DNA of 64,000 bases from an uncultured Roseibium sp. (GTDB lineage Bacteria; Pseudomonadota; Alphaproteobacteria; Rhizobiales; Stappiaceae): contig NZ_CANMNP010000002.1 of assembly GCF_947499295.1 (NCBI RefSeq), positions 372,001 to 436,000 of the forward strand. The letters are read 5' to 3'. Below, in pieces: positions 1-64,000 of the stretch. The notes below the pieces were generated by a model that had not been told where the DNA came from, made no database searches, and worked only from the letters and a program-made list of their open reading frames with translations. A program made the position numbers and the translations under genes. Every line of letters begins with the position of its first letter. The stretch's first letter is position 1.

Positions 1-2
1 CA

Positions 3-683
3 AGAACATCGGCACTCTTTTTGAATTCGCCATGCAATCCAACCGGGTGGGTTGCAGACCGTCAGCTTCTCAAGGATTTTGTAGCGCTTGCAAGAAAACA
101 TGATCTCTGGATCATCGCTGATGAGATTTACGCCTTGTTTTACTATGGAGAGGGACGTCGGGCCCCCTCATTCTATGATGTGGCGGACGAGGAAGACAAG
201 ATCCTGTTCGTCAACTCCATGTCCAAGAACTGGGCCATGACCGGATGGCGTATTGGATGGATCTCGGCTCCGCCGGTCCTTGGCCAGGTGATCGAAAACC
301 TCATTCAATATTCGACGTCCGGTGTGCCGTCCTATTCTCAGTGGGGCGCGGTCGCTGCTTTGAGCGAAGGACATGATTTCCTGAAACAGCAGGTGGCAAG
401 AGCCGAAAGAGGCCGACACTGCGTTGTTGAAGGGCTAAATAAGGTTGACCGAGTGAACATTCAGGCGCCGGACGGTGCGTTCTATCTGTTTTTCTCCATA
501 GACGGTGTTGAAGACACTCGCCAGTTCGCCCTCGACCTTGTTCGTCAAACCGGCGTCGGTCTCGCGCCGGGCACCGCCTTTGGTGTTGGCGGTGAGAACC
601 ATCTTCGCCTGTGCTACGCCCGCCGCACAGACCATCTGGAAACGGCCATTGACCGAATTAATTCTTGGCTGACAGCGATTTAG
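3..683 (+). CDS. PLP-dependent aminotransferase, class I/II (5' end outside window)
   Basis: C-terminal about 227 residues of a fold-type I aminotransferase; the frame is open to the window edge, so the start lies upstream. The visible part begins just before NSPCNPTGW, the conserved loop of aspartate/aromatic-type aminotransferases. It contains DEIYALFYY (Asp that contacts the pyridine nitrogen of PLP) and NSMSKNWAMTGWRIGW, whose Lys is the expected Schiff-base residue. The C-terminal small domain has LRLCYA, carrying the Arg expected to bind the substrate carboxylate. Substrate cannot be assigned. The next gene, fixL, starts about 60 bases downstream on the same strand, with no obvious terminator between them. 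Confidence 0.9.
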   Translation, partial: RTSALFLNSPCNPTGWVADRQLLKDFVALARKHDLWIIADEIYALFYYGEGRRAPSFYDVADEEDKILFVNSMSKNWAMTGWRIGWISAPPVLGQVIENLIQYSTSGVPSYSQWGAVAALSEGHDFLKQQVARAERGRHCVVEGLNKVDRVNIQAPDGAFYLFFSIDGVEDTRQFALDLVRQTGVGLAPGTAFGVGGENHLRLCYARRTDHLETAIDRINSWLTAI

Positions 684-744
684 GTGCCGGGTGGGTTGTT
701 CGGATACGTAAAAGCCCCTAAACCTTAAATGGCGTGGAATCCAT

Positions 745-1938
745 TTGAGTGTCGGTATGGGGCAGGACGGCGTAATAGAGCGGGAAGAGGAAAACGCAGC
801 CGTATCGGAAGCGCGTCTTGCAAGCGTGTTCGATACAGCCGCAGACGGCATCGTGGTCATCAACGAGCGCGGTCAGATTCTTGCTTTCAACAAGGCCTGC
901 GAACAGTTGTTCGGCTACGAGGCCGCGGATCTGCTGGGCCGGGATGTCAGCCGCATCATGCCCCATCACTACGCGAGCCAGCACAAGCAATACATGCACA
1001 ACTACATTTCCACCGGTGAAAAGAAAATCATCGGCATCGGCCGGGAAGTACAGGCGCAACATAAGGATGGCACGGTTTTCCCAATCGAACTGTCCGTGGG
1101 TGAAGCCGGGACGCATTTTGGACGCCAGTTCATCGGTATCTTGCGGGATCTGCGACCGCGCAAGGCAATGGAAGACCGCTTGTCCAAGACACAAGCGCAA
1201 TTGCTGCACATGACCCGGATCAGCGCTCTGGATGAGATGGGCGCAGCTATTGCTCATGAACTCAATCAGCCTTTGACGGCTGTCCTGCTTTATCTGCAGT
1301 CCGTTTCCCGCAAGGCCAATGCCGAAGACTCACTGGATCCGCTCATTGTTGATGTGATCGGCAAAGCGGTGCGTGAAGCCGAACGCGCCAGCGAAATTAT
1401 CCAGCGCATGCGCCAGCTGGTGGAAAAGAAAGCTCCAGAACGGCAGACCATTCAGGTTGAGGACTTCATCAAGACCTGTGTGGAAATGGCAGAGCTCGGG
1501 AGTTCCGACGGATACGCCTATCTGCAGGCGAATGTTTCCAAAGAACTGCCAATGCTGCAGGCAGACCCTGTTCAAATCCGTCAGATTTTGATCAATCTTC
1601 TTCGCAACGCACGCGAAGCAGTGATAGACGTGCCGCAGAAAAAAGTTTTCCTGTCCGTTTCCCGGATTGGCGACACCTTGGAGTTTCGGGTCACAGACAA
1701 TGGCCCGGGTGTTCCTGAAGAGCTTGCAGGCAATCTCTTTCGAGCCTTTTCAGGCGCAAAACACAAGGGTGTCGGTCTGGGATTGGCAATCTCCCGCTCA
1801 ATCGCGCAAAATCACGGCGGTGATTTGAGACTGGAGAATAACAAGGATGGTGGAGCGTCATTCGTTTTGACCTTGCCGGTCGAACCGAAAGACGAAGATA
1901 TGGTCGAGCCATCCGGTTCTGCCACGACAGAAGATTAA
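745..1938 (+). CDS. fixL: Oxygen-sensing haem-PAS histidine kinase FixL
   Basis: Sensor kinase of the FixLJ low-oxygen system. Residues about 20-140 form a PAS domain that matches the FixL haem pocket: His80 (SQHKQY) and Arg100 (IIGIGR) keep the 20-residue spacing of the proximal haem His200 and the O2-binding Arg220 of Bradyrhizobium FixL. The HisKA box AHELNQPL places the phospho-accepting His at 171. The HATPase domain shows NLLRNAREA, DNGPGV and GVGLGLAIS. No membrane segments are seen, so it should be cytosolic like Bradyrhizobium FixL, unlike membrane-bound Sinorhizobium FixL. Numbering uses the TTG start at 745; ATG at 757 is an alternative. fixJ follows after 19 bases. Confidence 0.9.
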   Translation: MSVGMGQDGVIEREEENAAVSEARLASVFDTAADGIVVINERGQILAFNKACEQLFGYEAADLLGRDVSRIMPHHYASQHKQYMHNYISTGEKKIIGIGREVQAQHKDGTVFPIELSVGEAGTHFGRQFIGILRDLRPRKAMEDRLSKTQAQLLHMTRISALDEMGAAIAHELNQPLTAVLLYLQSVSRKANAEDSLDPLIVDVIGKAVREAERASEIIQRMRQLVEKKAPERQTIQVEDFIKTCVEMAELGSSDGYAYLQANVSKELPMLQADPVQIRQILINLLRNAREAVIDVPQKKVFLSVSRIGDTLEFRVTDNGPGVPEELAGNLFRAFSGAKHKGVGLGLAISRSIAQNHGGDLRLENNKDGGASFVLTLPVEPKDEDMVEPSGSATTED

Positions 1939-1957
1939 GAGCGAGGAATACGTCCAC

Positions 1958-2563
1958 ATGAAAGCTGACGCGGAGGCCATTTACATCGTTGATGATGACC
2001 CTGCGGTGCGAGACGCGCTGTCTGTTCTTTTCAATATGGAAGGATATGTGGTCGAGACATTTTCCGACGGCGACACATTTATCGAATCGGCCAGCAAGGC
2101 TGTTCCGGCATGCGTCATGCTGGATGTGCATATGCCAGGCCGTTCGGGAATTGAGATCTTGAAGTCTCTCAATGCTGAAAACTACCCGGCACCGATTTTT
2201 ATCATCTCGGGCCAGGGCGACATCCCGATGGCTGTTGAAGCTATTCGCAACGGCGCTTTCGATTTCATCGAAAAACCCTTTTCTGCCGAGACGGTCTTGG
2301 AGCGTGTGCGCGACGGGATCTCCCGTATGAAGAAACAAGGGGACGTTGCAAGCCCGACATTCCAGGGCGCTGAACTTCTGACACGGCGTGAACTTGAGGT
2401 ACTCAAGGAGATCACCGACGGCGCCTCGAACAAGGAAGCCGGCCGGACACTGGGCATCAGTCCGCGGACTGTCGAAGTACATCGTGCGCGCATTATGGAG
2501 AAGCTTGGGGCTCGGAACGCGGCTGATCTGGTGCGCATTGTACTTGGGCATCCAACTGCGTAA
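1958..2563 (+). CDS. fixJ: Two-component response regulator FixJ
   Basis: 201-residue NarL/FixJ-family regulator, the usual FixJ size. The N-terminal receiver has the acidic cluster VDDD, phospho-acceptor Asp56 (MLDVHMPG), a Ser in IISGQG and the Lys of EKPF. The C-terminal LuxR-type helix-turn-helix (about residues 137-200) shows LTRRELEVLKEI and the recognition segment ISPRTVEVHRARIMEKL. Phosphorylated FixJ classically activates fixK transcription at low oxygen, and fixK lies 740 bases downstream with a FixJ-like site before it. Co-transcribed with fixL. Confidence 0.92.
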   Translation: MKADAEAIYIVDDDPAVRDALSVLFNMEGYVVETFSDGDTFIESASKAVPACVMLDVHMPGRSGIEILKSLNAENYPAPIFIISGQGDIPMAVEAIRNGAFDFIEKPFSAETVLERVRDGISRMKKQGDVASPTFQGAELLTRRELEVLKEITDGASNKEAGRTLGISPRTVEVHRARIMEKLGARNAADLVRIVLGHPTA

Positions 2564-2670
2564 AGCGTCGTTAAGTTCGAAGAATTCTGCCTTTTGCTCT
2601 CAAAGCTGTGATGCATGCTGGTATTTGTGCGTACATCCCGAGCTGTAAATTTGGAGTATCTGTAAGGCAA

Positions 2671-2692
2671 GGTCAGGTAATTGTGCCTGACC
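2671..2692 (+). promoter_or_regulatory. Perfect inverted repeat abutting the receiver gene start
   Basis: GGTCAGG (2671-2677), 8-base spacer, CCTGACC (2686-2692), ending immediately before the ATG at 2693. As RNA this is a 7-bp hairpin that would mask the ribosome-binding region; as DNA it could be an operator. There is no U-run, so it is not a terminator. Function is inferred. Confidence 0.5.
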
Positions 2693-3049
2693 ATGGGATT
2701 GCAGTACGTGGTTGTTCATATTGTAGAGGATGATGAAGCGGTTGCAGATGCGCTTGCCATGGCGCTCGAAGATCTCGATCATCGTCCCAGAACATATCCG
2801 GACGGCGAGACATTCCTCGCCCGGGCGCGCATCGCAACGGATGACTGGGTCTTTGTTGACCTGGGACTGCCGGGCAGGAGCGGTGCAGACGTAATCCGAG
2901 ATCTGCTGGATTCTGGGCAACCTCCCAATATTGTTGCAATTTCCGGAAAGTCGCGAACCAATCTTCTGCGCCAGTTGCGAGAGTTGCCAGACCTGAAAGT
3001 TTTGCGCAAACCGCTGTCGATAGAGATGATTTCGGACGCAATGGGATAA
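2693..3049 (+). CDS. Single-domain response regulator (FixT-like by position)
   Basis: 118-residue stand-alone receiver with no output domain. Acidic pair EDD near residue 12, phospho-acceptor Asp56 (VFVDLGLPGRSG), Ser in AISGKS and Lys in LRKPL are all present, so it should be phosphorylatable. It resembles the FixJ receiver more than CheY. It sits between fixJ and fixK; in Caulobacter a single-domain receiver, FixT, binds FixL and inhibits it, so negative feedback on FixL is a reasonable guess, made from position and architecture only. An in-frame TTG at 2681 would add four residues (MCLT) and would lie inside the hairpin; ATG 2693 is preferred for codon type, although its Shine-Dalgarno spacing is poor. 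Confidence 0.75.
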   Translation: MGLQYVVVHIVEDDEAVADALAMALEDLDHRPRTYPDGETFLARARIATDDWVFVDLGLPGRSGADVIRDLLDSGQPPNIVAISGKSRTNLLRQLRELPDLKVLRKPLSIEMISDAMG

Positions 3050-3100
3050 GAAGAAATCCCTACCCAGCGACAAAAAATCGCGCGTCTTTTCACCTCATAT

Positions 3101-3116
3101 GTAGTTCCTCTTACGC
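3101..3116 (+). promoter_or_regulatory. Candidate FixJ-binding site upstream of fixK
   Basis: GTAGTTCCTCTTACGC resembles, from memory, the FixJ recognition sequence of rhizobial fixK promoters (TAGTTTCCCTTAC-like). It lies about 185 bases before the fixK start, which implies a long leader. The match is judged by eye and not scored. Confidence 0.4.
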
Positions 3117-3300
3117 AGTCGACCGAATTTCGTCCCTCTACTTCTGTCTCTAAAGTTTGATCATGCAAACGGCGAGCGTCGGACGGGGCGCTTGCATCGG
3201 CAACGGGGCGGTTTGGGGTTCGGACGATTGGATCCCCTTACAGGAAAGCACCTGCTGGTTTGCGGATCAGATCCGGGCATTTCTGCTCGAAGGAGGGAAA

Positions 3301-4014
3301 ATGGCATATTTCGACGCAAGCAATCCGAGCCAGGGTGCATCTTTCGCGCACAGCGCCGCACCGGTCTTCTCCTCGGAAACATCCTCCTTTTCGGCTTTCG
3401 GTGCAAAGGCAGCTCAGTATGACACCCATTCGGTGGTCTACTACGAGGGTGACCCGAGCAAACGGCTTTATGAACTCGTCAAAGGGTCGGTGATGCTCTA
3501 CAAGCTCCTGCCCGACGGTCGGCGCCAGGTCGTTGAAGTGCTACGTCCGGGCGACATTTTTGGCCTGGCCGGTAGTGACGAATATGATTGTACCGCCGAG
3601 ACACTTACCGAAGCCGAAGTCAACGAAATCGACCTGAAGCAAGTCGAGCGCTCCAATGAACTTCAGCGCACGCTGAGCACCTGCCTGACAAACCAGATGC
3701 GTGTTCTTCACGAACATGCCGTGCTCCTTGGGCGCAAGTCGGCAGTTGAGCGTGTCGCAAGCTTCCTGATGCACCTCGTTCCCGACCGTGGTGGTATCGG
3801 GTGCGTTGGACCGGACAATGAAGAACAAGACGGGTTTGATCTTCATCTTCATATGACCCGGCAGGAAATCGCAGATTATCTCGGACTGACCATCGAAACA
3901 GTCAGTCGTGTCGTGTCCGACTTGAAACGCCGCGGCGTCATCAGGGTCGACAAGGCAGACAAGATCCATCTGAACAAAGTTTGCAGCCTTTGTCAGATGA
4001 CCGGCATGCACTAA
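3301..4014 (+). CDS. fixK: Crp/Fnr-family transcriptional activator FixK
   Basis: 237 residues from the ATG at 3301, chosen because AGGAGG lies 5 bases upstream; the frame is open back to 3157 but that extension has no good ribosome site. A cyclic-nucleotide-fold sensor domain (VYYEGDPSKRLYELVKGSVM, LRPGDIFGL) is followed by a long helix and a winged helix with LTIETVSRVVSDLKRRGVI, carrying the FNR-class E..SR recognition residues that read TTGAT-N4-ATCAA. The N-terminus has no cysteines, so it lacks the oxygen-labile Fe-S cluster of FNR/FnrN and fits FixK, controlled through FixLJ. The C-terminus ends in an unusual CSLC motif. Likely targets in this window are hemN and ccoNOQP. Confidence 0.85.
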   Translation: MAYFDASNPSQGASFAHSAAPVFSSETSSFSAFGAKAAQYDTHSVVYYEGDPSKRLYELVKGSVMLYKLLPDGRRQVVEVLRPGDIFGLAGSDEYDCTAETLTEAEVNEIDLKQVERSNELQRTLSTCLTNQMRVLHEHAVLLGRKSAVERVASFLMHLVPDRGGIGCVGPDNEEQDGFDLHLHMTRQEIADYLGLTIETVSRVVSDLKRRGVIRVDKADKIHLNKVCSLCQMTGMH

Positions 4015-4039
4015 CTCCCACTTGGCATGTTCCTCCCTG

Positions 4040-4070
4040 GGCTGCGGTTTCCGCAGCCTTCTTTTTTGTT
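4040..4070 (+). terminator. Rho-independent terminator after fixK
   Basis: Stem GGCTGCGG / CCGCAGCC (4040-4047 and 4051-4058) with a TTT loop, followed by a T-rich tract to about 4075. Confidence 0.9.
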
Positions 4071-4086
4071 TTTTTCAAATAATGAC

Positions 4087-4117
4087 TTGAGCCGAACCTA
4101 CGGTCATAGCTTAGGGA
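4087..4117 (+). promoter_or_regulatory. MerR-type promoter with long spacer
   Basis: TTGAGC (4087-4092) and TAGGGA (4112-4117) are 19 bases apart, the overlong spacing typical of MerR-controlled promoters. A short dyad, ACC-TAC-GGT, lies between them. The merR start is 20 bases downstream, so autoregulation is likely. The -10 match is weak. Confidence 0.45.
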
Positions 4118-4136
4118 GCCTGTTCAGGAGGTTCCC

Positions 4137-5219
4137 ATGGATAAGACAAGCCCTCAGGATGTGTTGTTGACTGCGGCGGAGTGCGCCGCACGAACCGGAA
4201 TCTCAGTGAGAACTCTCCGGGTCTATGAAGCAAACGGTCTTCTGTCACCTGTTCGCTCACAGAAGAACTGGAGGCTGTACAGCTCTGGAGACATAGCCAG
4301 GCTGAACGAAATCCTGAGCTTGAAACAGCTTGGCCTCAGTCTGTCGGCCATTGCCGAGATTTTGGAAGGGCGAATGACGGATGTCGGCCGACTGCTGGAC
4401 ATTCAAAAAACAATACTGACCGCCCGTCAGGAACAGGCTGAACGCGGCCTCCGTCTCGTTGCCCAGCTTCAATCCAAGAACCTGGCTGGAGAAGGCTTGT
4501 CTATGGGTGATCTCCTTGATTTGGCAAAGGAGACAAAAATGAACGAAGCAGCGGATGAATATGCTTGGAAGCGATATGACCAGGCGCGTCCCCGAACGGA
4601 GATCGAGCCTGATCGGGAAAACCTGCAGGCTTGCGCTGGCGAATATCGTTTTGAGGACGGTATTGCGATCAGGATCACCTCAACCGGCAAGGCACTGCGT
4701 GGAGAGTTGCTTGGCCAACCGGAGTTCGATCTCTTTGCGGAAGCACCGGACAGGTTCTTTCTGAAGGTGACACCGGCACAGTTCACGTTTTCACGAGATG
4801 CGGAAGGCGCGGTTGAAGGATTGGTCCTGCACCAAGGTGGTTTCGAAATGAAAGCTGAAAGGTGCGCCGAAGGTGTCTTTGCGACGGCGAAAGCCAAACT
4901 GGAGGACAGAATTCGGAACAAGACGCCCTTTGCCGGTGGTGAACAGAAACTGCGTCGGCTGATTGGCGAACATCGCGAGGGAAAACCGGACTATGTCGAA
5001 ATGACGCCTGTTTTGAAGTCACTTGTCGAGGAGCAACTGCCGGTCGTGGTCAAAGAACTTGAGCGTCTTGGTCAGATGAGATCGGTCGAGTTCCGCGGTG
5101 TTGGGGTCGATGGCTTTGACATCTATATCGTCGAATTTGAGAACGGGCGAATGGAATGGGGCTTGTCGCAATGCCCGGATGAGACGCTCAACGGCCTCTT
5201 TATGAGGCCGGTTCCTTAA
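4137..5219 (+). CDS. MerR-family regulator with DUF3471-like C-terminal region
   Basis: 360 residues with AGGAGG 7 bases upstream. Residues about 10-80 are a MerR winged helix (ISVRTLRVYEANGLLSPVR, then RLYSSGDIARLNEI), followed by the linking coiled coil (GRLLDIQKTILTARQEQAER). Residues about 165-235 (CAGEYRFEDGIAIRITSTG, LFAEAPDRFFLK, FTFSRDAEGAVEGLVLHQ) resemble the beta-rich DUF3471 domain usually attached to class C beta-lactamase-like hydrolases. A last segment of about 120 residues resembles nothing I recognise. Typical MerR proteins are 120-270 residues. The C-terminal part is presumably the ligand sensor; ligand and targets are unknown. Confidence 0.75.
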   Translation: MDKTSPQDVLLTAAECAARTGISVRTLRVYEANGLLSPVRSQKNWRLYSSGDIARLNEILSLKQLGLSLSAIAEILEGRMTDVGRLLDIQKTILTARQEQAERGLRLVAQLQSKNLAGEGLSMGDLLDLAKETKMNEAADEYAWKRYDQARPRTEIEPDRENLQACAGEYRFEDGIAIRITSTGKALRGELLGQPEFDLFAEAPDRFFLKVTPAQFTFSRDAEGAVEGLVLHQGGFEMKAERCAEGVFATAKAKLEDRIRNKTPFAGGEQKLRRLIGEHREGKPDYVEMTPVLKSLVEEQLPVVVKELERLGQMRSVEFRGVGVDGFDIYIVEFENGRMEWGLSQCPDETLNGLFMRPVP

Positions 5220-5232
5220 GTCCTACGTGAAA

Positions 5233-5259
5233 GAAAAGCCCGGAATGTCCGGGCTTTTC
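5233..5259. terminator. Bidirectional terminator between merR and hemN
   Basis: Perfect 12-bp stem GAAAAGCCCGGA / TCCGGGCTTTTC with a three-base loop. The A-run and T-run flanks serve the two converging genes. Confidence 0.9.
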
Positions 5260-5267
5260 ACGAATAT

Positions 5268-6632
5268 TCAGATGGCTGCAGAATGGCGGGCCTTGCCCTC
5301 GGAAAGGTAGGCATCGAAGGCGGCTGCCGCGAGCCTGACATAGGGGCGGCCCGCATCCGTTACCTCAACCTTGGCATTGTCGTTTGCACCGAGGTCCAGC
5401 CGAACAAGGCCATCTCTTGCAAGATCTTGAAGAGCGTCGATAGCGTCTGAAAGATCATGGGTCGACAAGCCAAATGCATTGCAGGCGGGCTTGAGATCGC
5501 AGGAATAGTTGGTCATCAACTCTTCAATGATGTGACCGCGCAACCGGTCGTCCGCAGAAAGTGCGAGTCCCTTCGACACCGGTAGCTTGCCGGCTTCAAC
5601 ACTGCGGCGCCAGTTGCCGACATCCGGCATATTCTGAATGTATCCGTTCGACACCTTGCCGATGGAGGAAACGCCAAAGCCGATCAATTGTTCGCCCTGA
5701 TCCGTCGTGTAACCCTGAAAATTCCGTTTAAGCGATCCATCCATCAGGGCAATTGCCATGCTGTCATCGGCACGTGCGAAATGGTCGAGACCGATGGCAA
5801 CATAACCGGCTTTCAGCAATTCGGCTCTCGCCAGATCAGCCAGTGCGATGCGTTCAGCAGCTGTCGGCAAGGTGCTTTCGTCAATCAGCTTTTGGTGCTT
5901 GCGCATCCAGGGCACATGGGCATAGCCGAAAAGCGCAATCCGCCCCGGCGCCAGCGCAAGGGTTTTTTCAACCGTATCGAGGATGGTTTCACTGGACTGG
6001 CCTGGCAGTCCATACATCAGATCGAAATTGAGGTCGTCTAGACCGGCTGCTCGGAGATTGGCCGTTGCGCGCTCCACGATCTCAAAGGGTTGAATTCTGC
6101 CGATCGCTTTTTGCACATCCGGATCGAAATCCTGAACGCCAAGGCTGGTCCGGTTGATGCCGATGGTGGCCAAGGTCTCCGCCAGACCGGCGGATACCAG
6201 ACGCGGATCCAGTTCGATTGCGTGTTCAAGGTCGGGAGCAAAATTGAACATCACCCGCAACAATCCGGCCAGATCCACAAGGCTTTCTCGCGGAAGCAAG
6301 CTCGGGGTGCCACCGCCCCAATGTATGTGCCTGACGTGGCCAGCCTTTTGAAGTTGCGCACCGACAAGAGAAATTTCCTTCCCCAATGTCGCGGCATAGG
6401 CCTTTAGCGGCGCATCTTGACGGGTTGCTTTGGTGTGACACCCGCAATAATGACAAAGCTCCCTGCAAAACGGCACATGCAGATAAAGCGAGAGCGAGTC
6501 AGCCGGCGTGACCGCCCGAAGCCAATCTGCATAGGTCTCTGCCGTGACGCCGTCATGAAAATGGGGCGCAGTCGGGTAGCTCGTGTAGCGCGGTACATTG
6601 CGCAGTGCATAGGAAAGCGGATCTTTCATCAT
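5268..6632 (-). CDS. hemN: Oxygen-independent coproporphyrinogen III oxidase HemN
   Basis: Radical-SAM enzyme that decarboxylates coproporphyrinogen III to protoporphyrinogen IX without O2, making haem under microaerobic or anaerobic conditions. 454 residues from the ATG at 6632, close to the usual HemN length. RYTSYPTAPHF near residue 15 is the HemN N-terminal signature. The radical-SAM cluster motif CRELCHYCGC has Cys56, 60 and 63 as ligands plus Cys65 typical of HemN. HIHWGGGTPSLL and a C-terminal HemN domain follow. The frame extends to 6722, but that region contains the FixK box and is probably not translated. Anaerobic haem supply complements the cbb3 genes. Confidence 0.93.
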   Translation of the reverse strand: MMKDPLSYALRNVPRYTSYPTAPHFHDGVTAETYADWLRAVTPADSLSLYLHVPFCRELCHYCGCHTKATRQDAPLKAYAATLGKEISLVGAQLQKAGHVRHIHWGGGTPSLLPRESLVDLAGLLRVMFNFAPDLEHAIELDPRLVSAGLAETLATIGINRTSLGVQDFDPDVQKAIGRIQPFEIVERATANLRAAGLDDLNFDLMYGLPGQSSETILDTVEKTLALAPGRIALFGYAHVPWMRKHQKLIDESTLPTAAERIALADLARAELLKAGYVAIGLDHFARADDSMAIALMDGSLKRNFQGYTTDQGEQLIGFGVSSIGKVSNGYIQNMPDVGNWRRSVEAGKLPVSKGLALSADDRLRGHIIEELMTNYSCDLKPACNAFGLSTHDLSDAIDALQDLARDGLVRLDLGANDNAKVEVTDAGRPYVRLAAAAFDAYLSEGKARHSAAI

Positions 6633-6666
6633 GGTTCTTGTTTCTGATATTTCGCCGATCCGTTCC

Positions 6667-6680
6667 TTGATCTTGCTCAA
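6667..6680. promoter_or_regulatory. FixK/FNR box between hemN and the GST gene
   Basis: TTGATCTTGCTCAA matches TTGAT-N4-ATCAA with one mismatch. A class II position (box centre at -41.5) puts a start site near 6632-6640 for hemN, giving a very short or absent leader, or near 6715 for the divergent GST gene, 11 bases before its start codon. Either or both promoters may use it. Confidence 0.75.
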
Positions 6681-6725
6681 GCGTCTGTTTGAAGTCAGGC
6701 GAGAATTTCCGGGAAGGGGCACTGC

Positions 6726-7475
6726 TTGACTGAAATGCTCACATCAACCACGCCCAAACGCTCCGATAAGCCCGCCGCCGGCACCTACCGCCTCCATGGA
6801 TCTCCTGACAGCGCCAATCTGGTTGTGCGGCTTGTGCTGGAAGAAATGGAGACGCCCTATCAATATGTGCCGGTTGACCGGCTTCGTTCAGAGCAGAATT
6901 CCGAAGCCTATCTGAAACTCAATCCGCAAGGCCTTATTCCGGTATTGGAAGTGCCGGGGCAAGATGCCCCGCTTTTTGAGACCGGTGCCATTCTCCTTCA
7001 TCTCGTCGAGACGCATGGCTGTCTCGGTCCGGCTGTTGGCTCCTTGGAACGGGGCCGGTTCCTCAAGTGGCTTTTCTTCATTTCCAATACCCTTCATTCG
7101 GAACTGAGGATTTCATTCAAGCCGTACAAATATGTTGCGGAAGGAAGGGCGGCCGAAGATCTGTCAGACGGGCTCATCTTGCGGATTGCGCGGAGCTTTG
7201 ACCTGCTCGACCGCGAAATCTGGGCAAGCGGCGGTCCGTATCTCATGGGACAGGAGCTGACTTGTCTGGATCACTATGCAGCCTGTTGCGCGCGTTGGGC
7301 GCAGATCTATCGCAACGACGGCAAATGGGCTCCGCTTGGCACACCCTATCTTAAACGCATGATTGAGGAGCTGGAGGACCGCCCTGCAGTCAATCGCGCT
7401 TGCAGTCTCGAAGGCATTAAGGGGTTGCCCTTCAGCGAACCGAAACCTGTCACCTTGCCCGGTACAACGGCTTAA
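6726..7475 (+). CDS. Glutathione S-transferase family protein
   Basis: 249 residues from a TTG start with GGGAAGGGG 6 bases upstream; ATG at 6735 is the alternative. The N-terminal thioredoxin-like domain shows YRLHGSPDSANLVVRLVLEE, the cis-Pro region NPQGLIPVLEV and the ETGAILLHL motif that binds the glutathione gamma-glutamyl group. The C-terminal half is the all-helical GST domain. It is divergent from hemN across a shared FixK-type box, so expression may rise at low oxygen. Substrate unknown; it could conjugate or reduce electrophiles formed during redox stress. Confidence 0.8.
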   Translation: MTEMLTSTTPKRSDKPAAGTYRLHGSPDSANLVVRLVLEEMETPYQYVPVDRLRSEQNSEAYLKLNPQGLIPVLEVPGQDAPLFETGAILLHLVETHGCLGPAVGSLERGRFLKWLFFISNTLHSELRISFKPYKYVAEGRAAEDLSDGLILRIARSFDLLDREIWASGGPYLMGQELTCLDHYAACCARWAQIYRNDGKWAPLGTPYLKRMIEELEDRPAVNRACSLEGIKGLPFSEPKPVTLPGTTA

Positions 7476-7588
7476 GTCTGACAAATTGGCCGATCTGCCA
7501 TTCAGCTTATGTTGATTGAAGCAATCAAGCATGCCAAAGCTGTAGGACGGTTCTATAGGGTATCTTCCCTATCAGAAAACGGTTGCTC

Positions 7589-8638
7589 ATGAATTCGATG
7601 TCTATCGAGACGGTCTTCGGCCGCGTTCTCCTCACGGTACTGATTGCCGCGTTGGGAGGAACAGCGTTTTATATTATGGACCTTCCGGCCGCGTGGCTTT
7701 CTGGCGCGATGGTTTTTGTTGCGCTTGCAACGCTGGCGGGTGCGCCAACATTGCTGCCCGACAAGCTTCGTGACGCGCTGTTCGTCTTGATCGGCCTGTC
7801 AATGGGAGCCGGCGTCCGTCCCGATGTCCTGGAACGGATAGGAGAATGGCCAGTTTCCATGGCCTTGCTGGTTGTTGTTGTGGTTGCCGTGACAATGGCA
7901 GGGTATGTCGTGCTGCATTTCGGCGCCAAATGGTCACGTGATACGGCTTTTTTCGGAGCAATCCCCGGCGCGCTGAACTACGTGATTGCGTTGGCGACAG
8001 AGCGCGGCGCGGACCTGCCGCGCATTGCCTCCAGTCAGTCTCTCCGTCTTTTTGTGTTGGTCGCAATATTGCCCTTCGCTGTCGTGACATCCAATGGTGA
8101 ACCGACAGGGCAGGGAATGTCGGTCATTGTTTCCACGCCTCTGGAAATCCTTTTGGGTTTGCCGCTTTGTCTGGCAGCCAGCTTTTTGGCCGTAAAGCTT
8201 CGGGTGCCTGGCGGGTGGATGACCGGTGCCTTTTTTATGAGCGCGGGGCTCAACGCGACAGGTCTTCTAACCCTGGCTCTACCTGAATTTGTTGTGCTGC
8301 CCTGCTTTGTCATGATGGGAGCGATGATCGGTTGCCGATTTGCCAACATGACATTTCGCCAATTCATGAGCGTGTTGGGCGCATCGATTGCCGCGTTTTG
8401 CGCCGCCTTTCTGACGTCGATTGCCGGAGCACTGCTCCTGTCGGAACTGGCCGGCATTCCCTTTGGTCAGGCGCTTCTTGCCTATGCGCCCGGCGGACTG
8501 GAAGTCATGACGCTGCTTGCCTTCATGCTCGATCTCGATCCTGCCTTTGTCGCCGCCCATCAGATTGTCCGCTTCACAAGCATGGTTCTGTTGCTGCCGC
8601 TGATAACCGTTCTGGTCCTGGGCAGACGGCCAACCTGA
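7589..8638 (+). CDS. AbrB-family multi-pass membrane protein
   Basis: About 349 residues, almost entirely hydrophobic, with roughly ten membrane segments in two related halves (AAWLSGAMVFVALATLAG in the first, GGWMTGAFFMSAGLNATG in the second). This internal duplication is characteristic of the membrane AbrB/ammonia-monooxygenase-like family, which is often mislabelled as a transcription regulator. The C-terminal half has LAYAPGGLEVMTLLAFMLD, a conserved family segment. A transport role is assumed for the family, but no substrate is established here. TTG 7583 is an alternative start. A strong terminator follows. Confidence 0.75.
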   Translation: MNSMSIETVFGRVLLTVLIAALGGTAFYIMDLPAAWLSGAMVFVALATLAGAPTLLPDKLRDALFVLIGLSMGAGVRPDVLERIGEWPVSMALLVVVVVAVTMAGYVVLHFGAKWSRDTAFFGAIPGALNYVIALATERGADLPRIASSQSLRLFVLVAILPFAVVTSNGEPTGQGMSVIVSTPLEILLGLPLCLAASFLAVKLRVPGGWMTGAFFMSAGLNATGLLTLALPEFVVLPCFVMMGAMIGCRFANMTFRQFMSVLGASIAAFCAAFLTSIAGALLLSELAGIPFGQALLAYAPGGLEVMTLLAFMLDLDPAFVAAHQIVRFTSMVLLLPLITVLVLGRRPT

Positions 8639-8722
8639 AGCGTCAATGAGGGAAAGACAGAAATCGCAGTCTTGTTTGAACAGTTTGTTCCAGGCTTGCG
8701 CGGTTCTCAATGCGAGCAAGAA

Positions 8723-8750
8723 AAAAGGGCCGTTTTGCAACGGCCCTTTT
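8723..8750. terminator. Bidirectional terminator
   Basis: Perfect 12-bp stem AAAAGGGCCGTT / AACGGCCCTTTT with a TTGC loop, between the convergent AbrB-family gene and the chemoreceptor gene. A- and T-runs lie on both sides. Confidence 0.92.
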
Positions 8751-8770
8751 GATTTGCGAAACGGTCTGTC

Positions 8771-11098
8771 TCAAGCGGCTGTGCGCAGGCTCAGTTGTTC
8801 CAGCTGGAACTTGATATCGGCAATATGGTCCAGCTTCAGCGGGAACTGCAGCGTGGTGCCATGATCGTCCGTTACCGAGACGCGCGCCTGAACAGGCTCT
8901 TTCAGCCACTCCGTCTCAAACACGACAGGTGTCCCGGCCGGGCAATCGAGTTTGACATCGATCACGCAGTTGGCCGAAGAGATGCTAACACATTGTGCGG
9001 TCATCTGGTTGTCGCCAACGCTCAGATTGGCGGCCCAGTCGACAGCATAGATCCGATAGGTCTCGTCATCGGACCTGTTGCCGATCGCGCCGAGGAAGGT
9101 TTCGACCTCCGAGCCCAGGAGCACGGCCTCATCATAGACAACGGCGCTCCCTCTTTTGACAAGAAGCGACGAAGACGCGCAGTTTTCTGCGTTGTCGCGC
9201 ATGACGGAGACGCTATCACGAACCCTCATTGCATTGCTCGACACGGTTTCCATGCTCTGCGCGATTTCCGAGGTTGCGCTTTGCTGTTGCGAAACCGAGG
9301 CTGCAATGCTGTTGGCAACTTCGCTGATTTCCTGAACAGTCTCGTAAATCTCGCTCATGTGCTGTTCAGCGCCCTGGGCAGTGCGCTGAACAGCGCCAAC
9401 CTGATTGCCGATTTCACCTGTGGCGCGCGCGGTCTGTGCAGCAAGCTCCTTGACTTCGGAGGCAACCACCGCAAATCCCTTGCCCGCTTCACCTGCACGC
9501 GCGGCTTCAATCGTCGCATTCAGGGCCAGGAGGTTGGTTTGGTCCGCAATTTCGCGAATGAGATCGACCACACTTGTGATCTGGTCTGCTGCGCTGACAA
9601 GCTCCGCAAAGTTCGAGCGCGTTTCTTCCGCCTTTCCGGAAGCTTTCGTGGCAATTTCCGCCGAGTGGTCGGCGTTTCGCTGAATTTCCTGAATGGAGGA
9701 AATCAGTTCCTCGGCGGCGGAGGAAACCGTTGCGACCATGCCGGAGGTTTCCGAGGCGTCCTGATCAAGTGTCAAAGCCTGCGACGTTGAATGATCTGCA
9801 TTCTGGGTCAGGTCTTCGGCGGTCGTGGACATTTCGGTGGACGATTCTGACATACGTTTGAAAATGCCGCGGATGGTGTTGCCGAAGATTCCGACCATCT
9901 GATCGAGTTCGTCCCTGCGCCGTTGCGAAGTCTCGCGGTCCCTTTCCTGCTCTTCACGCATTTTGTGGCGCTCGATCAGACCGTCCCGGAACACGATGAC
10001 CGAACGGGTCATATCTGCGACTTCGTCCTTGCCACGCGGTTCAGCGACATGTGTGTCGAGCCTGTTTTCAGAAAGGTCGTGCATGGTGCCCGAAAGCTGG
10101 ACGATGGGGCGGCTTATCATGCGTCCGAGGACAATGGCGGCTGACAGGCCAAGGACCAATCCAACCAGCGTTCCAGCAATCGAAAACAGAACTGCGCTGG
10201 ATGTCTGTGCGTGAACCAGATCTTCGATCTTGTGTTCGGCCTCGATTGCGAAGTTTTTGATCAATTCCAGATCGTCAGTGATGATCTTCACCTCGGCCTG
10301 CATGACATCCTTTTCGAGCCGTTTGATGTCCTGATCAAGTGCTCGGTAGTCGTTCAGGGCCGCGACGTAGACTTCTATCTGATGAACGGCATCTTCAACG
10401 AGTGCTTTGTCTTCACCTTTCAGCGCCGCCATGGAGTCGCTCGTAAGGTCTTTCTTGACCCGCTCAATCTCCGAAAGAGCGTAGTCGAGTTCGCTCTCAT
10501 CGTGTGAATAGACATATCGGTTGGCATGATCGCGGGCGATCAGCAGGTGAACCGTCGCATCCGTGACGAGATCAAGTGTCTCGCTTGGGGTCTCGCTTGC
10601 GAGCTCGCCTTCCAGTTTATGCTTGAAGACCGTCAAAATTTCCGACTGCAACTTGTCGCCTGTTTTGTGGAGCTGATTGTCCACAATAACGAGCTGCTGT
10701 TCACGCTCCTCGGCGAGTTTCTGGAAGTTTTTCCAATAGATTTCGATATGTTTTTTCGCATCCTCGAGGCGTTTAACCTCTTCCGGCACATGCAGTTTTT
10801 GCAGCTTTTCGTCGATCATGAAAGCGACACTAGTGTGCGCAACATCAACCTTCTCGAGATTTTCAGGAGTTGGATTGGTGACGTATTCTATCGCCGAGAT
10901 CTCCATCTCTGAAAACCCTTGCGTGATGTCCGCCGCGGCAGCAAGAGCATTGCCGTGCTCGGAGAATTCGGAGAATTCGTGATCGAGTGTTTGAAACATC
11001 AGGGCGGATTTTCCGCCGAGAAAGAGCATCACGACAAGTAATGTACCGAAGGCAAGCAGAAGTTTCTGCGTAAGCCGCATATTGTAAAACCAGGCCAC
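8771..11098 (-). CDS. Methyl-accepting chemotaxis protein with C-terminal PilZ-like domain
   Basis: 775 residues. Membrane segment 1 is about residues 12-33 ([17 protein letters not shown]); a long helical periplasmic sensor follows, and membrane segment 2 is about 300-325 ([19 protein letters not shown]). Next come a HAMP domain ([21 protein letters not shown]) and the MCP signalling domain with the conserved hairpin tip [20 protein letters not shown]. The last 95 or so residues are beta-rich and end a fold resembling PilZ (c-di-GMP binding), but I do not see a clean RxxxR motif, so c-di-GMP binding is doubtful. Third gene of an apparent operon with the LOV kinase and receiver upstream (35-base gap). 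Confidence 0.85.
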
Positions 11099-11133
11099 GA
11101 TAACCCCTCCAGAAGCGTGGTTGAATGTCTAGA

Positions 11134-11502
11134 TCAGCTCGAGGTGAGATCGCGCACTGTGTCGATCAGAACTTCGTTTGTGAAAGGCTTCTTCAGAACT
11201 GCGTCGGCCTGCGAAGACGGAAGATGAAGTGCTTCCTTCGCAGGAATGCCGGCCCCCCCGCCTGACATGGCGACCACCTTCGGCCCTGCCGGTGCAGACT
11301 TGAGCGCAAACACGACATCTGTGCCGTCTGTTGCGGGCATCATGATATCCGTGATCACGAGATCGAATGTCCGGCTAGAAGCGATATCGAGACCTTTTTG
11401 ACCGTCCTCGGCCTCGACAACTTCATGCCCAGCTTTCCGCAAGGTAGCCGCAATCGCGTGGCGAACCGGCTGCATATCGTCAATCAGCAGAATTTGACAC
11501 AC
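11134..11502 (-). CDS. Single-domain CheY-like response regulator
   Basis: 122 residues from a GTG start at 11502, chosen because GGAGGGG lies just upstream; the longer TTG start would swallow that ribosome site. Complete receiver: acidic LIDD, phospho-acceptor Asp in LVITDIMMPATDG, Ser in AMSGGG and Lys in LKKPF. No output domain. It lies 34 bases after the LOV kinase and 35 bases before the chemoreceptor, so it probably carries the phosphoryl signal from the LOV kinase. This parallels LovK-LovR of Caulobacter, where LovR is a single-domain receiver. Confidence 0.85.
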   Translation of the reverse strand: MCQILLIDDMQPVRHAIAATLRKAGHEVVEAEDGQKGLDIASSRTFDLVITDIMMPATDGTDVVFALKSAPAGPKVVAMSGGGAGIPAKEALHLPSSQADAVLKKPFTNEVLIDTVRDLTSS

Positions 11503-11536
11503 GGTATTCCCCTCCAAGTACGACCTAGAAACAACC

Positions 11537-12670
11537 TTACGTAATGTTGGGCAGATCTAAAGTAAACATACAACCGTATCCATGTCCGTCTGGTTGTATT
11601 AAGCCCTCACTAAGAATAATTATTCCACCAATATTATTAATAATTTGCAAAGCGACAGGAAGACCAAGTCCGGAACTATTTTTACTTAGACTTTTTGAGT
11701 AAAATGGTTTGAATATTTTATCTCTATCAGACTTTTCAATACCTGGCCCATTATCGGAAATGGAAATCTGGAGTCTGGTGTTTTCAGTTTTCTTGAGTTC
11801 TATACGTATTATCCCTAGATGCTTTGTCGCTTGGGACGCGTTGGTGATGATATTGATCAATACTTGTGCAAACAGAGTTTCATTGATCGGTATAGCCAAA
11901 TCTGCTGGAACGTTCCGAAAGTCGGTTTGAATACTGACAGTTGCCGGCAGCATGAGCTGCACCAGTGAGATTGTGCGGATCAGGGCGTCAGGCAGGTGAG
12001 TCGATTCGGAACTGTTTTGAAATTCCCCACGCGAAAGGCCGAGCAAGTTGTTGGAGAGGTCCGCAGCCTGATGCGCGCTATAGCGTGCCATATCCAGATC
12101 GGCCCTGATCGCGGGGTCGGGGATGTCAGGCAAATGAAGTGAAATCAGGCTCTCTATGGGATGCAGCAGATTGTTCAGCTGATGGGCGAGTGCACCTGAC
12201 GCAGTCCCGAGTGTTTCAAGACGGTTCTGCGTCTTTTCCTTTTCTTCCCTAAGGCGTTCCTGGGTGATGTCGCGTTGAATGCCCAAATAGGCTGAAAGCC
12301 GTCCTGATTTGTCGAAGATCGGTGCCATGCGCAAAGCGTTCAGGAATGGCTCCCCGTCTTTCTTGTAGTTCAGCACGATGATGTCGATTGGTTTCTGGTC
12401 TTCAATGGCCTTCCGAATTCTGGCGACATCGTCCCTGTTGGTGCTCTCGCCCTGCAGAAACCTGCAGTTCCGACCAAGGGCTTCATCTGAGGCGTAGCCG
12501 GTTGTTTTCGTGAATGCCGGGTTCACATAGGTGAGCGGCAAGTCCGGCTGGCTTACATCGGAAACGCTGATGGTGTCCGGAGAACCTTCAAGGATCGACT
12601 TTAAGAGATCCGGGGCTCCTTTGATCAGGTGCCCCAGGGCTGCGTATCCGTCGTTGCTAGAGTCCGGCAT
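11537..12670 (-). CDS. LOV-domain (blue-light) sensor histidine kinase
   Basis: 377 residues from ATG 12670; a TTG at 12706 is the longer option. Residues about 20-140 are a LOV-type PAS domain with GRNCRFLQG, whose Cys69 is the residue that forms the flavin adduct on blue-light excitation, and YLGIQRDIT, whose Gln132 contacts flavin N5. NYKKDGEPFLNAL carries the two Asn residues that hold the flavin ring. A J-alpha-like helix leads to a HisKA domain with AHQLNNLLHPIESL (His163), then a HATPase domain (NIITNASQATKH, DNGPGI, GLGLPVALQI). No membrane segment, so cytosolic. First gene of an operon with a receiver and an MCP. Confidence 0.88.
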   Translation of the reverse strand: MPDSSNDGYAALGHLIKGAPDLLKSILEGSPDTISVSDVSQPDLPLTYVNPAFTKTTGYASDEALGRNCRFLQGESTNRDDVARIRKAIEDQKPIDIIVLNYKKDGEPFLNALRMAPIFDKSGRLSAYLGIQRDITQERLREEKEKTQNRLETLGTASGALAHQLNNLLHPIESLISLHLPDIPDPAIRADLDMARYSAHQAADLSNNLLGLSRGEFQNSSESTHLPDALIRTISLVQLMLPATVSIQTDFRNVPADLAIPINETLFAQVLINIITNASQATKHLGIIRIELKKTENTRLQISISDNGPGIEKSDRDKIFKPFYSKSLSKNSSGLGLPVALQIINNIGGIIILSEGLIQPDGHGYGCMFTLDLPNIT

Positions 12671-12771
12671 ATCCGTGTTGCCCCCGGTGCATTGAAGAAC
12701 TTGCAATGCAAAAGGTATTCACAGACTGGAAAAAACGGAAGGCACTTGATGCGGTAAAACCACAGTCTTGG

Positions 12772-14094
12772 TTATGTCAGCACATAGTGCAGTGCCCCGA
12801 AACTGCCCCGCCATTCCGCTACACGTCCGGCCATTGCTTCGGGATCATTTGACCGCAGAGCCTCAGCGATCAGATGCGCCAGTTGCGGCATATGGATATC
12901 GTCCATACCCCAGCGCACAAGTTCAGGAGTGCCAATTCTCAAGCCGTTCATGTCACCGGCAACATCCGCGGCAGGCAAGCCGATGCCGCAAGCCAGGAAG
13001 CCTGCCTTGCGGAGTTTTTTAGATGCAGTCTGCCCACCGCCAAACGCAGCTGCTTCAAGAGCAAATTGGTGTGAAGCGGTAAATCCGTTGCCGGTCTTGA
13101 AGACAGGCATCCCTTCTTCAGCAAGTGCCGCGGCAAGTGCCTGTGCGGTGTCTGCCATTTTCCGGGCATAGGAAGTCCCGAATTCGCGCCAGTCCAGCAA
13201 TGTGATGGCCAGTGCGGCAGATTTGGCCACGTCGAAATTGGCCGTCATGCCCGGAAACGCGATTGCATCAAGCTTCTGCGCCAGGTCCGCCTCGTTTGTG
13301 ACGATCAGGCCACCGGCGGGGCCGCCGAGGCTTTTGTAGGTGCTCATCGTCATCAAGTGGGCGCCCTCCGAAAGCGGGTCTGCAAATACACCGCCGGCGA
13401 TCATTCCGCACTGATGGGCCGCATCGAACAGGACCAGGGCGCCGACTTCGTCCGCTATTTCCCGAATGTCCGCAACAGGATGCGGAAAGAGGTTCAAACT
13501 CATTCCGATGGTGATGAGCTTCGGTTGCTTCTCGCGGGCAAGCCGCCGCAGGCCGTCAATGTCGAGTGTGTAGCCGTCAGCATCGACCGGGGCCGTGTGG
13601 ATTTCAAGACCGTAGAGACCGGCGCATCCCGGTTGGTGGTGGGTCACGTGGCCACCGACCGATGCCGGTGGAGCGATAATGACATCGCCCGCACGCGTGG
13701 TAGCCATGAAGGCATAAAGATTGGCCATTGCTCCGGAAGCGACCCGGATTTCCGAATGGGTAGATCTGAAAATTTCGCAAGCCAGTGCGCTCGCCAAAAC
13801 CTCGATCTCTTCAATGGCTTCAAGACCCATTTCATATTTGTCGCCAGGATATCCGAGCGAAGGCCTGGAGCCGAGACCGCTTGCCAGCAGTGCTTCGGCC
13901 CGAGGGTTCATGACATTGGTCGCAGGGTTGAGGTTGAAACAGTTCTTTTCGTGGATGGTCCGGTTTTCGTCGGCCAACGCTTCAATGCGTGAGACGATCT
14001 GCTGCGAATTCAGTTCGCAGGAAGCATCCTTGATGCCGTCAATCCGTGAAATGGCTTCAGCAGGCAACCAGGGATGTGTGTCTCGTGCACTCAT
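12772..14094 (-). CDS. Serine hydroxymethyltransferase-like PLP enzyme
   Basis: 440 residues of fold-type I PLP enzyme related to SHMT (GlyA). Family features: LGYPGDKYEMGLEAIEEIE replaces the canonical YPG..YYGG..YVD stretch; LVLFDAAHQCGMIAGG carries the cofactor Asp and His; MTMSTYKSLGGPAGG carries the Schiff-base Lys, where true SHMT has a T-rich THKTLRGPR motif. The divergence suggests a paralogue acting on another beta-hydroxy or alpha-methyl amino acid rather than the housekeeping enzyme; the real substrate cannot be read. A divergent GcvA-like LysR gene lies 104 bases away and is the likely regulator. Confidence 0.75.
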   Translation of the reverse strand: MSARDTHPWLPAEAISRIDGIKDASCELNSQQIVSRIEALADENRTIHEKNCFNLNPATNVMNPRAEALLASGLGSRPSLGYPGDKYEMGLEAIEEIEVLASALACEIFRSTHSEIRVASGAMANLYAFMATTRAGDVIIAPPASVGGHVTHHQPGCAGLYGLEIHTAPVDADGYTLDIDGLRRLAREKQPKLITIGMSLNLFPHPVADIREIADEVGALVLFDAAHQCGMIAGGVFADPLSEGAHLMTMSTYKSLGGPAGGLIVTNEADLAQKLDAIAFPGMTANFDVAKSAALAITLLDWREFGTSYARKMADTAQALAAALAEEGMPVFKTGNGFTASHQFALEAAAFGGGQTASKKLRKAGFLACGIGLPAADVAGDMNGLRIGTPELVRWGMDDIHMPQLAHLIAEALRSNDPEAMAGRVAEWRGSFGALHYVLT

Positions 14095-14198
14095 GTCTCA
14101 ACTCCAGTTTCTCGTCTGCACCAGGTTGCCGCGGAAACTTGCGCTAGGACAAACAAGATTTTAGAAATTTAAGGGCTAGAAAAATTAGGTCTCAGATC

Positions 14199-15092
14199 AT
14201 GTCAGTTGCCCCTCCGGTCCCCCGGCTGCCGTCTCTCAATGCCTTGCGGGCGTTCGAAGCTTCAGCAAGGTTGGGTGGGTTCGCACAGGCAGCACAAGAA
14301 CTGAATGTGTTGCCTGGAGCTGTTGCAGCCCTGGTCAAGAAATTGGAAGAAGACATCGGGGCGCCGCTATTTGAACGCCATGTGCGTGGTGTGCGTTTGA
14401 CACCGCTTGGTGAAAGAGCATTACCCGGTTTTGTCACCGTTTTTGACGATCTGGGCCAGACCGTCCGCGAGCTTCGACGCGAAGCAGAACCGCGCAAGGT
14501 TCACATCGCGGCATTGCCAGCGCTTGCGGAACTCTGGCTGGCACCCCGTCTGCCCGCTATCCGGGCGAAATATCCGGACATGGATATTTCTGTAACGGCT
14601 CTGGAGGTGCCTCCGAACCTCAAGCGTGTTCCCTTTGATTTGTGCCTTTTCTATGCGGACGCGCAAGATCGTGGGGCAACCGTCATTTCGTCAGATGAGT
14701 TATTGCCTGTGTGCACCCCAGCGATTGCCGCGACGCTTAGAACACCTATGGATCTCGATAATGTCACCTGCCTGACTGACAGTGCCTGGTCGGATGACTG
14801 GCGCAATTGGGCATCCCGTTCGGTAGACGGCTGGGAGTTTGTTCCCAAGGGACCGGTCTATTCCCTCTACTCGCTGGCGGTTCAGGAGGCTCTTAGCGGC
14901 GCCGGTGTTCTGATGGCGCACAAGCGCCTGATTGAGGAACACTTGCATTCAGGAGATTTGGTGGCTCCATTCGCCATATCCACGCCGCTCGAGATGCCGA
15001 TTTGTCTGTGGAGCCTCCCGGGTGGGCAAGGCAACAAGGCGGTTGACGATGTGACGATGGAACTGAAAAGACTGGCCGACCAGACCGCTTGA
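14199..15092 (+). CDS. LysR-family transcriptional regulator (GcvA-like)
   Basis: 297 residues, normal LysR length. The N-terminal winged helix (SLNALRAFEASARLGGFAQAAQELNVLPGAVAALVKKLEE) starts with the LNALRAFEA form typical of GcvA-type members. The C-terminal periplasmic-binding-protein-like domain (LAPRLPAIRAKYPDMDISV, then DLCLFYADAQ) binds the co-inducer. Divergent from the SHMT-like gene over a 104-base intergenic region, the classic arrangement for a LysR regulator and its target. Confidence 0.85.
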   Translation: MSVAPPVPRLPSLNALRAFEASARLGGFAQAAQELNVLPGAVAALVKKLEEDIGAPLFERHVRGVRLTPLGERALPGFVTVFDDLGQTVRELRREAEPRKVHIAALPALAELWLAPRLPAIRAKYPDMDISVTALEVPPNLKRVPFDLCLFYADAQDRGATVISSDELLPVCTPAIAATLRTPMDLDNVTCLTDSAWSDDWRNWASRSVDGWEFVPKGPVYSLYSLAVQEALSGAGVLMAHKRLIEEHLHSGDLVAPFAISTPLEMPICLWSLPGGQGNKAVDDVTMELKRLADQTA

Positions 15093-15116
15093 ACAAGATC
15101 AGACTACCGCAGCTGA

Positions 15117-16019
15117 TCAGGTGTTGCCGCGCACTTTGCCACCGCGCCATAAGATGAACAGCCCCGATCCGACGATGACGCCGCATCCGATCAGCATTTG
15201 CGCATCGATTGTTTCTCCAAACCAGACAACACCCAATAGGACACCGAATAGAAGCCTGGAATAGCGGAAAGGCGCGACCGTGGCGATTTCACCTGTCCGC
15301 ATCGCTTTCATCAGCGCGGTATAGGCAAAGATGCCGAAAAAAACGGCGGCCAGAAGAGCGAAAACGCTGTTGGGGGGAGGAGTGACAAATACCAGTTGTT
15401 CCCAGAGACCGAACAAGAGCCCGGCGATGAGTATGGTCACGAAGCCGTAGAATCCCAGCACATTTGTGCTGAGCGATGCCGGAGCTGCCCGGCTGGCCAG
15501 ATCACGGCCGGAAAAGCCGAGCATGCCGATGACCGCAAGCAGTGACAAGGGCGTAAACGATCCGCTGTCAGGCCGCAAAACGATAATGACGCCGACAAGA
15601 CCGACGAGAATTGCTGTCCATCGACGCCAGCCGACTTTCTCGCCAAAGAAAAGCGCAGCGCCCAACACAACAAAAATCGGTGTGGCCTGAAGAATGACTG
15701 TTGTGGCCGAGAGGGGCGTGAGGGCCAGAGCGAGAATATAAAACAACCGTCCAACGAGCTCGAAACCGAAACGCACCTGCATTACGGGCGACAGGGCTTC
15801 GCGCCTGAACACGCGCTCACCATTAAAGACTGCCAGGGCCCAGAACGCCAATGCACCGCCGATACCAAACAAGACAAGTATTTCGCTGACAGGCAGCTGT
15901 AGCGCCGCCTGTTTCACAAACGCATCCTCCAATGCGAACGCCGCCATGGCAGCGATCATCCAGAGGCTACCGGCAAGGTTCGCTGGCAAAGGCGTTTTAT
16001 TCTCGTGCGACGATGACAA
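15117..16019 (-). CDS. DMT-superfamily (EamA) transporter
   Basis: 300 residues, about ten membrane segments in two EamA repeats. Repeat 1 begins with SLWMIAAMAAFALEDAFVK and includes LALTPLSATTVILQATPIFVVLGA, the conserved region of exporters in this family. Repeat 2 begins near SLLAVIGMLGFSGRD and includes EIATVAPFRYSRLLFGVLLG. Members export amino acids or metabolites; no substrate is indicated here. Converges with the LysR gene and is divergent from ccoN. Confidence 0.8.
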   Translation of the reverse strand: MSSSHENKTPLPANLAGSLWMIAAMAAFALEDAFVKQAALQLPVSEILVLFGIGGALAFWALAVFNGERVFRREALSPVMQVRFGFELVGRLFYILALALTPLSATTVILQATPIFVVLGAALFFGEKVGWRRWTAILVGLVGVIIVLRPDSGSFTPLSLLAVIGMLGFSGRDLASRAAPASLSTNVLGFYGFVTILIAGLLFGLWEQLVFVTPPPNSVFALLAAVFFGIFAYTALMKAMRTGEIATVAPFRYSRLLFGVLLGVVWFGETIDAQMLIGCGVIVGSGLFILWRGGKVRGNT

Positions 16020-16144
16020 GAAGCATGTCCTGATTTGGAGGCACCGGCCCCACTGAAACCGGTGCCGACGTGAGGAAGGCAGAGACGAAGTAGCACAGCT
16101 TACCTGCAGGTGCGCTTAAAATTCGTGGTTCAGGGACGTAAACG

Positions 16145-16160
16145 ACCGGCAATTGCCGGT
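16145..16160. promoter_or_regulatory. Perfect 16-bp palindrome upstream of ccoN
   Basis: ACCGGCAATTGCCGGT is fully self-complementary, lies 119 bases before the FixK box and has no following T-run. A possible second operator for ccoN or for the divergent transporter; binding protein unknown. Confidence 0.4.
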
Positions 16161-16278
16161 TGGAAAAATGGGCAAATCAAGGGCCTTTGCGGGGATCGGG
16201 CCGAGAGCTGCGACATTGTGCCGATCAGGTGCGACAACCTGCACTCAACCTTTTGTCTAGAGGGACTGTATGACCCCA

Positions 16279-16292
16279 TTGATATGAATCAA
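16279..16292 (+). promoter_or_regulatory. Perfect FixK/FNR box of ccoNOQP
   Basis: TTGATATGAATCAA matches TTGAT-N4-ATCAA at all ten fixed positions. With a class II arrangement transcription would start near 16327, giving a leader of about 44 bases before ccoN. Expected activator: FixK (3301-4014) or an FNR homologue. Confidence 0.88.
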
Positions 16293-16370
16293 CGCGGCTC
16301 GGGAAAAGTCGTGTGCATGGTCGTGCCATCGTTGGCACCTTGTATGGATTCTAAGGACTGGGGCGCTGAA

Positions 16371-18026
16371 ATGGCACAAAATAAGGCCAAAATGATCTCG
16401 CTCGAGGAAGGCGGTTTTGCGATCTTCCTCGTGGTGCTTGCTTTTGTCTGCTTGATCGTAGCAGGCAAGACATTTGATCAGGTCATGGCATTTCACGCTG
16501 GCATCGGCACATTGTTTGCCGCTGTGGGCGTGTTTTTTATCTTCAAAAACTACTTCGACGATGGCGGGGAACCGATCCCGGCTGAAATCGACGGAAAACC
16601 GAACTACAACATGGGACCGGTCAAATTCGGGACCATAGCAGCAGTATTCTGGGGGCTGGCCGGGTTTACGGTCGGGCTCGTGATCGCATTGCAGCTGGCA
16701 TGGCCGGCCCTGAATTTCGATCTGCCCTGGACCAATTTCGGGCGCTTGCGTCCCTTGCACACATCAGCTGTGATTTTCGCCTTTGGCGGCAACGTGCTGC
16801 TGGCCACGTCAATGTATGTGGTGCAAAGGACCAGCCGGGCCCGTATGCCGGGCAGGATCCTGCCTTGGTTCGTCATTCTCGGTTACAACGCATTCATCGT
16901 GATTGCGGGCACCGGGTACCTTCTGGGCGTGACCCAGAGTAAGGAATATGCGGAACCGGAATGGTATGCCGATCTGTGGCTGACCATCGTCTGGGTCTTC
17001 TACCTGTTCCTGTTCCTCGGCACGCTCTGGAAGCGGAAAGAGCCGCATATTTATGTGGCCAACTGGTTCTATCTGGCGTTCATCGTCACGATTGCCATGC
17101 TTCACATCACCAACAACCTGACGATACCGGTGTCGATCTATTCGACCAAGTCCTACATTGTCTGGTCGGGCGTACAGGACGCGATGGTGCAATGGTGGTA
17201 CGGCCACAACGCGGTCGGGTTCTTCCTGACAGCCGGCTTCCTGGCCATCATGTACTACTTCATTCCGAAGCAGGCTGACCGGCCGGTCTATTCGTACCGT
17301 CTGTCAATCGTCCACTTCTGGGCGCTGATCTTCCTCTACATCTGGGCTGGACCGCACCACCTTCACTATACGGCTCTGCCGCAATGGGCATCGACCCTGG
17401 GTGCAACCTTCTCCATCATCCTGTGGATGCCGTCCTGGGGTGGCATGATCAACGGTCTGATGACCCTTTCGGGTGCTTGGGACAAGCTGAGAACCGATCC
17501 GGTTCTGCGCATGATGGTTGTCTCGGTTGCATTCTACGGAATGTCGACCTTTGAAGGTCCGCTGATGAGCCTGCGCTCGGTCAACTCGCTGTCACATTAC
17601 ACCGACTGGACCATTGGCCATGTGCATTCCGGTGCTCTCGGCTGGGTGGGGTACATCTCCTTCGGCGCGATCTACTGCCTCGTTCCATGGCTTTGGAACA
17701 AGAAGCAGCTCTATTCGCTGAAGCTGGTGAACTGGCACTTCTGGCTGTCGACGCTCGGTATCGTTCTCTACATCACCGCGATGTGGGTGTCCGGTATCAT
17801 GCAGGGCCTGATGTGGCGCGCATACGACAGTCTCGGCTTCCTTGAATATTCGTTCGTGGAAACCGTGGAAGCGATGCATCCCTTCTACATCATCCGTGCT
17901 CTCGGCGGTGCGCTCTTTGTGATCGGCGCTGTGATCATGGCCTATAATCTCTGGATGACCGTCCGTCATGGCGAGGCTGAAGAAGCCGACGCTGCGCCGG
18001 CTGGCTCCCTGGCTCCGGCCGAATAG
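16371..18026 (+). CDS. ccoN: cbb3-type cytochrome c oxidase subunit I (CcoN)
   Basis: 551 residues from ATG 16371 ([11 protein letters not shown]), the normal CcoN length. Catalytic subunit of the high-affinity terminal oxidase, carrying haem b, high-spin haem b3 and CuB. About twelve membrane segments. [17 protein letters not shown] contains a conserved haem-ligand His, [17 protein letters not shown] a conserved CuB-region His, and [14 protein letters not shown] the His pair of the CuB/b3 site. [17 protein letters not shown] carries further haem ligands. Heads the ccoNOQP operon beneath a perfect FixK box. Confidence 0.96.
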
Positions 18027-18039
18027 GGGAGGGACAAAA

Positions 18040-18774
18040 ATGTCTGCATGGAAAAAACACGAAGTCTTTGAGAAGAACTCCTTTGTTCTGCTGATCGGCA
18101 TTCTGGTGGCGGTCGCCATAGGCGGTCTGGTCGAGATTGCGCCGCTCTTCTACTTGAAGAGCACGATCGAGAAGACCGTCGGAATGCGGCCCTACACGCC
18201 GCTCGAGCTCAAGGGGCGTGACATCTACATCCGTGAGGGATGTTACCTCTGCCACTCGCAGATGGTGCGCCCGATGCGGGACGAGATGGAACGCTATGGT
18301 CATTTCTCGCTGGCGGCGGAGTCAATGTATGACCATCCGTTCCAGTGGGGGTCCAAGCGTACAGGCCCGGACCTTGCCCGCGTTGGCGGCAAGTATTCCG
18401 ACGCCTGGCACACTGAGCACCTGATCGACCCAAGGTCTCTGGTTCCCGCGTCTATCATGCCCGGCTATCCGTTCCTGGCGGAAAACAAGCTGGATACGCG
18501 TGACACTCAATCGGCCCTGACGGTCAACAGCATCGTTGGTGTGCCTTACACCGAAGAGCAGATTGAGAACGCCGCCAGCGACCTGATGGGACAGGCTCGG
18601 CCGGACACGGATGCAGCTTATGCATTCGAGGAACGCTGGCCGACGGCTCAGATCCGTGATTTCGACGGCAACCCTGACGCCGTTACCGAGATGGACGCAC
18701 TCGTCGCCTATCTCCAGGTGCTCGGCACGATGGTGGACTTCTCCATCTACGACAACAAGGCAAACTCGAGGTAA
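18040..18774 (+). CDS. ccoO: cbb3 oxidase subunit II, monohaem cytochrome c (CcoO)
   Basis: 244 residues from ATG 18040, with GGGAGGGA just upstream. One N-terminal membrane anchor ([21 protein letters not shown]), then a periplasmic domain with a single haem-binding CYLCH motif; SQMVRP follows it as in all CcoO, and the axial Met is probably in the SIMPGYP segment. Passes electrons from CcoP toward the CcoN active site. Confidence 0.96.
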
Positions 18775-18779
18775 GGGCG

Positions 18780-18935
18780 ATGAACGAAACGTATACCGCT
18801 TTCGCAGGCTTCGCACAGACCTGGGGCCTACTCTACTTCATGATCCTGTTTGGCATCGTCCTGGCCTATGCGTTGTGGCCAAAGAACCGCAAAAAGTTCG
18901 ACGATGCAGCTCAGATCCCGTTTCGGGAGGATTGA
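18780..18935 (+). CDS. ccoQ: cbb3 oxidase small subunit CcoQ (FixQ)
   Basis: 51-residue protein between ccoO and ccoP. One membrane segment (LLYFMILFGIVLAYALW) followed by a basic then acidic tail (PKNRKKFDDAAQIPFRED), the standard CcoQ form. It stabilises the CcoN-CcoO-CcoP complex. Five bases separate it from ccoO and three from ccoP; its own 3' end supplies CGGGAGG as the ccoP ribosome site. Confidence 0.93.
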   Translation: MNETYTAFAGFAQTWGLLYFMILFGIVLAYALWPKNRKKFDDAAQIPFRED

Positions 18936-18938
18936 TTG

Positions 18939-19817
18939 ATGGCTGACGCACACAACAAGGAAGTCGACCAGGTTTCCGGGGTCGAAACAACCGGTCACGA
19001 GTGGGATGGCCTGAAGGAACTGAACAATCCCTTGCCGAGGTGGTGGCTGTATCTCTTTTACGTCACCATCGCCTGGGCGGTTGTTTACTGGATCCTTTAT
19101 CCGGCCTGGCCGTTGGTAACCAGTTACACCACAGGTGTCCTCGGCGCCAACCAGCGCATGGAAGCGATTGCCGCTTATGATCAGGGTATTGCCGACCGGT
19201 CCGAGTTTGCCGACAAGATTGTCGCAACTTCGCTACAGGACATTTCGGCTGATCAGGATATGCTGCAATTTGCATTGGCAAACGGACAGGCTGCCTTCGG
19301 TGACAACTGTGCACCTTGCCATGGCAGCGGCGGCACGGGTGCGGAGGGTTATCCAAACCTGCAGGATGACACCTGGCTTTGGGGAGGCACATTGGATGAC
19401 ATCCAAACCACCTTGCTCCATGGCATCCGCACAACCAATGACGACACCCGTTTCGGTGACATGCCGGCGTATGGCCGCGACGAGCTTCTGAGCAAGGACG
19501 AGATCAATCAGGTTTCGAACTTCGTCGCATCCAAAGCTGGACTGGAAACGGACGAGGGTGTTGATCTGGCCGCTGGGCAGACGCTCTACGAAGACAATTG
19601 CGCGGCATGTCATGGCGACAACCTCGAAGGTATCCAGGAAGTCGGAGCACCGAGCTTGATGTCGGCCAACTACCTTTATGGCAAATCGCTTGATGCCATC
19701 AAGGCACAGGTCACGAACCCGCGGAACGGTGTGATGCCCGCATGGGCGGATCGTCTCGATCCGGCGACCATCAAGTCGTTGACGGTTTACGTCCACTCCT
19801 TCGGTGGTGGTCAGTAA
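18939..19817 (+). CDS. ccoP: cbb3 oxidase subunit III, dihaem cytochrome c (CcoP)
   Basis: 292 residues from ATG 18939. The N-terminal segment GHEWDGLKELNNPLPRWW is the conserved CcoP signature; a membrane anchor follows (LFYVTIAWAVVYWILYPAWP). The periplasmic part has two haem-c sites, CAPCH and CAACH, each heading a cytochrome c fold with axial Met residues (FGDMPAYG and GVMPAWADR). It receives electrons from the bc1 complex or soluble carriers. Last gene before a strong terminator. Confidence 0.96.
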   Translation: MADAHNKEVDQVSGVETTGHEWDGLKELNNPLPRWWLYLFYVTIAWAVVYWILYPAWPLVTSYTTGVLGANQRMEAIAAYDQGIADRSEFADKIVATSLQDISADQDMLQFALANGQAAFGDNCAPCHGSGGTGAEGYPNLQDDTWLWGGTLDDIQTTLLHGIRTTNDDTRFGDMPAYGRDELLSKDEINQVSNFVASKAGLETDEGVDLAAGQTLYEDNCAACHGDNLEGIQEVGAPSLMSANYLYGKSLDAIKAQVTNPRNGVMPAWADRLDPATIKSLTVYVHSFGGGQ

Positions 19818-19888
19818 AACTGTCAGGCCGGGCCTGCAATTCACAGGACTGATGCGACAAAAACGCCAGATGGCCTGAATGATTTGAT

Positions 19889-19925
19889 CCGGCGCAAAGT
19901 GTGACGCTTTGCGCCGGTTTATTTT
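19889..19925 (+). terminator. Terminator after ccoNOQP
   Basis: Perfect 11-bp stem CCGGCGCAAAG / CTTTGCGCCGG with a 7-base loop, followed by TTTATTTT. Separates ccoNOQP from ccoGHIS. Confidence 0.9.
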
Positions 19926-20006
19926 GAGATACGGATGCTAAAGATCATGAGCATCTGAAAGTTCAGATCCTATTGGGGCAGGATCGCGTTTAAGAGGACG
20001 GGCGGC

Positions 20007-21470
20007 ATGTCTACGGACACCGAAACGCATGAAGGCTCGCAATCCGACGAATGGTTTGCGTCAGCCAAAAAGATCTATCCCATGGCGACCCACGGTCTGT
20101 TTCGCAGGATCAAGTGGGCACTGCTATTCATTACTCTGGGCATCTACTACTTTCTCCCTTTCATTCGGTATGACAGGGGGCCGAACGCACCGGGACAGGC
20201 TGTTCTGGTCGATATGGAGCACCGGCGGGCATATTTTTTCTTCATCGAGATCTGGCCGCAGGAAGTCTATTACCTCACCGGCCTTCTCATTATCGCAGCA
20301 GTGGCCTTGTTTTTGATGAACGCCGTCGCTGGCCGGATCTGGTGTGGCTATCTGTGCCCTCAGACGGTTTGGACGGATCTGTTCCTGTGGGTCGAGCGAC
20401 AGGTCGAGGGTGACAGGCGCGAGCGCATCGCGTTCGACAAACAGCCCTGGACCGCCAGCAAGGTTGGCAAAAGAGCGACAAAACACTTCTTCTGGCTGAT
20501 GATTGCCTGGTGGACAGGTGGAGCCTGGGTTCTTTACTTCAACGATGCCCCGACGCTGGTCTGGCAATTGCTGACGTTCCAGGCACCCATGATTGCCTAT
20601 ATCTGGATCGGGATACTGACCACGACGACGTATCTGCTGGCGGGTTTCATGCGGGAGCAGGTGTGCATCTATATGTGCCCCTGGCCACGGATTCAGGCTG
20701 CACTGACCGACGAAAAAGCCCTCAACGTCACCTATCGTTGGGATCGTGGTGAACCGCGCGGATCCCTGAAGCAAAACAAGAAACTCGTTGATCAGGGACT
20801 TCCCGCAGGCGATTGCATCGACTGCTATCAGTGTTTCCAGGTCTGTCCGACAGGGGTCGATATTCGCAAAGGGATGCAGCTTGATTGCATTCAGTGTGGC
20901 CTCTGCATCGACGCGTGCGACAACATCATGAAGAAGGTCGGAAAGCCAACGGGCCTGATCGCTTATGATACTGACGAAAACATTGAACGCCGGATCGAAG
21001 GCAAGGAACCGGTCTACGAGATTGTCCGCGTCCGAACCGTTGTCTATGCGGCAGTCATTGCGCTGGTTGGCGCGATCATGCTGTTCGTGTTGCTCAACCG
21101 GGATTTTGCCGACATCAGCGTTCTGCACGACAGAAATCCGGTCTTTGTGGAACAGTCCGACGGATCTGTGCGCAACGGCTATTCGGTTCGTCTTTCGAAC
21201 AAGCGTCGCCACGAGCGCCACTTCATGCTTCACGTGGAGGGCATGCCGCCCGAAACGCTTGTTGAAGCTGTAGGCGTCGACGAAACCTTTGCCGGCCGGC
21301 CATTTATTGAGGTTGGTCCGGACACCACGCGGGAAGTTCGGATACTGGTGACATCGCCGCCAAGTTTAGACATGCCTCATTCGACACCCGTCATCTTCCG
21401 GATCACGGAAAGCGTGATGGGTGAGGTTGTGACAGCCAGAGACACGTTCAAAGCCCCGGGAAATCCTTGA
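20007..21470 (+). CDS. ccoG: cbb3 oxidase assembly ferredoxin-type protein CcoG (FixG)
   Basis: 487 residues, about five membrane segments. WCGYLCPQTVWTDLF and CIYMCPWPRIQAAL are the family CxxxC-P motifs; two 4Fe-4S motifs follow (CIDCYQCFQVCP and CIQCGLCIDACD). The C-terminal 120 residues form the periplasmic Ig-like FixG domain. CcoG is a cupric reductase that supplies Cu(I) for the CuB centre of CcoN. First gene of ccoGHIS; I saw no clear FixK box in the 80 bases after the ccoP terminator, so its promoter is unassigned. Confidence 0.94.
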   Translation: MSTDTETHEGSQSDEWFASAKKIYPMATHGLFRRIKWALLFITLGIYYFLPFIRYDRGPNAPGQAVLVDMEHRRAYFFFIEIWPQEVYYLTGLLIIAAVALFLMNAVAGRIWCGYLCPQTVWTDLFLWVERQVEGDRRERIAFDKQPWTASKVGKRATKHFFWLMIAWWTGGAWVLYFNDAPTLVWQLLTFQAPMIAYIWIGILTTTTYLLAGFMREQVCIYMCPWPRIQAALTDEKALNVTYRWDRGEPRGSLKQNKKLVDQGLPAGDCIDCYQCFQVCPTGVDIRKGMQLDCIQCGLCIDACDNIMKKVGKPTGLIAYDTDENIERRIEGKEPVYEIVRVRTVVYAAVIALVGAIMLFVLLNRDFADISVLHDRNPVFVEQSDGSVRNGYSVRLSNKRRHERHFMLHVEGMPPETLVEAVGVDETFAGRPFIEVGPDTTREVRILVTSPPSLDMPHSTPVIFRITESVMGEVVTARDTFKAPGNP

Positions 21471-21477
21471 GGAGATA

Positions 21478-21993
21478 ATGATGACCATGGTCCAGTCGAA
21501 CATGAAGGATCCAAAGGCTATTACCGGCAAGACGGTGCTGGCCTGGCTGATAGGGTTTTTTGGCGTCATTTTTACCGCCAACGCGATTTTTCTTTACCTT
21601 GCATTCGGATCATTCCCGGGCGTGGTCGTGGAAAGTTCCTATGAGGCCGGGCAGGCCTACAATCAGGAAATTGCGGCTGCAAAGGCTCAGGAAGAATTGC
21701 ACTGGCAGGTGACCAATGAAGTTACCCGGACGGCTGGTGCAAGTGCCAAGGTTCAGGTCACGGCATTGGATGCAAAGGGGACGCCTCTCTATGGTGTGGA
21801 TGTCAAAGCCGCGCTGCGGCGCCCCGCTCAGGGTGAGGGGGATGTCGAGCTCTTCCTGAATGCAGATGGCGGCGGCCGGTATACGGCTGACGTCTCCAGT
21901 TTGCCTGCCGGCAATTGGAACCTTGTGTTGGTAATCGAGCAGGACGGTAAGCGGATGTTCAAGTCCGAAAACCGGGTTTTCCTGACGGATTGA
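21478..21993 (+). CDS. ccoH: FixH family protein (CcoH)
   Basis: 171 residues with GAGGAGA upstream. One N-terminal membrane segment (VLAWLIGFFGVIFTANAIFLYLAFGSFPG) and a periplasmic Ig-like beta domain, the FixH plan. CcoH interacts with CcoN during assembly and may stay with the mature complex. Begins 7 bases after ccoG; ccoI follows after 10 bases. Confidence 0.92.
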   Translation: MMTMVQSNMKDPKAITGKTVLAWLIGFFGVIFTANAIFLYLAFGSFPGVVVESSYEAGQAYNQEIAAAKAQEELHWQVTNEVTRTAGASAKVQVTALDAKGTPLYGVDVKAALRRPAQGEGDVELFLNADGGGRYTADVSSLPAGNWNLVLVIEQDGKRMFKSENRVFLTD

Positions 21994-22003
21994 GGCGACT
22001 GTC

Positions 22004-24253
22004 TTGACGGTTCATCAGCGCGATTGGCAGGCTTTTGTCACCCCGGGAAAGGACGGCGCGGTTCATATGGACCTCGCCGTCGACGGTATCACCTGTGCTG
22101 CCTGCATGGGCGAAATTGAGCGTGGCTTGCGCCGGCTTCCGGGAATTCGCAATGCACGGGTCAACCTGACCAGCCAGCGTCTTGCAGTCGACTGGGTCCA
22201 GGATGAGACCGGAGCCGACGAGATTGTTGCCGAGTTGGAGCGTCTCGGCTATGCGGCGCATCCCTTCGATCCCGCGAGTCAGCGCGAGCGGCAGGACAAA
22301 AGCGGCAAACAATTGTTGCGTTGCCTGGCGGTTGCAGGTTTCGCCGGCATGAACATCATGCTGTTGTCCGTTTCCGTCTGGTCCGGAAATGCAACTGACA
22401 TTACCCCTGAAACGCGTGATTTCTTTCACTGGTTGTCAGCTTTGATTGCGCTGCCGACCGTTGCCTATTCGGGCCGGCCTTTCGTGAAAAGCGCGTTCAA
22501 GGCGCTCTCCGCGGGGCGGTTGAATATGGATGTGCCGATCGTGATCGGTGTCTTTCTTGCGGTTGCTCTCTCAGTCGTGCAAACGATCCAGCATCATCAT
22601 CATGCCTATTTTGAATCTGCGGTGATGTTGCTGTTCTTTTTGCTGATTGGCCGATATCTCGACCACAATATGCGTGGCCGCACGCGTTCCTTCGCTGAAA
22701 ACATTGCCGCTTTGAAGGCTGAAGTCGCAGCCCGGATCAATCCGGATGGCAGCGTCCGCGAAGTTCCGCTTTCCAAGATTGAGACCGGTGACCTTGTCAT
22801 GGTCTCGGGTGGTGAACGTGTTCCCGTTGACGGAGTTGTCGAAACAGGCGCTTCGGAAATCGACCAGAGCCTGGTGACGGGGGAAAGTGTTCTTGTTCCC
22901 GTAAATCCGGGGCAGCGCGTTTACGCTGGTACTTTGAACGGAGCAGGAGCCTTGCAGGTGCGCGTTGAGGCCGCGTCCGGTGCGACGCTCCTGGATGAGG
23001 TCAATCGGCTTCTTGAAACCGCGTCACAGGCAAAGTCGAAGTATGTTCGCGTTGCCGATCGGGCGGCCCGGCTTTATGCGCCACTTGTGCACGGTGCAGC
23101 GGCAATCACCTTCCTTGGCTGGCTACTGGCAGGACTGGCTTGGCAGCCCGCGCTTGTGATTTCCATTTCGGTTCTGATCATTACCTGTCCCTGTGCGCTC
23201 GGGCTTGCGGTGCCCGCGGTCCAGGTCGTTGCCTCGGGACAGTTGTTTCGATGCGGTGTCCTTCTGAATTCAAGCGATGCGATCGAACGTCTGGCCGATA
23301 TTGACACCATCTTGTTCGACAAGACGGGTACTCTAACGCTGGCGGAACCGGAACTTTGCGGTGAAATAGACCTGTCAGACGACACGGTGCTTCTGGCCGG
23401 CCGGCTTGCTCTGGCCAGCCGCCATCCTCTGTCGACTGCACTTGTCAAGGCAACAGGTGCGATCACACCGCTTGCTGAAGTAACCGAGGTTTCCGGCGCT
23501 GGACTGGAAGCGGAAGTTGCCGGCAAAACGCTTCGGCTCGGCAGCCCGATGTTCTGCGGTGCGTCTCGCCAGCAGATCGAGCGAGCCTTGTCCGAGACAC
23601 CGGGCGCTTCGCTTCTTGCGATCCGGCACGGTGATGCACCAGTTCGGCTTTTGACCTTCCGTCAGAGCCTGCGTCTTGATGCGCGTGCCGTCATTGATCA
23701 GCTGAAGGCGCAAGGGTTTGCACTTGAGATTGTCTCAGGTGACACAGAGCCGGCCGTCGCCGCATGCGCGAAGGCTCTTGGTGTGGATGCCTGGCAAGCA
23801 GGCATGAAACCGGCCAGCAAGATTGCCCGGTTGGAAGCACTTCAGGCTGAAGGCAGGAACGTGTTGATGGTGGGGGATGGTCTCAACGATGCACCAGCGC
23901 TCGCCGGTGCAAATGTTTCGCTGTCTCCGGTCTCGGCTGTGCATTTGAGCCAGGCTGCCGCAGACGCGGTCTTTCTGGGCGATAAATTGCAACCCGTTGC
24001 GGACGCACTGCGACTTTCAAAGCGAGCCCGTGCTGCGATCGAGCAGAACCTTTGGATTTCGGTTGTCTACAACATCATTGCGGTACCGATCGCAGTCGCC
24101 GGTTTCGTGACACCGCTTATGGCCGCTGTTGCCATGTCTGCGTCTTCATTGGCAGTGACGGCAAATGCGCTGAAACTACGGTTGGGTGAGGACGCCAATT
24201 CACGTGAACCACTGCCGCTTCGCAAGTCCGAAGACCAGCTGGCAAAGGGATAA
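22004..24253 (+). CDS. ccoI: Copper-exporting P-type ATPase CcoI (FixI)
   Basis: 749 residues from a TTG start with TGAGGCG 6-7 bases upstream. N-terminal heavy-metal domain with GITCAACMGEIERGL (Cys-Ala-Ala-Cys). Membrane segments follow, including the ion-path motif CPCALGLAVP. The phosphorylation loop is FDKTGTLTL, with TGES in the actuator domain, HP in ASRHPLSTAL and GDGLNDAPAL. This P1B ATPase moves copper to the periplasm for the cbb3 binuclear centre. Confidence 0.95.
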   Translation: MTVHQRDWQAFVTPGKDGAVHMDLAVDGITCAACMGEIERGLRRLPGIRNARVNLTSQRLAVDWVQDETGADEIVAELERLGYAAHPFDPASQRERQDKSGKQLLRCLAVAGFAGMNIMLLSVSVWSGNATDITPETRDFFHWLSALIALPTVAYSGRPFVKSAFKALSAGRLNMDVPIVIGVFLAVALSVVQTIQHHHHAYFESAVMLLFFLLIGRYLDHNMRGRTRSFAENIAALKAEVAARINPDGSVREVPLSKIETGDLVMVSGGERVPVDGVVETGASEIDQSLVTGESVLVPVNPGQRVYAGTLNGAGALQVRVEAASGATLLDEVNRLLETASQAKSKYVRVADRAARLYAPLVHGAAAITFLGWLLAGLAWQPALVISISVLIITCPCALGLAVPAVQVVASGQLFRCGVLLNSSDAIERLADIDTILFDKTGTLTLAEPELCGEIDLSDDTVLLAGRLALASRHPLSTALVKATGAITPLAEVTEVSGAGLEAEVAGKTLRLGSPMFCGASRQQIERALSETPGASLLAIRHGDAPVRLLTFRQSLRLDARAVIDQLKAQGFALEIVSGDTEPAVAACAKALGVDAWQAGMKPASKIARLEALQAEGRNVLMVGDGLNDAPALAGANVSLSPVSAVHLSQAAADAVFLGDKLQPVADALRLSKRARAAIEQNLWISVVYNIIAVPIAVAGFVTPLMAAVAMSASSLAVTANALKLRLGEDANSREPLPLRKSEDQLAKG

Positions 24254-24258
24254 CGCTC

Positions 24259-24408
24259 ATGGATGTGCTCATTTTCCTGATCCCGATTGCCTTGTTCTTG
24301 GGCGCGCTCGGCTTGGGCGCGTTTCTCTGGTCCCTGAAGAGCGGTCAATATGACGACCTGGAAGGTGCTAAATGGCGCATCCTGGACGATGACGATCTGC
24401 CCGATTGA
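24259..24408 (+). CDS. ccoS: cbb3 oxidase maturation protein CcoS (FixS)
   Basis: 49 residues, starting 5 bases after ccoI. One membrane segment (LIFLIPIALFLGALGLGAFLW) followed by SLKSGQYDDLEGAKWRIL, the conserved CcoS motif that ends in an acidic tail. Needed for cofactor insertion into the oxidase. Last gene of ccoGHIS. Confidence 0.94.
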   Translation: MDVLIFLIPIALFLGALGLGAFLWSLKSGQYDDLEGAKWRILDDDDLPD

Positions 24409-24461
24409 GCGGTGCTCTATTCGTTGGCGCGAGCGTGTGCAGATCATTACACTGCTAGGAT

Positions 24462-25163
24462 GTGGTGTGGGCGGTCAGACTTGAGATCTCGTGCGTGGAA
24501 AAGTTTCCCGAAGAAAACAAACCCGGTTACGCGGTCTATTCTCGCAGATCTCTAGCGATCTACGACACCTTGGTTCTGGGACTTTCCAATCGTTTCATCT
24601 GGCGCTGTCCAAGCCGGCATCTCATTAGACATCACGAGGAAAATTTGGCAGCGTGCCATCTTGATATCGGCGTAGGCACCGGTTTCTTCCTCGACAAGGC
24701 CAGGTTTCCTGAAAGGTCACCGCAGATTACTCTGCTTGACCCGAACAGGGATTGTCTGGAAATTGCAACGGAACGCATCAGCAGGTACAAGCCGAAATCC
24801 GTTCACGCCGATGCATTGGTTCCATTCCCGCGCACTCTTGGTCACTTCGACAGTATCGGGCTGAACTATCTTCTTCATTGCTTGCCAGGTTCGATGACCC
24901 GAAAGTCGGTCATTTTCGACCACCTGAAGCCTCACCTTTCCGAAGACGGGATGGTTTTTGGATCGACCATCTTGCAAGGCGTAAATCCGTGCCCGCCGGT
25001 CGCTCGCAAGCTGATGAGTATCTACAATTCAAAAGGCGTTTTTGCGAACGCCAACGACACTCTGGAAACATTGCGAGCTGAACTCTCTGCGCGGTTCGCC
25101 GAAGTGTCCATTCAGATGATTGGATGTGTTGCCTTGTTTGCTGCCAGATCTGCAAAACCATGA
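24462..25163 (+). CDS. Class I SAM-dependent methyltransferase
   Basis: 233 residues from GTG 24462; GTG at 24495 is also possible and no clear ribosome site decides. Rossmann-fold methyltransferase: HLDIGVGTGFFLDKA is motif I (SAM-binding glycine loop), ITLLDPNRDCLEIA carries the acidic residue of motif II, and DSIGLNYLLHCLPG corresponds to motif IV. YDTLVLGLSNRFIWRC before the fold resembles other small-molecule methyltransferases. Substrate not recognisable. It follows ccoS by 53 bases on the same strand but is not part of known cbb3 sets. Confidence 0.8.
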   Translation: MVWAVRLEISCVEKFPEENKPGYAVYSRRSLAIYDTLVLGLSNRFIWRCPSRHLIRHHEENLAACHLDIGVGTGFFLDKARFPERSPQITLLDPNRDCLEIATERISRYKPKSVHADALVPFPRTLGHFDSIGLNYLLHCLPGSMTRKSVIFDHLKPHLSEDGMVFGSTILQGVNPCPPVARKLMSIYNSKGVFANANDTLETLRAELSARFAEVSIQMIGCVALFAARSAKP

Positions 25164-25664
25164 GGGACAGGCTGTCAACTCAATGCCGGACTGCAGGCCT
25201 AGGCCAGTGCACTTGACATCGCCATGCCCGCTGCCAGCAACACCAGCGCTATACCGGCAATCAGCAACATGTTGTCTCGCTGAAACGATCCTGCAGGTAT
25301 GTCGACGTCCGGCTTGTCGGCAGCAAACGTTTCTTCGTTTTGGAACATTTCTTGATGCAAGGGCATAGAGCGGACAACCGGCAGAATGTGTGTTTAAGGC
25401 ATTGACGATACAGCCTCACCATGACGCTCAGGATTGAATCCCGCGTTAAAGCGATAGGCGACAAAAGATTAATGTGCCGCAACATTACCGAGAGGTGAAA
25501 GGGTCTGTTTGCATCCCGGGAGTTTTGTAAACACCTTACCAATCCATGCAGGCTTTCCGGTGCCTCCCTGGACGCTGCAAATCAAGACAAAACAGGCGAA
25601 ATTCACTGGCTAACTCATTGTTCAGACTTTCATGTCAACACTGTCGGGAAACATGGAGGACTAG
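25164..25664. other. 501-base region between methyltransferase and receiver gene
   Basis: Holds a candidate small membrane protein on the minus strand (25199-25348). The rest (about 25370-25650) shows no convincing gene; the end carries TGGAGG before the GTG start at 25665. No FixK box or terminator noticed. Confidence 0.6.
25199..25348 (-). CDS. Possible small single-pass membrane protein (hypothetical)
   Basis: 49-residue frame: a hydrophilic acidic N-terminus (MFQNEETFAADKPDVDIP), then RDN and a continuous hydrophobic stretch (MLLIAGIALVLLAAGMAM). The arrangement looks like a real one-span protein. Evidence is limited to this composition: no good ribosome site is seen, and an upstream ATG at 25366 would add six residues. 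It is convergent with the methyltransferase gene. Could be spurious. Confidence 0.45.
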   Translation of the reverse strand: MFQNEETFAADKPDVDIPAGSFQRDNMLLIAGIALVLLAAGMAMSSALA

Positions 25665-26204
25665 GTGAGCCTGGATCTTGCCTCGCTGACATTTTTGTTG
25701 GTCGAAGACAGTGCATATATGCGGACGATCCTGCGCACGATGCTGCAGGGCTTCGGTGCGCGTCGAATTGTTGAGGCCGAGGACGGTGCATCCGGCCTCG
25801 AGGCCATGGATCGTGCCAATCCCGATATCTTGATCCTTGATTGGGTCATGCCGATTCTGGACGGTGCTGACATGGTCCGCATGATCCGCAGTCCCAACAA
25901 TCCGTTCGCTTATATCCCGATCATCATGGTGACAGCGCATACGGAACGCAGCCGGATCGTTGAAGCGCGCCGGCTCGGTGTTCATGAGCTTTTGTCCAAA
26001 CCAATTTCTGCGAAGTCTCTTTATCAACGCGTCTCGAGCGTCATATTGCATCCGCGTGACTTCATCAAAACCGCCACCTATTTTGGGCCGGCGCCGCGGG
26101 AGATTCGCAACCGTCAGAAAATCTGGCAGGGAGGACCGGGTCAGCCGCAAGGTCAACCACCTGGTGAGGAAGGTCCCGTCGAAAACATCACCGCAATCGG
26201 TTGA
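25665..26204 (+). CDS. Response regulator with receiver domain and proline-rich tail
   Basis: 179 residues from GTG 25665 with TGGAGG 5 bases upstream. Receiver: VEDSAYMR acidic site, phospho-acceptor Asp59 (LILDWVMPILDG), Thr in MVTAHTE and Lys in LLSKPIS. After the receiver about 50 residues remain, with DFIKTATYFGPAPREIRNR and a Gln/Pro/Gly-rich end that forms no known output domain. This plan is common among alphaproteobacterial receiver proteins of unknown role. No kinase is adjacent. Confidence 0.82.
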   Translation: MSLDLASLTFLLVEDSAYMRTILRTMLQGFGARRIVEAEDGASGLEAMDRANPDILILDWVMPILDGADMVRMIRSPNNPFAYIPIIMVTAHTERSRIVEARRLGVHELLSKPISAKSLYQRVSSVILHPRDFIKTATYFGPAPREIRNRQKIWQGGPGQPQGQPPGEEGPVENITAIG

Positions 26205-26239
26205 TTTTCAGGATTTTTGCGCTGCCGACTTGGCTCTGG

Positions 26240-26464
26240 TTAAGCTGCAGCACCAGCTCTTGCCGTCTGGAACGTCTCACCGCCCTTCGCAACAACGGAA
26301 CTGCTGTTTTCCGCGGCGTCGGCAAATTGGGCCAGCACATCAAGATCGACGGTATAGTGGTCCAGAAGGAATTGAGACAGAACGTCAATCGGGAGGTGCT
26401 GATAGCCCTCAATGGCTGACATCAGAGCTTCTAAAGTGTCCAGCCGTTCACGCAGCTTGATCAT
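26240..26464 (-). CDS. Conserved-looking small hypothetical protein
   Basis: 74 residues, mostly helical and acidic (MIKLRERLDTLEALMSAIEG, then LPIDVLSQFLLDHYTVDLDV). No membrane segment or signal peptide. Codon use looks like that of a real gene and the frame has an ATG start with a weak purine-rich site. It converges with the receiver gene, 35 bases away. I do not recognise the family. Confidence 0.6.
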   Translation of the reverse strand: MIKLRERLDTLEALMSAIEGYQHLPIDVLSQFLLDHYTVDLDVLAQFADAAENSSSVVAKGGETFQTARAGAAA

Positions 26465-26663
26465 GATTTCTCGCTAAGGTGATTTTCATACACACTGGAG
26501 ATTTATGGTTAATAGTACGTAAAATTGGTCGGTGCAAGTGAACGTCTGGTTGTGCTTGGTGTAATCGGGAGCCGTCCACAATCTTTTGTGGTAATTCACT
26601 TAATTGCGCAGGAAAACTAGCAAGGGGCTTGCCGTTTTTGACGGTGAACAGGGAACTTCTTAC

Positions 26664-27113
26664 ATGGCGAAAGTTGTCTACATACTGAACGGACCGAATC
26701 TCAATCTTCTCGGCAAGCGCCAACCGGAGATATACGGCTCGCAGACGCTTGATGATGTTTGCCGGCTTTGCGAAACCATGGGTTCGCAAGTCGGGGTCGA
26801 AATCGTATTTCGCCAAAGCAATGCTGAACATGAACTCATTGACTGGATCCATGAGGCCCGTGAGAAGGCTGATGGCATTATCATCAACCCGGCCGCATAT
26901 TCACACACGTCAATTGCAATCCTTGATGCGCTCAACACGTTTGACGCACCTGTTGTCGAGGTGCATATCTCGAATATTCATAAACGTGAGGATTTTCGGC
27001 AACATTCCTACGTTTCGGAACGTGCGGAAGCTGTGTTGGCAGGGTGCGGCGTCGACGGATATCAGTTGGCCGTTCGACACATCGCGGGCCGCTTAAGTCA
27101 AAAGTCTGACTGA
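26664..27113 (+). CDS. aroQ: Type II 3-dehydroquinate dehydratase AroQ
   Basis: 149 residues from ATG 26664. Catalyses dehydration of 3-dehydroquinate to 3-dehydroshikimate in the shikimate pathway. The signature [19 protein letters not shown] near the N-terminus carries the catalytic Tyr and Arg of the lid loop. [17 protein letters not shown] and [20 protein letters not shown] carry the substrate-binding Asn and His residues. The usual cytosolic dodecamer family, full length. The frame runs upstream to 26604 but without family similarity. Confidence 0.95.
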
Positions 27114-27154
27114 TCCATCTAGAATGTGAGATCTGACGGTTTAGGTCAGTACAA

Positions 27155-27868
27155 TCAGTAGCCTTTGCCACTGAAAAATTCGTTCCGTATGGTTTCGAGA
27201 ATGATCTTTATGTCGAGCAGAAGAGACTGGTGCTCGACATAATGAAGATCATGCTCCAGCCGCATGCGGGCCGGATATTCTTCGCGCGTTTCACCTCTGA
27301 AGCCGCTGATCTGCGCCAGTCCCGTAATTCCAGGAAGAATTTTATGGCGATCCATATATCTCGGATCAAATTCTTCGTACGGGACACCGGCGGCGAGCAT
27401 ACCGGGCACGTGCGGGCGAGGCCCCACGAGAGACATGTCGCCCCTAAGCACATTGATCAGTTGGGGTAACTCGTCGAAATTGCTTTTCCGCAGGAAGGAC
27501 CCAACAGGCGTCACTCGTGGGTCATTCTTAACGGTTTGCACGACACCGCTATCGTCGCACATTTTCTTGTACATGGTCCTGAACTTCAGAACCTCGAATG
27601 GTACGCCGTTCAAGCCATATCGCTGTTGCCTGAAAAAGACCGGGCCTCGACTTGTCAGTTTGATTGAAAGGGCAATCAGCACAAACAAAGGCATTAGCAA
27701 TACGAGTCCGATGCTGCCGGCGATAACGTCGAAAGATCGCTTCAGGAAGCGCGACGGAACCTTTCGCGCGGATCGGACCCGTTTCGGCTGCAGACCGGAA
27801 ATTCCGGGCAGCTTGATTGGTCCGCTGCGACGATCGTCAGCGTCATATGAGACAGTTTCGTTTGCCAA
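27155..27868 (-). CDS. Undecaprenyl-phosphate sugar phosphotransferase (ExoY/WbaP-like)
   Basis: 237 residues. Bacterial sugar transferase domain that loads the first hexose-1-phosphate (usually galactose or glucose) onto undecaprenyl phosphate to start exopolysaccharide synthesis. One N-proximal membrane segment (SFDVIAGSIGLVLLMPLFVLIAL), then RGPVFFRQQRYGLNG, the catalytic region, FDELPQLINVLRGDMSLVGPRP, and PGITGLAQISGFRG near the end. It lacks the long N-terminal membrane domain of WbaP, so the plan is like ExoY. The next gene on this strand is UDP-glucose dehydrogenase, consistent with polysaccharide synthesis. Confidence 0.88.
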   Translation of the reverse strand: MANETVSYDADDRRSGPIKLPGISGLQPKRVRSARKVPSRFLKRSFDVIAGSIGLVLLMPLFVLIALSIKLTSRGPVFFRQQRYGLNGVPFEVLKFRTMYKKMCDDSGVVQTVKNDPRVTPVGSFLRKSNFDELPQLINVLRGDMSLVGPRPHVPGMLAAGVPYEEFDPRYMDRHKILPGITGLAQISGFRGETREEYPARMRLEHDLHYVEHQSLLLDIKIILETIRNEFFSGKGY

Positions 27869-27964
27869 AATCCGTCAGCCTCACGCGGTCACGTGCATTC
27901 GAGGAACAACGGTTACATCGTACCTGTTGGGTCCTGTGCGCGCCACGATATCGTAAACAATTGG

Positions 27965-27996
27965 TTAACAGAACTCGTAAAAGTTCTTGCTGTTAA
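27965..27996. promoter_or_regulatory. Imperfect inverted repeat upstream of the sugar transferase
   Basis: TTAACAGAACT (27965-27975) and AGTTCTTGCTGTTAA (27982-27996) are inverted copies with a 4-base insertion in the right arm. It lies about 97 bases upstream of the sugar transferase start in an AT-rich region. Could be an operator; weak evidence. Confidence 0.3.
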
Positions 27997-28141
27997 GGAT
28001 TTGGTTACCACGCAGAAATTGATCGCGCAATAATCCAAAGTTAAATGTGATGTGAAATTTTGGTAACGTTTTCAAAGGTGTGAGTCAGAGTGCTTGCAAC
28101 CTGTCTACAACCATTCTGAATACTGTCACCGTCAATACAAC

Positions 28142-29449
28142 TTAGTAGCTTCTACCAATACTTGTGTATTCGAAGCCACGACTACCCATGTAGTCAGAGG
28201 TGTAAATGTTGCGTAGGTCCACCACTTTCGGCTCATTCAGCAGAGTTTTCATGCGTTCCAGATCCAGTGCCCGGAATTGATCCCACTCAGTGACTATGAC
28301 AACAGCGTCCGCGTTTTCGATCGCGTGATAGGGCCCATCGCAGAACAACACGCCCGTCATGAGCTTCTCTGCTTCTTCCATACTTGCGGGATCAAAGGCG
28401 CGGATATTGGCACCAGCCTCTTGCAGTTTCGCAACAATGTCGAGGCTGGGCGCTTCACGCATGTCGTCGGTGTTCGGCTTGAAAGCCAGTCCGAGGAGGG
28501 CAATGGTCTTTCCATTGACATCTCCGCCTAGGAAATCGATGACCTTGTCAGCCATCTTCTTCTTTCTGGCTGAATTCACCTCGATCACGGAATCGACCAC
28601 TTTCAGGTCGGACTGGACGTCTGCGGCGATCTTCGACAGAGCAAGTGTGTCCTTGGGGAAACAGGAACCGCCGTATCCCGGGCCAGCATGCAGAAACTTT
28701 GACCCGATACGGTTATCAAGTCCGATGCCACGCGACACTTCCTGAACATTGGCACCGACCTTCTCGCAAAGGTCTGCAATCTCGTTGATAAAGGTGATCT
28801 TGACGGCGAGAAATGCGTTGGCGGCATATTTGATCAATTCGGACGTGCGTCTGCGCGTGACAATGATCGGTGTTTCGTTGAGATAGAGCGGGCGGTAAAG
28901 CTCACGCATGACTTCCACGGCCTGCTCGCTGTCGGTTCCCACGACAACGCGATCAGGACGTTTGAAGTCATTGATTGCGGCGCCTTCGCGCAGAAACTCC
29001 GGGTTCGAAACCACCGCGAAATCGGCATCGGGGTTGGTTCGCCGAATAATGGCTTCAACTTCATCTCCCGTTCCGACCGGGACGGTGGACTTGGTGACGA
29101 TAACGGTGAAGCCTTCGATCAGGGCCGCGATTTCCTCAGCTGCGGCATAGACATAGGTTAGGTCCGCATGACCATCACCGCGCCGGGTTGGTGTGCCGAC
29201 GGCAATAAAGACCGCGTCCGCCTGTCTGATTGCTTCCTCAGGAGCAGTCGTGAAAAAAAGCCGTTCTTCAGAAACGTTCTTTGCGACAAGATCCTGAAGG
29301 CCCGGCTCGTAGATTGGAATCTCGCCGTTGTTCAACGCGTCGATTTTGGAAGTGTCCTTGTCAATGCACGTAACAACGTGACCGAAATCGGCAAAACAAG
29401 TTCCGGACACCAGACCGACATAGCCGGTTCCAATCATTGCAACGCGCAT
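28142..29449 (-). CDS. ugd: UDP-glucose 6-dehydrogenase
   Basis: 435 residues, full length for the family. Oxidises UDP-glucose to UDP-glucuronate with two NAD+. The Rossmann start MRVAMIGTGYVGLVSGTCFA binds NAD. The central helix region has TSELIKYAANAFLAVKITF; the catalytic Cys lies in GPGYGGSCFPKDTLAL. The C-terminal UDP-binding domain shows LGLAFKPNTDDMREAPS. Supplies uronic acid donors for polysaccharide. 273 bases separate it from the sugar transferase gene, so the two may have separate promoters. Confidence 0.95.
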   Translation of the reverse strand: MRVAMIGTGYVGLVSGTCFADFGHVVTCIDKDTSKIDALNNGEIPIYEPGLQDLVAKNVSEERLFFTTAPEEAIRQADAVFIAVGTPTRRGDGHADLTYVYAAAEEIAALIEGFTVIVTKSTVPVGTGDEVEAIIRRTNPDADFAVVSNPEFLREGAAINDFKRPDRVVVGTDSEQAVEVMRELYRPLYLNETPIIVTRRRTSELIKYAANAFLAVKITFINEIADLCEKVGANVQEVSRGIGLDNRIGSKFLHAGPGYGGSCFPKDTLALSKIAADVQSDLKVVDSVIEVNSARKKKMADKVIDFLGGDVNGKTIALLGLAFKPNTDDMREAPSLDIVAKLQEAGANIRAFDPASMEEAEKLMTGVLFCDGPYHAIENADAVVIVTEWDQFRALDLERMKTLLNEPKVVDLRNIYTSDYMGSRGFEYTSIGRSY

Positions 29450-29620
29450 TGTTCATTCCCGCATTTGGATGCTTCTCGGCGAACGCCAATCATCGTAAGT
29501 TGCGCACCGATTACATCCTGTAGCCGGAAAAGGCCAGACCTGAATGGGCCAACGGTCAATTTGCCCTGGTGTTTCGCTGAGGTGGCTTTGCGATTGACCG
29601 GTTAGCCTGCTTTCAAAATC

Positions 29621-30316
29621 TCAGACCGTAAGAAAGCGTCTAACCTCCGCCTCACAGAGATCAGCGCCAGTCCCGGAAAGAACGATTTCGCCCCGGTCCA
29701 TTACGGAATAGTCATCCGCCAGATCGCGTGCGAATTCAAAATACTGTTCGACCAGCACGATGGCCATGGTGCCTTGATCCCGCAACCAGGAAATTGCCCG
29801 TCCGATATCCTTGATGATTGACGGTTGAATGCCTTCGGTTGGCTCGTCCAGAACCAGAAGCCTTGGTCGGGTTACGAGTGCACGGGCAATGGCGAGCTGC
29901 TGTTGCTGACCTCCAGAGAGATCTCCGCCGCGCCGGTTCAGCATGTCTTTCAGAACCGGAAACAGTTCGTAGATCGTCTCAGGGATGTTTCGATCCTGGC
30001 GTTTCACCGGCGCGTAGCCTGTCTCCAGATTCTCCTTTACCGAAAGGAGCGGGAAGATCTCGCGGCCTTGGGGTACAATCGCAATTCCGCTTTTCGCACG
30101 CGCGTGCGCAGGCAGTGTGGAAATGTCGGTTCCGTCCCACACGATCTTGCCCGAGCTTATGCCATGCTGGCCGGCAACCGCGCGCAAGGTCGAGGTCTTG
30201 CCGACACCATTGCGGCCCATCAGGCAGGTTACCTTGCCGATTTCAGCGTTGAGCGACACGCCCTTGAGAGCCTGAGCAGCGCCATAATGAAGATTGATTT
30301 TTTCAACTTGCAACAT
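29621..30316 (-). CDS. urtE: Urea ABC transporter ATP-binding protein UrtE
   Basis: 231 residues. ATPase of the branched-chain/urea ABC class: Walker A GRNGVGKTST, signature LSGGQQQQLAIARAL, Walker B LLVLDEPTEG followed by IQPSII, and the switch His replaced as in LivF-type proteins (VLVEQYFEFA). GIAIVPQGREIFPLLSVKENL is the LivF/UrtE Q-loop region. Pairs with UrtD to power urea import. Last gene of urtABCDE, 3 bases after urtD. Confidence 0.93.
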   Translation of the reverse strand: MLQVEKINLHYGAAQALKGVSLNAEIGKVTCLMGRNGVGKTSTLRAVAGQHGISSGKIVWDGTDISTLPAHARAKSGIAIVPQGREIFPLLSVKENLETGYAPVKRQDRNIPETIYELFPVLKDMLNRRGGDLSGGQQQQLAIARALVTRPRLLVLDEPTEGIQPSIIKDIGRAISWLRDQGTMAIVLVEQYFEFARDLADDYSVMDRGEIVLSGTGADLCEAEVRRFLTV

Positions 30317-30319
30317 GGT

Positions 30320-31066
30320 TCAACGGCCCAGATAGACTTCGACAACCCGCTCATCCGCGGATACATGATCAAGTGACCCTTCCGCCAGCACCGAGCCTTC
30401 GTGAAGTACGGTTACTTTGACATCCAGGGATCGCACGAAAACCATGTCGTGTTCGACGACCACAACGGAATGGTCCTTGGCGATATCTTTCAGCAGTTCT
30501 GCGGTTTCTGCGGTCTCTGCATCGGTCATTCCGGCAGCCGGCTCATCAACCAGCAGGAGTTTCGGGTCCTGAGCAAGCAACATGCCGATCTCGAGCCATT
30601 GTTTCTGTCCGTGACTTAAGTTGGCGGCCAGTTCATGGCGTTTTGACCCAAGCCGAATGAGATCCAGAAGGTGGTCGATGCGCTTCTTCTCGCTCTGGGC
30701 GATAACGTGAAACAGTGTTGAAAACGGACCGCGTGGAGCTTTGAGCGCGAGCTCAAGATTGTCCCAAACCGTGTGGCTTTCAAACACCGTTGGTTTTTGA
30801 AACTTGCGGCCGATCCCAAGTTCGGCAATCGATGCTTCGTCTTCACCCGTCAGGTCAATGGCACCGTTGAAAAAGACTTCTCCCGTGTCCGGGCGGGTTT
30901 TGCCTGTAATCACGTCCATCATGGTGGTCTTTCCGGCTCCATTCGGACCGATGATGGCGCGCATTTCTCCAGGGGCAATAATCAGTGACAGCTCATTGAG
31001 TGCCTTGAAGCCGTCAAAGGAAACGGAAACACCGTCGAGATAAAGGAGACTTGTTGCTCGGGCCAT
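30320..31066 (-). CDS. urtD: Urea ABC transporter ATP-binding protein UrtD
   Basis: 248 residues from ATG 31066, which has GGAGTAAG just upstream; the frame extends further into urtC but without ABC similarity. LivG-like ATPase: Walker A GPNGAGKTTM, GRKFQKPTVFESHTVWDNL at the Q-loop region (typical of UrtD), signature LSHGQKQWLEIGMLL, Walker B LLLVDEPAAGMTDAET, switch VVVEHDMVFV. Heterodimerises with UrtE. Confidence 0.93.
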   Translation of the reverse strand: MARATSLLYLDGVSVSFDGFKALNELSLIIAPGEMRAIIGPNGAGKTTMMDVITGKTRPDTGEVFFNGAIDLTGEDEASIAELGIGRKFQKPTVFESHTVWDNLELALKAPRGPFSTLFHVIAQSEKKRIDHLLDLIRLGSKRHELAANLSHGQKQWLEIGMLLAQDPKLLLVDEPAAGMTDAETAETAELLKDIAKDHSVVVVEHDMVFVRSLDVKVTVLHEGSVLAEGSLDHVSADERVVEVYLGR

Positions 31067-31070
31067 CGAC

Positions 31071-32315
31071 TTACTCCGCAGGCTGTGGTTTGGCAGCGCC
31101 GGATGTGCTTGACGCGGTGTTTTCGGCTCTTGGTGAGATATTTGCGGCTGCGCCCGGCGAATGGGCGGCAGGGCTCGGCGGTTGGTCGGAACCGGCTTCA
31201 TATCTGGCGGAAATCTTGCGTTGCCTCAATGCGGTCCAGCCGGAGCCAAGTGTGCCGATGATCCCCTTTGGCAGAAACAGCGTGACCACGACAAAAAGGC
31301 CACCAAGTGCAAACAGCCAAATGTCCGGCAGTGCCGCGGTGAACCAGGTCTTGGCAAAGTTGATCAATACTGCACCGAGAACCGCGCCCACCAGTGTTCC
31401 TCGTCCGCCAACGGCCACCCAGATCACCACCTCGATGGAATTTGCGGGCGCAAACTCGCCTGGATTGATGATACCGACCTGCGGCACGTAAAGTGCGCCG
31501 GCAATTCCGGCCATCATGGCGGAGAGGGTCCACACAAACAGTTTGTAATGTTCGACCCGGTAACCCAGAAACCGTGTTCGGCTTTCGGCGTCGCGAACAG
31601 CTACGAGAACCTTGCCGAGCTTGGACCGCGTGATCGAGCGGCAAATCAGGAAACACAGGACCAGCGCAATGCCCGAGGCTGCAAACAGGCCGGCGCGGGT
31701 CGTATCGGCTTGAATGTCGAAGCCGAGAATGTCTTTGAAGTCTGTCAGGCCATTGTTGCCGCCGAAGCCCATGTCATTCCGGAAAAAAGCGAGCAGGAGG
31801 GCGTAGGTAAGTGCCTGGGTAATGATGGAAAGGTAAACACCGGTGACACGCGAGCGGAACGCAAACCATCCGAACACGAAGGCGAGAGCGCCTGGTACCA
31901 GCAGCACCATCAACGCGGCGAACCAAAACATGTCGAAGCCATACCAGTACCAGGGCAGATGCTCCCAATTCAAAAACACCATGAAGTCGGGGAGAACCGG
32001 ATCGCCGTAAACGCCACGTGGACCGATCTGGCGCATGAGATACATGCCCATGGCATAACCACCGAGAGCGAAAAATGCCGCGTGACCGAGCGAGAGGATG
32101 CCGCAGTAACCCCAAACCAGATCAACTGCCAGGGCAAGCAAGGCATATGTCAGGTACTTGCCCATAAGCGTGACGGCATATGTCGGCACGTGGAAGGGCG
32201 ATGTCTCCGGAACCAGAAGGTTGCCAGCCGGAACGAGGACAATCGCAGCCCCTAGAATGGCCAGGAATATGCCGGCTTTTGCGTCCATCGCGCGGAAGAG
32301 AAAGGAAGACATCAT
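31071..32315 (-). CDS. urtC: Urea ABC transporter permease UrtC
   Basis: 414 residues, about ten membrane segments of the LivM type. DLVWGYCGILSLGHAAFFALGGYAMGMYL is the hallmark region (given here in its core). RDAESRTRFLGYRVEHYKLFVWTLS is the cytoplasmic coupling segment. The start overlaps the urtB stop as ATGA, indicating translational coupling. The last 40 residues are Ala/Pro-rich and probably disordered. Confidence 0.93.
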   Translation of the reverse strand: MMSSFLFRAMDAKAGIFLAILGAAIVLVPAGNLLVPETSPFHVPTYAVTLMGKYLTYALLALAVDLVWGYCGILSLGHAAFFALGGYAMGMYLMRQIGPRGVYGDPVLPDFMVFLNWEHLPWYWYGFDMFWFAALMVLLVPGALAFVFGWFAFRSRVTGVYLSIITQALTYALLLAFFRNDMGFGGNNGLTDFKDILGFDIQADTTRAGLFAASGIALVLCFLICRSITRSKLGKVLVAVRDAESRTRFLGYRVEHYKLFVWTLSAMMAGIAGALYVPQVGIINPGEFAPANSIEVVIWVAVGGRGTLVGAVLGAVLINFAKTWFTAALPDIWLFALGGLFVVVTLFLPKGIIGTLGSGWTALRQRKISARYEAGSDQPPSPAAHSPGAAANISPRAENTASSTSGAAKPQPAE

Positions 32316-33934
32316 GCTTCGACTGCCCGGCCCTTGAGGGCGAAGAGGCCTCTCGGACGCTTTTGAATAAAGAGAATGATGAAGACGAGCACGAAGATCT
32401 TGCCAAGCACTGCGCCGGCATAGGGCTCCAGAAACTTGTTGACGACCCCAAGCGTCATGGCGCCGACCAATGTGCCCCAGAGATTTCCGACCCCGCCGAA
32501 CACGACAACCATGAAACTGTCGATGATGTAGCCCTGACCGAGATTTGGAGAGACGTTGTCGATCTGGCTGAGGGCAACACCCGCTATCCCTGCGATGCCC
32601 GATCCGAGGCCGAAGGTCAGAGCGTCAATCCATGGGGTGCGAATGCCCATTGAGGCAGCCATGCGCCGGTTCTGGGTAACTGCACGCGTGTAGAGGCCAA
32701 AGGGCGTTTTTTTGAGAACCAGCATCAGTCCTGCAAAAACCAGCAAGGCAAAGACAATGATCCACATCCGGTTATAGGTGATTGTCATTTGCCCAAGCTC
32801 GAACGCTCCAGACATCCAGTCGGGATTGCCGACTTCCCTGTTGGTCGGTCCGAAGATCGAGCGCACGGCCTGTTGCAGGATCAGCGAAATGCCCCAGGTT
32901 GCGAGCAATGTTTCGAGCGGTCGACCATAGAGCCAGCGTATGACGCCGCGCTCGATCGCAATTCCGATCAAACCCGCAACGAGGAAGGCAAGTGGAAGTG
33001 CGATAAAGAGAGAGTATTCAAACAGACCTGGCATGGAGGTCCGGATCACGTCTTGAACCACAAAGGTGGTATAAGCGCCGATCATCACCATCTCGCCATG
33101 CGCCATGTTGATGACACCCATCACGCCGAACGTAATGGCAAGGCCGATTGCCGCCAGCAACAAAACCGATCCCAGAGACACGCCGTACCAAATGTTCTGG
33201 GCCGCATCCCAGGTGGCAATTGACTTTTCAATCTTTGTGATGGCTTCGCTTGCAGCGGAGCGGACCACGCCTTCTGACGAAGCCCTGACACTCAAAAGCA
33301 ACGAAAGTGCATCTCTGTTGCCCATGTCCGAAAGAGTGGCGACAGCGTCAAGTTTTTGCGTTTCATCGAGGTCTGAATTCAATACGGCTGCGGCACGCGC
33401 CTGCTCCATGACACGGCGCACGCCCTCGTCTTCTTCAGCAGCAAGCGCTACATCAAGTGCTTCGATACCCTCGGGATCCTTGGCCTTGAAAATCGCCACA
33501 GCCGCCAGCCGCCGTACGTTCGGGTCCGAAGCCATCAGCGTTAGGGAACCGAGTGCCGACCGGATCACACGGCGTAGCTTGTTGTTGACCTTGATTTTTT
33601 TGACTTCGCGTCTGCCGGCTTCTCCCGCTGCCTCGAGCGTTAGTGGGTCTTTCAGATTGTAGGAGTTGCCTTGCTTCTCAGCGATGAAGACTACACCGTC
33701 GGACTTGCGAAAGAAGAGATCGCCTTCGCTGAGTGCTTTCAGTGCCGGAGCCACAGCAGGATCGCCCGTTGCAGCCAGGGCGCCAATCTGCTGTTCCGTT
33801 TCGGCATATTTGCCTTTGGCAAGCTCGTTGATCAGCGGGCGGAGCGTTTCCGGCTCGGACTGGGCAACAGCAGGGCTCACAAAGATACCAAAAATGAGGC
33901 CCAGAATCAGGAAGAGGGATTTCAAGAAGGACAT
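32312..33934 (-). CDS. urtB: Urea ABC transporter permease UrtB
   Basis: 540 residues from ATG 33934 (MSFLKSLFLILGLIFGIFVS, a signal peptide ending near PAVAQ). Residues about 25-230 form the periplasmic helical N-terminal extension specific to UrtB. The LivH-like permease follows, with LAITFGVMGVINMAHGEMVM, ERGVIRWLYGRPLETLLATW and VVVFGGVGNLWGTLVGA. Forms the channel with UrtC. Overlaps urtC by four bases. Confidence 0.93.
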   Translation of the reverse strand: MSFLKSLFLILGLIFGIFVSPAVAQSEPETLRPLINELAKGKYAETEQQIGALAATGDPAVAPALKALSEGDLFFRKSDGVVFIAEKQGNSYNLKDPLTLEAAGEAGRREVKKIKVNNKLRRVIRSALGSLTLMASDPNVRRLAAVAIFKAKDPEGIEALDVALAAEEDEGVRRVMEQARAAAVLNSDLDETQKLDAVATLSDMGNRDALSLLLSVRASSEGVVRSAASEAITKIEKSIATWDAAQNIWYGVSLGSVLLLAAIGLAITFGVMGVINMAHGEMVMIGAYTTFVVQDVIRTSMPGLFEYSLFIALPLAFLVAGLIGIAIERGVIRWLYGRPLETLLATWGISLILQQAVRSIFGPTNREVGNPDWMSGAFELGQMTITYNRMWIIVFALLVFAGLMLVLKKTPFGLYTRAVTQNRRMAASMGIRTPWIDALTFGLGSGIAGIAGVALSQIDNVSPNLGQGYIIDSFMVVVFGGVGNLWGTLVGAMTLGVVNKFLEPYAGAVLGKIFVLVFIILFIQKRPRGLFALKGRAVEA

Positions 33935-34123
33935 GTGTCCACCGGCGTTGTGAGCTTGACGATGGCGGCCTCTCGTTAAAGAGCCGCTTGGTGGTGCCCG
34001 CAAGGCGGGAAACCGGTGCTTTTAGTGTCGGCCTGTTCGTCCAGACGAACGTGTTGGCTATCGACCAGGAGGAGGAGATCCTTCAAGGACATTTATCGTC
34101 CACCGTCACGAACCAAGCCATTC

Positions 34124-34151
34124 GGGACGGGCCAATTTGCTGGCCCGCCCC
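34124..34151. promoter_or_regulatory. Strong hairpin between urtA and urtB
   Basis: GGGACGGGCCA / TGGCCCGCCCC with a 6-base loop and one mismatched pair. No T-run on the urt strand, so it is more likely an mRNA-stabilising or attenuating hairpin that keeps urtA (binding protein) mRNA in excess over urtBCDE. It lies 16 bases after the urtA stop codon. Confidence 0.6.
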
Positions 34152-34167
34152 GGTTTTGGTTAATCCG

Positions 34168-35451
34168 TTAGGAACCGGAGCCGGTGCACTCGCCAGTGGC
34201 GGTGTTGAAGCTGCCGCATGACATCGGTGCGCGCCAGTCGGAAATCAGGTCCTTGGAGCCTTCCAGGTAATCGGACCATGCGTCGCCGACCACGAGGCCT
34301 GAGGTTTCCCAAACGGTTTCGAACTGACCGTCATCCTGGATTTCACCGATCAGGACTGGTTTGGTGATGTGGTGGTTCGGCATCATTGCGCTGTAACCGC
34401 CTGTCAGGTTCGGAACGGTCACACCGACGATGGAGTCGATCACGGCATCCGGATCGGTGGTGCCGGCCTTTTCAACGGCCTCGACCCACATGTTGAAGCC
34501 AATGAAGTGAGCTTCCATCGGGTCGTTTGTTACGCGTTCTTCGTCGCCGATATAGGCGTGCCAGGCGTCGATGAACTCGGCGTTGATGTCAGTGTCCGCG
34601 GACTGGAAATAGTTCCAGGCAGCCAGGTGGCCGACGAGCGGCTCCGTGTCGAGACCTGCAAGCTCTTCTTCACCCACCGAGAAAGCAACGACCGGGATGT
34701 CCTCAGCCTTGATGCCGGCATTCGCGAGTTCCTTGTAGAAGGGAACGTTGGCGTCACCGTTGATGGTTGAAACCACAGCAGTTTTCTTGCCGGCGGATCC
34801 AAAGGTCTTGATGTCGGAAACGATCGTCTGCCAATCGGAATGACCGAACGGCGTGTAGTTGATCATGATGTCTTCTTCAGCGACACCCTTCGACTTCAGG
34901 TAGGCTTCCAGGATCTTGTTGGTTGTCCGCGGGTAGACATAGTCTGTGCCGGCCAGGACCCAGCGCTCGACGCCTTCTTCATTCATCAGGTAGTCAACTG
35001 CCGGAATGGCCTGCTGGTTCGGTGCCGCACCGGTATAGAAGACGTTGCGCTGAGATTCTTCACCTTCGTACTGAACCGGATAGAAGAGCAGTGAATTCAG
35101 TTCTTCAAAGACCGGCAGCACGGATTTGCGCGAAACGGAAGTCCAGCATCCGAAGACAGCGTCAACGCCGTTGACTTCGATCAGTTCACGCGCTTTTTCC
35201 GCAAAGAGCGGCCAGTCGGACGCAGGGTCGACGACAACGGCTTCCAGTTTCTTGCCGAGAAGACCGCCCTTCTTGTTCTGCTCTTCGATGAGCATCAGCA
35301 TTGCGTCTTTGAGCGTCGTTTCCGAAATCGCCATCGTGCCGGACAAGGAGTGCAGGATGCCAACCTTGATGGTGTCTTCAGCAGCTGCGCCGCCGATCAT
35401 GGTGGAGGCCATCAGACCTGCCAATGCGAGTTTGGTAAAAGACTTTTTCAT
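34168..35451 (-). CDS. urtA: Urea ABC transporter substrate-binding protein UrtA
   Basis: 427 residues from ATG 35451 (MKKSFTKLALAGLMAS), a Sec signal peptide cleaved near GGAAAEDTIKVG. Mature protein of the LivK/AmiC type: IKVGILHSLSGTMAISE, FGCWTSVSRKSVLPVFE and YEGEESQRNVFYTGAAPNQQ are typical of UrtA, as are ETLRDAMLMLIEEQNKKGG-like helices near the start. Captures urea in the periplasm for UrtBCDE. First gene of the operon; its promoter region contains a perfect palindrome at 35561-35576. Confidence 0.94.
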   Translation of the reverse strand: MKKSFTKLALAGLMASTMIGGAAAEDTIKVGILHSLSGTMAISETTLKDAMLMLIEEQNKKGGLLGKKLEAVVVDPASDWPLFAEKARELIEVNGVDAVFGCWTSVSRKSVLPVFEELNSLLFYPVQYEGEESQRNVFYTGAAPNQQAIPAVDYLMNEEGVERWVLAGTDYVYPRTTNKILEAYLKSKGVAEEDIMINYTPFGHSDWQTIVSDIKTFGSAGKKTAVVSTINGDANVPFYKELANAGIKAEDIPVVAFSVGEEELAGLDTEPLVGHLAAWNYFQSADTDINAEFIDAWHAYIGDEERVTNDPMEAHFIGFNMWVEAVEKAGTTDPDAVIDSIVGVTVPNLTGGYSAMMPNHHITKPVLIGEIQDDGQFETVWETSGLVVGDAWSDYLEGSKDLISDWRAPMSCGSFNTATGECTGSGS

Positions 35452-35809
35452 GTGAGTTCCCCTTTTCGATGACGTCGCCGGTTCCCGGCCGGCGAATGGC
35501 GGCTGGAAGGACTGCCGCTGTCGGGGAAGGATCGTGCGCCGGAACTGTTGCGGCGCAACATACGTCAATTGACGTAAGTGGCGAAAACGGGGTTGCGCCA
35601 AAGCGTAAGCCAGTTCGGCACGAAAAATGCTGAGTGTTTTGGCTAACCAGAGTAACGGGGCGGAAAATCGGGCTGATGAAGACGGGTGTTTGCCGAAAAA
35701 GCAGGCAAATGATGATTTATGAGGCATTTCTTGGCTTCATGACGTCGCAAACGCACGCCAATTCTGAACTGAGGAAGCCGAAGATCACCTTGGCCGCGGG
35801 GCCAGCCAA
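35452..35809. other. Divergent promoter region between urtA and the permease-kinase gene
   Basis: 358 bases with no gene. Contains the perfect palindrome at 35561-35576, and two copies of ATGACGTCGC (35469-35478 and 35739-35748) that share its TGACGT core. Presumably the regulated promoters of both divergent units. Confidence 0.6.
35561..35576. promoter_or_regulatory. Perfect 16-bp palindrome in the urtA promoter region
   Basis: TACGTCAATTGACGTA is fully self-complementary and lies 110 bases upstream of urtA. A candidate operator for the LuxR-type response regulator at 39189-40103. Inferred from position and symmetry only. Confidence 0.55.
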
Positions 35810-38800
35810 ATGAATGCCCGTCAACGCATTCTGCCCATTCGGCGCCAATACAACAAATGGGTCAACAACCAGACGCTTGAAGATTATGCGCTGCGCTTCA
35901 CGGCAAAGAGTGCACGCAAGTTCTCATCGCGTGCGATCTCGCAAACTGCAATCGGAGCCATTTCCTTCCTGGCGCTGGAGGCTATCGGTGGCGCCATCAC
36001 GCTCTCGTATGGGACGGCTAACGCCTTTCTTGCCATTCTGGTCGGCAGCCTCGTTCTTCTCGTCATAGGGTTGCCGATCAGCCGCTATGCCATGCGCTAC
36101 GGTGTTGATATTGACCTTCTGACCAGAGGTGCGGGTTTTGGCTATATCGGTTCAACGGTCACTTCGCTCATCTATGCCAGCTTCACCTTCATTCTCTTCG
36201 CCATTGAAGCGTCAATCATGTCGAGCGCGCTGGAATTTGCATTCGGCGTACCGCTATGGCTTGGCTACATCATCAGCGCGGTTGCGGTCATTCCGCTGGT
36301 CACGCATGGCATTACCTGGATCAGCCGGTTTCAGCTGGCCACGCAGCCTTTCTGGATCATTCTCAACATTTTGCCCTTCGTATTCATAGCTTTCACCGAT
36401 TGGCAAGCCGTCGGTGAATGGCTGAGTTTCTCCGGGATCGATCCATCAACCGGTGCGCCGGCAACATCGGGAGGAGGCTGGGATAACATCAGTCTCGTCA
36501 GCTTTGGTGCAGCTTCCGCAGTTATTTTGGCGTTGATGGCCCAGATCGGCGAACAGGTCGATTTTCTTCGATTTCTTCCAGCCCAGGATTTCGTCCGAAA
36601 GCGGCACCGCCTGGCGCTGTTCCTGGCCGGGCCCGGCTGGGTCGTTCTGGGCGCTCCAAAAATGATCGCAGGGTCCTTCCTGGCGGTCCTTGTTATGTCT
36701 CATGGTGTGCCTGTGGAACACGCGGACGAACCGGCGCGCATGTATGCTGTTGCCTTCGGCTACATGATCCCCAATGAAACTCTGGTGCTGCTCTTGATGG
36801 CGGCCTTCGTCGTCGTGGCGCAGCTAAAGATCAACGTCATGAACGCCTATGCGGGGTCGCTTGCCTGGTCGAACTTCTTTTCACGCCTGACCCATTCTCA
36901 TCCGGGCCGGGTGGTCTGGTTGGTCTTTAATGTTGGAATTGCGCTGCTCTTGATGGAGCTCGGCATTTACGGACTTCTGGAAGAGACACTCGGTATCTTT
37001 TCCATCATTGCCATGGCCTGGTTATCCGCCATCTCGGCAGACCTGTTCATCAACAAACCTTTGGGTCTGTCGCCGCCCGGCATTGAGTTCAAGCGTGCAC
37101 ATCTTTACGACATCAATCCGGTCGGGACGGGGGCCATGTTTCTGGCGGCCGGGTTGGCTCTTGCTGCCCATTTCGACATGTTCGGTGAGATCGCGGCAGC
37201 TTTGGCAACGTTCCTGGCGATGGGTATTGCCTTTGTTGCCGCACCATTGATCGCCTATTTGACCAGGGGCCAGTACTACCTGGCGCGCAAACCAAGGCAA
37301 AGTTGGCAGAGCGCCGATCAGATAGCCTGCTCCATCTGCGAAAACCCATTCGAACCGGAAGACATGGCCTATTGCCCGGCCTACAGAGCGCCAATCTGTT
37401 CGCTGTGCTGTTCGCTGGATGCACGCTGTCACGATTCCTGCAAGCCGAAAGCCCGGCTTTCCCATCAGGTTGGCTCAGTTGCCGGAATGATTTTGCCGGA
37501 AAGGATGCTTGTCCATTTCCGATCCCGGCTGGGACGCTATGCGCTGTTTTCGTTCTTGTCGGTGACCAGCATCGGCCTGGTGCTCTGGATTATCTATGCA
37601 CAGGCCGCAAGCCGGCTTGGCGACCCGACCGGCATTATCGCCCAAACCGTTGCACTGATTTTCTTCGTTTTTGCCATCGTTGCCGGCATCGCTTGCTGGT
37701 TTCTGGTTCTGGCCCACGACACCCGCCGGGTCGCGGAAGAAGAATCTGTGCGCCAGAACGCGCTCCTTCAAAAGGAAATCGACGCCCACGGGGTGACGGA
37801 CGCGGCCTTGCAGAAGGCAAAGGAGGACGCTGAGGCGGCCAATCTTGCCAAGAGCCGCTATGTGGTCGGCCTCAGTCACGAACTCAGGACACCCCTGAAT
37901 GCGGTCATGGGCTATGCGCAGGTTCTGGAGCGGGATGAAACTCTTCCGCCTGCCCGCAAACCGGCGGTCAGCACTATTCGCCGAAGCGCCGAACATCTTT
38001 CCGGTCTAATCGATGGTCTTCTGGATATCTCCCGCATCGAGGCAGGCCGCCTGCAGATCTATTCCAACGAAATCAACCTTTATGAATTTCTCGACCAGAT
38101 CGTCGACATGTTCCGCATGCAGGCTGCTGCCAAAGGGCTTGGTTTCAACTATGTCAGGGCTCGCAATCTGCCGGTTTTTGCTCGAACAGATGAGAAGCGG
38201 TTACGGCAAATTCTGGTCAATCTGCTCTCGAACGCGATCAAATTCACCGATGCGGGCGAGGTTTCCTTGTCCATCAGCTATCGGTCCCAGGTCGCGAGCT
38301 TCGTCGTGAGCGACAGCGGCCCCGGCATCGCTCTGGATGAACAGGGAAAGATTTTCGAACCCTTCGGCCGCAGCAAGGCAGCCAGTGGCGCAAGGACGCC
38401 GGGTCTTGGGCTTGGATTGACGATTACCAAGTTGCTCACTGAAACCATGGGAGGTGCGATCGCCCTCGCCAGCGAACCGGAAAAGGGCGCTTCTTTTGAA
38501 GTCAGGCTCATGCTTGCCGCAGTGGATCGCCCAGTGGACACCGTTCGACTTGAACGCCAGGTTCGTGGTTATGAGGGCCAGCACCGCACAATCGCGGTGA
38601 TCGATGACAATCCGGACCATCGTGCTTTGGTCAGCGATATTCTCAAACCAATAGGTTTCACCGTGTTGGAGGGCGAGGACGCAAAATCCTGCCTCGGTGA
38701 AATCGTTGAGCACAAGCCGGATCTTTATCTCGTCGATATCTTGATGCCCGGCATGAATGGGTGGGAACTGGCAGAGGCCTTGCGGGACCGGAATGTCATG

Positions 38801-39199
38801 GCACCGATCGTCATGTTGTCGGCCAATATCGGCGATCAGGCTCTACGCCCCGATGGCCCATCCCATCATGATGCGACACTTGCCAAGCCATTTGATATCG
38901 GCCAGTTGTTTGACCTCCTGCAGAAACATCTGTCGCTGAGTTGGACCGAAACCCCAAATCTTGAAAACCGGGGCCCTGCGCCCGTGACGAAATTTCGCTC
39001 ACCGGGAGCCGATCAGGTGGCGGATCTGATGTCGCTGGCAGAGATCGGATATGTGGAAGGCATCGAGGCGAAATTGAGCGAGCTTGCCGAAATGCCGGAA
39101 TATCGGCCACTCACCGAAACCTTGCAAGGACATCTCACGCGTTTCGACTTTAAAGCCTACAAAGACGTGTTAAGCGGATTGGAAGTACATGACGGATGA
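35810..39199 (+). CDS. NCS1-permease / hybrid histidine kinase fusion
   Basis: 1129 residues. Residues about 15-490 are a complete NCS1-type (cytosine/purine/hydantoin permease) membrane domain with about twelve segments (NKWVNNQTLEDYALRF; VIGLPISRYAMRYGVDIDLL). Residues 507-544 are Cys-rich (C507xxC510, C522, C530xxC533C534, C540, C544), suggesting a metal-binding module. Two more membrane segments (about 578-635) and a coiled coil lead to HisKA (LSHELRTPLNAVMGYAQ, His690), a HATPase (NLLSNAIKF, DSGPGI, GLGLGLTI) and a receiver (YLVDILMPG, Asp976). The permease part probably acts as transporter-sensor, as in SLC5-type sensor kinases. It is divergent from urtABCDE, so a urea-related or other nitrogenous ligand is inferred. 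The partner regulator gene overlaps its end. Confidence 0.88.
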   Translation: MNARQRILPIRRQYNKWVNNQTLEDYALRFTAKSARKFSSRAISQTAIGAISFLALEAIGGAITLSYGTANAFLAILVGSLVLLVIGLPISRYAMRYGVDIDLLTRGAGFGYIGSTVTSLIYASFTFILFAIEASIMSSALEFAFGVPLWLGYIISAVAVIPLVTHGITWISRFQLATQPFWIILNILPFVFIAFTDWQAVGEWLSFSGIDPSTGAPATSGGGWDNISLVSFGAASAVILALMAQIGEQVDFLRFLPAQDFVRKRHRLALFLAGPGWVVLGAPKMIAGSFLAVLVMSHGVPVEHADEPARMYAVAFGYMIPNETLVLLLMAAFVVVAQLKINVMNAYAGSLAWSNFFSRLTHSHPGRVVWLVFNVGIALLLMELGIYGLLEETLGIFSIIAMAWLSAISADLFINKPLGLSPPGIEFKRAHLYDINPVGTGAMFLAAGLALAAHFDMFGEIAAALATFLAMGIAFVAAPLIAYLTRGQYYLARKPRQSWQSADQIACSICENPFEPEDMAYCPAYRAPICSLCCSLDARCHDSCKPKARLSHQVGSVAGMILPERMLVHFRSRLGRYALFSFLSVTSIGLVLWIIYAQAASRLGDPTGIIAQTVALIFFVFAIVAGIACWFLVLAHDTRRVAEEESVRQNALLQKEIDAHGVTDAALQKAKEDAEAANLAKSRYVVGLSHELRTPLNAVMGYAQVLERDETLPPARKPAVSTIRRSAEHLSGLIDGLLDISRIEAGRLQIYSNEINLYEFLDQIVDMFRMQAAAKGLGFNYVRARNLPVFARTDEKRLRQILVNLLSNAIKFTDAGEVSLSISYRSQVASFVVSDSGPGIALDEQGKIFEPFGRSKAASGARTPGLGLGLTITKLLTETMGGAIALASEPEKGASFEVRLMLAAVDRPVDTVRLERQVRGYEGQHRTIAVIDDNPDHRALVSDILKPIGFTVLEGEDAKSCLGEIVEHKPDLYLVDILMPGMNGWELAEALRDRNVMAPIVMLSANIGDQALRPDGPSHHDATLAKPFDIGQLFDLLQKHLSLSWTETPNLENRGPAPVTKFRSPGADQVADLMSLAEIGYVEGIEAKLSELAEMPEYRPLTETLQGHLTRFDFKAYKDVLSGLEVHDG

Positions 39200-40103
39200 G
39201 CGCCGGGATACAGTTCTGGTTGTTGACGACAGTCCGGAAACGCTGGGTTTCGTCACCGAAGCGCTGAAACAGACCGGAATTGCCGTGCTGGTGGCGACAA
39301 GTGGTGAGGCGGCGCTGTCCGTGTGTGAAAGGGTGACACCCGACACGATATTGATGGACGCTGTCATGCCAGGCCTTGACGGTTTCGACACGTGTAGCAG
39401 GATCAAGGAAAATCCTGCACTAAAGCATGTCCCGGTTATCTTCATGACCGGTCTCTCTGAGACCGAACACGTGGTCAAGGCACTGGAGTCGGGCGGGGTG
39501 GACTTCCTCACCAAGCCTATTGATGTTGATGAATTGAAGGCACGCATCAAGGTGCATCTGAAAAACGCACGCTCTGTACAAAGCGCGCATGTTGCTCTGG
39601 ATGCGGCGGGCCGCCATCTTATTGCTGTGTCGCGAGAAGGGGCAGTCCTCTGGTCGACGCCGCAAATCCAGAACCTTCTTGCGCGTACGGGCATTGCAGA
39701 AGACAGTCTCTTCCGACTGGGCAGGGCACTGGGGGACTGGTTGGACGGTGCCGGACAGGCAAACGATCGGCGCAAAAGCTTCATGCTTGGTCTTTCGGAA
39801 GACCTGTCTGTACAATTGCATCCGCTTGGCCGTGTCGGACCCGACGAAAACCTGTTCCGGGTGACTGCTGAAAACGAAGCCGGACAGATAAGTGCCTTGC
39901 AGGAGCGTTTTGATCTCACAAATCGGGAAGCCGAGGTCTTGATTTGGATATCCAAAGGCAAGTCGAACAAGGACATTGGTGAAATCCTTGGCCTGTCGCC
40001 GCGCACGGTCAACAAGCATCTGGAACAGATCTTCGTCAAACTCGGCGTCGAGAATAGGGCTTCTGCCGCCGTCAGGGCAGCAGAAGTGATCTATGCACTT
40101 TAG
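39189..40103 (+). CDS. LuxR-type response regulator, partner of the permease-kinase
   Basis: 304 residues; the ATG lies 11 bases inside the kinase gene, so translation is coupled. Receiver residues 1-125: VVDDSPE, phospho-acceptor Asp57 (ILMDAVMPGLDG), Thr in FMTGLSE and Lys in LTKPIDV. A middle region of about 110 residues has a PAS-like look (ALDAAGRHLIAVSREGAVLW). The C-terminal LuxR helix-turn-helix reads LTNREAEVLIWISKGKSNKD then LSPRTVNKHLEQIFVKLGV. Likely target: the urtA promoter region. Confidence 0.88.
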   Translation: MTDERRDTVLVVDDSPETLGFVTEALKQTGIAVLVATSGEAALSVCERVTPDTILMDAVMPGLDGFDTCSRIKENPALKHVPVIFMTGLSETEHVVKALESGGVDFLTKPIDVDELKARIKVHLKNARSVQSAHVALDAAGRHLIAVSREGAVLWSTPQIQNLLARTGIAEDSLFRLGRALGDWLDGAGQANDRRKSFMLGLSEDLSVQLHPLGRVGPDENLFRVTAENEAGQISALQERFDLTNREAEVLIWISKGKSNKDIGEILGLSPRTVNKHLEQIFVKLGVENRASAAVRAAEVIYAL

Positions 40104-40234
40104 ACAGGTGTCATTCAGACGGATTGCCATTGAAACATACGGGTCGCCCCTAGCTCGACAAGCAGGCACCCTTCGCCTATGCATACATTAAAGTCGTGAA
40201 AAAACGACACAAGACAATGCAGGGAGGAGCGGTG

Positions 40235-40957
40235 ATGCCGCAATTTCGGGAGGTGCAGCGGGCGTCTCTTTTGCCGGATCAGATTGCTGCTGACATCATG
40301 GCCAAGATCACCGATGGCGAATTGGTACCCGGTGACACATTGCCGACAGAGCACAGCCTTGCCGACACCTTTGGCGTCAGCCGTAACGTCGTGCGTGAAG
40401 CCATCGCCAGGCTGCGTTCCGATGGCGTCATTGAATCCCGGCAAGGACGCGGCGCGGTCGTCAAACCGGTGTCGGAGCGTGAAACATTCCGTGTCGATAT
40501 TCGTGCCCTCGGCAAGTCGGACAATCTTGCTGATCTGTTCGAATTGCGAGGCATCCTGGAAATTGAAGCGGCGGGACTGGCAGCTGAACGCCGAAGCGCC
40601 GACGATCTTCAGGATATGCGAAATGCCATCTCCGAGATGGGTGGACAGGAGCAATTTGATGACGAGCGGTTGGAAGCGGACGCCGCGTTTCATCGCGCAC
40701 TCGGAAATGCCACGCGCAACACTTACCTTTCCGCCATCATCGGATATATTTCGTCTCGGTTGAAAGACACCACCCGGGCGACATCCGGCCTTCACGTAAA
40801 GAAGGATCTCGTCGGTACCACGATTGCAGAACACCTGAAGGTTTTGAATGCCGTCGAGGCCTCCGACAAAGCCGCCGCGCGCGATGCCATGGCCGCTCAT
40901 GTCCGAGGTGCAGCTGGACGGCTGAAGGTCAAATCCAAGCTTGCGGGCAAGGACTAA
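40235..40957 (+). CDS. GntR-family transcriptional regulator (FadR subfamily)
   Basis: 240 residues from ATG 40235, preceded by GGGAGGAG. Winged helix at residues about 10-75 (GELVPGDTLPTEHSLADTFG, VSRNVVREAIARLRSDGVI), followed by an all-helical FCD effector domain (LFELRGILEIEAAGLAAERR, then ADAAFHRALGNATRNTYL, whose Asp and His residues usually bind a metal and a carboxylate ligand). Upstream of the DegT-type aminotransferase gene on the same strand, so probably its regulator. Confidence 0.85.
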   Translation: MPQFREVQRASLLPDQIAADIMAKITDGELVPGDTLPTEHSLADTFGVSRNVVREAIARLRSDGVIESRQGRGAVVKPVSERETFRVDIRALGKSDNLADLFELRGILEIEAAGLAAERRSADDLQDMRNAISEMGGQEQFDDERLEADAAFHRALGNATRNTYLSAIIGYISSRLKDTTRATSGLHVKKDLVGTTIAEHLKVLNAVEASDKAAARDAMAAHVRGAAGRLKVKSKLAGKD

Positions 40958-40971
40958 ACAAGTCCTCTATG

Positions 40972-41004
40972 TGCGAGATGCATAATCTGCTTGCACATCT
41001 CGCA
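40972..41004. promoter_or_regulatory. Inverted repeat between gntR and the aminotransferase gene
   Basis: TGCGAGATG (40972-40980) and CATCTCGCA (40996-41004) are perfect 9-bp inverted arms 15 bases apart. No T-run follows, so an operator or a non-terminating hairpin is more likely than a terminator. Confidence 0.45.
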
Positions 41005-41080
41005 GGTCCCAGCACTATTCGTTTTCAATGATGATCATTCGCCGGTCATTTGACTGACCGCTGACGGGGCGAGGTGGAGT

Positions 41081-42283
41081 TTGAAAGCGTTCACGGGGCA
41101 ATTCACGCAACAGGAAGCCATTCCTGACGAGGCGATCGCGGCAGCGGTGGAAGTTCTGAAATCCGGCCGCCTTCATCGCTACAATACGCTGGGCAGCGAA
41201 CCGAGCGTCACGAGTGAACTTGAGCGGGACTATGCCGTCTTTCAAGGTGCAAAATACTGCCTTGCCTGCGCCTCCGGCGGTTATGCCATGTCGATTGCGC
41301 TGCGTGCTACCGGTGTCGCCCCGGGTGACAAGATCCTCACAAACAGTTTTACCCTTGCCCCGGTTCCGGGCGCGATTGCATCTGTTGGCGCGGTTCCGGT
41401 TCTCGTTGAGATAACACCGGACCTGGTGATTGACCTGCACGATCTGCGCAAGAAAATTTCGGGCTGCGGTGCGAAGCATCTGCTGTTGTCGAACATGCGC
41501 GGTCACTTGTGCGACATGGATGAATTGGTTGGGGTTCTGAACGAGACGGGTGTGACCCTGATTGAAGACTGCGCCCACACAATGGGTGCGCGCTGGAACG
41601 GGGCTTTAAGCGGAAATTTCGGCCTGGCGGGATGTTTCTCGGCACAAACCTACAAGCACATCAATTCCGGAGAAGGGGGGCTTCTGACATCTGATGATCC
41701 TGACTTCATGGCCCGGGCCATCATGCTCTCAGGCTCATACATGCTTTATGAGCGCCACGGTGCAGCACCCGCAGAGCACCACTTTAACGATGCGCGCCTT
41801 GATACCCCGAATATGTCCGGACGGATGGACAATCTGAGAGCAGCGATCCTGAAACCTCAAATTGCGGTATTGGAAGAAAACATTCAGCGCTGGAATGAAC
41901 GATATGATCTTGTCGCCGGTCACTTGAGCCGTTCGGCCACAATTGTTCTGCCGGAGCGCTCATCGAAGGAATTCTATGTCGGCAGTTCTATTCAATTCCG
42001 TATTCCCGGAATTGCCGAGCCCGAAGCAAGGCAGTTTGTGGCAAATGCCAAATCACTGGGAGTAGAATTGAAGTGGTTCGGCGATGTGGACCCTGTTGCC
42101 TTTACCTCAAATCATCACAGTTGGCGGTATCTGGAACGCCAGAAACTGCCGCAAACCGATGACATCCTTGCAGGTTTGTTCGACATGCGGATCCCGCTTA
42201 CGTTTTCACTGGATGATTGCCAAACGGTTTCGGAAATCATCGTGCACTGCGCGACCGGGCTCGTCCTGGACGGTGCTGCCTGA
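41081..42283 (+). CDS. DegT/DnrJ/EryC1/StrS-family aminotransferase
   Basis: 400 residues from a TTG start with GAGGTGGAG just upstream. Fold-type I PLP protein of the sugar aminotransferase family: CLACASGGYAMSIALRATG binds the cofactor phosphate, LIEDCAHTMGARW carries the Asp for the pyridine nitrogen, and FSAQTYKHINSGEGG carries the Schiff-base Lys. Family members act on keto-sugars, but there are no nucleotide-sugar genes nearby; neighbours are GntR and amine-oxidising enzymes, so a non-sugar keto substrate is possible. Converges with the flavoprotein gene, 65 bases away. Confidence 0.82.
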   Translation: MKAFTGQFTQQEAIPDEAIAAAVEVLKSGRLHRYNTLGSEPSVTSELERDYAVFQGAKYCLACASGGYAMSIALRATGVAPGDKILTNSFTLAPVPGAIASVGAVPVLVEITPDLVIDLHDLRKKISGCGAKHLLLSNMRGHLCDMDELVGVLNETGVTLIEDCAHTMGARWNGALSGNFGLAGCFSAQTYKHINSGEGGLLTSDDPDFMARAIMLSGSYMLYERHGAAPAEHHFNDARLDTPNMSGRMDNLRAAILKPQIAVLEENIQRWNERYDLVAGHLSRSATIVLPERSSKEFYVGSSIQFRIPGIAEPEARQFVANAKSLGVELKWFGDVDPVAFTSNHHSWRYLERQKLPQTDDILAGLFDMRIPLTFSLDDCQTVSEIIVHCATGLVLDGAA

Positions 42284-42348
42284 CACTCGACGTTGCAAGA
42301 ACATCCGTCTGAAATCGCAACACCCGGCCCGCAGCCATGTCCTGAGGG

Positions 42349-44784
42349 TCAGCCCCGCATGAGATCATGCCCGGGATCATATGGAGAAGGTGGAATGACG
42401 GTCGCAGCGACCGGCTCGCCACACAGATCGAGCAACATGGTTTGTCCGACTTCTGAATAGACCGGGTCAACAAAAGCATAGGCAAGGTTCATTCCAACCC
42501 TGTGTCCCCAGTCGCCAGACGTCACAGTGCCGATGACAGCCTCGCCCTTCATCAGCGAGGCTCCAGGTGGTGCCGGGGCATGTTCGGCGTCAATTCTCAG
42601 CGTCACAATCTTTTTGGTTGGCCCATTCTCTACATGTTTTTGAAGGGCAGCCTTTCCTATGAACGTGTCCTTGGACATTTTCACAAATCGATCGAGGCCG
42701 GTCTCAAAAGGGTCGAACTCAGTCAAAAGATCCGCTTTCCAATGGAAGAAGCCTTTCTCGAGGCGCATGGCCTCCACCGCGCGTGCTCCAAACAGCTTCA
42801 TGTCAAGCGGCACCCCTGCCTGGCGAAGCGCAGCATAAGCCGCATAAAGCGACGCATTAGGGATGTGGATTTCATAGGCCAACTCGCCGGAAAAGCTCAC
42901 CGACATGACGGTGGCTGGCGCAAAGCCGACAAAACACTCGCGAACGCCAAGCCATGGAAACGTTTCGGCGGACCAGTCGCCTCGCGCACACTCGGACAGC
43001 ACCTTCCTAGCATTCGGGCCGGCAAGAACGAGGATGGTCTGATCATTGGTCAGGCTTTTGATCTCAACATCTTCGTCGTCTCGAAGGTTCTGCCTCAACC
43101 AGTCCATGTCGTGATATTCACTTGCCGCTGCAGAGCCATACCAGACGCGGGCAGGGCCACGATCGCTCCGTGGCAAGTTCGCAAATGTTGCTTCGCATTT
43201 GATCCTGCCGTGATGATTGAGAAGATAGCCAAGACCGACGCGGCCATCGCGCTTTGGCACATTGCCGCAGACGAGCCGATCGAGAAACGTATGCCGGTCG
43301 GCACCTGTAATCTCAATCCTGTTGAAACCGTTGACTTCGCATAGGCCGACATTGTCCCGAACATTCTCAATCTCGCGTTTGACCACACCAAAAGCCTCAT
43401 CGAAACCGTAACTGAGCGAGGGATGAAACTCTTCATTCGGTTTGATGTAGTCGACGCGCTCCCAGCCATTGATCACGGTGAACTCTGCGCCCTCTGCCTT
43501 CAAATGGGGCGTGAGCGGTGTTGTCTTGGCTGGTCGTCCCGCAGGCCGGTGTTCATGTGGGAAGTGAAAACGGAACTCGTTTTGATAGTCTTCGATCGCT
43601 TTGACTGACGTCAACTCGACATTGGCATGCCCCGTAAATCTTCGCGGGTCGATGCACCAGGTGTCGTAGCACGCTTCGCCATGAACAATCTGCTGGGCCA
43701 GAAGCCATCCGTGGCCGCCACCTTCTCCAAGGCCAGCTCTGAGCCCGATTATGCAATATGCGTTTCGCTTGCCTGGAATGGGGCCGACAAGTGGTGCCCC
43801 GTCAATCGTATAAGTGATGGGACCGTTTATAACCGAGCGGATGCCAGCCTCCGTAAGGGCGGGCATTCTTTCAAAGGCGCCCTCCAACACATCCATAATG
43901 CGATCAAGGTCGTCCGGGCACAAGGCGTTGACGAAGTTCGGGTCGATGCCATCCATGCCGAAGGTCTTGCAGTCCTGTTCGTAAAAACCGATCAGCAAGC
44001 CCTGTTTTTCCTGCCGGCAATAATAGTCGCTGATCGGGCAGCGAATGAGCGGCATCCGGTGGTCTGCTGCAATAATTTCCGGAATGTCTTCGGTGAGAAA
44101 ATACTGGTGTTCCATGGAGGCGACCGGGTGGTGCACATCCATCATGGCGGCGACTTCATTGACCCGGTAGCCGCAGGCGTTGACAACGACATCGCAGTCA
44201 ATGTCCCCGTGTTCTGTGTGTACGGTCCATGTGTCGTCCCGGTGCTGGGTCAAAGCCGTCACGGGTGTGTTGCGGTAGATTTCAGCACCTGCCTTGCGGG
44301 CGTGAAAGGCGAGTGCCTGGCACAACTGAGCGGGGTCGATGTCGCCGTCCAAGGGGTCCCACAGCCCACCTAAGAGATTGTCCTTGGAAACCAGCGGGTG
44401 ACGGCGGGCGCATTCGTCTGCGTCAATAACTTCGAAATGAACGTCCATTGCACGCGCCATGGAGGCGAAATGCCGGTAACCCTGCATCTGGGCGTGTGTG
44501 TTCGCGAGCCGCATACCTCCGTCGCCATAATGATAGTTGATCGGGTATTCAGGGTTTTCCGCCAGGTCCTTATAAAGGCGGATGGAGTGGCTTTTCAGGC
44601 CGACCATCGTTTGGTTCATGCCAAAATTTGTCACCTGGGCTGCTGAATGCCAGGTTGTGCCGCTGGTCAACTCGTTACGTTCGACCAGAACAACGTCGCT
44701 CCAGCCTTCTCGCGTGAGATGGAAAAGCGTTGAGCATCCGGCAATGCCTCCGCCGATGACGACGGCCCTGGTACGCGACTTCAT
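42349..44784 (-). CDS. FAD-dependent dimethylglycine/sarcosine dehydrogenase-like protein
   Basis: 811 residues from ATG 44784; the upstream 78-residue extension is unlike the family. The N-terminal DAO-type flavin domain begins VVIGGGIAGCSTLFHLTREG, and WHSAAQVTNFGMNQTMVGL is the region of covalent or close flavin contact in this family. From about residue 440 a GcvT-like aminomethyltransferase/folate domain follows (GLCEVNGFNRIEITGADRHT, AVEAMRLEKGFFHWKADL, then a C-terminal barrel with IGTVTSGDWGHRVG). Enzymes of this plan demethylate N-methyl amines and pass the C1 unit to tetrahydrofolate. Divergent from an MttB-family gene, which supports a methylated-amine role; exact substrate unknown. 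Confidence 0.85.
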   Translation of the reverse strand: MKSRTRAVVIGGGIAGCSTLFHLTREGWSDVVLVERNELTSGTTWHSAAQVTNFGMNQTMVGLKSHSIRLYKDLAENPEYPINYHYGDGGMRLANTHAQMQGYRHFASMARAMDVHFEVIDADECARRHPLVSKDNLLGGLWDPLDGDIDPAQLCQALAFHARKAGAEIYRNTPVTALTQHRDDTWTVHTEHGDIDCDVVVNACGYRVNEVAAMMDVHHPVASMEHQYFLTEDIPEIIAADHRMPLIRCPISDYYCRQEKQGLLIGFYEQDCKTFGMDGIDPNFVNALCPDDLDRIMDVLEGAFERMPALTEAGIRSVINGPITYTIDGAPLVGPIPGKRNAYCIIGLRAGLGEGGGHGWLLAQQIVHGEACYDTWCIDPRRFTGHANVELTSVKAIEDYQNEFRFHFPHEHRPAGRPAKTTPLTPHLKAEGAEFTVINGWERVDYIKPNEEFHPSLSYGFDEAFGVVKREIENVRDNVGLCEVNGFNRIEITGADRHTFLDRLVCGNVPKRDGRVGLGYLLNHHGRIKCEATFANLPRSDRGPARVWYGSAAASEYHDMDWLRQNLRDDEDVEIKSLTNDQTILVLAGPNARKVLSECARGDWSAETFPWLGVRECFVGFAPATVMSVSFSGELAYEIHIPNASLYAAYAALRQAGVPLDMKLFGARAVEAMRLEKGFFHWKADLLTEFDPFETGLDRFVKMSKDTFIGKAALQKHVENGPTKKIVTLRIDAEHAPAPPGASLMKGEAVIGTVTSGDWGHRVGMNLAYAFVDPVYSEVGQTMLLDLCGEPVAATVIPPSPYDPGHDLMRG

Positions 44785-44969
44785 GCGTTTCGACTCCAAA
44801 TTCGATGGAAGGCCCATAAAGCCGAACCGCGCGACAGCCGACAACGCAGGGATCACTAAATTCGAAAAAATAGAAATATTAAAACGAAATTCTAAAATAC
44901 ATCTCAATTTCATTGCGCCGGCTTTGTGGATCTTTTGAAATCGACCGCAAAGGTTCTGGAGGATCCGTT

Positions 44970-46487
44970 TTGGCAGGAGGTCTAAAAAAGAGAGGTGGCC
45001 GCAAGGAGCGATTGGCAATGCGGGCCGCTAAACCTTTGATCGACCCGTGTCCGCCCGGTCAGCCGGGAGGGCGGTACAGGCCCCTCGACGAAACCGATCT
45101 TTGCCGGATTTTTCAAACTGCCCTGGACCTGCTTTCAAGTCTTGGTATGGGAGAGGTGCCCGCCCGGCTTCGAGCGGATCTGATCGCTGCGGGTGCATCG
45201 TCTGGAAGCGGCGACAGACTGTGCTTTCCGGAAAGGCTTGTTGAGGCCGCGATCGCTTCGGCAGCTAAATCCTTCACCTTTCACGGGAGAGATGAGCAAC
45301 GGTCCATTGTTGTCGGTGCGGACCGGGTCTATTTCGGGACCGGAGGTGCGGCAGTTCAAACGCTTGATATGGAAACCGGCCTCTATCGACCGTCAACGCT
45401 TGCGGATCTGCACAATTTTACCCGTCTACAGGACGTACTCCAGAATGTCAGCTGGTTCACCCGCTGCTGCGTCGCAACGGATGTTCCCGATAATTTCGAT
45501 CTCGATGTGAACACGGTCTATGCGCTACTCAAGAACACCACCAAGCCGGTCGCGACCTCCTTTACTTTACCGGAGCATGTCAGCCCGATCGTGGAGATGT
45601 TGGATGTTGCTGCCGGTGGCAGCGGTCAATTCGCAAAGCAGCCGTTTCTGAAAGCGCATATCAGCCCGGTAATTTCGCCGCTGAGATATGGCGAGGACGC
45701 CGTCGGAGTGGTTTATGAATGCATCAGGCACCAGATACCGATGACGTGTATCACGGCCGCTCAGGCAGGTGCGACGGCACCGGCGACGCTCGCCGGTTTT
45801 CTGGCGCAGTCACTTGCCGAAACACTTGCGAGCCTTGTGATGGTGCACGCCATTTGCCCGGGATTTCCGATGATCTTTTCCAACTGGCCACTGGTTGTGG
45901 ACTTGCGCACGGGTGCCTTTTCAGGTGGTGGTGGCGAAACAGCCCTTTTGAACGCTGCTTCCGCGCAATTGACGAACTGGCTTGGGCTCCCGTCCGGCGT
46001 TGCCTGTTCAATGACCGATGCCAAGGCTGTCGATGCGCAGGCCGGCGTCGAAAAGGGGATCACATCGCTTGCAGCAGCACTGGCTGGTGGCAATCTCATC
46101 TACGAGAGTTCGGGCATGACGGCATCCTTGCTTGGGGCGAGTTTTGAGGCTTTCGTGTTGGACGATGAAATGCACTCACTTACCTACCGCACCTTGCGCG
46201 GCATCGAGGTGACCGAAAAAAGTCTTGCCTTTGAAACCATTCGAGACGCGGTTCTGGGAGAAGGGCATTTTCTGGGGTGCGAAAACACTTACCAGGCTAT
46301 GGAACGGGATTATTTTTATCCCGCGCTTGCTGACCGGGACGAGCCGAGAACCTGGGCGCAAAACGGCGCTCGGGATGCATGGGGCCGGGCGCGCGAAAGA
46401 GCAATGGACATCCTCAAGAGCCACCATCCTGTTTATCTCGAAAAGGACGAAGACCGGTATATTAGAGACCGTTTCAAAATCCTTTGA
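44970..46487 (+). CDS. MttB-family (non-pyrrolysine) methyltransferase
   Basis: 505 residues from TTG 44970, chosen because TGGAGG lies 7 bases upstream and because the basic N-terminus (LKKRGGRKERLAMRAAK) then PGGRYRPLDETD matches the usual start of this family. ATG 45018 is the alternative. Family features: VYFGTGGAAVQTLDMETG, SWFTRCCVATDVPDN, and the C-terminal ENTYQAMERDYFYPALADR. True MttB has an in-frame amber codon read as pyrrolysine; here the frame is uninterrupted, so it belongs to the non-Pyl branch, which includes glycine betaine and other quaternary amine demethylases. No corrinoid protein gene is nearby. Confidence 0.85.
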   Translation: MAGGLKKRGGRKERLAMRAAKPLIDPCPPGQPGGRYRPLDETDLCRIFQTALDLLSSLGMGEVPARLRADLIAAGASSGSGDRLCFPERLVEAAIASAAKSFTFHGRDEQRSIVVGADRVYFGTGGAAVQTLDMETGLYRPSTLADLHNFTRLQDVLQNVSWFTRCCVATDVPDNFDLDVNTVYALLKNTTKPVATSFTLPEHVSPIVEMLDVAAGGSGQFAKQPFLKAHISPVISPLRYGEDAVGVVYECIRHQIPMTCITAAQAGATAPATLAGFLAQSLAETLASLVMVHAICPGFPMIFSNWPLVVDLRTGAFSGGGGETALLNAASAQLTNWLGLPSGVACSMTDAKAVDAQAGVEKGITSLAAALAGGNLIYESSGMTASLLGASFEAFVLDDEMHSLTYRTLRGIEVTEKSLAFETIRDAVLGEGHFLGCENTYQAMERDYFYPALADRDEPRTWAQNGARDAWGRARERAMDILKSHHPVYLEKDEDRYIRDRFKIL

Positions 46488-46520
46488 AAGCGGGCGGTCA
46501 CTTCCCGGTCGTCAAAGTCC

Positions 46521-47501
46521 TCAGGTCCGGTCCAGAAGCCTGAAGCTTTCCGCCAACCAGGGCGCATCTCGTTGAGTGGGTTTGATAAGGGTTTCCTGGA
46601 TGAGATCGCGTAGGGATCCCTCCACCAGATCCAGCACGGAACGCGAACAGTCGTCGTTTGCCAGCACCGCCAGATTGCGCGCAAATCCTTTTCCAGGGAA
46701 ACGGTGCATCTCAACATGGGTGTGAAAGCGCCGTGCTCTTGAAAACAAGAGGGGTGTGGTGACGGCCCAACCCGTTCCGGCTGCAACCATCGCAAGCAGG
46801 GTCTGGTTGTTGTCGCACTCGAACCGGTGTGCGGGCAAAACGTTTATCCGCCGCAGCTGCGCTTCGATCTGCCGTGCAATCACGAGATTGCTGGAGAACC
46901 TCAGAAACGGCAGGTTTGCCTTGCCGTTCAAAACCTCGGCGGGTCGCCAGTCCAGGTTCTTCGGCAACACCATGACAAACGGGTCGCGCAGAAGCGGTCG
47001 CTCAACGCAATCTGGAAACCGCTCATTTGACGTTGCGGTTATGCCGATATCAAGGTCCCGGTTCTTCAGCATCTCCATAATCCGGTGGCTTGAATCTGTG
47101 TGATAGACGAAGTCGCAATTCGGCATGCTTTCAAACAGCGAGACAGCGAGCGCGGGAATGACGTCGCTGTCAAAGTCCTCAATCGCTCCCACCCTCAGAT
47201 AACTTGCATCAGACATATCCCCGACAGCGGCCTCGGCTCTGGCCTTGCGCAATGCATGCAACGCATCATCAATGTTGCGAAGGAAAATCTTGCCCTTTGG
47301 TGTCAGAACAAGCGGGCGCCGTGAGTGGTCTATCAATTGAACGCGCAAGGAACTTTCAAGGTTGCGCAAATGGTGTGAAACCGTACTTGGCGAAAGGCCG
47401 GTTTCAGTTGCAACGGCCTGAAGAGACCCGCGGCGGGCGCATAGTTGGAAAAGCTCCAGGGCCTTCAGGCTGAGATCCTTGATTTCCGGGCGTTGAGGCA
47501 T
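46521..47501 (-). CDS. LysR-family transcriptional regulator
   Basis: 326 residues, slightly long for LysR. Winged helix LKALELFQLCARRGSLQAVA, then ETGLSPSTVSHHLRNLESSL at about residues 10-70. The effector domain follows (YLRVGAIEDFDSDVIPALAV, DLDIGITAT). It converges with the mttB-like gene and lies downstream of the yeiH-like gene on the same strand (125-base gap), so it could regulate either the methylated-amine or the sulfonate genes. No target decided. Confidence 0.82.
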   Translation of the reverse strand: MPQRPEIKDLSLKALELFQLCARRGSLQAVATETGLSPSTVSHHLRNLESSLRVQLIDHSRRPLVLTPKGKIFLRNIDDALHALRKARAEAAVGDMSDASYLRVGAIEDFDSDVIPALAVSLFESMPNCDFVYHTDSSHRIMEMLKNRDLDIGITATSNERFPDCVERPLLRDPFVMVLPKNLDWRPAEVLNGKANLPFLRFSSNLVIARQIEAQLRRINVLPAHRFECDNNQTLLAMVAAGTGWAVTTPLLFSRARRFHTHVEMHRFPGKGFARNLAVLANDDCSRSVLDLVEGSLRDLIQETLIKPTQRDAPWLAESFRLLDRT

Positions 47502-47626
47502 TGGTCTCCAGGTGTCGGTTCATCAAGGTCAATTGATCCCGACAATCAGACTAACACCGCATTGCCACCGATGGTGCGCTCGAGGTCTCCGAAAGCCCAA
47601 AAAGCTGTTCAGAAGCATACGGAAAC

Positions 47627-48634
47627 CTAGTCGATCACACGCAGGCCGATCAAAACGTAGCCTCCCAGGAATATCGTTTCTGCGACGATAAGGGCGATGG
47701 CAACGCCGCCAACATCGAGCATCTTTTTCAAGGAGGTCTTGAGACCAACCGCTGCAATGGCAATCAGAAGAAACCATCGAGACAGATTGCCGGCAGCTTC
47801 CGAGACGAAGGACGGGATCAGGCCAATTGAATTCAAAATTGCGAGGATCAGAAAGCCAATGACGAAGCCAGGAAGCAGGGGAGGCTTCTTGCCGGTCGTT
47901 GCCTTGCTGCTGGAGCGATAAGCAAGTGAAAAAATCAGGACCACCGGTGCCAGCATGGCAACGCGTATCAGTTTGACCAGAGTGGCGTTTTCCCCAACTT
48001 CAGGGCTGATCGAAAATCCGGCCCCGACAACTTGCGCAACGTCGTGGATGGTTCCGCCCAAAAAGACACCGCTGTCACGGGGACTAAAGCCGAACAGGTT
48101 CGACAGCATCGGGTAGAGCACCATCGCAATCGTCGACAGGACTGTCACCGAAAGCACGGTGAAGACAAGATCCCGCTGGGATTTGTCGTGTTTTGGCAGA
48201 ACCGCAGCAATGGCCATGGCCGCCGAGGCCCCGCAAATTGCGACCGACCCACCGGTCAACAACGCAAAGCCGATGGACCGTCCGACTAGACGGCAGACAA
48301 TCAGCGCAAACACGATTGTCACGAGCACGCCTGAAATCACGAGCGCGATCATCGGGGTGCCGAGCCCTACCAGCATGTCGGCACTTATTCTGGCGCCAAG
48401 CAGTGCCACGCCGAGCCGCAGCACTGTGCGTGCGGAAAGCGAGATCCCAGGCTCGGTGCGCGTGCCCTCTTCCGCAAGAAAGTGCAGGGAAAGTCCCAGA
48501 AGCAACGCCATGAGCATAGCTGGTGCGCCGTAATGCTCGGACAGGAACTGCGCCGATATGGCAATCAGGACGGAGACGGCGATGCCGGGAAAGTGCGACT
48601 GCATCTGCGCAGTTGTCGGGACAAATGATTTCAT
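47627..48634 (-). CDS. YeiH-family putative sulfite/sulfate exporter
   Basis: 335 residues from ATG 48634, with AAGGAT upstream. About ten membrane segments; TVLRLGVALLGARISADMLV, ALLTGGSVAICGASAAMAIA and GVFLGGTIHDVAQVVGAG are the conserved motifs of the YeiH/UPF0324 family. Genes of this family often sit beside xsc, where they are thought to export the sulfite or sulfate released by sulfonate cleavage. Third gene of iseJ-xsc-yeiH order. Confidence 0.82.
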   Translation of the reverse strand: MKSFVPTTAQMQSHFPGIAVSVLIAISAQFLSEHYGAPAMLMALLLGLSLHFLAEEGTRTEPGISLSARTVLRLGVALLGARISADMLVGLGTPMIALVISGVLVTIVFALIVCRLVGRSIGFALLTGGSVAICGASAAMAIAAVLPKHDKSQRDLVFTVLSVTVLSTIAMVLYPMLSNLFGFSPRDSGVFLGGTIHDVAQVVGAGFSISPEVGENATLVKLIRVAMLAPVVLIFSLAYRSSSKATTGKKPPLLPGFVIGFLILAILNSIGLIPSFVSEAAGNLSRWFLLIAIAAVGLKTSLKKMLDVGGVAIALIVAETIFLGGYVLIGLRVID

Positions 48635-48674
48635 TGCGCCAATCCTTGATTGCGCATGCGACAGAAAATGAAGG

Positions 48675-48700
48675 CGCGGCGGCGGTGTCACCGCCGCGCG
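48675..48700. promoter_or_regulatory. GC-rich hairpin between xsc and the exporter gene
   Basis: CGCGGCGGCGGT and ACCGCCGCGCG arms (48675-48700) pair almost perfectly, with one bulged G. The T-run on the operon strand is weak, so partial termination or mRNA protection that lowers exporter expression relative to xsc is likely. Confidence 0.55.
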
Positions 48701-48715
48701 TATTGTTTCAATGGG

Positions 48716-50497
48716 TCAGGCAGCGCCTTGCTGCGGGCGCATGTCGGCCTTGTCGATGCCGGCGACAACAACCGGTTTCTTCATCGCATCCCGCCGGAAC
48801 GGTTCGCCGAGCTCCTGGTTGAGCAGCACTTCAATGAAGGTGGTCTTGCCTTCCTTCATCTGACGTTCAACGGCCTTGTGCAGTTCGTCCGTCAGTTCCT
48901 CTTGCGACTTGACCGATACGCCTTCGGCTGAACAAGCCCGTGCGATGCCGGCATAGGATGTGTCGCGGTCTAGCTCCGTGCCGACAAAGTTGTTGTCGTA
49001 CCACAGCGTTGTGTTCCGCTTCTCCGCACCCCACTGGTAATTTCGGAAAATCACCATGGTGATGGGCGGCCAGTTGTCTCGCCCGCATGCAGTCATCTCG
49101 TTCATCGAAATACCGAAGGCACCGTCCCCGGCAAAGCCGATAACTGGCGTGTCAGGATTGCCGATTTTTGCACCGAGAATAGATGGAAAACCATATCCGC
49201 AAGGACCGAACAGGCCAGGTGCCAGATATTTCCGGCCTTGCCGGAAGGATGGATACGCATTGCCGATAGCGCAGTTGTTGCCGATGTCCGAGGACACAAT
49301 TGCATCCTCAGGAACAGCCTGCATGATTGCACGCCAGGCCTTGCGTGGGGACATCAGATCGGCGTCGCGTTCGCGCGCTCCGACATTCCATTCGGTGCCG
49401 GGATCATCATCCTCGTGATCGAGGCTGGAGAGTTCCTGCGCCCAGGATGACTTCGTCACCGCAATCAGGTCACGTCGTTCCTGCCGGCCCTTGTCGCCTG
49501 CATTCGGAGCCAGTTGTGCCAAAATTCCGCGTGCAACCTTGCCCGCGTCTCCCTGGATGCCGACAGTGACCTTCTTGGTCAAACCGATGCGGTCGGCATT
49601 GATGTCGACCTGGATCACCTTCGCCTGTTTCGGCCAGTAATCGATGCCATAGCCTGGAAGTGTCGAGAATGGATTGAGCCGCGTGCCGAGTGCGAGCACG
49701 ACATCAGCCTTGGCAATCAGTTCCATGCCCGCCTTGCTGCCATTGTAGCCAAGAGGACCAGCCGCCAGGGGATGCTGGCCAGGAAAGCTGTCATTGTGCT
49801 GATAGTTGGAGCAAACCGGGGCTTCCAATCGTTCGGCAAGTGCAACGACATCCGGGATCGCACCGCCCAGTATCACACCGGCACCGGACAAGATTACCGG
49901 AAATTCGGCCTCCGACAAAAGTTTGGCGGCTTCGCTCACCGCTTGTTCTCCACCGGCAGGACGTTCAAATGCGACCACTTGCGGCAGATCGACGTCAATC
50001 ACCTGGGTCCACATATCTCGCGGAATGTTCATTTGTGCCGGTGCGCTGCAGCGCCAGGCCTGCATTATGACGCGGTTGAGAACTTCCGGTATCCTGCTTG
50101 GGTCACGCACTTCTTCCTGATAGCAGACGCTGTCGGCAAAAAGCCTCATCTGCTCCATTTCCTGGAAGCCGCCCTGACCGATGGTCTTGTTGGCTGCTTG
50201 TGGTGTTACCAGCAAGAGAGGGGTGTGGTTCCAATAGGCTGTCTTGATCGGCGTCACGAAACCGGTCACACCTGGACCGTTCTGTGCGATCGCCATCGAC
50301 ATCTTTCCGGTGGAGCGGGTAAACCCGTCCGCCATCAGACCGGCATTCGTCTCGTGGGCGCAATCCCAGAAATTGATCCCAGCCTTTGGAAACAGGTCAC
50401 TCACTGGCATCATCGCGGACCCGATAATACCGAATGCCTGCTCGATCCCATGCATCTGCAGTACTTTGACGAATGCCTCTTCCGTGGTCATCTTCAT
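48716..50497 (-). CDS. xsc: Sulfoacetaldehyde acetyltransferase Xsc
   Basis: 593 residues, the family length. ThDP enzyme that converts sulfoacetaldehyde plus phosphate into acetyl phosphate and sulfite, the C-S bond-breaking step of taurine and isethionate catabolism. The N-terminal domain begins MKMTTEEAFVKVLQMHGIEQ and has CAHETNAGLMADGFTRS with the catalytic-type Glu. The ThDP motif is GDGAFGISMNEMTACGRDNW. YQWGAEKRNTTLWYDNNFVG and GGFQEMEQMRLFADSVCYQE are recognisable Xsc segments. No phosphate acetyltransferase gene (pta), often the neighbour, is in the window. Confidence 0.93.
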   Translation of the reverse strand: MKMTTEEAFVKVLQMHGIEQAFGIIGSAMMPVSDLFPKAGINFWDCAHETNAGLMADGFTRSTGKMSMAIAQNGPGVTGFVTPIKTAYWNHTPLLLVTPQAANKTIGQGGFQEMEQMRLFADSVCYQEEVRDPSRIPEVLNRVIMQAWRCSAPAQMNIPRDMWTQVIDVDLPQVVAFERPAGGEQAVSEAAKLLSEAEFPVILSGAGVILGGAIPDVVALAERLEAPVCSNYQHNDSFPGQHPLAAGPLGYNGSKAGMELIAKADVVLALGTRLNPFSTLPGYGIDYWPKQAKVIQVDINADRIGLTKKVTVGIQGDAGKVARGILAQLAPNAGDKGRQERRDLIAVTKSSWAQELSSLDHEDDDPGTEWNVGARERDADLMSPRKAWRAIMQAVPEDAIVSSDIGNNCAIGNAYPSFRQGRKYLAPGLFGPCGYGFPSILGAKIGNPDTPVIGFAGDGAFGISMNEMTACGRDNWPPITMVIFRNYQWGAEKRNTTLWYDNNFVGTELDRDTSYAGIARACSAEGVSVKSQEELTDELHKAVERQMKEGKTTFIEVLLNQELGEPFRRDAMKKPVVVAGIDKADMRPQQGAA

Positions 50498-50528
50498 AGT
50501 GCGTCTCCTGATATTATAAAAATGATGA

Positions 50529-52145
50529 TCAGATCGAACCCGCGTGGTCTTCCAGGATCATGTTGCTGGCTTTTTCGCCGATCATGATGGCGGGCGCGTT
50601 GGTATTGCCGCTGACGATTTCCGGCATGATCGAGCAATCGGCGACCCTGAGACCGCGAATGCCGTGAACGCGAAGCCGCGAATCGACGACCGATCCCGGT
50701 CCTTGCCCCATCTTGCAGGTCCCTGTCGGGTGATAGATTGAGGAGGAATTGCTGCGTGCCCAATCAAGGGTCCCCTCATAATCCTCCAGATCGAGATCCC
50801 TTGTCGGACGGAATTCCTCGGAAATCTTCGATTTCAAAGGGCTGTGCCGGGCGATTTTCCGGGCCACTTTCACACCCTCCACGATGGTACGGCAATCCAG
50901 CTCCGTCGACAGGTAATTGGGATGGATTTTCGGATAAGTCCGCGGGTCATTGCCATTCAATTTAATCTCGCCACGGCTCTCCGGGCGCAGTTGACAAACC
51001 GACATGGTGAAAGCTGAAAACGGATGCACTCCTTCGCCGGGGCTGTCCGCCGACCAGGGCTGAACGTGAAACTGGATATCGGGCGTTTCGACATGCGAGC
51101 CTGTTCTCATGAAGCCAACGGCGAGACTGGCAGCCATTGTCATGGGGCCTGCGCGGAACAGTGCGTATTTGGCAAATATGCGTGCCTGATTGAAAAGGCT
51201 GCGCACTTCGTCATTCAGGGTCGGCTCATTGCACTTGAATACCAAACGGGCCTGCAGGTGGTCCTGAAGGTTCTTGCCAACGGCTGGCAAGTGGTTCTGC
51301 ACTTCAATGCCGTTATCTTTGAGTTGTTCGGCATCTCCGACACCCGACAGCATAAGAACTTGCGGCGATCCGATCGCACCGGACGAGAGAACCACTTCAC
51401 GAGAGCAGTGGACGGTATGCTCTTTGCCGGAGCCGTTCAGATACGTGACGCCGGTGGCGCGACCGTCCTCGATCTCGATCCGGCGGACCAGAGCCTTGGT
51501 GACAATCTGCAAGTTCGGTCGCTTGCGGGCGGGTTTGAGGAAAGCGGCCGCAGAACTGCAGCGCCGGCCATTGCGGGTCGTCAGCTGAAAATAGCCGACG
51601 CCTTCCTGGGTTGGGCCATTGTAGTCGGGGTTGAACGGATAGCCGGCTTCCTGGGCAGCTGCGACCCATGCGTCGCATATCGGCCGTTGCAGGCGCATGT
51701 TCGAAACGGAAAGTTCTCCCCCCACGCCGTGATAATCATCTTCTCCACGCTCCTGATTTTCAGACCGCTTGAACAGTGGCAGAACGTCATCCCAACCCCA
51801 GCCTTCGTTGCCCATCTGGCGCCAGCGATCATAGTCTTCCTTTTGACCGCGCACATAAAGCAGGCCGTTCAGCGAAGATGATCCCCCAAGCACCTTGCCG
51901 CGTGGCCAGTCGATGGTTCGCTTGTTGATTCCCTCATCCGGTTCAGTGCGATAGCACCAGTCAACGGAAGGGTTGTGCATTGTCTTGAAGTAGCCGACCG
52001 GCACGTGAATCCATGGGTTCCAGTCGCGCGGACCGGCCTCAAGCAGGATCACGCGGTTCGACGGATCTTCGCTCAAACGGTTTGCCAGCACACATCCGGC
52101 AGAACCGCCGCCAACGACGATATAATCGGCTTTTTGCGCTCCCAT
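50529..52145 (-). CDS. iseJ: GMC-family dehydrogenase, probable isethionate dehydrogenase IseJ
   Basis: 538 residues with GGAGGG upstream. Choline-dehydrogenase-like flavoprotein: YIVVGGGSAGCVLANRLSED binds FAD, DWPRGKVLGGSSSLNGLLYV is GMC signature 1, and SSGAIGSPQVLMLSG signature 2. The active-site region is SIYHPTGTCKMG near residue 465, with a second conserved motif VSGNTNAPAIMIGEKA. Alone it could oxidise choline or another alcohol. Next to xsc and divergent from a TRAP transporter plus IclR gene, it fits IseJ of the Cupriavidus isethionate pathway, which makes sulfoacetaldehyde. Choline use is less likely because betaine aldehyde dehydrogenase is absent. Confidence 0.78.
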   Translation of the reverse strand: MGAQKADYIVVGGGSAGCVLANRLSEDPSNRVILLEAGPRDWNPWIHVPVGYFKTMHNPSVDWCYRTEPDEGINKRTIDWPRGKVLGGSSSLNGLLYVRGQKEDYDRWRQMGNEGWGWDDVLPLFKRSENQERGEDDYHGVGGELSVSNMRLQRPICDAWVAAAQEAGYPFNPDYNGPTQEGVGYFQLTTRNGRRCSSAAAFLKPARKRPNLQIVTKALVRRIEIEDGRATGVTYLNGSGKEHTVHCSREVVLSSGAIGSPQVLMLSGVGDAEQLKDNGIEVQNHLPAVGKNLQDHLQARLVFKCNEPTLNDEVRSLFNQARIFAKYALFRAGPMTMAASLAVGFMRTGSHVETPDIQFHVQPWSADSPGEGVHPFSAFTMSVCQLRPESRGEIKLNGNDPRTYPKIHPNYLSTELDCRTIVEGVKVARKIARHSPLKSKISEEFRPTRDLDLEDYEGTLDWARSNSSSIYHPTGTCKMGQGPGSVVDSRLRVHGIRGLRVADCSIMPEIVSGNTNAPAIMIGEKASNMILEDHAGSI

Positions 52146-52272
52146 CTATCAGGCCCTCCAAAAGACGCGAATTGGAACCGAGTGAAGTTTTCCTTGCGGT
52201 AGCAACAATAATGATTAAAAATGATACTGCAAGTCTCAAAAATTGCCGAATATGAACACGGAGGAGGAGTTC

Positions 52273-53505
52273 ATGAAAATTTCGGATAAGCTTGATGGGG
52301 TCTCTCGTCGGGAGTTTTTCCAGGTTGCCGGACGATACGGTCTGTCGTCCACACTGTTTGCTGCAAGCGCTCTCGGAGGCACGGTTTCTCTGAGCGCACT
52401 CGCTTCAGCCGCGGAGTCCACTTACGAAAAGCGTTACAAGAAGGAAGCAAAGCACACTCTCAAGTTCGGAGCTTCGGGCTTCAATGCACGCAACTTGTTG
52501 ATCGAGCGGGCAGGGTGTCTGGAATTTGCGCGTGACCTGGAAGAGCGTACCGATGGTGAGATCAGAATTGAATTCATCGGTGACAACCAGATCTGCGGTC
52601 AGTTGAACTGTGTTGAAAAAACACAGAACGGCATCGTGGATATTTACGCTGCTTCAACCCAGAACTCTGCTGGCGGCGCACCTTACCTGAACGTTCTCGA
52701 CTATGCCTATGTGTTCCCGGGCCGCGCGTCGCAGTATCATTTCCTTTACAGCCCGGAGTCCCAGAAGATCCTGCGTGATCCGCTCGAAAAACGCCATGGT
52801 CTGAAGTTCCTCTTCAGCCACTGCGAATTGCGAGGTATCCAGCTTGGTCAATCCTTTGCGGACAAGCCGACGGTTACGAAACTTGAAGAGCTGTTCGGAA
52901 CCAAAAACCGCGTTACCGGCACTCAGCTGGGTCGTATTGCCATGCAACTCCTGAACCTGAATCCGGTTCCTGTTGCCTGGGAAGAGACGTTGGATGGCTT
53001 GAAAACCGGCCTGATCGACGGTGCGGAAACCTGGGCTTCTGCCGTTGCCTACGCCAACATGTCGCCGGTCGTTTCGCAATCGGTCGACCTGCGCTTCTTC
53101 TGCGGCACTGAGCACACTGCCATGTCCGCCAAGGTCTTCGACAGCCTTGAGGCAAATCTGCAGGATGCGGTTATGGAATCGGCCTATCTGGCGCAGGTTC
53201 ATGTTCAGGCCGCCAACGAGGCGGCGCTGGTCAAGACCGTCGGTTTCTCTGATCCGGTCATGCCGGGTACGCTCTTTGCCGAGAACGACGTTCGTCCGGC
53301 CTTCCTGTCTGATGATCAGATCAAGATGGCTGAGGAAATGTGTTCGCCGGAATTCAATCCGGAGCCATGGGCACAATGGCGCGAGCGCATCAACAACTGG
53401 GCTGGCGGCATGGATACCTACGCGGAACTCTATCGCGTGGCCCGCGAAGTGCCAGCCGACATGAAGCCGGAAAACGTAGAGCCTCGCCGTTGGTGGAAGG
53501 GCTGA
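52273..53505 (+). CDS. iseK: TRAP transporter substrate-binding protein (IseK-like)
   Basis: 410 residues from ATG 52273, with GGAGGAGG upstream. The N-terminus has a twin-arginine signal (SRREFFQVAGRYG) ending in SALASAAEST. DctP-type fold: LKFGASGFNARNLLIERAGC, RTDGEIRIEFIGDNQICGQL and MSPVVSQSVDLRFFCGTEHT. The family's carboxylate- or sulfonate-binding Arg is expected in the RVTGTQLGRIAMQ region. Secreted through Tat, unusual for many DctP proteins. Followed by a terminator-like hairpin before the membrane subunits. Confidence 0.8.
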   Translation: MKISDKLDGVSRREFFQVAGRYGLSSTLFAASALGGTVSLSALASAAESTYEKRYKKEAKHTLKFGASGFNARNLLIERAGCLEFARDLEERTDGEIRIEFIGDNQICGQLNCVEKTQNGIVDIYAASTQNSAGGAPYLNVLDYAYVFPGRASQYHFLYSPESQKILRDPLEKRHGLKFLFSHCELRGIQLGQSFADKPTVTKLEELFGTKNRVTGTQLGRIAMQLLNLNPVPVAWEETLDGLKTGLIDGAETWASAVAYANMSPVVSQSVDLRFFCGTEHTAMSAKVFDSLEANLQDAVMESAYLAQVHVQAANEAALVKTVGFSDPVMPGTLFAENDVRPAFLSDDQIKMAEEMCSPEFNPEPWAQWRERINNWAGGMDTYAELYRVAREVPADMKPENVEPRRWWKG

Positions 53506-53520
53506 CGAGAAGAAAACAGT

Positions 53521-53552
53521 GGCGGCGGGGTGGAGGACCCCGCCGCCCTTTT
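53521..53552 (+). terminator. Attenuator/terminator after the TRAP binding protein gene
   Basis: Perfect 10-bp stem GGCGGCGGGG / CCCCGCCGCC with a 7-base loop, then CTTTTC. Likely partial termination that favours the binding protein over the membrane subunits. Confidence 0.75.
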
Positions 53553-53580
53553 CACAGATGGGGCCTGAGGGGAACTTCAT

Positions 53581-53615
53581 ATACGTTTCCAGGGACTGCG
53601 TTTTCAGAAACGTAT
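53581..53615. promoter_or_regulatory. Inverted repeat in the iseK-iseL gap
   Basis: ATACGTTTC (53581-53589) and GAAACGTAT (53607-53615) are perfect 9-bp inverted arms. It lies in the 247-base gap between the attenuator and the small membrane subunit gene. Could be an operator for a second promoter. Confidence 0.45.
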
Positions 53616-53752
53616 TTCAAGAACCCCATGGCACGCGCCGTGGGCTCCATGGGTTACGTTGCAGATCTGGTGCCCGGACGAGCCGGCATTGAAACGGAGT
53701 GGTCACCAGCTGCAAAAGTCCAGACAATGTCTGGCTTGGGAGGAGACATGTC

Positions 53753-54418
53753 ATGAGTATCGTCAGCGAAGCTGCCGAGATCTTCAGTGCTGTTTTGTCA
53801 AACGATGCCTGGATGATCAGTGAAGCCCTGAAAACCGATGCAGCTTGGGTTGTCGGAGCCTTTGTTACCCTTATTGGCGGCGCCCTGATCGTGCTTGTCT
53901 ATCACTATGTGCCGTGGATCGAGCGGAGCCTCGAAGCCACAATCATGACGTCGACCTATCTCCTGATTGGCGCGATCATATTTGTTGAGGTCTTCCGGCG
54001 ATTTGTTTTGAACGTGCAGGCACCCTGGTCGACCACGCTTCCTCCTTTCCTGTTCCTGATCATGACGTGGATGGGCTGTGCCTATAATGTAAAGCTCCGG
54101 ACGCATTTGGCGTTTTCTGAATTTCGAATGGCTATGCCGCGTCCCGCACAATTTATGTGTCTTACCTTGGACGCCCTTTTATGGCTCGGCTTTTCCTGGG
54201 TTGTTGTTGTCACCTCCACACAGGTTGCGGCGAACTCTGCTGCAAATTTCCAAATCATGCTCGGCACCGACAACGTGCTGCAGTGGTGGTTCCTCATTTC
54301 CGTGCCGCTCGCATTCTTGCTGATTGCGGCCCGGGCAATGGAGAACTGGATGATTGACGTGAAAAACCTGATGACCGGAAAGCCGCTTACCGGCGCCGTC
54401 GCGATTGGCTCAGACTGA
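53753..54418 (+). CDS. iseL: TRAP transporter small membrane subunit (IseL-like)
   Basis: 221 residues from ATG 53753, with GGGAGGAG upstream. Four main membrane segments of the DctQ family (VGAFVTLIGGALIVLVYHYVP; STYLLIGAIIFVEVFRRFVL; LDALLWLGFSWVVVVTS; WWFLISVPLAFLLIAARAM). RTHLAFSEFRMAMPR is the conserved cytoplasmic loop. Works with the large subunit, driven by the Na+ gradient. Confidence 0.8.
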   Translation: MSIVSEAAEIFSAVLSNDAWMISEALKTDAAWVVGAFVTLIGGALIVLVYHYVPWIERSLEATIMTSTYLLIGAIIFVEVFRRFVLNVQAPWSTTLPPFLFLIMTWMGCAYNVKLRTHLAFSEFRMAMPRPAQFMCLTLDALLWLGFSWVVVVTSTQVAANSAANFQIMLGTDNVLQWWFLISVPLAFLLIAARAMENWMIDVKNLMTGKPLTGAVAIGSD

Positions 54419-54430
54419 GGAATTCAAGAC

Positions 54431-55792
54431 ATGACTGACGGTACCTGGACCACTCTCATCTCAATCGGCGTCACAGTCTTGTTCATGCTGGGCGTGCCTG
54501 TGTTTCTTGTCATCGGATACTGGGTGATCGGCATGAGCTTTGTGCTGGGCCTTCCCCTTATCAACACCGGTGCGGCGCTTGCCGACGTGTTCACGGACGG
54601 TTTTGCGCTTCTTGCCATGCCGCTCTTTATTCTGACAGGAGACCTGATCAACCGGTCGGGGATTGCCAAGCGGCTGTCCGACTTTGCTTATGCCTGCCTT
54701 GGCTGGCTGCGCGGTGGTCTTGCGATGGCCAGTCTTGGCGCTTGCGGATTGTTTGCCGCCATATCTGGCTCCAACTCCGCGACGACAGCAACGATCGGTT
54801 CGATGCTGCACCCGGAAATGGTCAAGGGTGGGTATGACGAGCGCTTTTCAGCGGCGACGGCCGCCGCCGGTGGTACGGTCGGGATTATCATCCCGCCGTC
54901 GATCATCTTCATTGTCTATGGTTTCCTGCTGAATCTGCCGATTTCCGAGTTGTTCCTCGCCGGAATTGTTCCTGGCGCGATGATGGTCGGCGCCATGATG
55001 CTGGTCGCATTTGTCATTTGCAGCAGAAATGCCTGGGGTCATCTCATTCAGCTGGATTTCATCCGGGTGTTCAAGACGGCAACCGGTGCCTGGCTGGGCT
55101 TCTTTGCCATCGGTCTCGTGCTCTGGGGCATTTACACCGGCAAGTTTTCACCGACGGAAGCTGCGGGCGTCACGGTCGGCTTCTGCGTTCTGGTCGGTTT
55201 CATCAGTTTGCCGCTGTTCAAGTTGCTGGGCTCACCTTCAGAAGAACGCAGCTACAAAGAACGAAACATCGCAGAATATCTTGTCGTCAAAGGCTTCGGC
55301 CCGCTCGAGCTGCCGCGCATTACGATGCGCTCAGCGCAGATTGCCGGCATTCTCGCACCGCTGATCGCCGTTTCAGTGGTGATGCAGCAAATTCTTTCCG
55401 TGCTCGGTGCACAGCAGATCATTGGCGATTTCGTGACGGGCATGGGAGGTTATTATGCCGTTCTGTTCACATCGATGATGATCGTTTTCGTCGCGGGAAT
55501 GGTGCTTGAAAGTCTTCCTGTGACGATCATCCTTGCACCCATCCTTGCGCCAGCGGCCCACTCGGTCGGTGTTGATCCTCTGCAATTCGGCGTCATCTTT
55601 CTCGTTGGAGCTTCAATAGGCTTCGTCACCCCGCCATACGGACTTAATCTCTATGTTGCGTCGGGCGTAACGGGCGTTCCCTATTTCCGACTTCTGAGGT
55701 ACACGGTGCCTTATCTGATCTCGCTTCTGGTGGTCTGGTTTATTGTCGCCATGGTCCCGACCCTCTCGACAATGCTGGTCCCAACCGGTTAA
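54431..55792 (+). CDS. iseM: TRAP transporter large membrane subunit (IseM-like)
   Basis: 453 residues, about twelve membrane segments, DctM family. FALLAMPLFILTGDLINRSG is the conserved N-terminal motif, GACGLFAAISGSNSATTATIG a Na+-site hairpin, and GGTVGIIIPPSIIFIVYGF the conserved PPS region. The second half repeats the pattern, with GASIGFVTPPYGLNLYVASG. It begins 12 bases after the small subunit. Confidence 0.85.
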   Translation: MTDGTWTTLISIGVTVLFMLGVPVFLVIGYWVIGMSFVLGLPLINTGAALADVFTDGFALLAMPLFILTGDLINRSGIAKRLSDFAYACLGWLRGGLAMASLGACGLFAAISGSNSATTATIGSMLHPEMVKGGYDERFSAATAAAGGTVGIIIPPSIIFIVYGFLLNLPISELFLAGIVPGAMMVGAMMLVAFVICSRNAWGHLIQLDFIRVFKTATGAWLGFFAIGLVLWGIYTGKFSPTEAAGVTVGFCVLVGFISLPLFKLLGSPSEERSYKERNIAEYLVVKGFGPLELPRITMRSAQIAGILAPLIAVSVVMQQILSVLGAQQIIGDFVTGMGGYYAVLFTSMMIVFVAGMVLESLPVTIILAPILAPAAHSVGVDPLQFGVIFLVGASIGFVTPPYGLNLYVASGVTGVPYFRLLRYTVPYLISLLVVWFIVAMVPTLSTMLVPTG

Positions 55793-55823
55793 AGCGGAGG
55801 CAGTACAGGGGGAAGGGGACTGC

Positions 55824-56597
55824 ATGGTGGACGAAAACGGCAGGGAAAATGCAATTCCAACCAATCTGCGTTTGCTGTTCGTTCTCGAAGAATTGGCCGA
55901 ATCAGGCGTTCCGGTCACCCCCACGGAACTGAATTCCAAGCTCGGTTTGCCAAAGCCGACTATCCACAGGCTGTTTACCACGCTGGAAAGCGAAGGTTTC
56001 ATCCAGCGGGAAATTGACGGAAGGGGTTACTCGCCCGGTCTTCGCTTGCGGAAGATGTCGGCTGGCATCCTGTCGTCGTTGCGCATTCGTACCGCGCGTC
56101 TGGCAATCCTGGCAAAGCTTGCAGAAGACATCGGCGAGACCTGCAACATTGCCATCCCTGACCGCGATGCAATGATTTATCTGGACCGCGTGGAAACCAA
56201 ATGGCCTTTGCGCATTCAGCTGCCGGTTGGCACAAGAGTGCCGTTTTACTGCACAGCAAGCGGCAAGATGTATCTGAGCAGTCTTGATCGCAGGCACCTC
56301 AGGAACTACTCGGCCTCGACGAAACTGGACGCCATGACTGCGACGACGATCACGGCCCCCCAGGTTCTGATTGAAGAGGTTGCGAAAGTTCGGGAGCGCG
56401 GTTTTTCAACTGACAACGGCGAATTCATGGAGGGCATGATTGCCGTTGCGGTTCCAATCATCGAAGCCAATGGCCGATTGGTTTCGACCCTTTCTTTTCA
56501 CGCCCCGGAACAAAGACTGCCGCTCAATGATGCGATCAATCATGTCGACAAGCTGAAATCAGCCGCGGCTCAACTTTCCAGCCTTCTTGCAGGTTGA
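55824..56597 (+). CDS. iseR: IclR-family regulator (IseR-like)
   Basis: 257 residues from ATG 55824, with GGGGGAAGGGG upstream. Winged helix (LRLLFVLEELAESGVPVTPT, then LGLPKPTIHRLFTTLESEGF) followed by the IclR effector domain (CNIAIPDRDAMIYLDRVETK, RVPFYCTASGKMYLSSL, GFSTDNGEFMEGMIAVAVPI). Last gene of the transporter set; the isethionate locus of Cupriavidus also has an IclR-type IseR. Confidence 0.82.
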   Translation: MVDENGRENAIPTNLRLLFVLEELAESGVPVTPTELNSKLGLPKPTIHRLFTTLESEGFIQREIDGRGYSPGLRLRKMSAGILSSLRIRTARLAILAKLAEDIGETCNIAIPDRDAMIYLDRVETKWPLRIQLPVGTRVPFYCTASGKMYLSSLDRRHLRNYSASTKLDAMTATTITAPQVLIEEVAKVRERGFSTDNGEFMEGMIAVAVPIIEANGRLVSTLSFHAPEQRLPLNDAINHVDKLKSAAAQLSSLLAG

Positions 56598-56687
56598 AAT
56601 TCATTTCTCAGTCTTTTGAATTCAACGTCGGATCCGTTTTTGGTGTCAAAATTGAAGTATCCTGCCTTGCAACGAAGCTGCATTGGA

Positions 56688-57314
56688 TCAGGTCAATCGG
56701 AACTCGATGGCTTCAAAATCTGAAATCAGTGGGCATGCAGGTTTTGTATTGGTGGGACTTGCACAGCCGATGGCAATCACATCACTTCCAGCGTTCATCC
56801 CTGCCTGAATTCCCGCCGGAGCGTCTTCAAAGACAAGGCACTGGTCGGTGGTCGTACTGAGCTTTTTGGCAGCCAGATGATATCCGGAAGGATCCGGCTT
56901 TCCGTGTTCGATGTCTTCAGCAGTCACGAGCACTTCAGGTATAGGCAAACCAGCAGCCGATAACCTTTTGATAGCGAGGTCGCGACCCGCAGACGTCACA
57001 ATGGCCCAACGTTTGGGCGGCAAACGGCTCAAAAGCTCGACTGCGCCCGGAACAGGGATGATGCCACGCACATCGGCAGTTTCCGCCGACTCAATTTTTG
57101 CAGCTTCCGCCTCACAATCGGTGCCGGCATTCGCGAAGTCCTTTAGAGTGTCGATTGTCCTTCGACCATGTGAAACTGCGAGCAAGGCATCAGGATCAAC
57201 TTGATTTGCAACGGCCCATTCCGTTAGGATCCGTTCGATTACGACACGCGAATCCAGCAACGTTCCATCCATATCGAACAGGACAGCTGAATAGGCTCGA
57301 TCTAGCTTCATCAT
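56688..57314 (-). CDS. HAD-family sugar-phosphatase-like hydrolase
   Basis: 208 residues from ATG 57314. HAD motifs: I AVLFDMDGTLLDS (nucleophile Asp and acid Asp), II IVTSAG, III the Lys of EHGKPDPSGY, and IV VFEDAPAGIQAG. The small helical cap (about residues 20-85) and GKPDP.GY fit the beta-phosphoglucomutase/glycerol- or sugar-phosphatase branch. Converges with the IclR gene. Substrate unassigned. Confidence 0.85.
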   Translation of the reverse strand: MMKLDRAYSAVLFDMDGTLLDSRVVIERILTEWAVANQVDPDALLAVSHGRRTIDTLKDFANAGTDCEAEAAKIESAETADVRGIIPVPGAVELLSRLPPKRWAIVTSAGRDLAIKRLSAAGLPIPEVLVTAEDIEHGKPDPSGYHLAAKKLSTTTDQCLVFEDAPAGIQAGMNAGSDVIAIGCASPTNTKPACPLISDFEAIEFRLT

Positions 57315-57682
57315 TTTTGACGTTTGGTCCTTCTGCAATCATTTTCGAGTTTTCGCTTGAACAACTGCGCGGCATGAAATCTTGTGCTGACGCTAACACA
57401 TGTTCTGTCCCGGGGAGCCTTGAAAGTGAGACGCTTCCTGCCGGACATCGAATGGATCCCGATAGCAGCTGTGTCGCCAGGTAAAGCGAGGCGCGCGCCT
57501 TAGGTGAGATGGCAATCAGACATTGCTTGAGTTGAAAAACCTAATTCGCTGCTGTCGATTGTGGGATGGACGTCTCTTCAAAGAAAACGCCTTTGACGCT
57601 CGTCAAAGAAAGACGGACGGGTCTGAGTTAGCTTTTCTGGATCTTGAAAAACCAAGCAACAACTCATTCCGGAATCAAGTCC
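57315..57682. other. 368-base region between HAD gene and moeA
   Basis: No convincing gene. Contains a GC-rich self-complementary stretch (57489-57500) and a near-perfect palindrome at 57592-57607. Presumably the divergent promoters of the HAD gene and moeA. Confidence 0.6.
57592..57607. promoter_or_regulatory. Palindrome upstream of moeA
   Basis: TTTGACG and CGTCAAA separated by CT, 75 bases before the moeA start. Perfect 7-bp arms suggest a dimeric regulator site; it does not resemble a ModE box or an FNR box. Confidence 0.45.
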
Positions 57683-58942
57683 ATGGAAAGCAAAGCCAAG
57701 TTCGATTGTTGTGACAATAGCCAGGAAAACCGCCTTTCGAGCGTTAATGATACCGTGTCACGGGCTGTCAGCCTTTGCAGCAAAATCACAGAATTTGAAG
57801 ATGTGCCTTTGCCAGGCGCCGCCGGAAGGGTCAACTTTGGCGAAACGGTTTCGCTTTTCTCCCTGCCAATTCATGATCACTCAGCCGTTGACGGATATGC
57901 GCTGGGCGGAAGTGGGAAAAAAGCGCTCAAGATTGTCGGACGAATGATTGCCGGAGATTGCCCGAAAGGCCGAATTGCGACGGACGAAGCCGTCCGCATC
58001 ATGACCGGCGCTCCAACGCCAAATGGAACCAGGTCCGTTGTCATGCAGGAACACGCGACCGTTTCGGATGGCTGCGTTGTGCCGAATTTCGACGTCCCGG
58101 AAGGCGACAACATTCGCCGTGCTGGCGAAGACGTTCAAGTCAACCAATCCCTTGTCCGCAGCGGCACGCGCCTTGATGCGCGCCACACTGCGCTGATGAC
58201 TGCCAGCGGCTATCAGACAGCATGTGTTGTCAGGAAAATTCGGGTGGCTGTGCTGTCGACCGGCAATGAGCTGCGCGATACCGGTGTAGGAATGGGGCCT
58301 GGCCATATCTTCGACACCAACCGGCCGATGCTGCGCACGCTTCTCAATTCGAATGCCGTGGAGACGACTGATCTGGGGATCATCAAGGATGATCTCGGCG
58401 CGATCTCGGAGACGCTGCGGGAAGCTGCAGGGGATCACGATCTCATCATTACATCAGGCGGCGTCTCGGTCGGCGAGGAAGATCATTTGAAGGCTGCCGT
58501 AGTTGCCGCAGGTGGCAGCATAGAAGGCTGGCGCATGGCAATTAAGCCCGGCAAGCCGATCGCGCTTGGAAAGATCGGCAAGGCGGTATACCTCGGGTTG
58601 CCGGGAAATCCGCTTGCCTGTTTTGTTGATTTTCTGCTGGTCGGCAGGCCGGTTCTTGAAGCGCTTGCCGGTGCCGTGCAGCGCGCGCCGTTGGTCCTGA
58701 ACGCCAGAGCTGCCTTTGGCTGGCAACGAAGACCGGGACGGCAGGAATTCTTTCCCTGCAACATCGTCGGCACGTCACAAGAAGGTTTTCCGCTTCTTGA
58801 GAAGACGGGCAGAGCCGGCTCCGCTCGTCTCATGCCTCTCATTGAGGCAGACGGTTTGGGTGCGGTTACTGCAGGCTGTTCAAGCATAGAACCGGGATCT
58901 GAGCTGAAGTTTTATCCGTTCAGAGCAGATATGGGACTTTAG
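57683..58942 (+). CDS. moeA: Molybdopterin molybdenumtransferase MoeA
   Basis: 419 residues from ATG 57683. Inserts molybdenum into molybdopterin-AMP to finish the cofactor. HDHSAVDGYALGG is the MoeA domain III/I active-site signature. GAPTPNGTRSVVMQEHA is in domain II, VLSTGNELRDTG and DTNRPMLRTLLNS in the MoaB-like domain, TSGGVSVGEEDHLKAAV is the molybdopterin-binding loop, and LGLPGNPLACFVDF follows. The gene stands alone, close to the molybdoenzyme operon at the window end, and may support that enzyme. Confidence 0.9.
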   Translation: MESKAKFDCCDNSQENRLSSVNDTVSRAVSLCSKITEFEDVPLPGAAGRVNFGETVSLFSLPIHDHSAVDGYALGGSGKKALKIVGRMIAGDCPKGRIATDEAVRIMTGAPTPNGTRSVVMQEHATVSDGCVVPNFDVPEGDNIRRAGEDVQVNQSLVRSGTRLDARHTALMTASGYQTACVVRKIRVAVLSTGNELRDTGVGMGPGHIFDTNRPMLRTLLNSNAVETTDLGIIKDDLGAISETLREAAGDHDLIITSGGVSVGEEDHLKAAVVAAGGSIEGWRMAIKPGKPIALGKIGKAVYLGLPGNPLACFVDFLLVGRPVLEALAGAVQRAPLVLNARAAFGWQRRPGRQEFFPCNIVGTSQEGFPLLEKTGRAGSARLMPLIEADGLGAVTAGCSSIEPGSELKFYPFRADMGL

Positions 58943-59060
58943 GAAGAACGCAGCCGGTCCTTGAGAAGCCTCAGGACTGGCTGTTTTTTGATACTGCTCT
59001 TGGCAAACGCGCAGCTTTGCTGCTGATCTGGAAGCCACAAGAAAACGCGAAAGAAGCGGT

Positions 59061-59558
59061 TTAACGCGGGAATTTTGCGTCCAGCTTTGCCAGCAGTTCC
59101 TGGAGCTTTTCATCGTGGCGGCCGGAGAGTTTCCTGGTCCAGCTTTCCGGTGGATTTTTCCAGGCGTCGGGTTCTCCGACAGCCAGCAGCATGACCATCC
59201 CATACCGGCCATGAACCTTGCAGGTCAGGACATAAAGTCCCGGCACGTCCATTGTCAGGGTTTCGGATGCGGTGTTGGCCACCGAGATCTTTTCAACACC
59301 GTCTGGTATCAGTCCCTTGACGCTGACCACCGTGTGCTGACCCCTGGAATTGTTGAAGGTGACCCGTTCACCTGTTTTCAGGGCAACGAAATTCGGCTCA
59401 AACCGAAACATGTCCAACACCCGGTCAGCCAACGGGTCGCTGATTTGATCGATCTTCGCGCTGGAAGATGTGCCATCAGCAAAGATTGGCGATGTCGCAA
59501 GAAGTATGGCGGCCATGACGGAAGCCACCGCAGCATATTTGAAAAATGCGCTTGGCAT
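59061..59558 (-). CDS. Pseudoazurin-like cupredoxin, exported
   Basis: 165 residues from ATG 59558, chosen because a signal peptide follows (FFKYAAVASVMAAILLATSP, cleavage near FADG). The mature domain is a blue-copper fold: GQHTVVSV carries the first His ligand, and LTCKVHGRYGMVMLL carries Cys, His (+3) and Met (+8), the C-x2-H-x4-M spacing of pseudoazurin. A 40-residue basic tail (SWTRKLSGRHDEKLQELLAK) is extra. Probably a periplasmic electron carrier. It follows the Crp/Fnr gene on the same strand and lies near the redox operon at 60750-64000. Confidence 0.82.
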   Translation of the reverse strand: MPSAFFKYAAVASVMAAILLATSPIFADGTSSSAKIDQISDPLADRVLDMFRFEPNFVALKTGERVTFNNSRGQHTVVSVKGLIPDGVEKISVANTASETLTMDVPGLYVLTCKVHGRYGMVMLLAVGEPDAWKNPPESWTRKLSGRHDEKLQELLAKLDAKFPR

Positions 59559-59567
59559 GGGTTCACT

Positions 59568-59581
59568 CCAGGTTGACCTGG
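59568..59581. promoter_or_regulatory. Palindrome next to the cupredoxin ribosome site
   Basis: CCAGGT-TG-ACCTGG, 10 bases upstream of the cupredoxin ATG and overlapping its GGAGTG ribosome site. A possible operator or translation-blocking hairpin. Confidence 0.35.
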
Positions 59582-59688
59582 CTACCGGTCCGAAAGTGGC
59601 GTTTACGACACCTGTTGACCGCGATGGCTCGGCAGTTTGAAATTTGGGAACGAAAGGCAGCCCAATTGGGTGCCATGAGTGAGCGACA

Positions 59689-60468
59689 CTAGGCGCCGCG
59701 TTTTCTGGGACGCCCCCCATTGGCAATCAGACGCAATCGGCGAACGTCCTCGATGGTTACCAGCTCGGCCTCGGGAAGGCTGATAACCCCTTCATTTGTC
59801 AGCGTCGTAAAACCTCTGCTGACGGTTTCAGGCTGAAGTCCGAGATAATCGGCGATGTCGCGGCGCCCGAATGGAATTGTGATCGAATTGAACTGATGTC
59901 CACTTCGCGGCAGCATCCGGCTTTTGAGCTCAAAAATGAATGCAGCAATGCGTTCGATAGGCGTCTTCTTGGCAAGATCATTGCTGTGATCGAGCAAGCG
60001 GAAAAGAAAATTGTTTGTCTGATCGATAAAGTGGTCTCTGGCTGTATCGGACCGACTGAGAAGTTTCTCGAAAATCGGGTATTCCATCAACTGGACCGCG
60101 CTGGGCGTAAGCGCTGTTATCGAGCCGTCGAACTGACGTTGCAGTGTCGCAAGATTGATGTAGTCGCCCGGCAGGAACAGACCGGTGATCGTTCTTCTGC
60201 CATCGCTGAGGTGGGCAACGATCCCGACCGCACCGGTCAGGATGCCGATAACAGGTGAATTTGGAAGTGTCTCGGGGTCTATTTCCTGTCCGGTCGCAAG
60301 CGCATATCTATGCGCACCCTTCGGGAGATCTATTCCAAAGGTCGTGCGAAGAGCGGCGCAAATACAGTTTTGAGAATGAAAACCGCAGCTGTGTTCCAGA
60401 CTGCACAGATTGCCGGCATCTTGATCTTCAGTATAGCTCTCCGCCGATAGTCCGTTCATTGGTCTCAT
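59689..60468 (-). CDS. Crp/Fnr-family regulator with N-terminal cysteine cluster
   Basis: 259 residues. Residues 22-37 hold all four cysteines of the protein (C22, C28, C35, C37), within CSLEHSCGFHSQNCICAA. This suggests an Fe-S or other redox sensor, but the spacing differs from E. coli FNR (C20, C23, C29, C122) and there is no later Cys. A cyclic-nucleotide-like sensor domain follows (IGILTGAVGIVAHLSDGRRT, LFLPGDYINL), then a winged helix with IPFGRRDIADYLGLQPETVS, RGFTTL and a basic tail RPRKRGA. The E..SR recognition residues predict an FNR-type box. It is divergent from the di-haem peroxidase/molybdoenzyme operon, with two such boxes between them, so it is the probable regulator. Confidence 0.85.
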   Translation of the reverse strand: MRPMNGLSAESYTEDQDAGNLCSLEHSCGFHSQNCICAALRTTFGIDLPKGAHRYALATGQEIDPETLPNSPVIGILTGAVGIVAHLSDGRRTITGLFLPGDYINLATLQRQFDGSITALTPSAVQLMEYPIFEKLLSRSDTARDHFIDQTNNFLFRLLDHSNDLAKKTPIERIAAFIFELKSRMLPRSGHQFNSITIPFGRRDIADYLGLQPETVSRGFTTLTNEGVISLPEAELVTIEDVRRLRLIANGGRPRKRGA

Positions 60469-60519
60469 ATCAGGCCCCTACTGTTGAGGGGACTATATGG
60501 TCTGTCTCCGAATACATAA

Positions 60520-60533
60520 TTGAGCAATATCAA
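60520..60533. promoter_or_regulatory. FNR-type box, regulator-proximal
   Basis: TTGAGCAATATCAA matches TTGAT-N4-ATCAA with one mismatch. Its centre is 58 bases upstream of the Crp/Fnr gene start, so autoregulation is possible. Confidence 0.65.
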
Positions 60534-60628
60534 TCGTCACAAATGTTTGATAATTATATAATTTCGAATGTTTGAATGTTCGGTTTTACTTCAAATCTCT
60601 ACGTATGATTACTCAAAAAAACGGACGA

Positions 60629-60642
60629 TTGATTGCAATCAG
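60629..60642 (+). promoter_or_regulatory. FNR-type box of the redox operon
   Basis: TTGATTGCAATCAG matches the FNR/FixK consensus with one mismatch. A -10-like GAATAC at 60663-60668 lies at the right distance for class II activation, giving a start near 60677 and a leader of about 73 bases before the first peroxidase gene. Confidence 0.75.
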
Positions 60643-60749
60643 TGCTGATGATTTTCACAAGTGAATACTCGCCGTGAGGGGGGAGTTGAGCGGTCGCCGG
60701 ATTCAGTGGTGATCGCGTTCTAATACTCCTCTCCACTACGGAGGGTCCT

Positions 60750-61823
60750 ATGCGCCTAACTGCAAGTATTGCAGCTCTGCTATTAGCCACCACGGCTGCC
60801 TGGTCCGCAGATCAGGGTCCGGTTACGCCGATGGAGGTCAATCCCGAGCTGGCCGAACTCGGCAAGCGTCTTTTCTACGACACACGCCTGTCCGGCGACA
60901 CCAACCTTTCCTGTTCATCTTGCCATCAGCCGGATCTCGCCTTTTCGGACGGTGAGGCCCTTTCAACGGCCTATAGCGGGTCGGAAGGTTTTCGAAACAC
61001 GCCCACGCTTGCCAATGTCGGCCAGCGTGCGGCCTGGATGCATGATGGCCGCCTCGGCACGAACCTGAACGACGTTTCCCGTGAAATGATCACGGAAGAC
61101 TACATCATGAACATGGACATGCGGATGATGCAGGAGCGTCTGAAGCAGGATCCGGTCTATGTGGAAATGTTCAAGGCTGCCGGCAAGGGTGAACCTTCAA
61201 ACGGCGGTGCGCGCTCAGCGCTTCAGGAGTTCCTGAAGTCGATCGCCTCTTCAGGTTCTCCGTTCGATACCGGTGAAATGAGCGAAGCTGCGAAACGCGG
61301 CTACGTGAACTTCAAGGGCAAGGCCGGCTGCACGGCCTGTCATTCCGGTGACCGTTTCACCGACGACCAGCCGCACAATATCGGCGTTCCCGACAACCCG
61401 GACATCTGGTCCGACCCGCTGCGGCATCAGACATACGTTGCCTATGCGAAATTCATGGGTGTCGAAAACTACATGAACGTGCGCACGGATCTCGGAGCCT
61501 ACATCCGCGATCACAAGGAAAGTTCGAAACGAACATTCATGACGCCGACCTTACGCGAGCTGACTTACACCGCGCCGTACATGCACAATGGCACGCTGGC
61601 AACGCTGGAAGACGTGGTCGAATTCTACAACCAGGGTGGTGGTGATGACTTGAACAAGGATTCTCGTTTGAAGCCGCTTGAACTAACCCGCGGCGAAAAG
61701 GCTGACCTGGTTGAATTTCTGAAAGCGCTTTCCGGCGATAGCTACAACCAACCCGCCTATGTCTGGGAACAGGATGACTACGCATATGAAGTCGTTCCCG
61801 ACTGGAAAAACGCGACCAATTGA
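60750..61823 (+). CDS. idrP1: Di-haem cytochrome c peroxidase family protein (IdrP1-like)
   Basis: 357 residues with GGAGGG upstream. Signal peptide MRLTASIAALLLATTAAWSA. Two c-haem sites: CSSCH (Cys55-His59) and CTACH (Cys194-His198), the bacterial CcpA/MauG plan. LAELGKRLFYDTRLSGD and PTLRELTYTAPYMHNGTLAT are family signatures. Such enzymes reduce H2O2, or in iodate reducers are thought to remove peroxide or handle intermediate products. First of four genes with 11-12 base gaps and near-identical GGAGA-type ribosome sites. Numbering as P1 is by order only. Confidence 0.82.
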   Translation: MRLTASIAALLLATTAAWSADQGPVTPMEVNPELAELGKRLFYDTRLSGDTNLSCSSCHQPDLAFSDGEALSTAYSGSEGFRNTPTLANVGQRAAWMHDGRLGTNLNDVSREMITEDYIMNMDMRMMQERLKQDPVYVEMFKAAGKGEPSNGGARSALQEFLKSIASSGSPFDTGEMSEAAKRGYVNFKGKAGCTACHSGDRFTDDQPHNIGVPDNPDIWSDPLRHQTYVAYAKFMGVENYMNVRTDLGAYIRDHKESSKRTFMTPTLRELTYTAPYMHNGTLATLEDVVEFYNQGGGDDLNKDSRLKPLELTRGEKADLVEFLKALSGDSYNQPAYVWEQDDYAYEVVPDWKNATN

Positions 61824-61835
61824 GGAGACAGGATC

Positions 61836-62978
61836 ATGTCAAAAGCCATGAAGAAAGCCGTCTCCGCATGGGCTCTTGCAGGCGCATCAGTGCTGGCAAT
61901 CGCCACCGGAGCAATCGCCGCAGATCGGCCGGCAGACCTTGCACCGCTGGGTGACCCGCCCATTCCGGCAGACAACCCGCAAACACCGGAAAAGATCGAA
62001 CTCGGCAAGATGTTGTTTTTCGATCCGCGTCTTTCCGGCAACAGCGCAATGCCATGCTCGGCGTGCCATCTACCCGACGCCGGGTGGGATTTCCCCGACA
62101 AGATCTCGCTTGGATATCCGGGCACGGTTCACTGGCGGAACTCCCAGACAATCATCAACTCGGCCTATTACGGCAACCTCTTCTGGGCGGGATCTTCCAA
62201 GTCGCTGGAAGCACAGGCCAAGTCGGCTGCCAAAGGTGCGGTCGCCGGGAATGGCGAAGATGACATGCTTGAATCTCGCCTGGCATTCGTTCCGGAATAC
62301 CGCGAGCGGTTCAAGGATGTCTTTGGAACCGAGTATCCGCGCCTGAGCCACGCCTGGATGGCAATTGCCGCGTTTGAGCGCACACTCGTTCAAACAGACA
62401 CACCATTCGACACCTATATGCGCGGCGATGATGCGGCTCTGGATGATGCCCAAAAGCGCGGTTTGGAACTGTTCACCGGCAAGGCAGGATGCTCCCAGTG
62501 TCACAACGGGGCGCTGCTGAGCAACCAGAAATACTATAATCTCGGTGTGCCTGCCTATGACGGTTGGGAAGCCGACGAGCTTGCCCAGATCACCTTCCGT
62601 TACGAGCTTTATGCGAAGGGATCCACGGAGGAAATGTACCGGTCCTACAAGGATGATCCGGGCGTCTATTTCCGTGCAAAGGACAAGAACCACCTCGGCA
62701 AATTCCGCGTTCCGTCGTTGCGCTACACAAAGTACACGGCGCCATACATGCACAACGGCATGATCGAAACGCTGGAAGACGTCATCGAGTTCTACAACCA
62801 GGGCGGCGGTGAAAACCAGTTCGCTGAAACCAAAAGCGAACTCATCAAACCTCTCGGCCTCAATGACGACGAAAAAGCCGATCTGCTGGCCTTTCTGGAA
62901 AGCCTTTCCGGTGAACGCATCGTGATGGAGGAGCCTGAGCTTCCCGAATACGACGTCCTTCCGGCGGCTTCGAACTAA
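61836..62978 (+). CDS. idrP2: Di-haem cytochrome c peroxidase family protein (IdrP2-like)
   Basis: 380 residues with TGAGGAGA upstream. Signal peptide of about 29 residues (ALAGASVLAIATGAIAADRP). Haem-c motifs CSACH (Cys74-His78) and CSQCH (Cys219-His223). LGKMLFFDPRLSGNSAMP parallels the first peroxidase, with which it clearly shares ancestry although the middle regions differ (SLGYPGTVHWRNSQTIINSA here). The C-terminal region has SLRYTKYTAPYMHNGMIETL and DVIEFYNQGGGENQF, as in the first. A paralogous pair of this type is the hallmark of idr operons. Confidence 0.82.
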   Translation: MSKAMKKAVSAWALAGASVLAIATGAIAADRPADLAPLGDPPIPADNPQTPEKIELGKMLFFDPRLSGNSAMPCSACHLPDAGWDFPDKISLGYPGTVHWRNSQTIINSAYYGNLFWAGSSKSLEAQAKSAAKGAVAGNGEDDMLESRLAFVPEYRERFKDVFGTEYPRLSHAWMAIAAFERTLVQTDTPFDTYMRGDDAALDDAQKRGLELFTGKAGCSQCHNGALLSNQKYYNLGVPAYDGWEADELAQITFRYELYAKGSTEEMYRSYKDDPGVYFRAKDKNHLGKFRVPSLRYTKYTAPYMHNGMIETLEDVIEFYNQGGGENQFAETKSELIKPLGLNDDEKADLLAFLESLSGERIVMEEPELPEYDVLPAASN

Positions 62979-62989
62979 GGAGACGGATT

Positions 62990-63586
62990 ATGACGAAACA
63001 TCAAAAACCGATCGATCCGGCTCTGATCGAAGCCATCAACGGCCCGAAGGACGTTGCCAAGACAGGCAAGCGGTGCCTCATGAACAGACGTCAGTTTCTT
63101 CTGACGTCGGGCATCACCACGTTCACGGTCATGGTCGCTCTGAAGGCTGGCCCTTCATCTGCAAAGGTTCCGGCGGTGGTTTCGACCTACGAACGCAAGC
63201 TGATCGGCAAGCTCTCGGAGCTGAAAGAGGACGAGCCTCTCGACTTCACCTATCCCGATGACGGCGCTTATTCGGAATCCATGCTGGTCAAGCTCGGCCG
63301 TGAAGCCGGCGGAGGGATCGGACCCAATAAGGATGTGGTTGCGTTCAACTACACCTGTACCCACCAGGGTGGACCGCTTCAGGGCACTTACAAGTCCGAG
63401 GACAAGGTGCTGGGGCCGTGCCCGTTGCACCTGACCACATTCGATCTGACACGCCACGGTATTTTCATCTCCGGACAAGCTTACCAGAGCCTGCCTCAGG
63501 TGCTGCTCGAGCTGGATGGAGATGACATCTATGCCGTTGGAATGTTCGGCCTGATCTATGGCCGTTACAACAATCTCAAGGGCTGA
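62990..63586 (+). CDS. idrB: Rieske iron-sulfur subunit of AioB/IdrB type
   Basis: 198 residues with AAGGAGA upstream. Twin-arginine signal NRRQFLLTSGITTFTVMVAL at residues 32-51. The Rieske cluster motif is CTHQGG (Cys123, His125) and CPLH (Cys144, His147), the 2Fe-2S ligands. The two extra Cys that form a disulfide in bc1-type Rieske proteins are absent; some AioB proteins also lack them. Small electron-transfer subunit paired with the molybdoenzyme 11 bases downstream. Called IdrB rather than AioB from the two upstream peroxidases. Confidence 0.82.
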   Translation: MTKHQKPIDPALIEAINGPKDVAKTGKRCLMNRRQFLLTSGITTFTVMVALKAGPSSAKVPAVVSTYERKLIGKLSELKEDEPLDFTYPDDGAYSESMLVKLGREAGGGIGPNKDVVAFNYTCTHQGGPLQGTYKSEDKVLGPCPLHLTTFDLTRHGIFISGQAYQSLPQVLLELDGDDIYAVGMFGLIYGRYNNLKG

Positions 63587-63597
63587 GGAGACCGATA

Positions 63598-64000
63598 ATG
63601 TCCACACCCTACTATATCCCAGAGACAAATATTCCGCTGCCTCCGGTGGATGCGGATGTGATCTCGACCGCTTGCGACTACTGCATTGTCGCCTGCGGCT
63701 ACAAGATTTATCGCTGGCCGGTCAAGGGCGGCAAGGTTGGCGGCGAGAAGGCCGAGGAAAACGCTTTTGGCGTCGACTTCCCGGTCGACCCGCTCGGCCC
63801 ATGGGTTGCACCGAACCAGTACAATGTCGTGCTGCATGATGGCGAGCCACATCACGTCATCATCATTCCCGACAAGGATACGGAGCACGTCAATCTGCTC
63901 GGCAACTCCTCCATCCGCGGCGGGGCTCTGGCGCAGAAGGTCTATAATCCGCAGACACCGACCCGTGATCGGCTGAAATCTCCGATGATCCGCATGTTCG
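63598..64000 (+). CDS. idrA: AioA/IdrA-family molybdopterin oxidoreductase, large subunit (3' end cut)
   Basis: First 134 residues; the gene runs off the window. STACDYCIVACGYKIYRWP has Cys26, Cys29 and Cys33 (C-x2-C-x3-C), and GNSSIRGG (Ser104/105) replaces the fourth Cys, so the 3Fe-4S cluster of arsenite-oxidase-type enzymes is expected rather than 4Fe-4S. LPPVDADVISTACDYC and ENAFGVDFPVDPLG also follow AioA. No signal peptide is present; export would be with the Tat-targeted Rieske partner. Arsenite oxidase and iodate reductase belong to one family and cannot be separated by this fragment, but the peroxidase pair and FNR-type regulation favour iodate reductase. Confidence 0.8.
   Translation, partial: MSTPYYIPETNIPLPPVDADVISTACDYCIVACGYKIYRWPVKGGKVGGEKAEENAFGVDFPVDPLGPWVAPNQYNVVLHDGEPHHVIIIPDKDTEHVNLLGNSSIRGGALAQKVYNPQTPTRDRLKSPMIRMF

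Follow-up and report, generated by a model that had tools for sequence, protein, structure and literature searches.

The end of the window (the whole 64,000-nucleotide stretch of an uncultured Roseibium (Labrenzia) sp. that was analysed) is, taken as a whole, best explained by a marine-type iodate reductase (idr) operon, a reading to which we assign a probability of roughly 0.85; "marine-type" is here our own cut-off, i.e., 70% identity to the IdrA of the window. The occurrence of idr operons in marine alphaproteobacteria is already known, while the comparisons made here point to a HEAT-repeat gene as a fifth, overlooked partner of marine idr, together with a dedicated switch, as what is new. 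It has been argued that marine iodate reduction supplies sea-surface iodide, which destroys ozone (PMC11445184). Such genes are easily overlooked because the curated NCBI model labels the enzyme of the window an arsenate reductase (azurin), and the annotation of an idr protein encoded by an Azonexus plasmid uses the same name.

Core genes and their relation to arsenite oxidase

The operon opens with two IdrP-type di-haem peroxidases on the + strand (60750-61823, 357 aa, PF03150 E 8.9e-37; and 61836-62978, 380 aa, PF03150 E 2.8e-43, conserved in position), both named CCP_MauG by the Pfam and NCBIfam scans, and each having, by eye, two CxxCH motifs and a Sec-type leader. On the same strand follow idrB, the Tat-exported Rieske subunit (62990-63586, 198 aa), which TIGR02694 (AioB-type Rieske subunit) scores at 116.7 bits against a cut-off of 95.65, and the 5' part of idrA (63598-64000, cut by the window edge; PF18465 E 5.5e-35), the molybdopterin catalytic subunit, an IdrA by clade and active site. 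The complete idrA was obtained from the same genome (L002:7598-10273, 891 aa), its end being equivalent to window position 66273. The intergenic gaps are 12, 11 and 11 bases in the ORF listing, so that open reading frames, family scans and gaps agree with the sequence-only reading, which had assigned to one operon a pair of di-haem peroxidases, a Rieske protein exported by Tat and a molybdoenzyme of the AioA family. Read by eye, IdrB has the Tat leader RRQFL and CXHX18CX2H, and IdrA has CX2CX3CX70S and no leader; both motifs are the same as those published for IdrB and IdrA of Azoarcus DN11 (available part of PMC10149662).

The idrP pair is adjacent and upstream of idrBA, i.e., the IdrABP1P2 arrangement is present, and the available text of PMC8801600 describes idrP1P2 as always ahead of idrAB. 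Homologues of the first peroxidase, 63–99% identical, occupy the same slot in idr loci that are uncut there, and the four-gene order is constant among the compared idr loci wherever contigs extend far enough. The same four core genes are found in Roseovarius azorensis, Notoacmeibacter marinus and Aliiroseovarius sediminilitoris, in which iodate reduction at low oxygen was shown (PMC11445184), although the genus differs from that of the window. The peroxidase-peroxidase-Rieske-molybdoenzyme core is also common to Denitromonas, Pseudomonas SCT, Aromatoleum TC-10 and the Azoarcus DN11 island (available parts of PMC8692401, PMC8801600 and PMC10149662); these four lie outside our tree, and their neighbours suggest that they are of the freshwater type.

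An AioAB arsenite oxidase with peroxidase neighbours by chance would share much with the system of the window, namely the family, the cofactor motifs, the Rieske partner and most of the substrate site; TIGR02693 scores the IdrA of the window above the arsenite oxidase cut-off (450.9 vs 359.05), as TIGR02694 does for IdrB, and the nearest solved structures by sequence are AioA. However, in a 115-row tree the window IdrA falls on the Idr side of a split between 95 Idr and 20 AioA rows (SH-aLRT 100), the tree having been built by a quick method whose program warned of long branches, and with the founding IdrA sequences not among its rows. For it, 157 loci were taken whose match covered 780 residues or more (or exceeded 800 at 95% identity); shorter fragments were excluded and identical sequences merged. 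Published tested strains are not placeable by name in this tree, where only an Aliiroseovarius MAG (L071) and Thalassovita taeanensis (L062) can be named; the latter is presumably the renamed Litorimicrobium taeanense, a name that appears in the list of PMC8692401.

The active site also separates the two enzymes. The arsenite-site residues of AioA, which we take to be His195, Glu203, Arg419 and His423 (A. faecalis AioA numbering), have three retained equivalents in the IdrA of the window, while the equivalent of Glu203 is Ser205. Glu203 is substituted in all 95 Idr rows: all 87 marine-type rows carry Ser at this position and all 6 freshwater-type rows carry Asp, as against Glu in each of the 20 AioA rows, and a second contrast is Thr199 in the marine clade vs Lys in the freshwater-type clade. 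The sequence-only reading had named, as a result that would speak for arsenite oxidase, a large subunit grouping with AioA and keeping its arsenite-binding residues; it groups with IdrA and has lost one of the four, the other three being kept. The two peroxidases in the operon and the absence of any recognised arsenic gene also argue against AioAB, no arsenic or aioXSR gene having been recognised among nine family-scanned neighbours; over a further 19 kb the coverage was an ORF list read by eye. We therefore regard arsenite oxidase as highly improbable, and the idr label, with the full large subunit in the IdrA clade and Ser in place of Glu203, is supported.

One earlier argument against an aio locus was the lack of a two-component system and of a small cytochrome c; it has no discriminating value, because betaproteobacterial-type idr clusters can carry both: among the ten genomes of that clade, a two-component system is found in eight, a c551-like cytochrome in five and moaA in five (available part of PMC8801600). 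The suggestion of a new host is also weak, and its premise, that most known members belong to other groups, is not supported, since iodate reduction by alphaproteobacterial idr strains, namely Roseovarius, Notoacmeibacter and Aliiroseovarius, has been in print since 2024 (PMC11445184), and Alphaproteobacteria were already included among 145 idr genomes counted (available part of PMC8692401). Among the best 80 of 454 relatives, which are biased to near ones, the titles of 79 read as alphaproteobacterial or simply "Proteobacteria", and that of the remaining one as Anaerolineae.

Iodate reduction, probably without growth

The term dissimilatory, used in the sequence-only reading, is not supported because tested alphaproteobacteria with idr could not grow anaerobically with iodate (PMC11445184). 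A true respiration that sustains anaerobic growth of the Roseibium of the window would fit the four core genes shared with Denitromonas, Pseudomonas SCT and Azoarcus DN11 (available parts of PMC8692401 and PMC10149662), and the finding that washed, induced cells of R. azorensis reduce iodate without oxygen (PMC11445184). However, under N2 the cultures of three tested alphaproteobacteria neither grew nor reduced iodate (PMC11445184), and as of 2022 all growth-proven strains, as given in the available part of PMC8801600, were within one small clade of ten genomes, the betaproteobacterial-type clade, whose cultured strains grow on iodate. Respiration of this kind is thus improbable, and, judging from the marine strains that were tested, a low-oxygen electron sink, rather than growth-supporting respiration, appears more likely.

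It could also be hypothesized that the real substrate of the marine clade is another oxidant (bromate, or an organic iodine or nitrogen compound), with iodate as a side activity. The differences of the active site from the freshwater type (Ser vs Asp, Thr199 vs Lys) and of the partner genes between the two clades are in line with this, as are reduction of iodate by marine strains without growth and a crude extract of R. azorensis in which no significant Idr activity was detected, activity being seen only as a gel band (PMC11445184). On the other hand, 0.1 uM iodate induces idrA in R. azorensis, and no protein of the iodate-active gel band is better covered than IdrA (PMC11445184), which makes another substrate quite improbable. 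In a marine alphaproteobacterium, iodate and low oxygen have been shown to induce the same four genes (PMC11445184).

For the marine-type operon read as an iodate reductase, the following mechanism can be proposed. IdrB would carry IdrA through the Tat system, and the periplasmic IdrAB would draw electrons from a cupredoxin or cytochrome c, reducing iodate to hypoiodous acid with four electrons, followed by breakdown to iodide (a model taken from the available part of PMC8692401), while the two peroxidases may clear the oxidants formed. A Crp/Fnr-type protein would turn the operon on at low oxygen, and a leaderless HEAT protein may aid the maturation of IdrA ahead of export.

The HEAT-repeat gene downstream of idrA

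Just beyond the window edge, 3' of idrA, lies a HEAT-repeat gene, with a terminator-like hairpin between the two; because of this hairpin the HEAT protein is possibly made at a lower level. Terminator-like sites are not enriched in the region (10 vs a mean of 10.8 in shuffles). All 89 marine-type loci for which downstream sequence is available carry a HEAT gene after idrA, but none of the 9 more distant Idr loci and none of the 20 AioA loci does, a count that excludes duplicates and three marine-type loci with fewer than 200 bases downstream (L036, L131 and L014). Two idr loci at 66% identity show no recognisable HEAT gene downstream, and the freshwater-type relatives (48–53% identical), with Asp rather than Ser at the Glu203 position, have none. 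In three freshwater-type loci, the gene after idrA is DUF2478-like by sequence clustering, and the Pfam scan of one copy gave no match.

Chance or hitchhiking was tested by whole-genome profile searches, which yielded 13 genomes with a high-scoring copy of the HEAT gene (at least 290 bits). Twelve of these also have marine-type idrA; the remaining one, a Roseibium genome without idrA (G006), looks like a case of a deletion scar. All matches outside the family were low and short, reaching at most 64.8 bits in 398 genomes of the phylum and 48.8 bits in 61 relatives, and belong to generic HEAT proteins.

The protein has no leader and carries a signature, WDxWLxxQ, in which both W and the Q are invariant across 27 aligned sequences. 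Its predicted fold gave a best Foldseek E of 4.8e-7, and among the 50 matches listed for each search, TM by query length was 0.14–0.42 and VIA-align Z 14.2–18.5, the latter spread over importins, the PP2A scaffold, CAND1, SF3b and designed alphaReps. Since these are only generic HEAT/armadillo solenoids, no function was read from the structure.

The role that we propose for the HEAT protein is to assist the maturation of IdrA. In its full form the proposal is tentative, with odds somewhat short of even: the marine-type system would consist of five genes, with the HEAT protein as a cytoplasmic, obligatory maturation factor of IdrA and, as a HEAT solenoid, a molybdoenzyme chaperone of a new kind, and the HEAT protein together with Ser at the Glu203 position would set the marine electron sink apart from the betaproteobacterial-type enzyme that serves respiration. 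It is unlikely, if a serious competitor, that the gene is a passenger kept by shared island inheritance with no part in iodate reduction. Its fast divergence (86% identity where IdrA is 99.8% identical), its absence from more distant idr loci, the hairpin ahead of it and its persistence without idr in G006 would all suit a passenger; however, it is kept in every one of the 89 marine-type loci despite differing flanks, it is under purifying selection (dN 0.074, dS 0.642 vs the closest relative), and marine-type idrA accompanies all but one of the high-scoring copies. A distant HEAT-like gene also adjoins the idr genes of Vibrio, on the opposite side, which would speak against a passenger as well, although it is tied to the family weakly, by a profile comparison at probability 32 (E 0.00048) and a Pfam HEAT_2 match below cut-off; our own HEAT-family profile missed the protein and it was left uncounted.

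If the HEAT gene is needed for activity, heterologous expression limited to idrABP1P2 would fail, and the cause would be unexpected. Its position beside idrA would give a second, independent marker by which genomic and metagenomic copies of marine-type idr could be told from arsenite oxidase. In the main text of PMC11445184, on marine idr strains, the words HEAT repeat, regulator, Fnr and azurin do not occur.

Candidate switch and other neighbours

Divergent from the operon is a Crp/Fnr-family regulator (59689-60468, - strand; PF13545 E 3.3e-14), a candidate activator of idr, with relatives in 22 of 96 clustered loci. Four N-terminal cysteines are present in all 16 aligned copies from Roseibium and Pseudovibrio and in none of the 6 others, i.e., those of Pelagibius, Afifella, two Kiloniellaceae and Sulfitobacter, and a sixth copy that is truncated. 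The motif is C-x5-C-x6-C-x-C in Roseibium, with x4 as the first spacer in most Pseudovibrio. In FNR-type oxygen sensors, N-terminal cysteines and a central cysteine hold a [4Fe-4S] cluster; in the alignment of 22 copies, the N-terminal four are found in 16, and there is no conserved central cysteine.

Upstream of the first idrP, the palindrome TTGATTGCAATCAG (60629-60642) is a candidate operator for this regulator. It is the only match to YTGATTGCAATCAR in the window (0 expected), and the motif occurs at a single place in the whole host genome. In Roseibium genomes with idr the motif is found at one place in four of five and at two places in the fifth, and it is absent from all three genomes without idr. 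Its 12-base core precedes idrP in 22 of the 200 loci compared. The second copy in genome G028 has neighbours unlike the idr neighbours that were searched. A second FNR/Crp-like site, TTGAGCAATATCAA (60520-60533), agrees with TTGAT-N4-ATCAA at 9 of 10 positions. A sigma-70 scan gave one promoter-like site vs 4.1 expected and was left unused.

Also on the - strand is a pseudoazurin-like cupredoxin (59061-59726; TIGR02375, PF00127 E 5.8e-7), a candidate electron carrier, which TIGR02375 scores at 62.3 bits, under its cut-off of 109.85, and whose true start is probably internal, at MPSAFFKY. Of 96 clustered loci, 23 show it linked to idr, among them both loci at 66% identity. By base composition, no clear island edge was seen over 19 kb. 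A moeA-type molybdopterin molybdotransferase (57644-58942, + strand; PF03453/PF00994/PF03454), an idr-linked cofactor gene, is linked to idr in several Roseibium loci, and a second set of cofactor genes is found close to the idr operon. A second copy of moaA is present in 6 of 7 idr Roseibium genomes tested and in 0 of 4 without idr.

Assignment of the operon and its large subunit

The operon comprises two di-haem CCP_MauG peroxidases (60750-61823 and 61836-62978), an AioB-type Rieske protein (62990-63586) and the 5' part of an AioA-type large subunit, which begins at 63598 and runs past the window edge, all on the forward strand and separated by 12, 11 and 11 bases. The sequence-only reading had placed two peroxidases, a Rieske protein and an AioA-family subunit in one operon, and the ORF positions and family scans bear this out. 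From the window's own genome (6.4 Mb, 181 contigs), the large subunit was completed as an intact protein of 891 aa (L002:7598-10273, where L002 is the same locus continued past the edge).

In a tree of 115 different proteins, built by a quick method whose program warned of long AioA and freshwater branches, 95 Idr rows stand apart from 20 AioA rows (SH-aLRT 100). Marine-type Idr, which we define by an identity of 70% or more to the window protein, makes up 87 rows on one side of a branch with a support of 99. A middle group consists of two rows of 66% identity, one on a Vibrio plasmid and one in G074, a genome belonging to a different class of the phylum, and the freshwater type of six rows at about 50% identity, including Azonexus and Thiothrix plasmids. 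As for His195, Glu203, Arg419 and His423, which we take to be the substrate site of AioA, the alignment shows the His195, Arg419 and His423 positions unchanged in 115/115 rows; the Glu203 position is Glu in all 20 AioA rows, Ser in all 87 marine-type rows, and Asp in all six freshwater-type rows; the two middle rows have Ser or Ala there. Since IdrA and AioA are split in the tree and Glu203 is changed, the outcome against which the sequence-only reading had warned, a large subunit grouping with AioA and keeping its arsenite-binding residues, did not come about, although three of the four residues are kept. The operon is a marine-type iodate reductase of a known kind, even if the NCBIfam name of its IdrA would still be arsenate reductase (azurin).

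PMC8692401 lists 145 genomes with idr, Alphaproteobacteria among them, and describes the surroundings of idrABP1P2 as poorly conserved; idrA is required in the Denitromonas of that study, according to PMC11445184 and PMC8801600. In PMC8801600, the growth-proven strains then known all fall within a small clade of ten genomes (two-component system in 8, c551-like cytochrome in 5, moaA in 5), and PMC10149662 adds Azoarcus DN11 as a further idr strain. Three marine alphaproteobacteria almost completely reduced 2 mM iodate in static culture, and in one of them idr was induced by iodate and low oxygen (PMC11445184). They showed no anaerobic growth, and washed induced cells reduced iodate without oxygen (PMC11445184). 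Therefore, an alphaproteobacterial idr operon is already known while growth by such an operon is not, and the word dissimilatory in the sequence-only reading is not borne out.

A HEAT-repeat gene downstream of idrA

The main addition of this study is a constant HEAT-repeat gene with its own signature, together with a candidate regulator and operator dedicated to this branch. The gene encodes 802 aa (L002:10366-12774; PF13646, E 9.4e-31) and starts 92 bases after idrA, 2.4 kb beyond the window edge. Most relatives whose DNA extends far enough carry an ORF of about 700-800 aa in this position, as seen without a profile. A profile made from 28 of these downstream ORFs, some from loci that were also counted, detected the gene 3' of idrA in 89/89 marine-type loci having at least 200 bases downstream, in 0/2 middle, 0/7 freshwater-type and 0/20 AioA loci (some AioA loci having only 0.5-1.5 kb downstream), and nowhere else in the examined locus stretches. 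The 80 named loci covered by this count are the best of 454 relatives.

Whole-genome searches gave a second check. With the single protein, the three matches among 16 chosen genomes were the three carrying marine-type idrA; with an alignment of HEAT proteins (A2), 12 of 61 relatives had a copy of at least 290 bits (one split, one cut by a contig end), namely all 11 marine-type idrA genomes found plus G006, and among 398 phylum genomes only the window's genome and G397 reached this score, both with marine-type idrA, the next match being 64.8 bits. Combined, 12 of the 13 genomes with a high-scoring copy have marine-type idrA. In the exception, G006, a Roseibium lacking idrA, a DUF2478 gene and the idr-type HEAT gene are direct neighbours, and the idr genes are missing from between them (L197:8057-11156). 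This is apparently the scar of a lost idr operon, pointing to operon loss as one cause of the patchiness of idrA.

Substitution rates against Labrenzia sp. THAF82 (dN 0.074, dS 0.642) show purifying selection on the HEAT gene, which nevertheless evolves much faster than idrA (dN 0.001). Over 27 sequences, 14 columns are invariant, including D64, D66, R68, W133, W140, W143 and Q147. No leader was seen on the protein. AlphaFold predicts a solenoid of helices (mean pLDDT 83) that includes a linker of low confidence and is similar to generic HEAT and armadillo proteins. Between idrA and the HEAT gene lies a terminator-like hairpin (11 pairs, T-rich tail), and such sites are equally frequent in shuffled sequence (10 found, against a mean of 10.8). 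Of 21 chosen post-idrA regions, 19 have an 80-base folding energy below -20 kcal/mol and 15 reach z <= -2 against simple shuffles, with no fold signal in two loci (L067 and L060). These facts are consistent with a cytoplasmic protein that would help IdrA in folding or cofactor loading and may be produced at a lower level. In the literature searched, papers covering both iodate and idrA did not mention "HEAT repeat", and no paper joined HEAT repeat and molybdoenzyme.

In the assembly of Labrenzia sp. DG1229, the HEAT gene is broken into two overlapping frames (L028:12769-15146), from either a sequencing error or a real frameshift. Vibrio sp. THAF190c carries an idr operon with an IdrA 66% identical on a plasmid of 1.7 Mb (L114). 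A distant HEAT-like gene lies divergent upstream of it (4028-6061) and a pseudoazurin-like gene downstream (11753-12196), the stretch being without annotated features.

Candidate regulator and operator

A Crp/Fnr-family gene is transcribed divergently from the idr operon. Of 96 clustered loci, 22 have a related gene (near copies included) and 43 a two-component system; the two almost exclude each other, both being present in L067 only. In many idr loci, as at L040:3811-6980, the Crp/Fnr gene is replaced by genes for a hybrid histidine kinase with PAS domain and a response regulator of OmpR type (Pfam, L040 pair only). Four N-terminal cysteines are present in 16/16 aligned Roseibium and Pseudovibrio regulator copies and missing in the other six (Pelagibius, Afifella, two Kiloniellaceae, Sulfitobacter and one truncated).

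The palindrome TGATTGCAATCA occurs once each in 22 of 200 loci (three of the 22 being repeats of one genome), always upstream of idrP, and its exact form is missing in four Crp-type loci (L022, L039, L054 and L059). In whole genomes, the 14-base palindrome has one place in 4/5 idr Roseibium, two in G028, where the extra copy adjoins other genes, and none in the three without idr. Looser FNR-like sites (at least 8 of 10) were found in 22/22 Crp-type upstream regions, and also in 20/37 two-component regions and 10/18 with neither; therefore, the looser motif alone is weak as proof.

Host range and accessory genes

Among the best 80 of 454 relatives, the closest is Labrenzia sp. THAF82 (100% by best segment), followed by an uncultured Roseibium (99%), Roseibium album (98%), Labrenzia sp. 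DG1229 (98%) and Labrenzia alba (96%); we assign the window to this genus. Within the genus idrA is patchy, being present in 8 of 37 genomes searched; three others (G009, G035 and G036) have an AioA, 31-33% identical, in its place. No paper in the literature searched paired iodate with Roseibium or Labrenzia, and the genus is probably new to the searchable literature on idr; supplementary tables lay outside that search, so it may already be listed there. Two loci, L086 and L081, share nearly the same IdrA although one MAG is titled Anaerolineae (IP29b_bin.19) and the other is alphaproteobacterial, which could be a binning error or a recent transfer.

A pseudoazurin-like gene is linked to idr in 23/96 loci, the Vibrio and G074 loci among them, which makes this copper protein a candidate electron donor replacing cytochrome c551. 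A second moaA is present in six of seven tested idr Roseibium genomes (the exception is G003) and in 0/4 without idr. The cofactor genes are relocated between strains: several Roseibium have moaA, mogA and moeA to the left of the operon, THAF82 and the window strain have moaA and mogA to its right, and G028 has these two on a different contig. The operon is thus flanked by extra copies of moeA, mogA and moaA and by DUF2478 genes (window 57644-58942; L002:12841-14921), on a side that varies among Roseibium strains.
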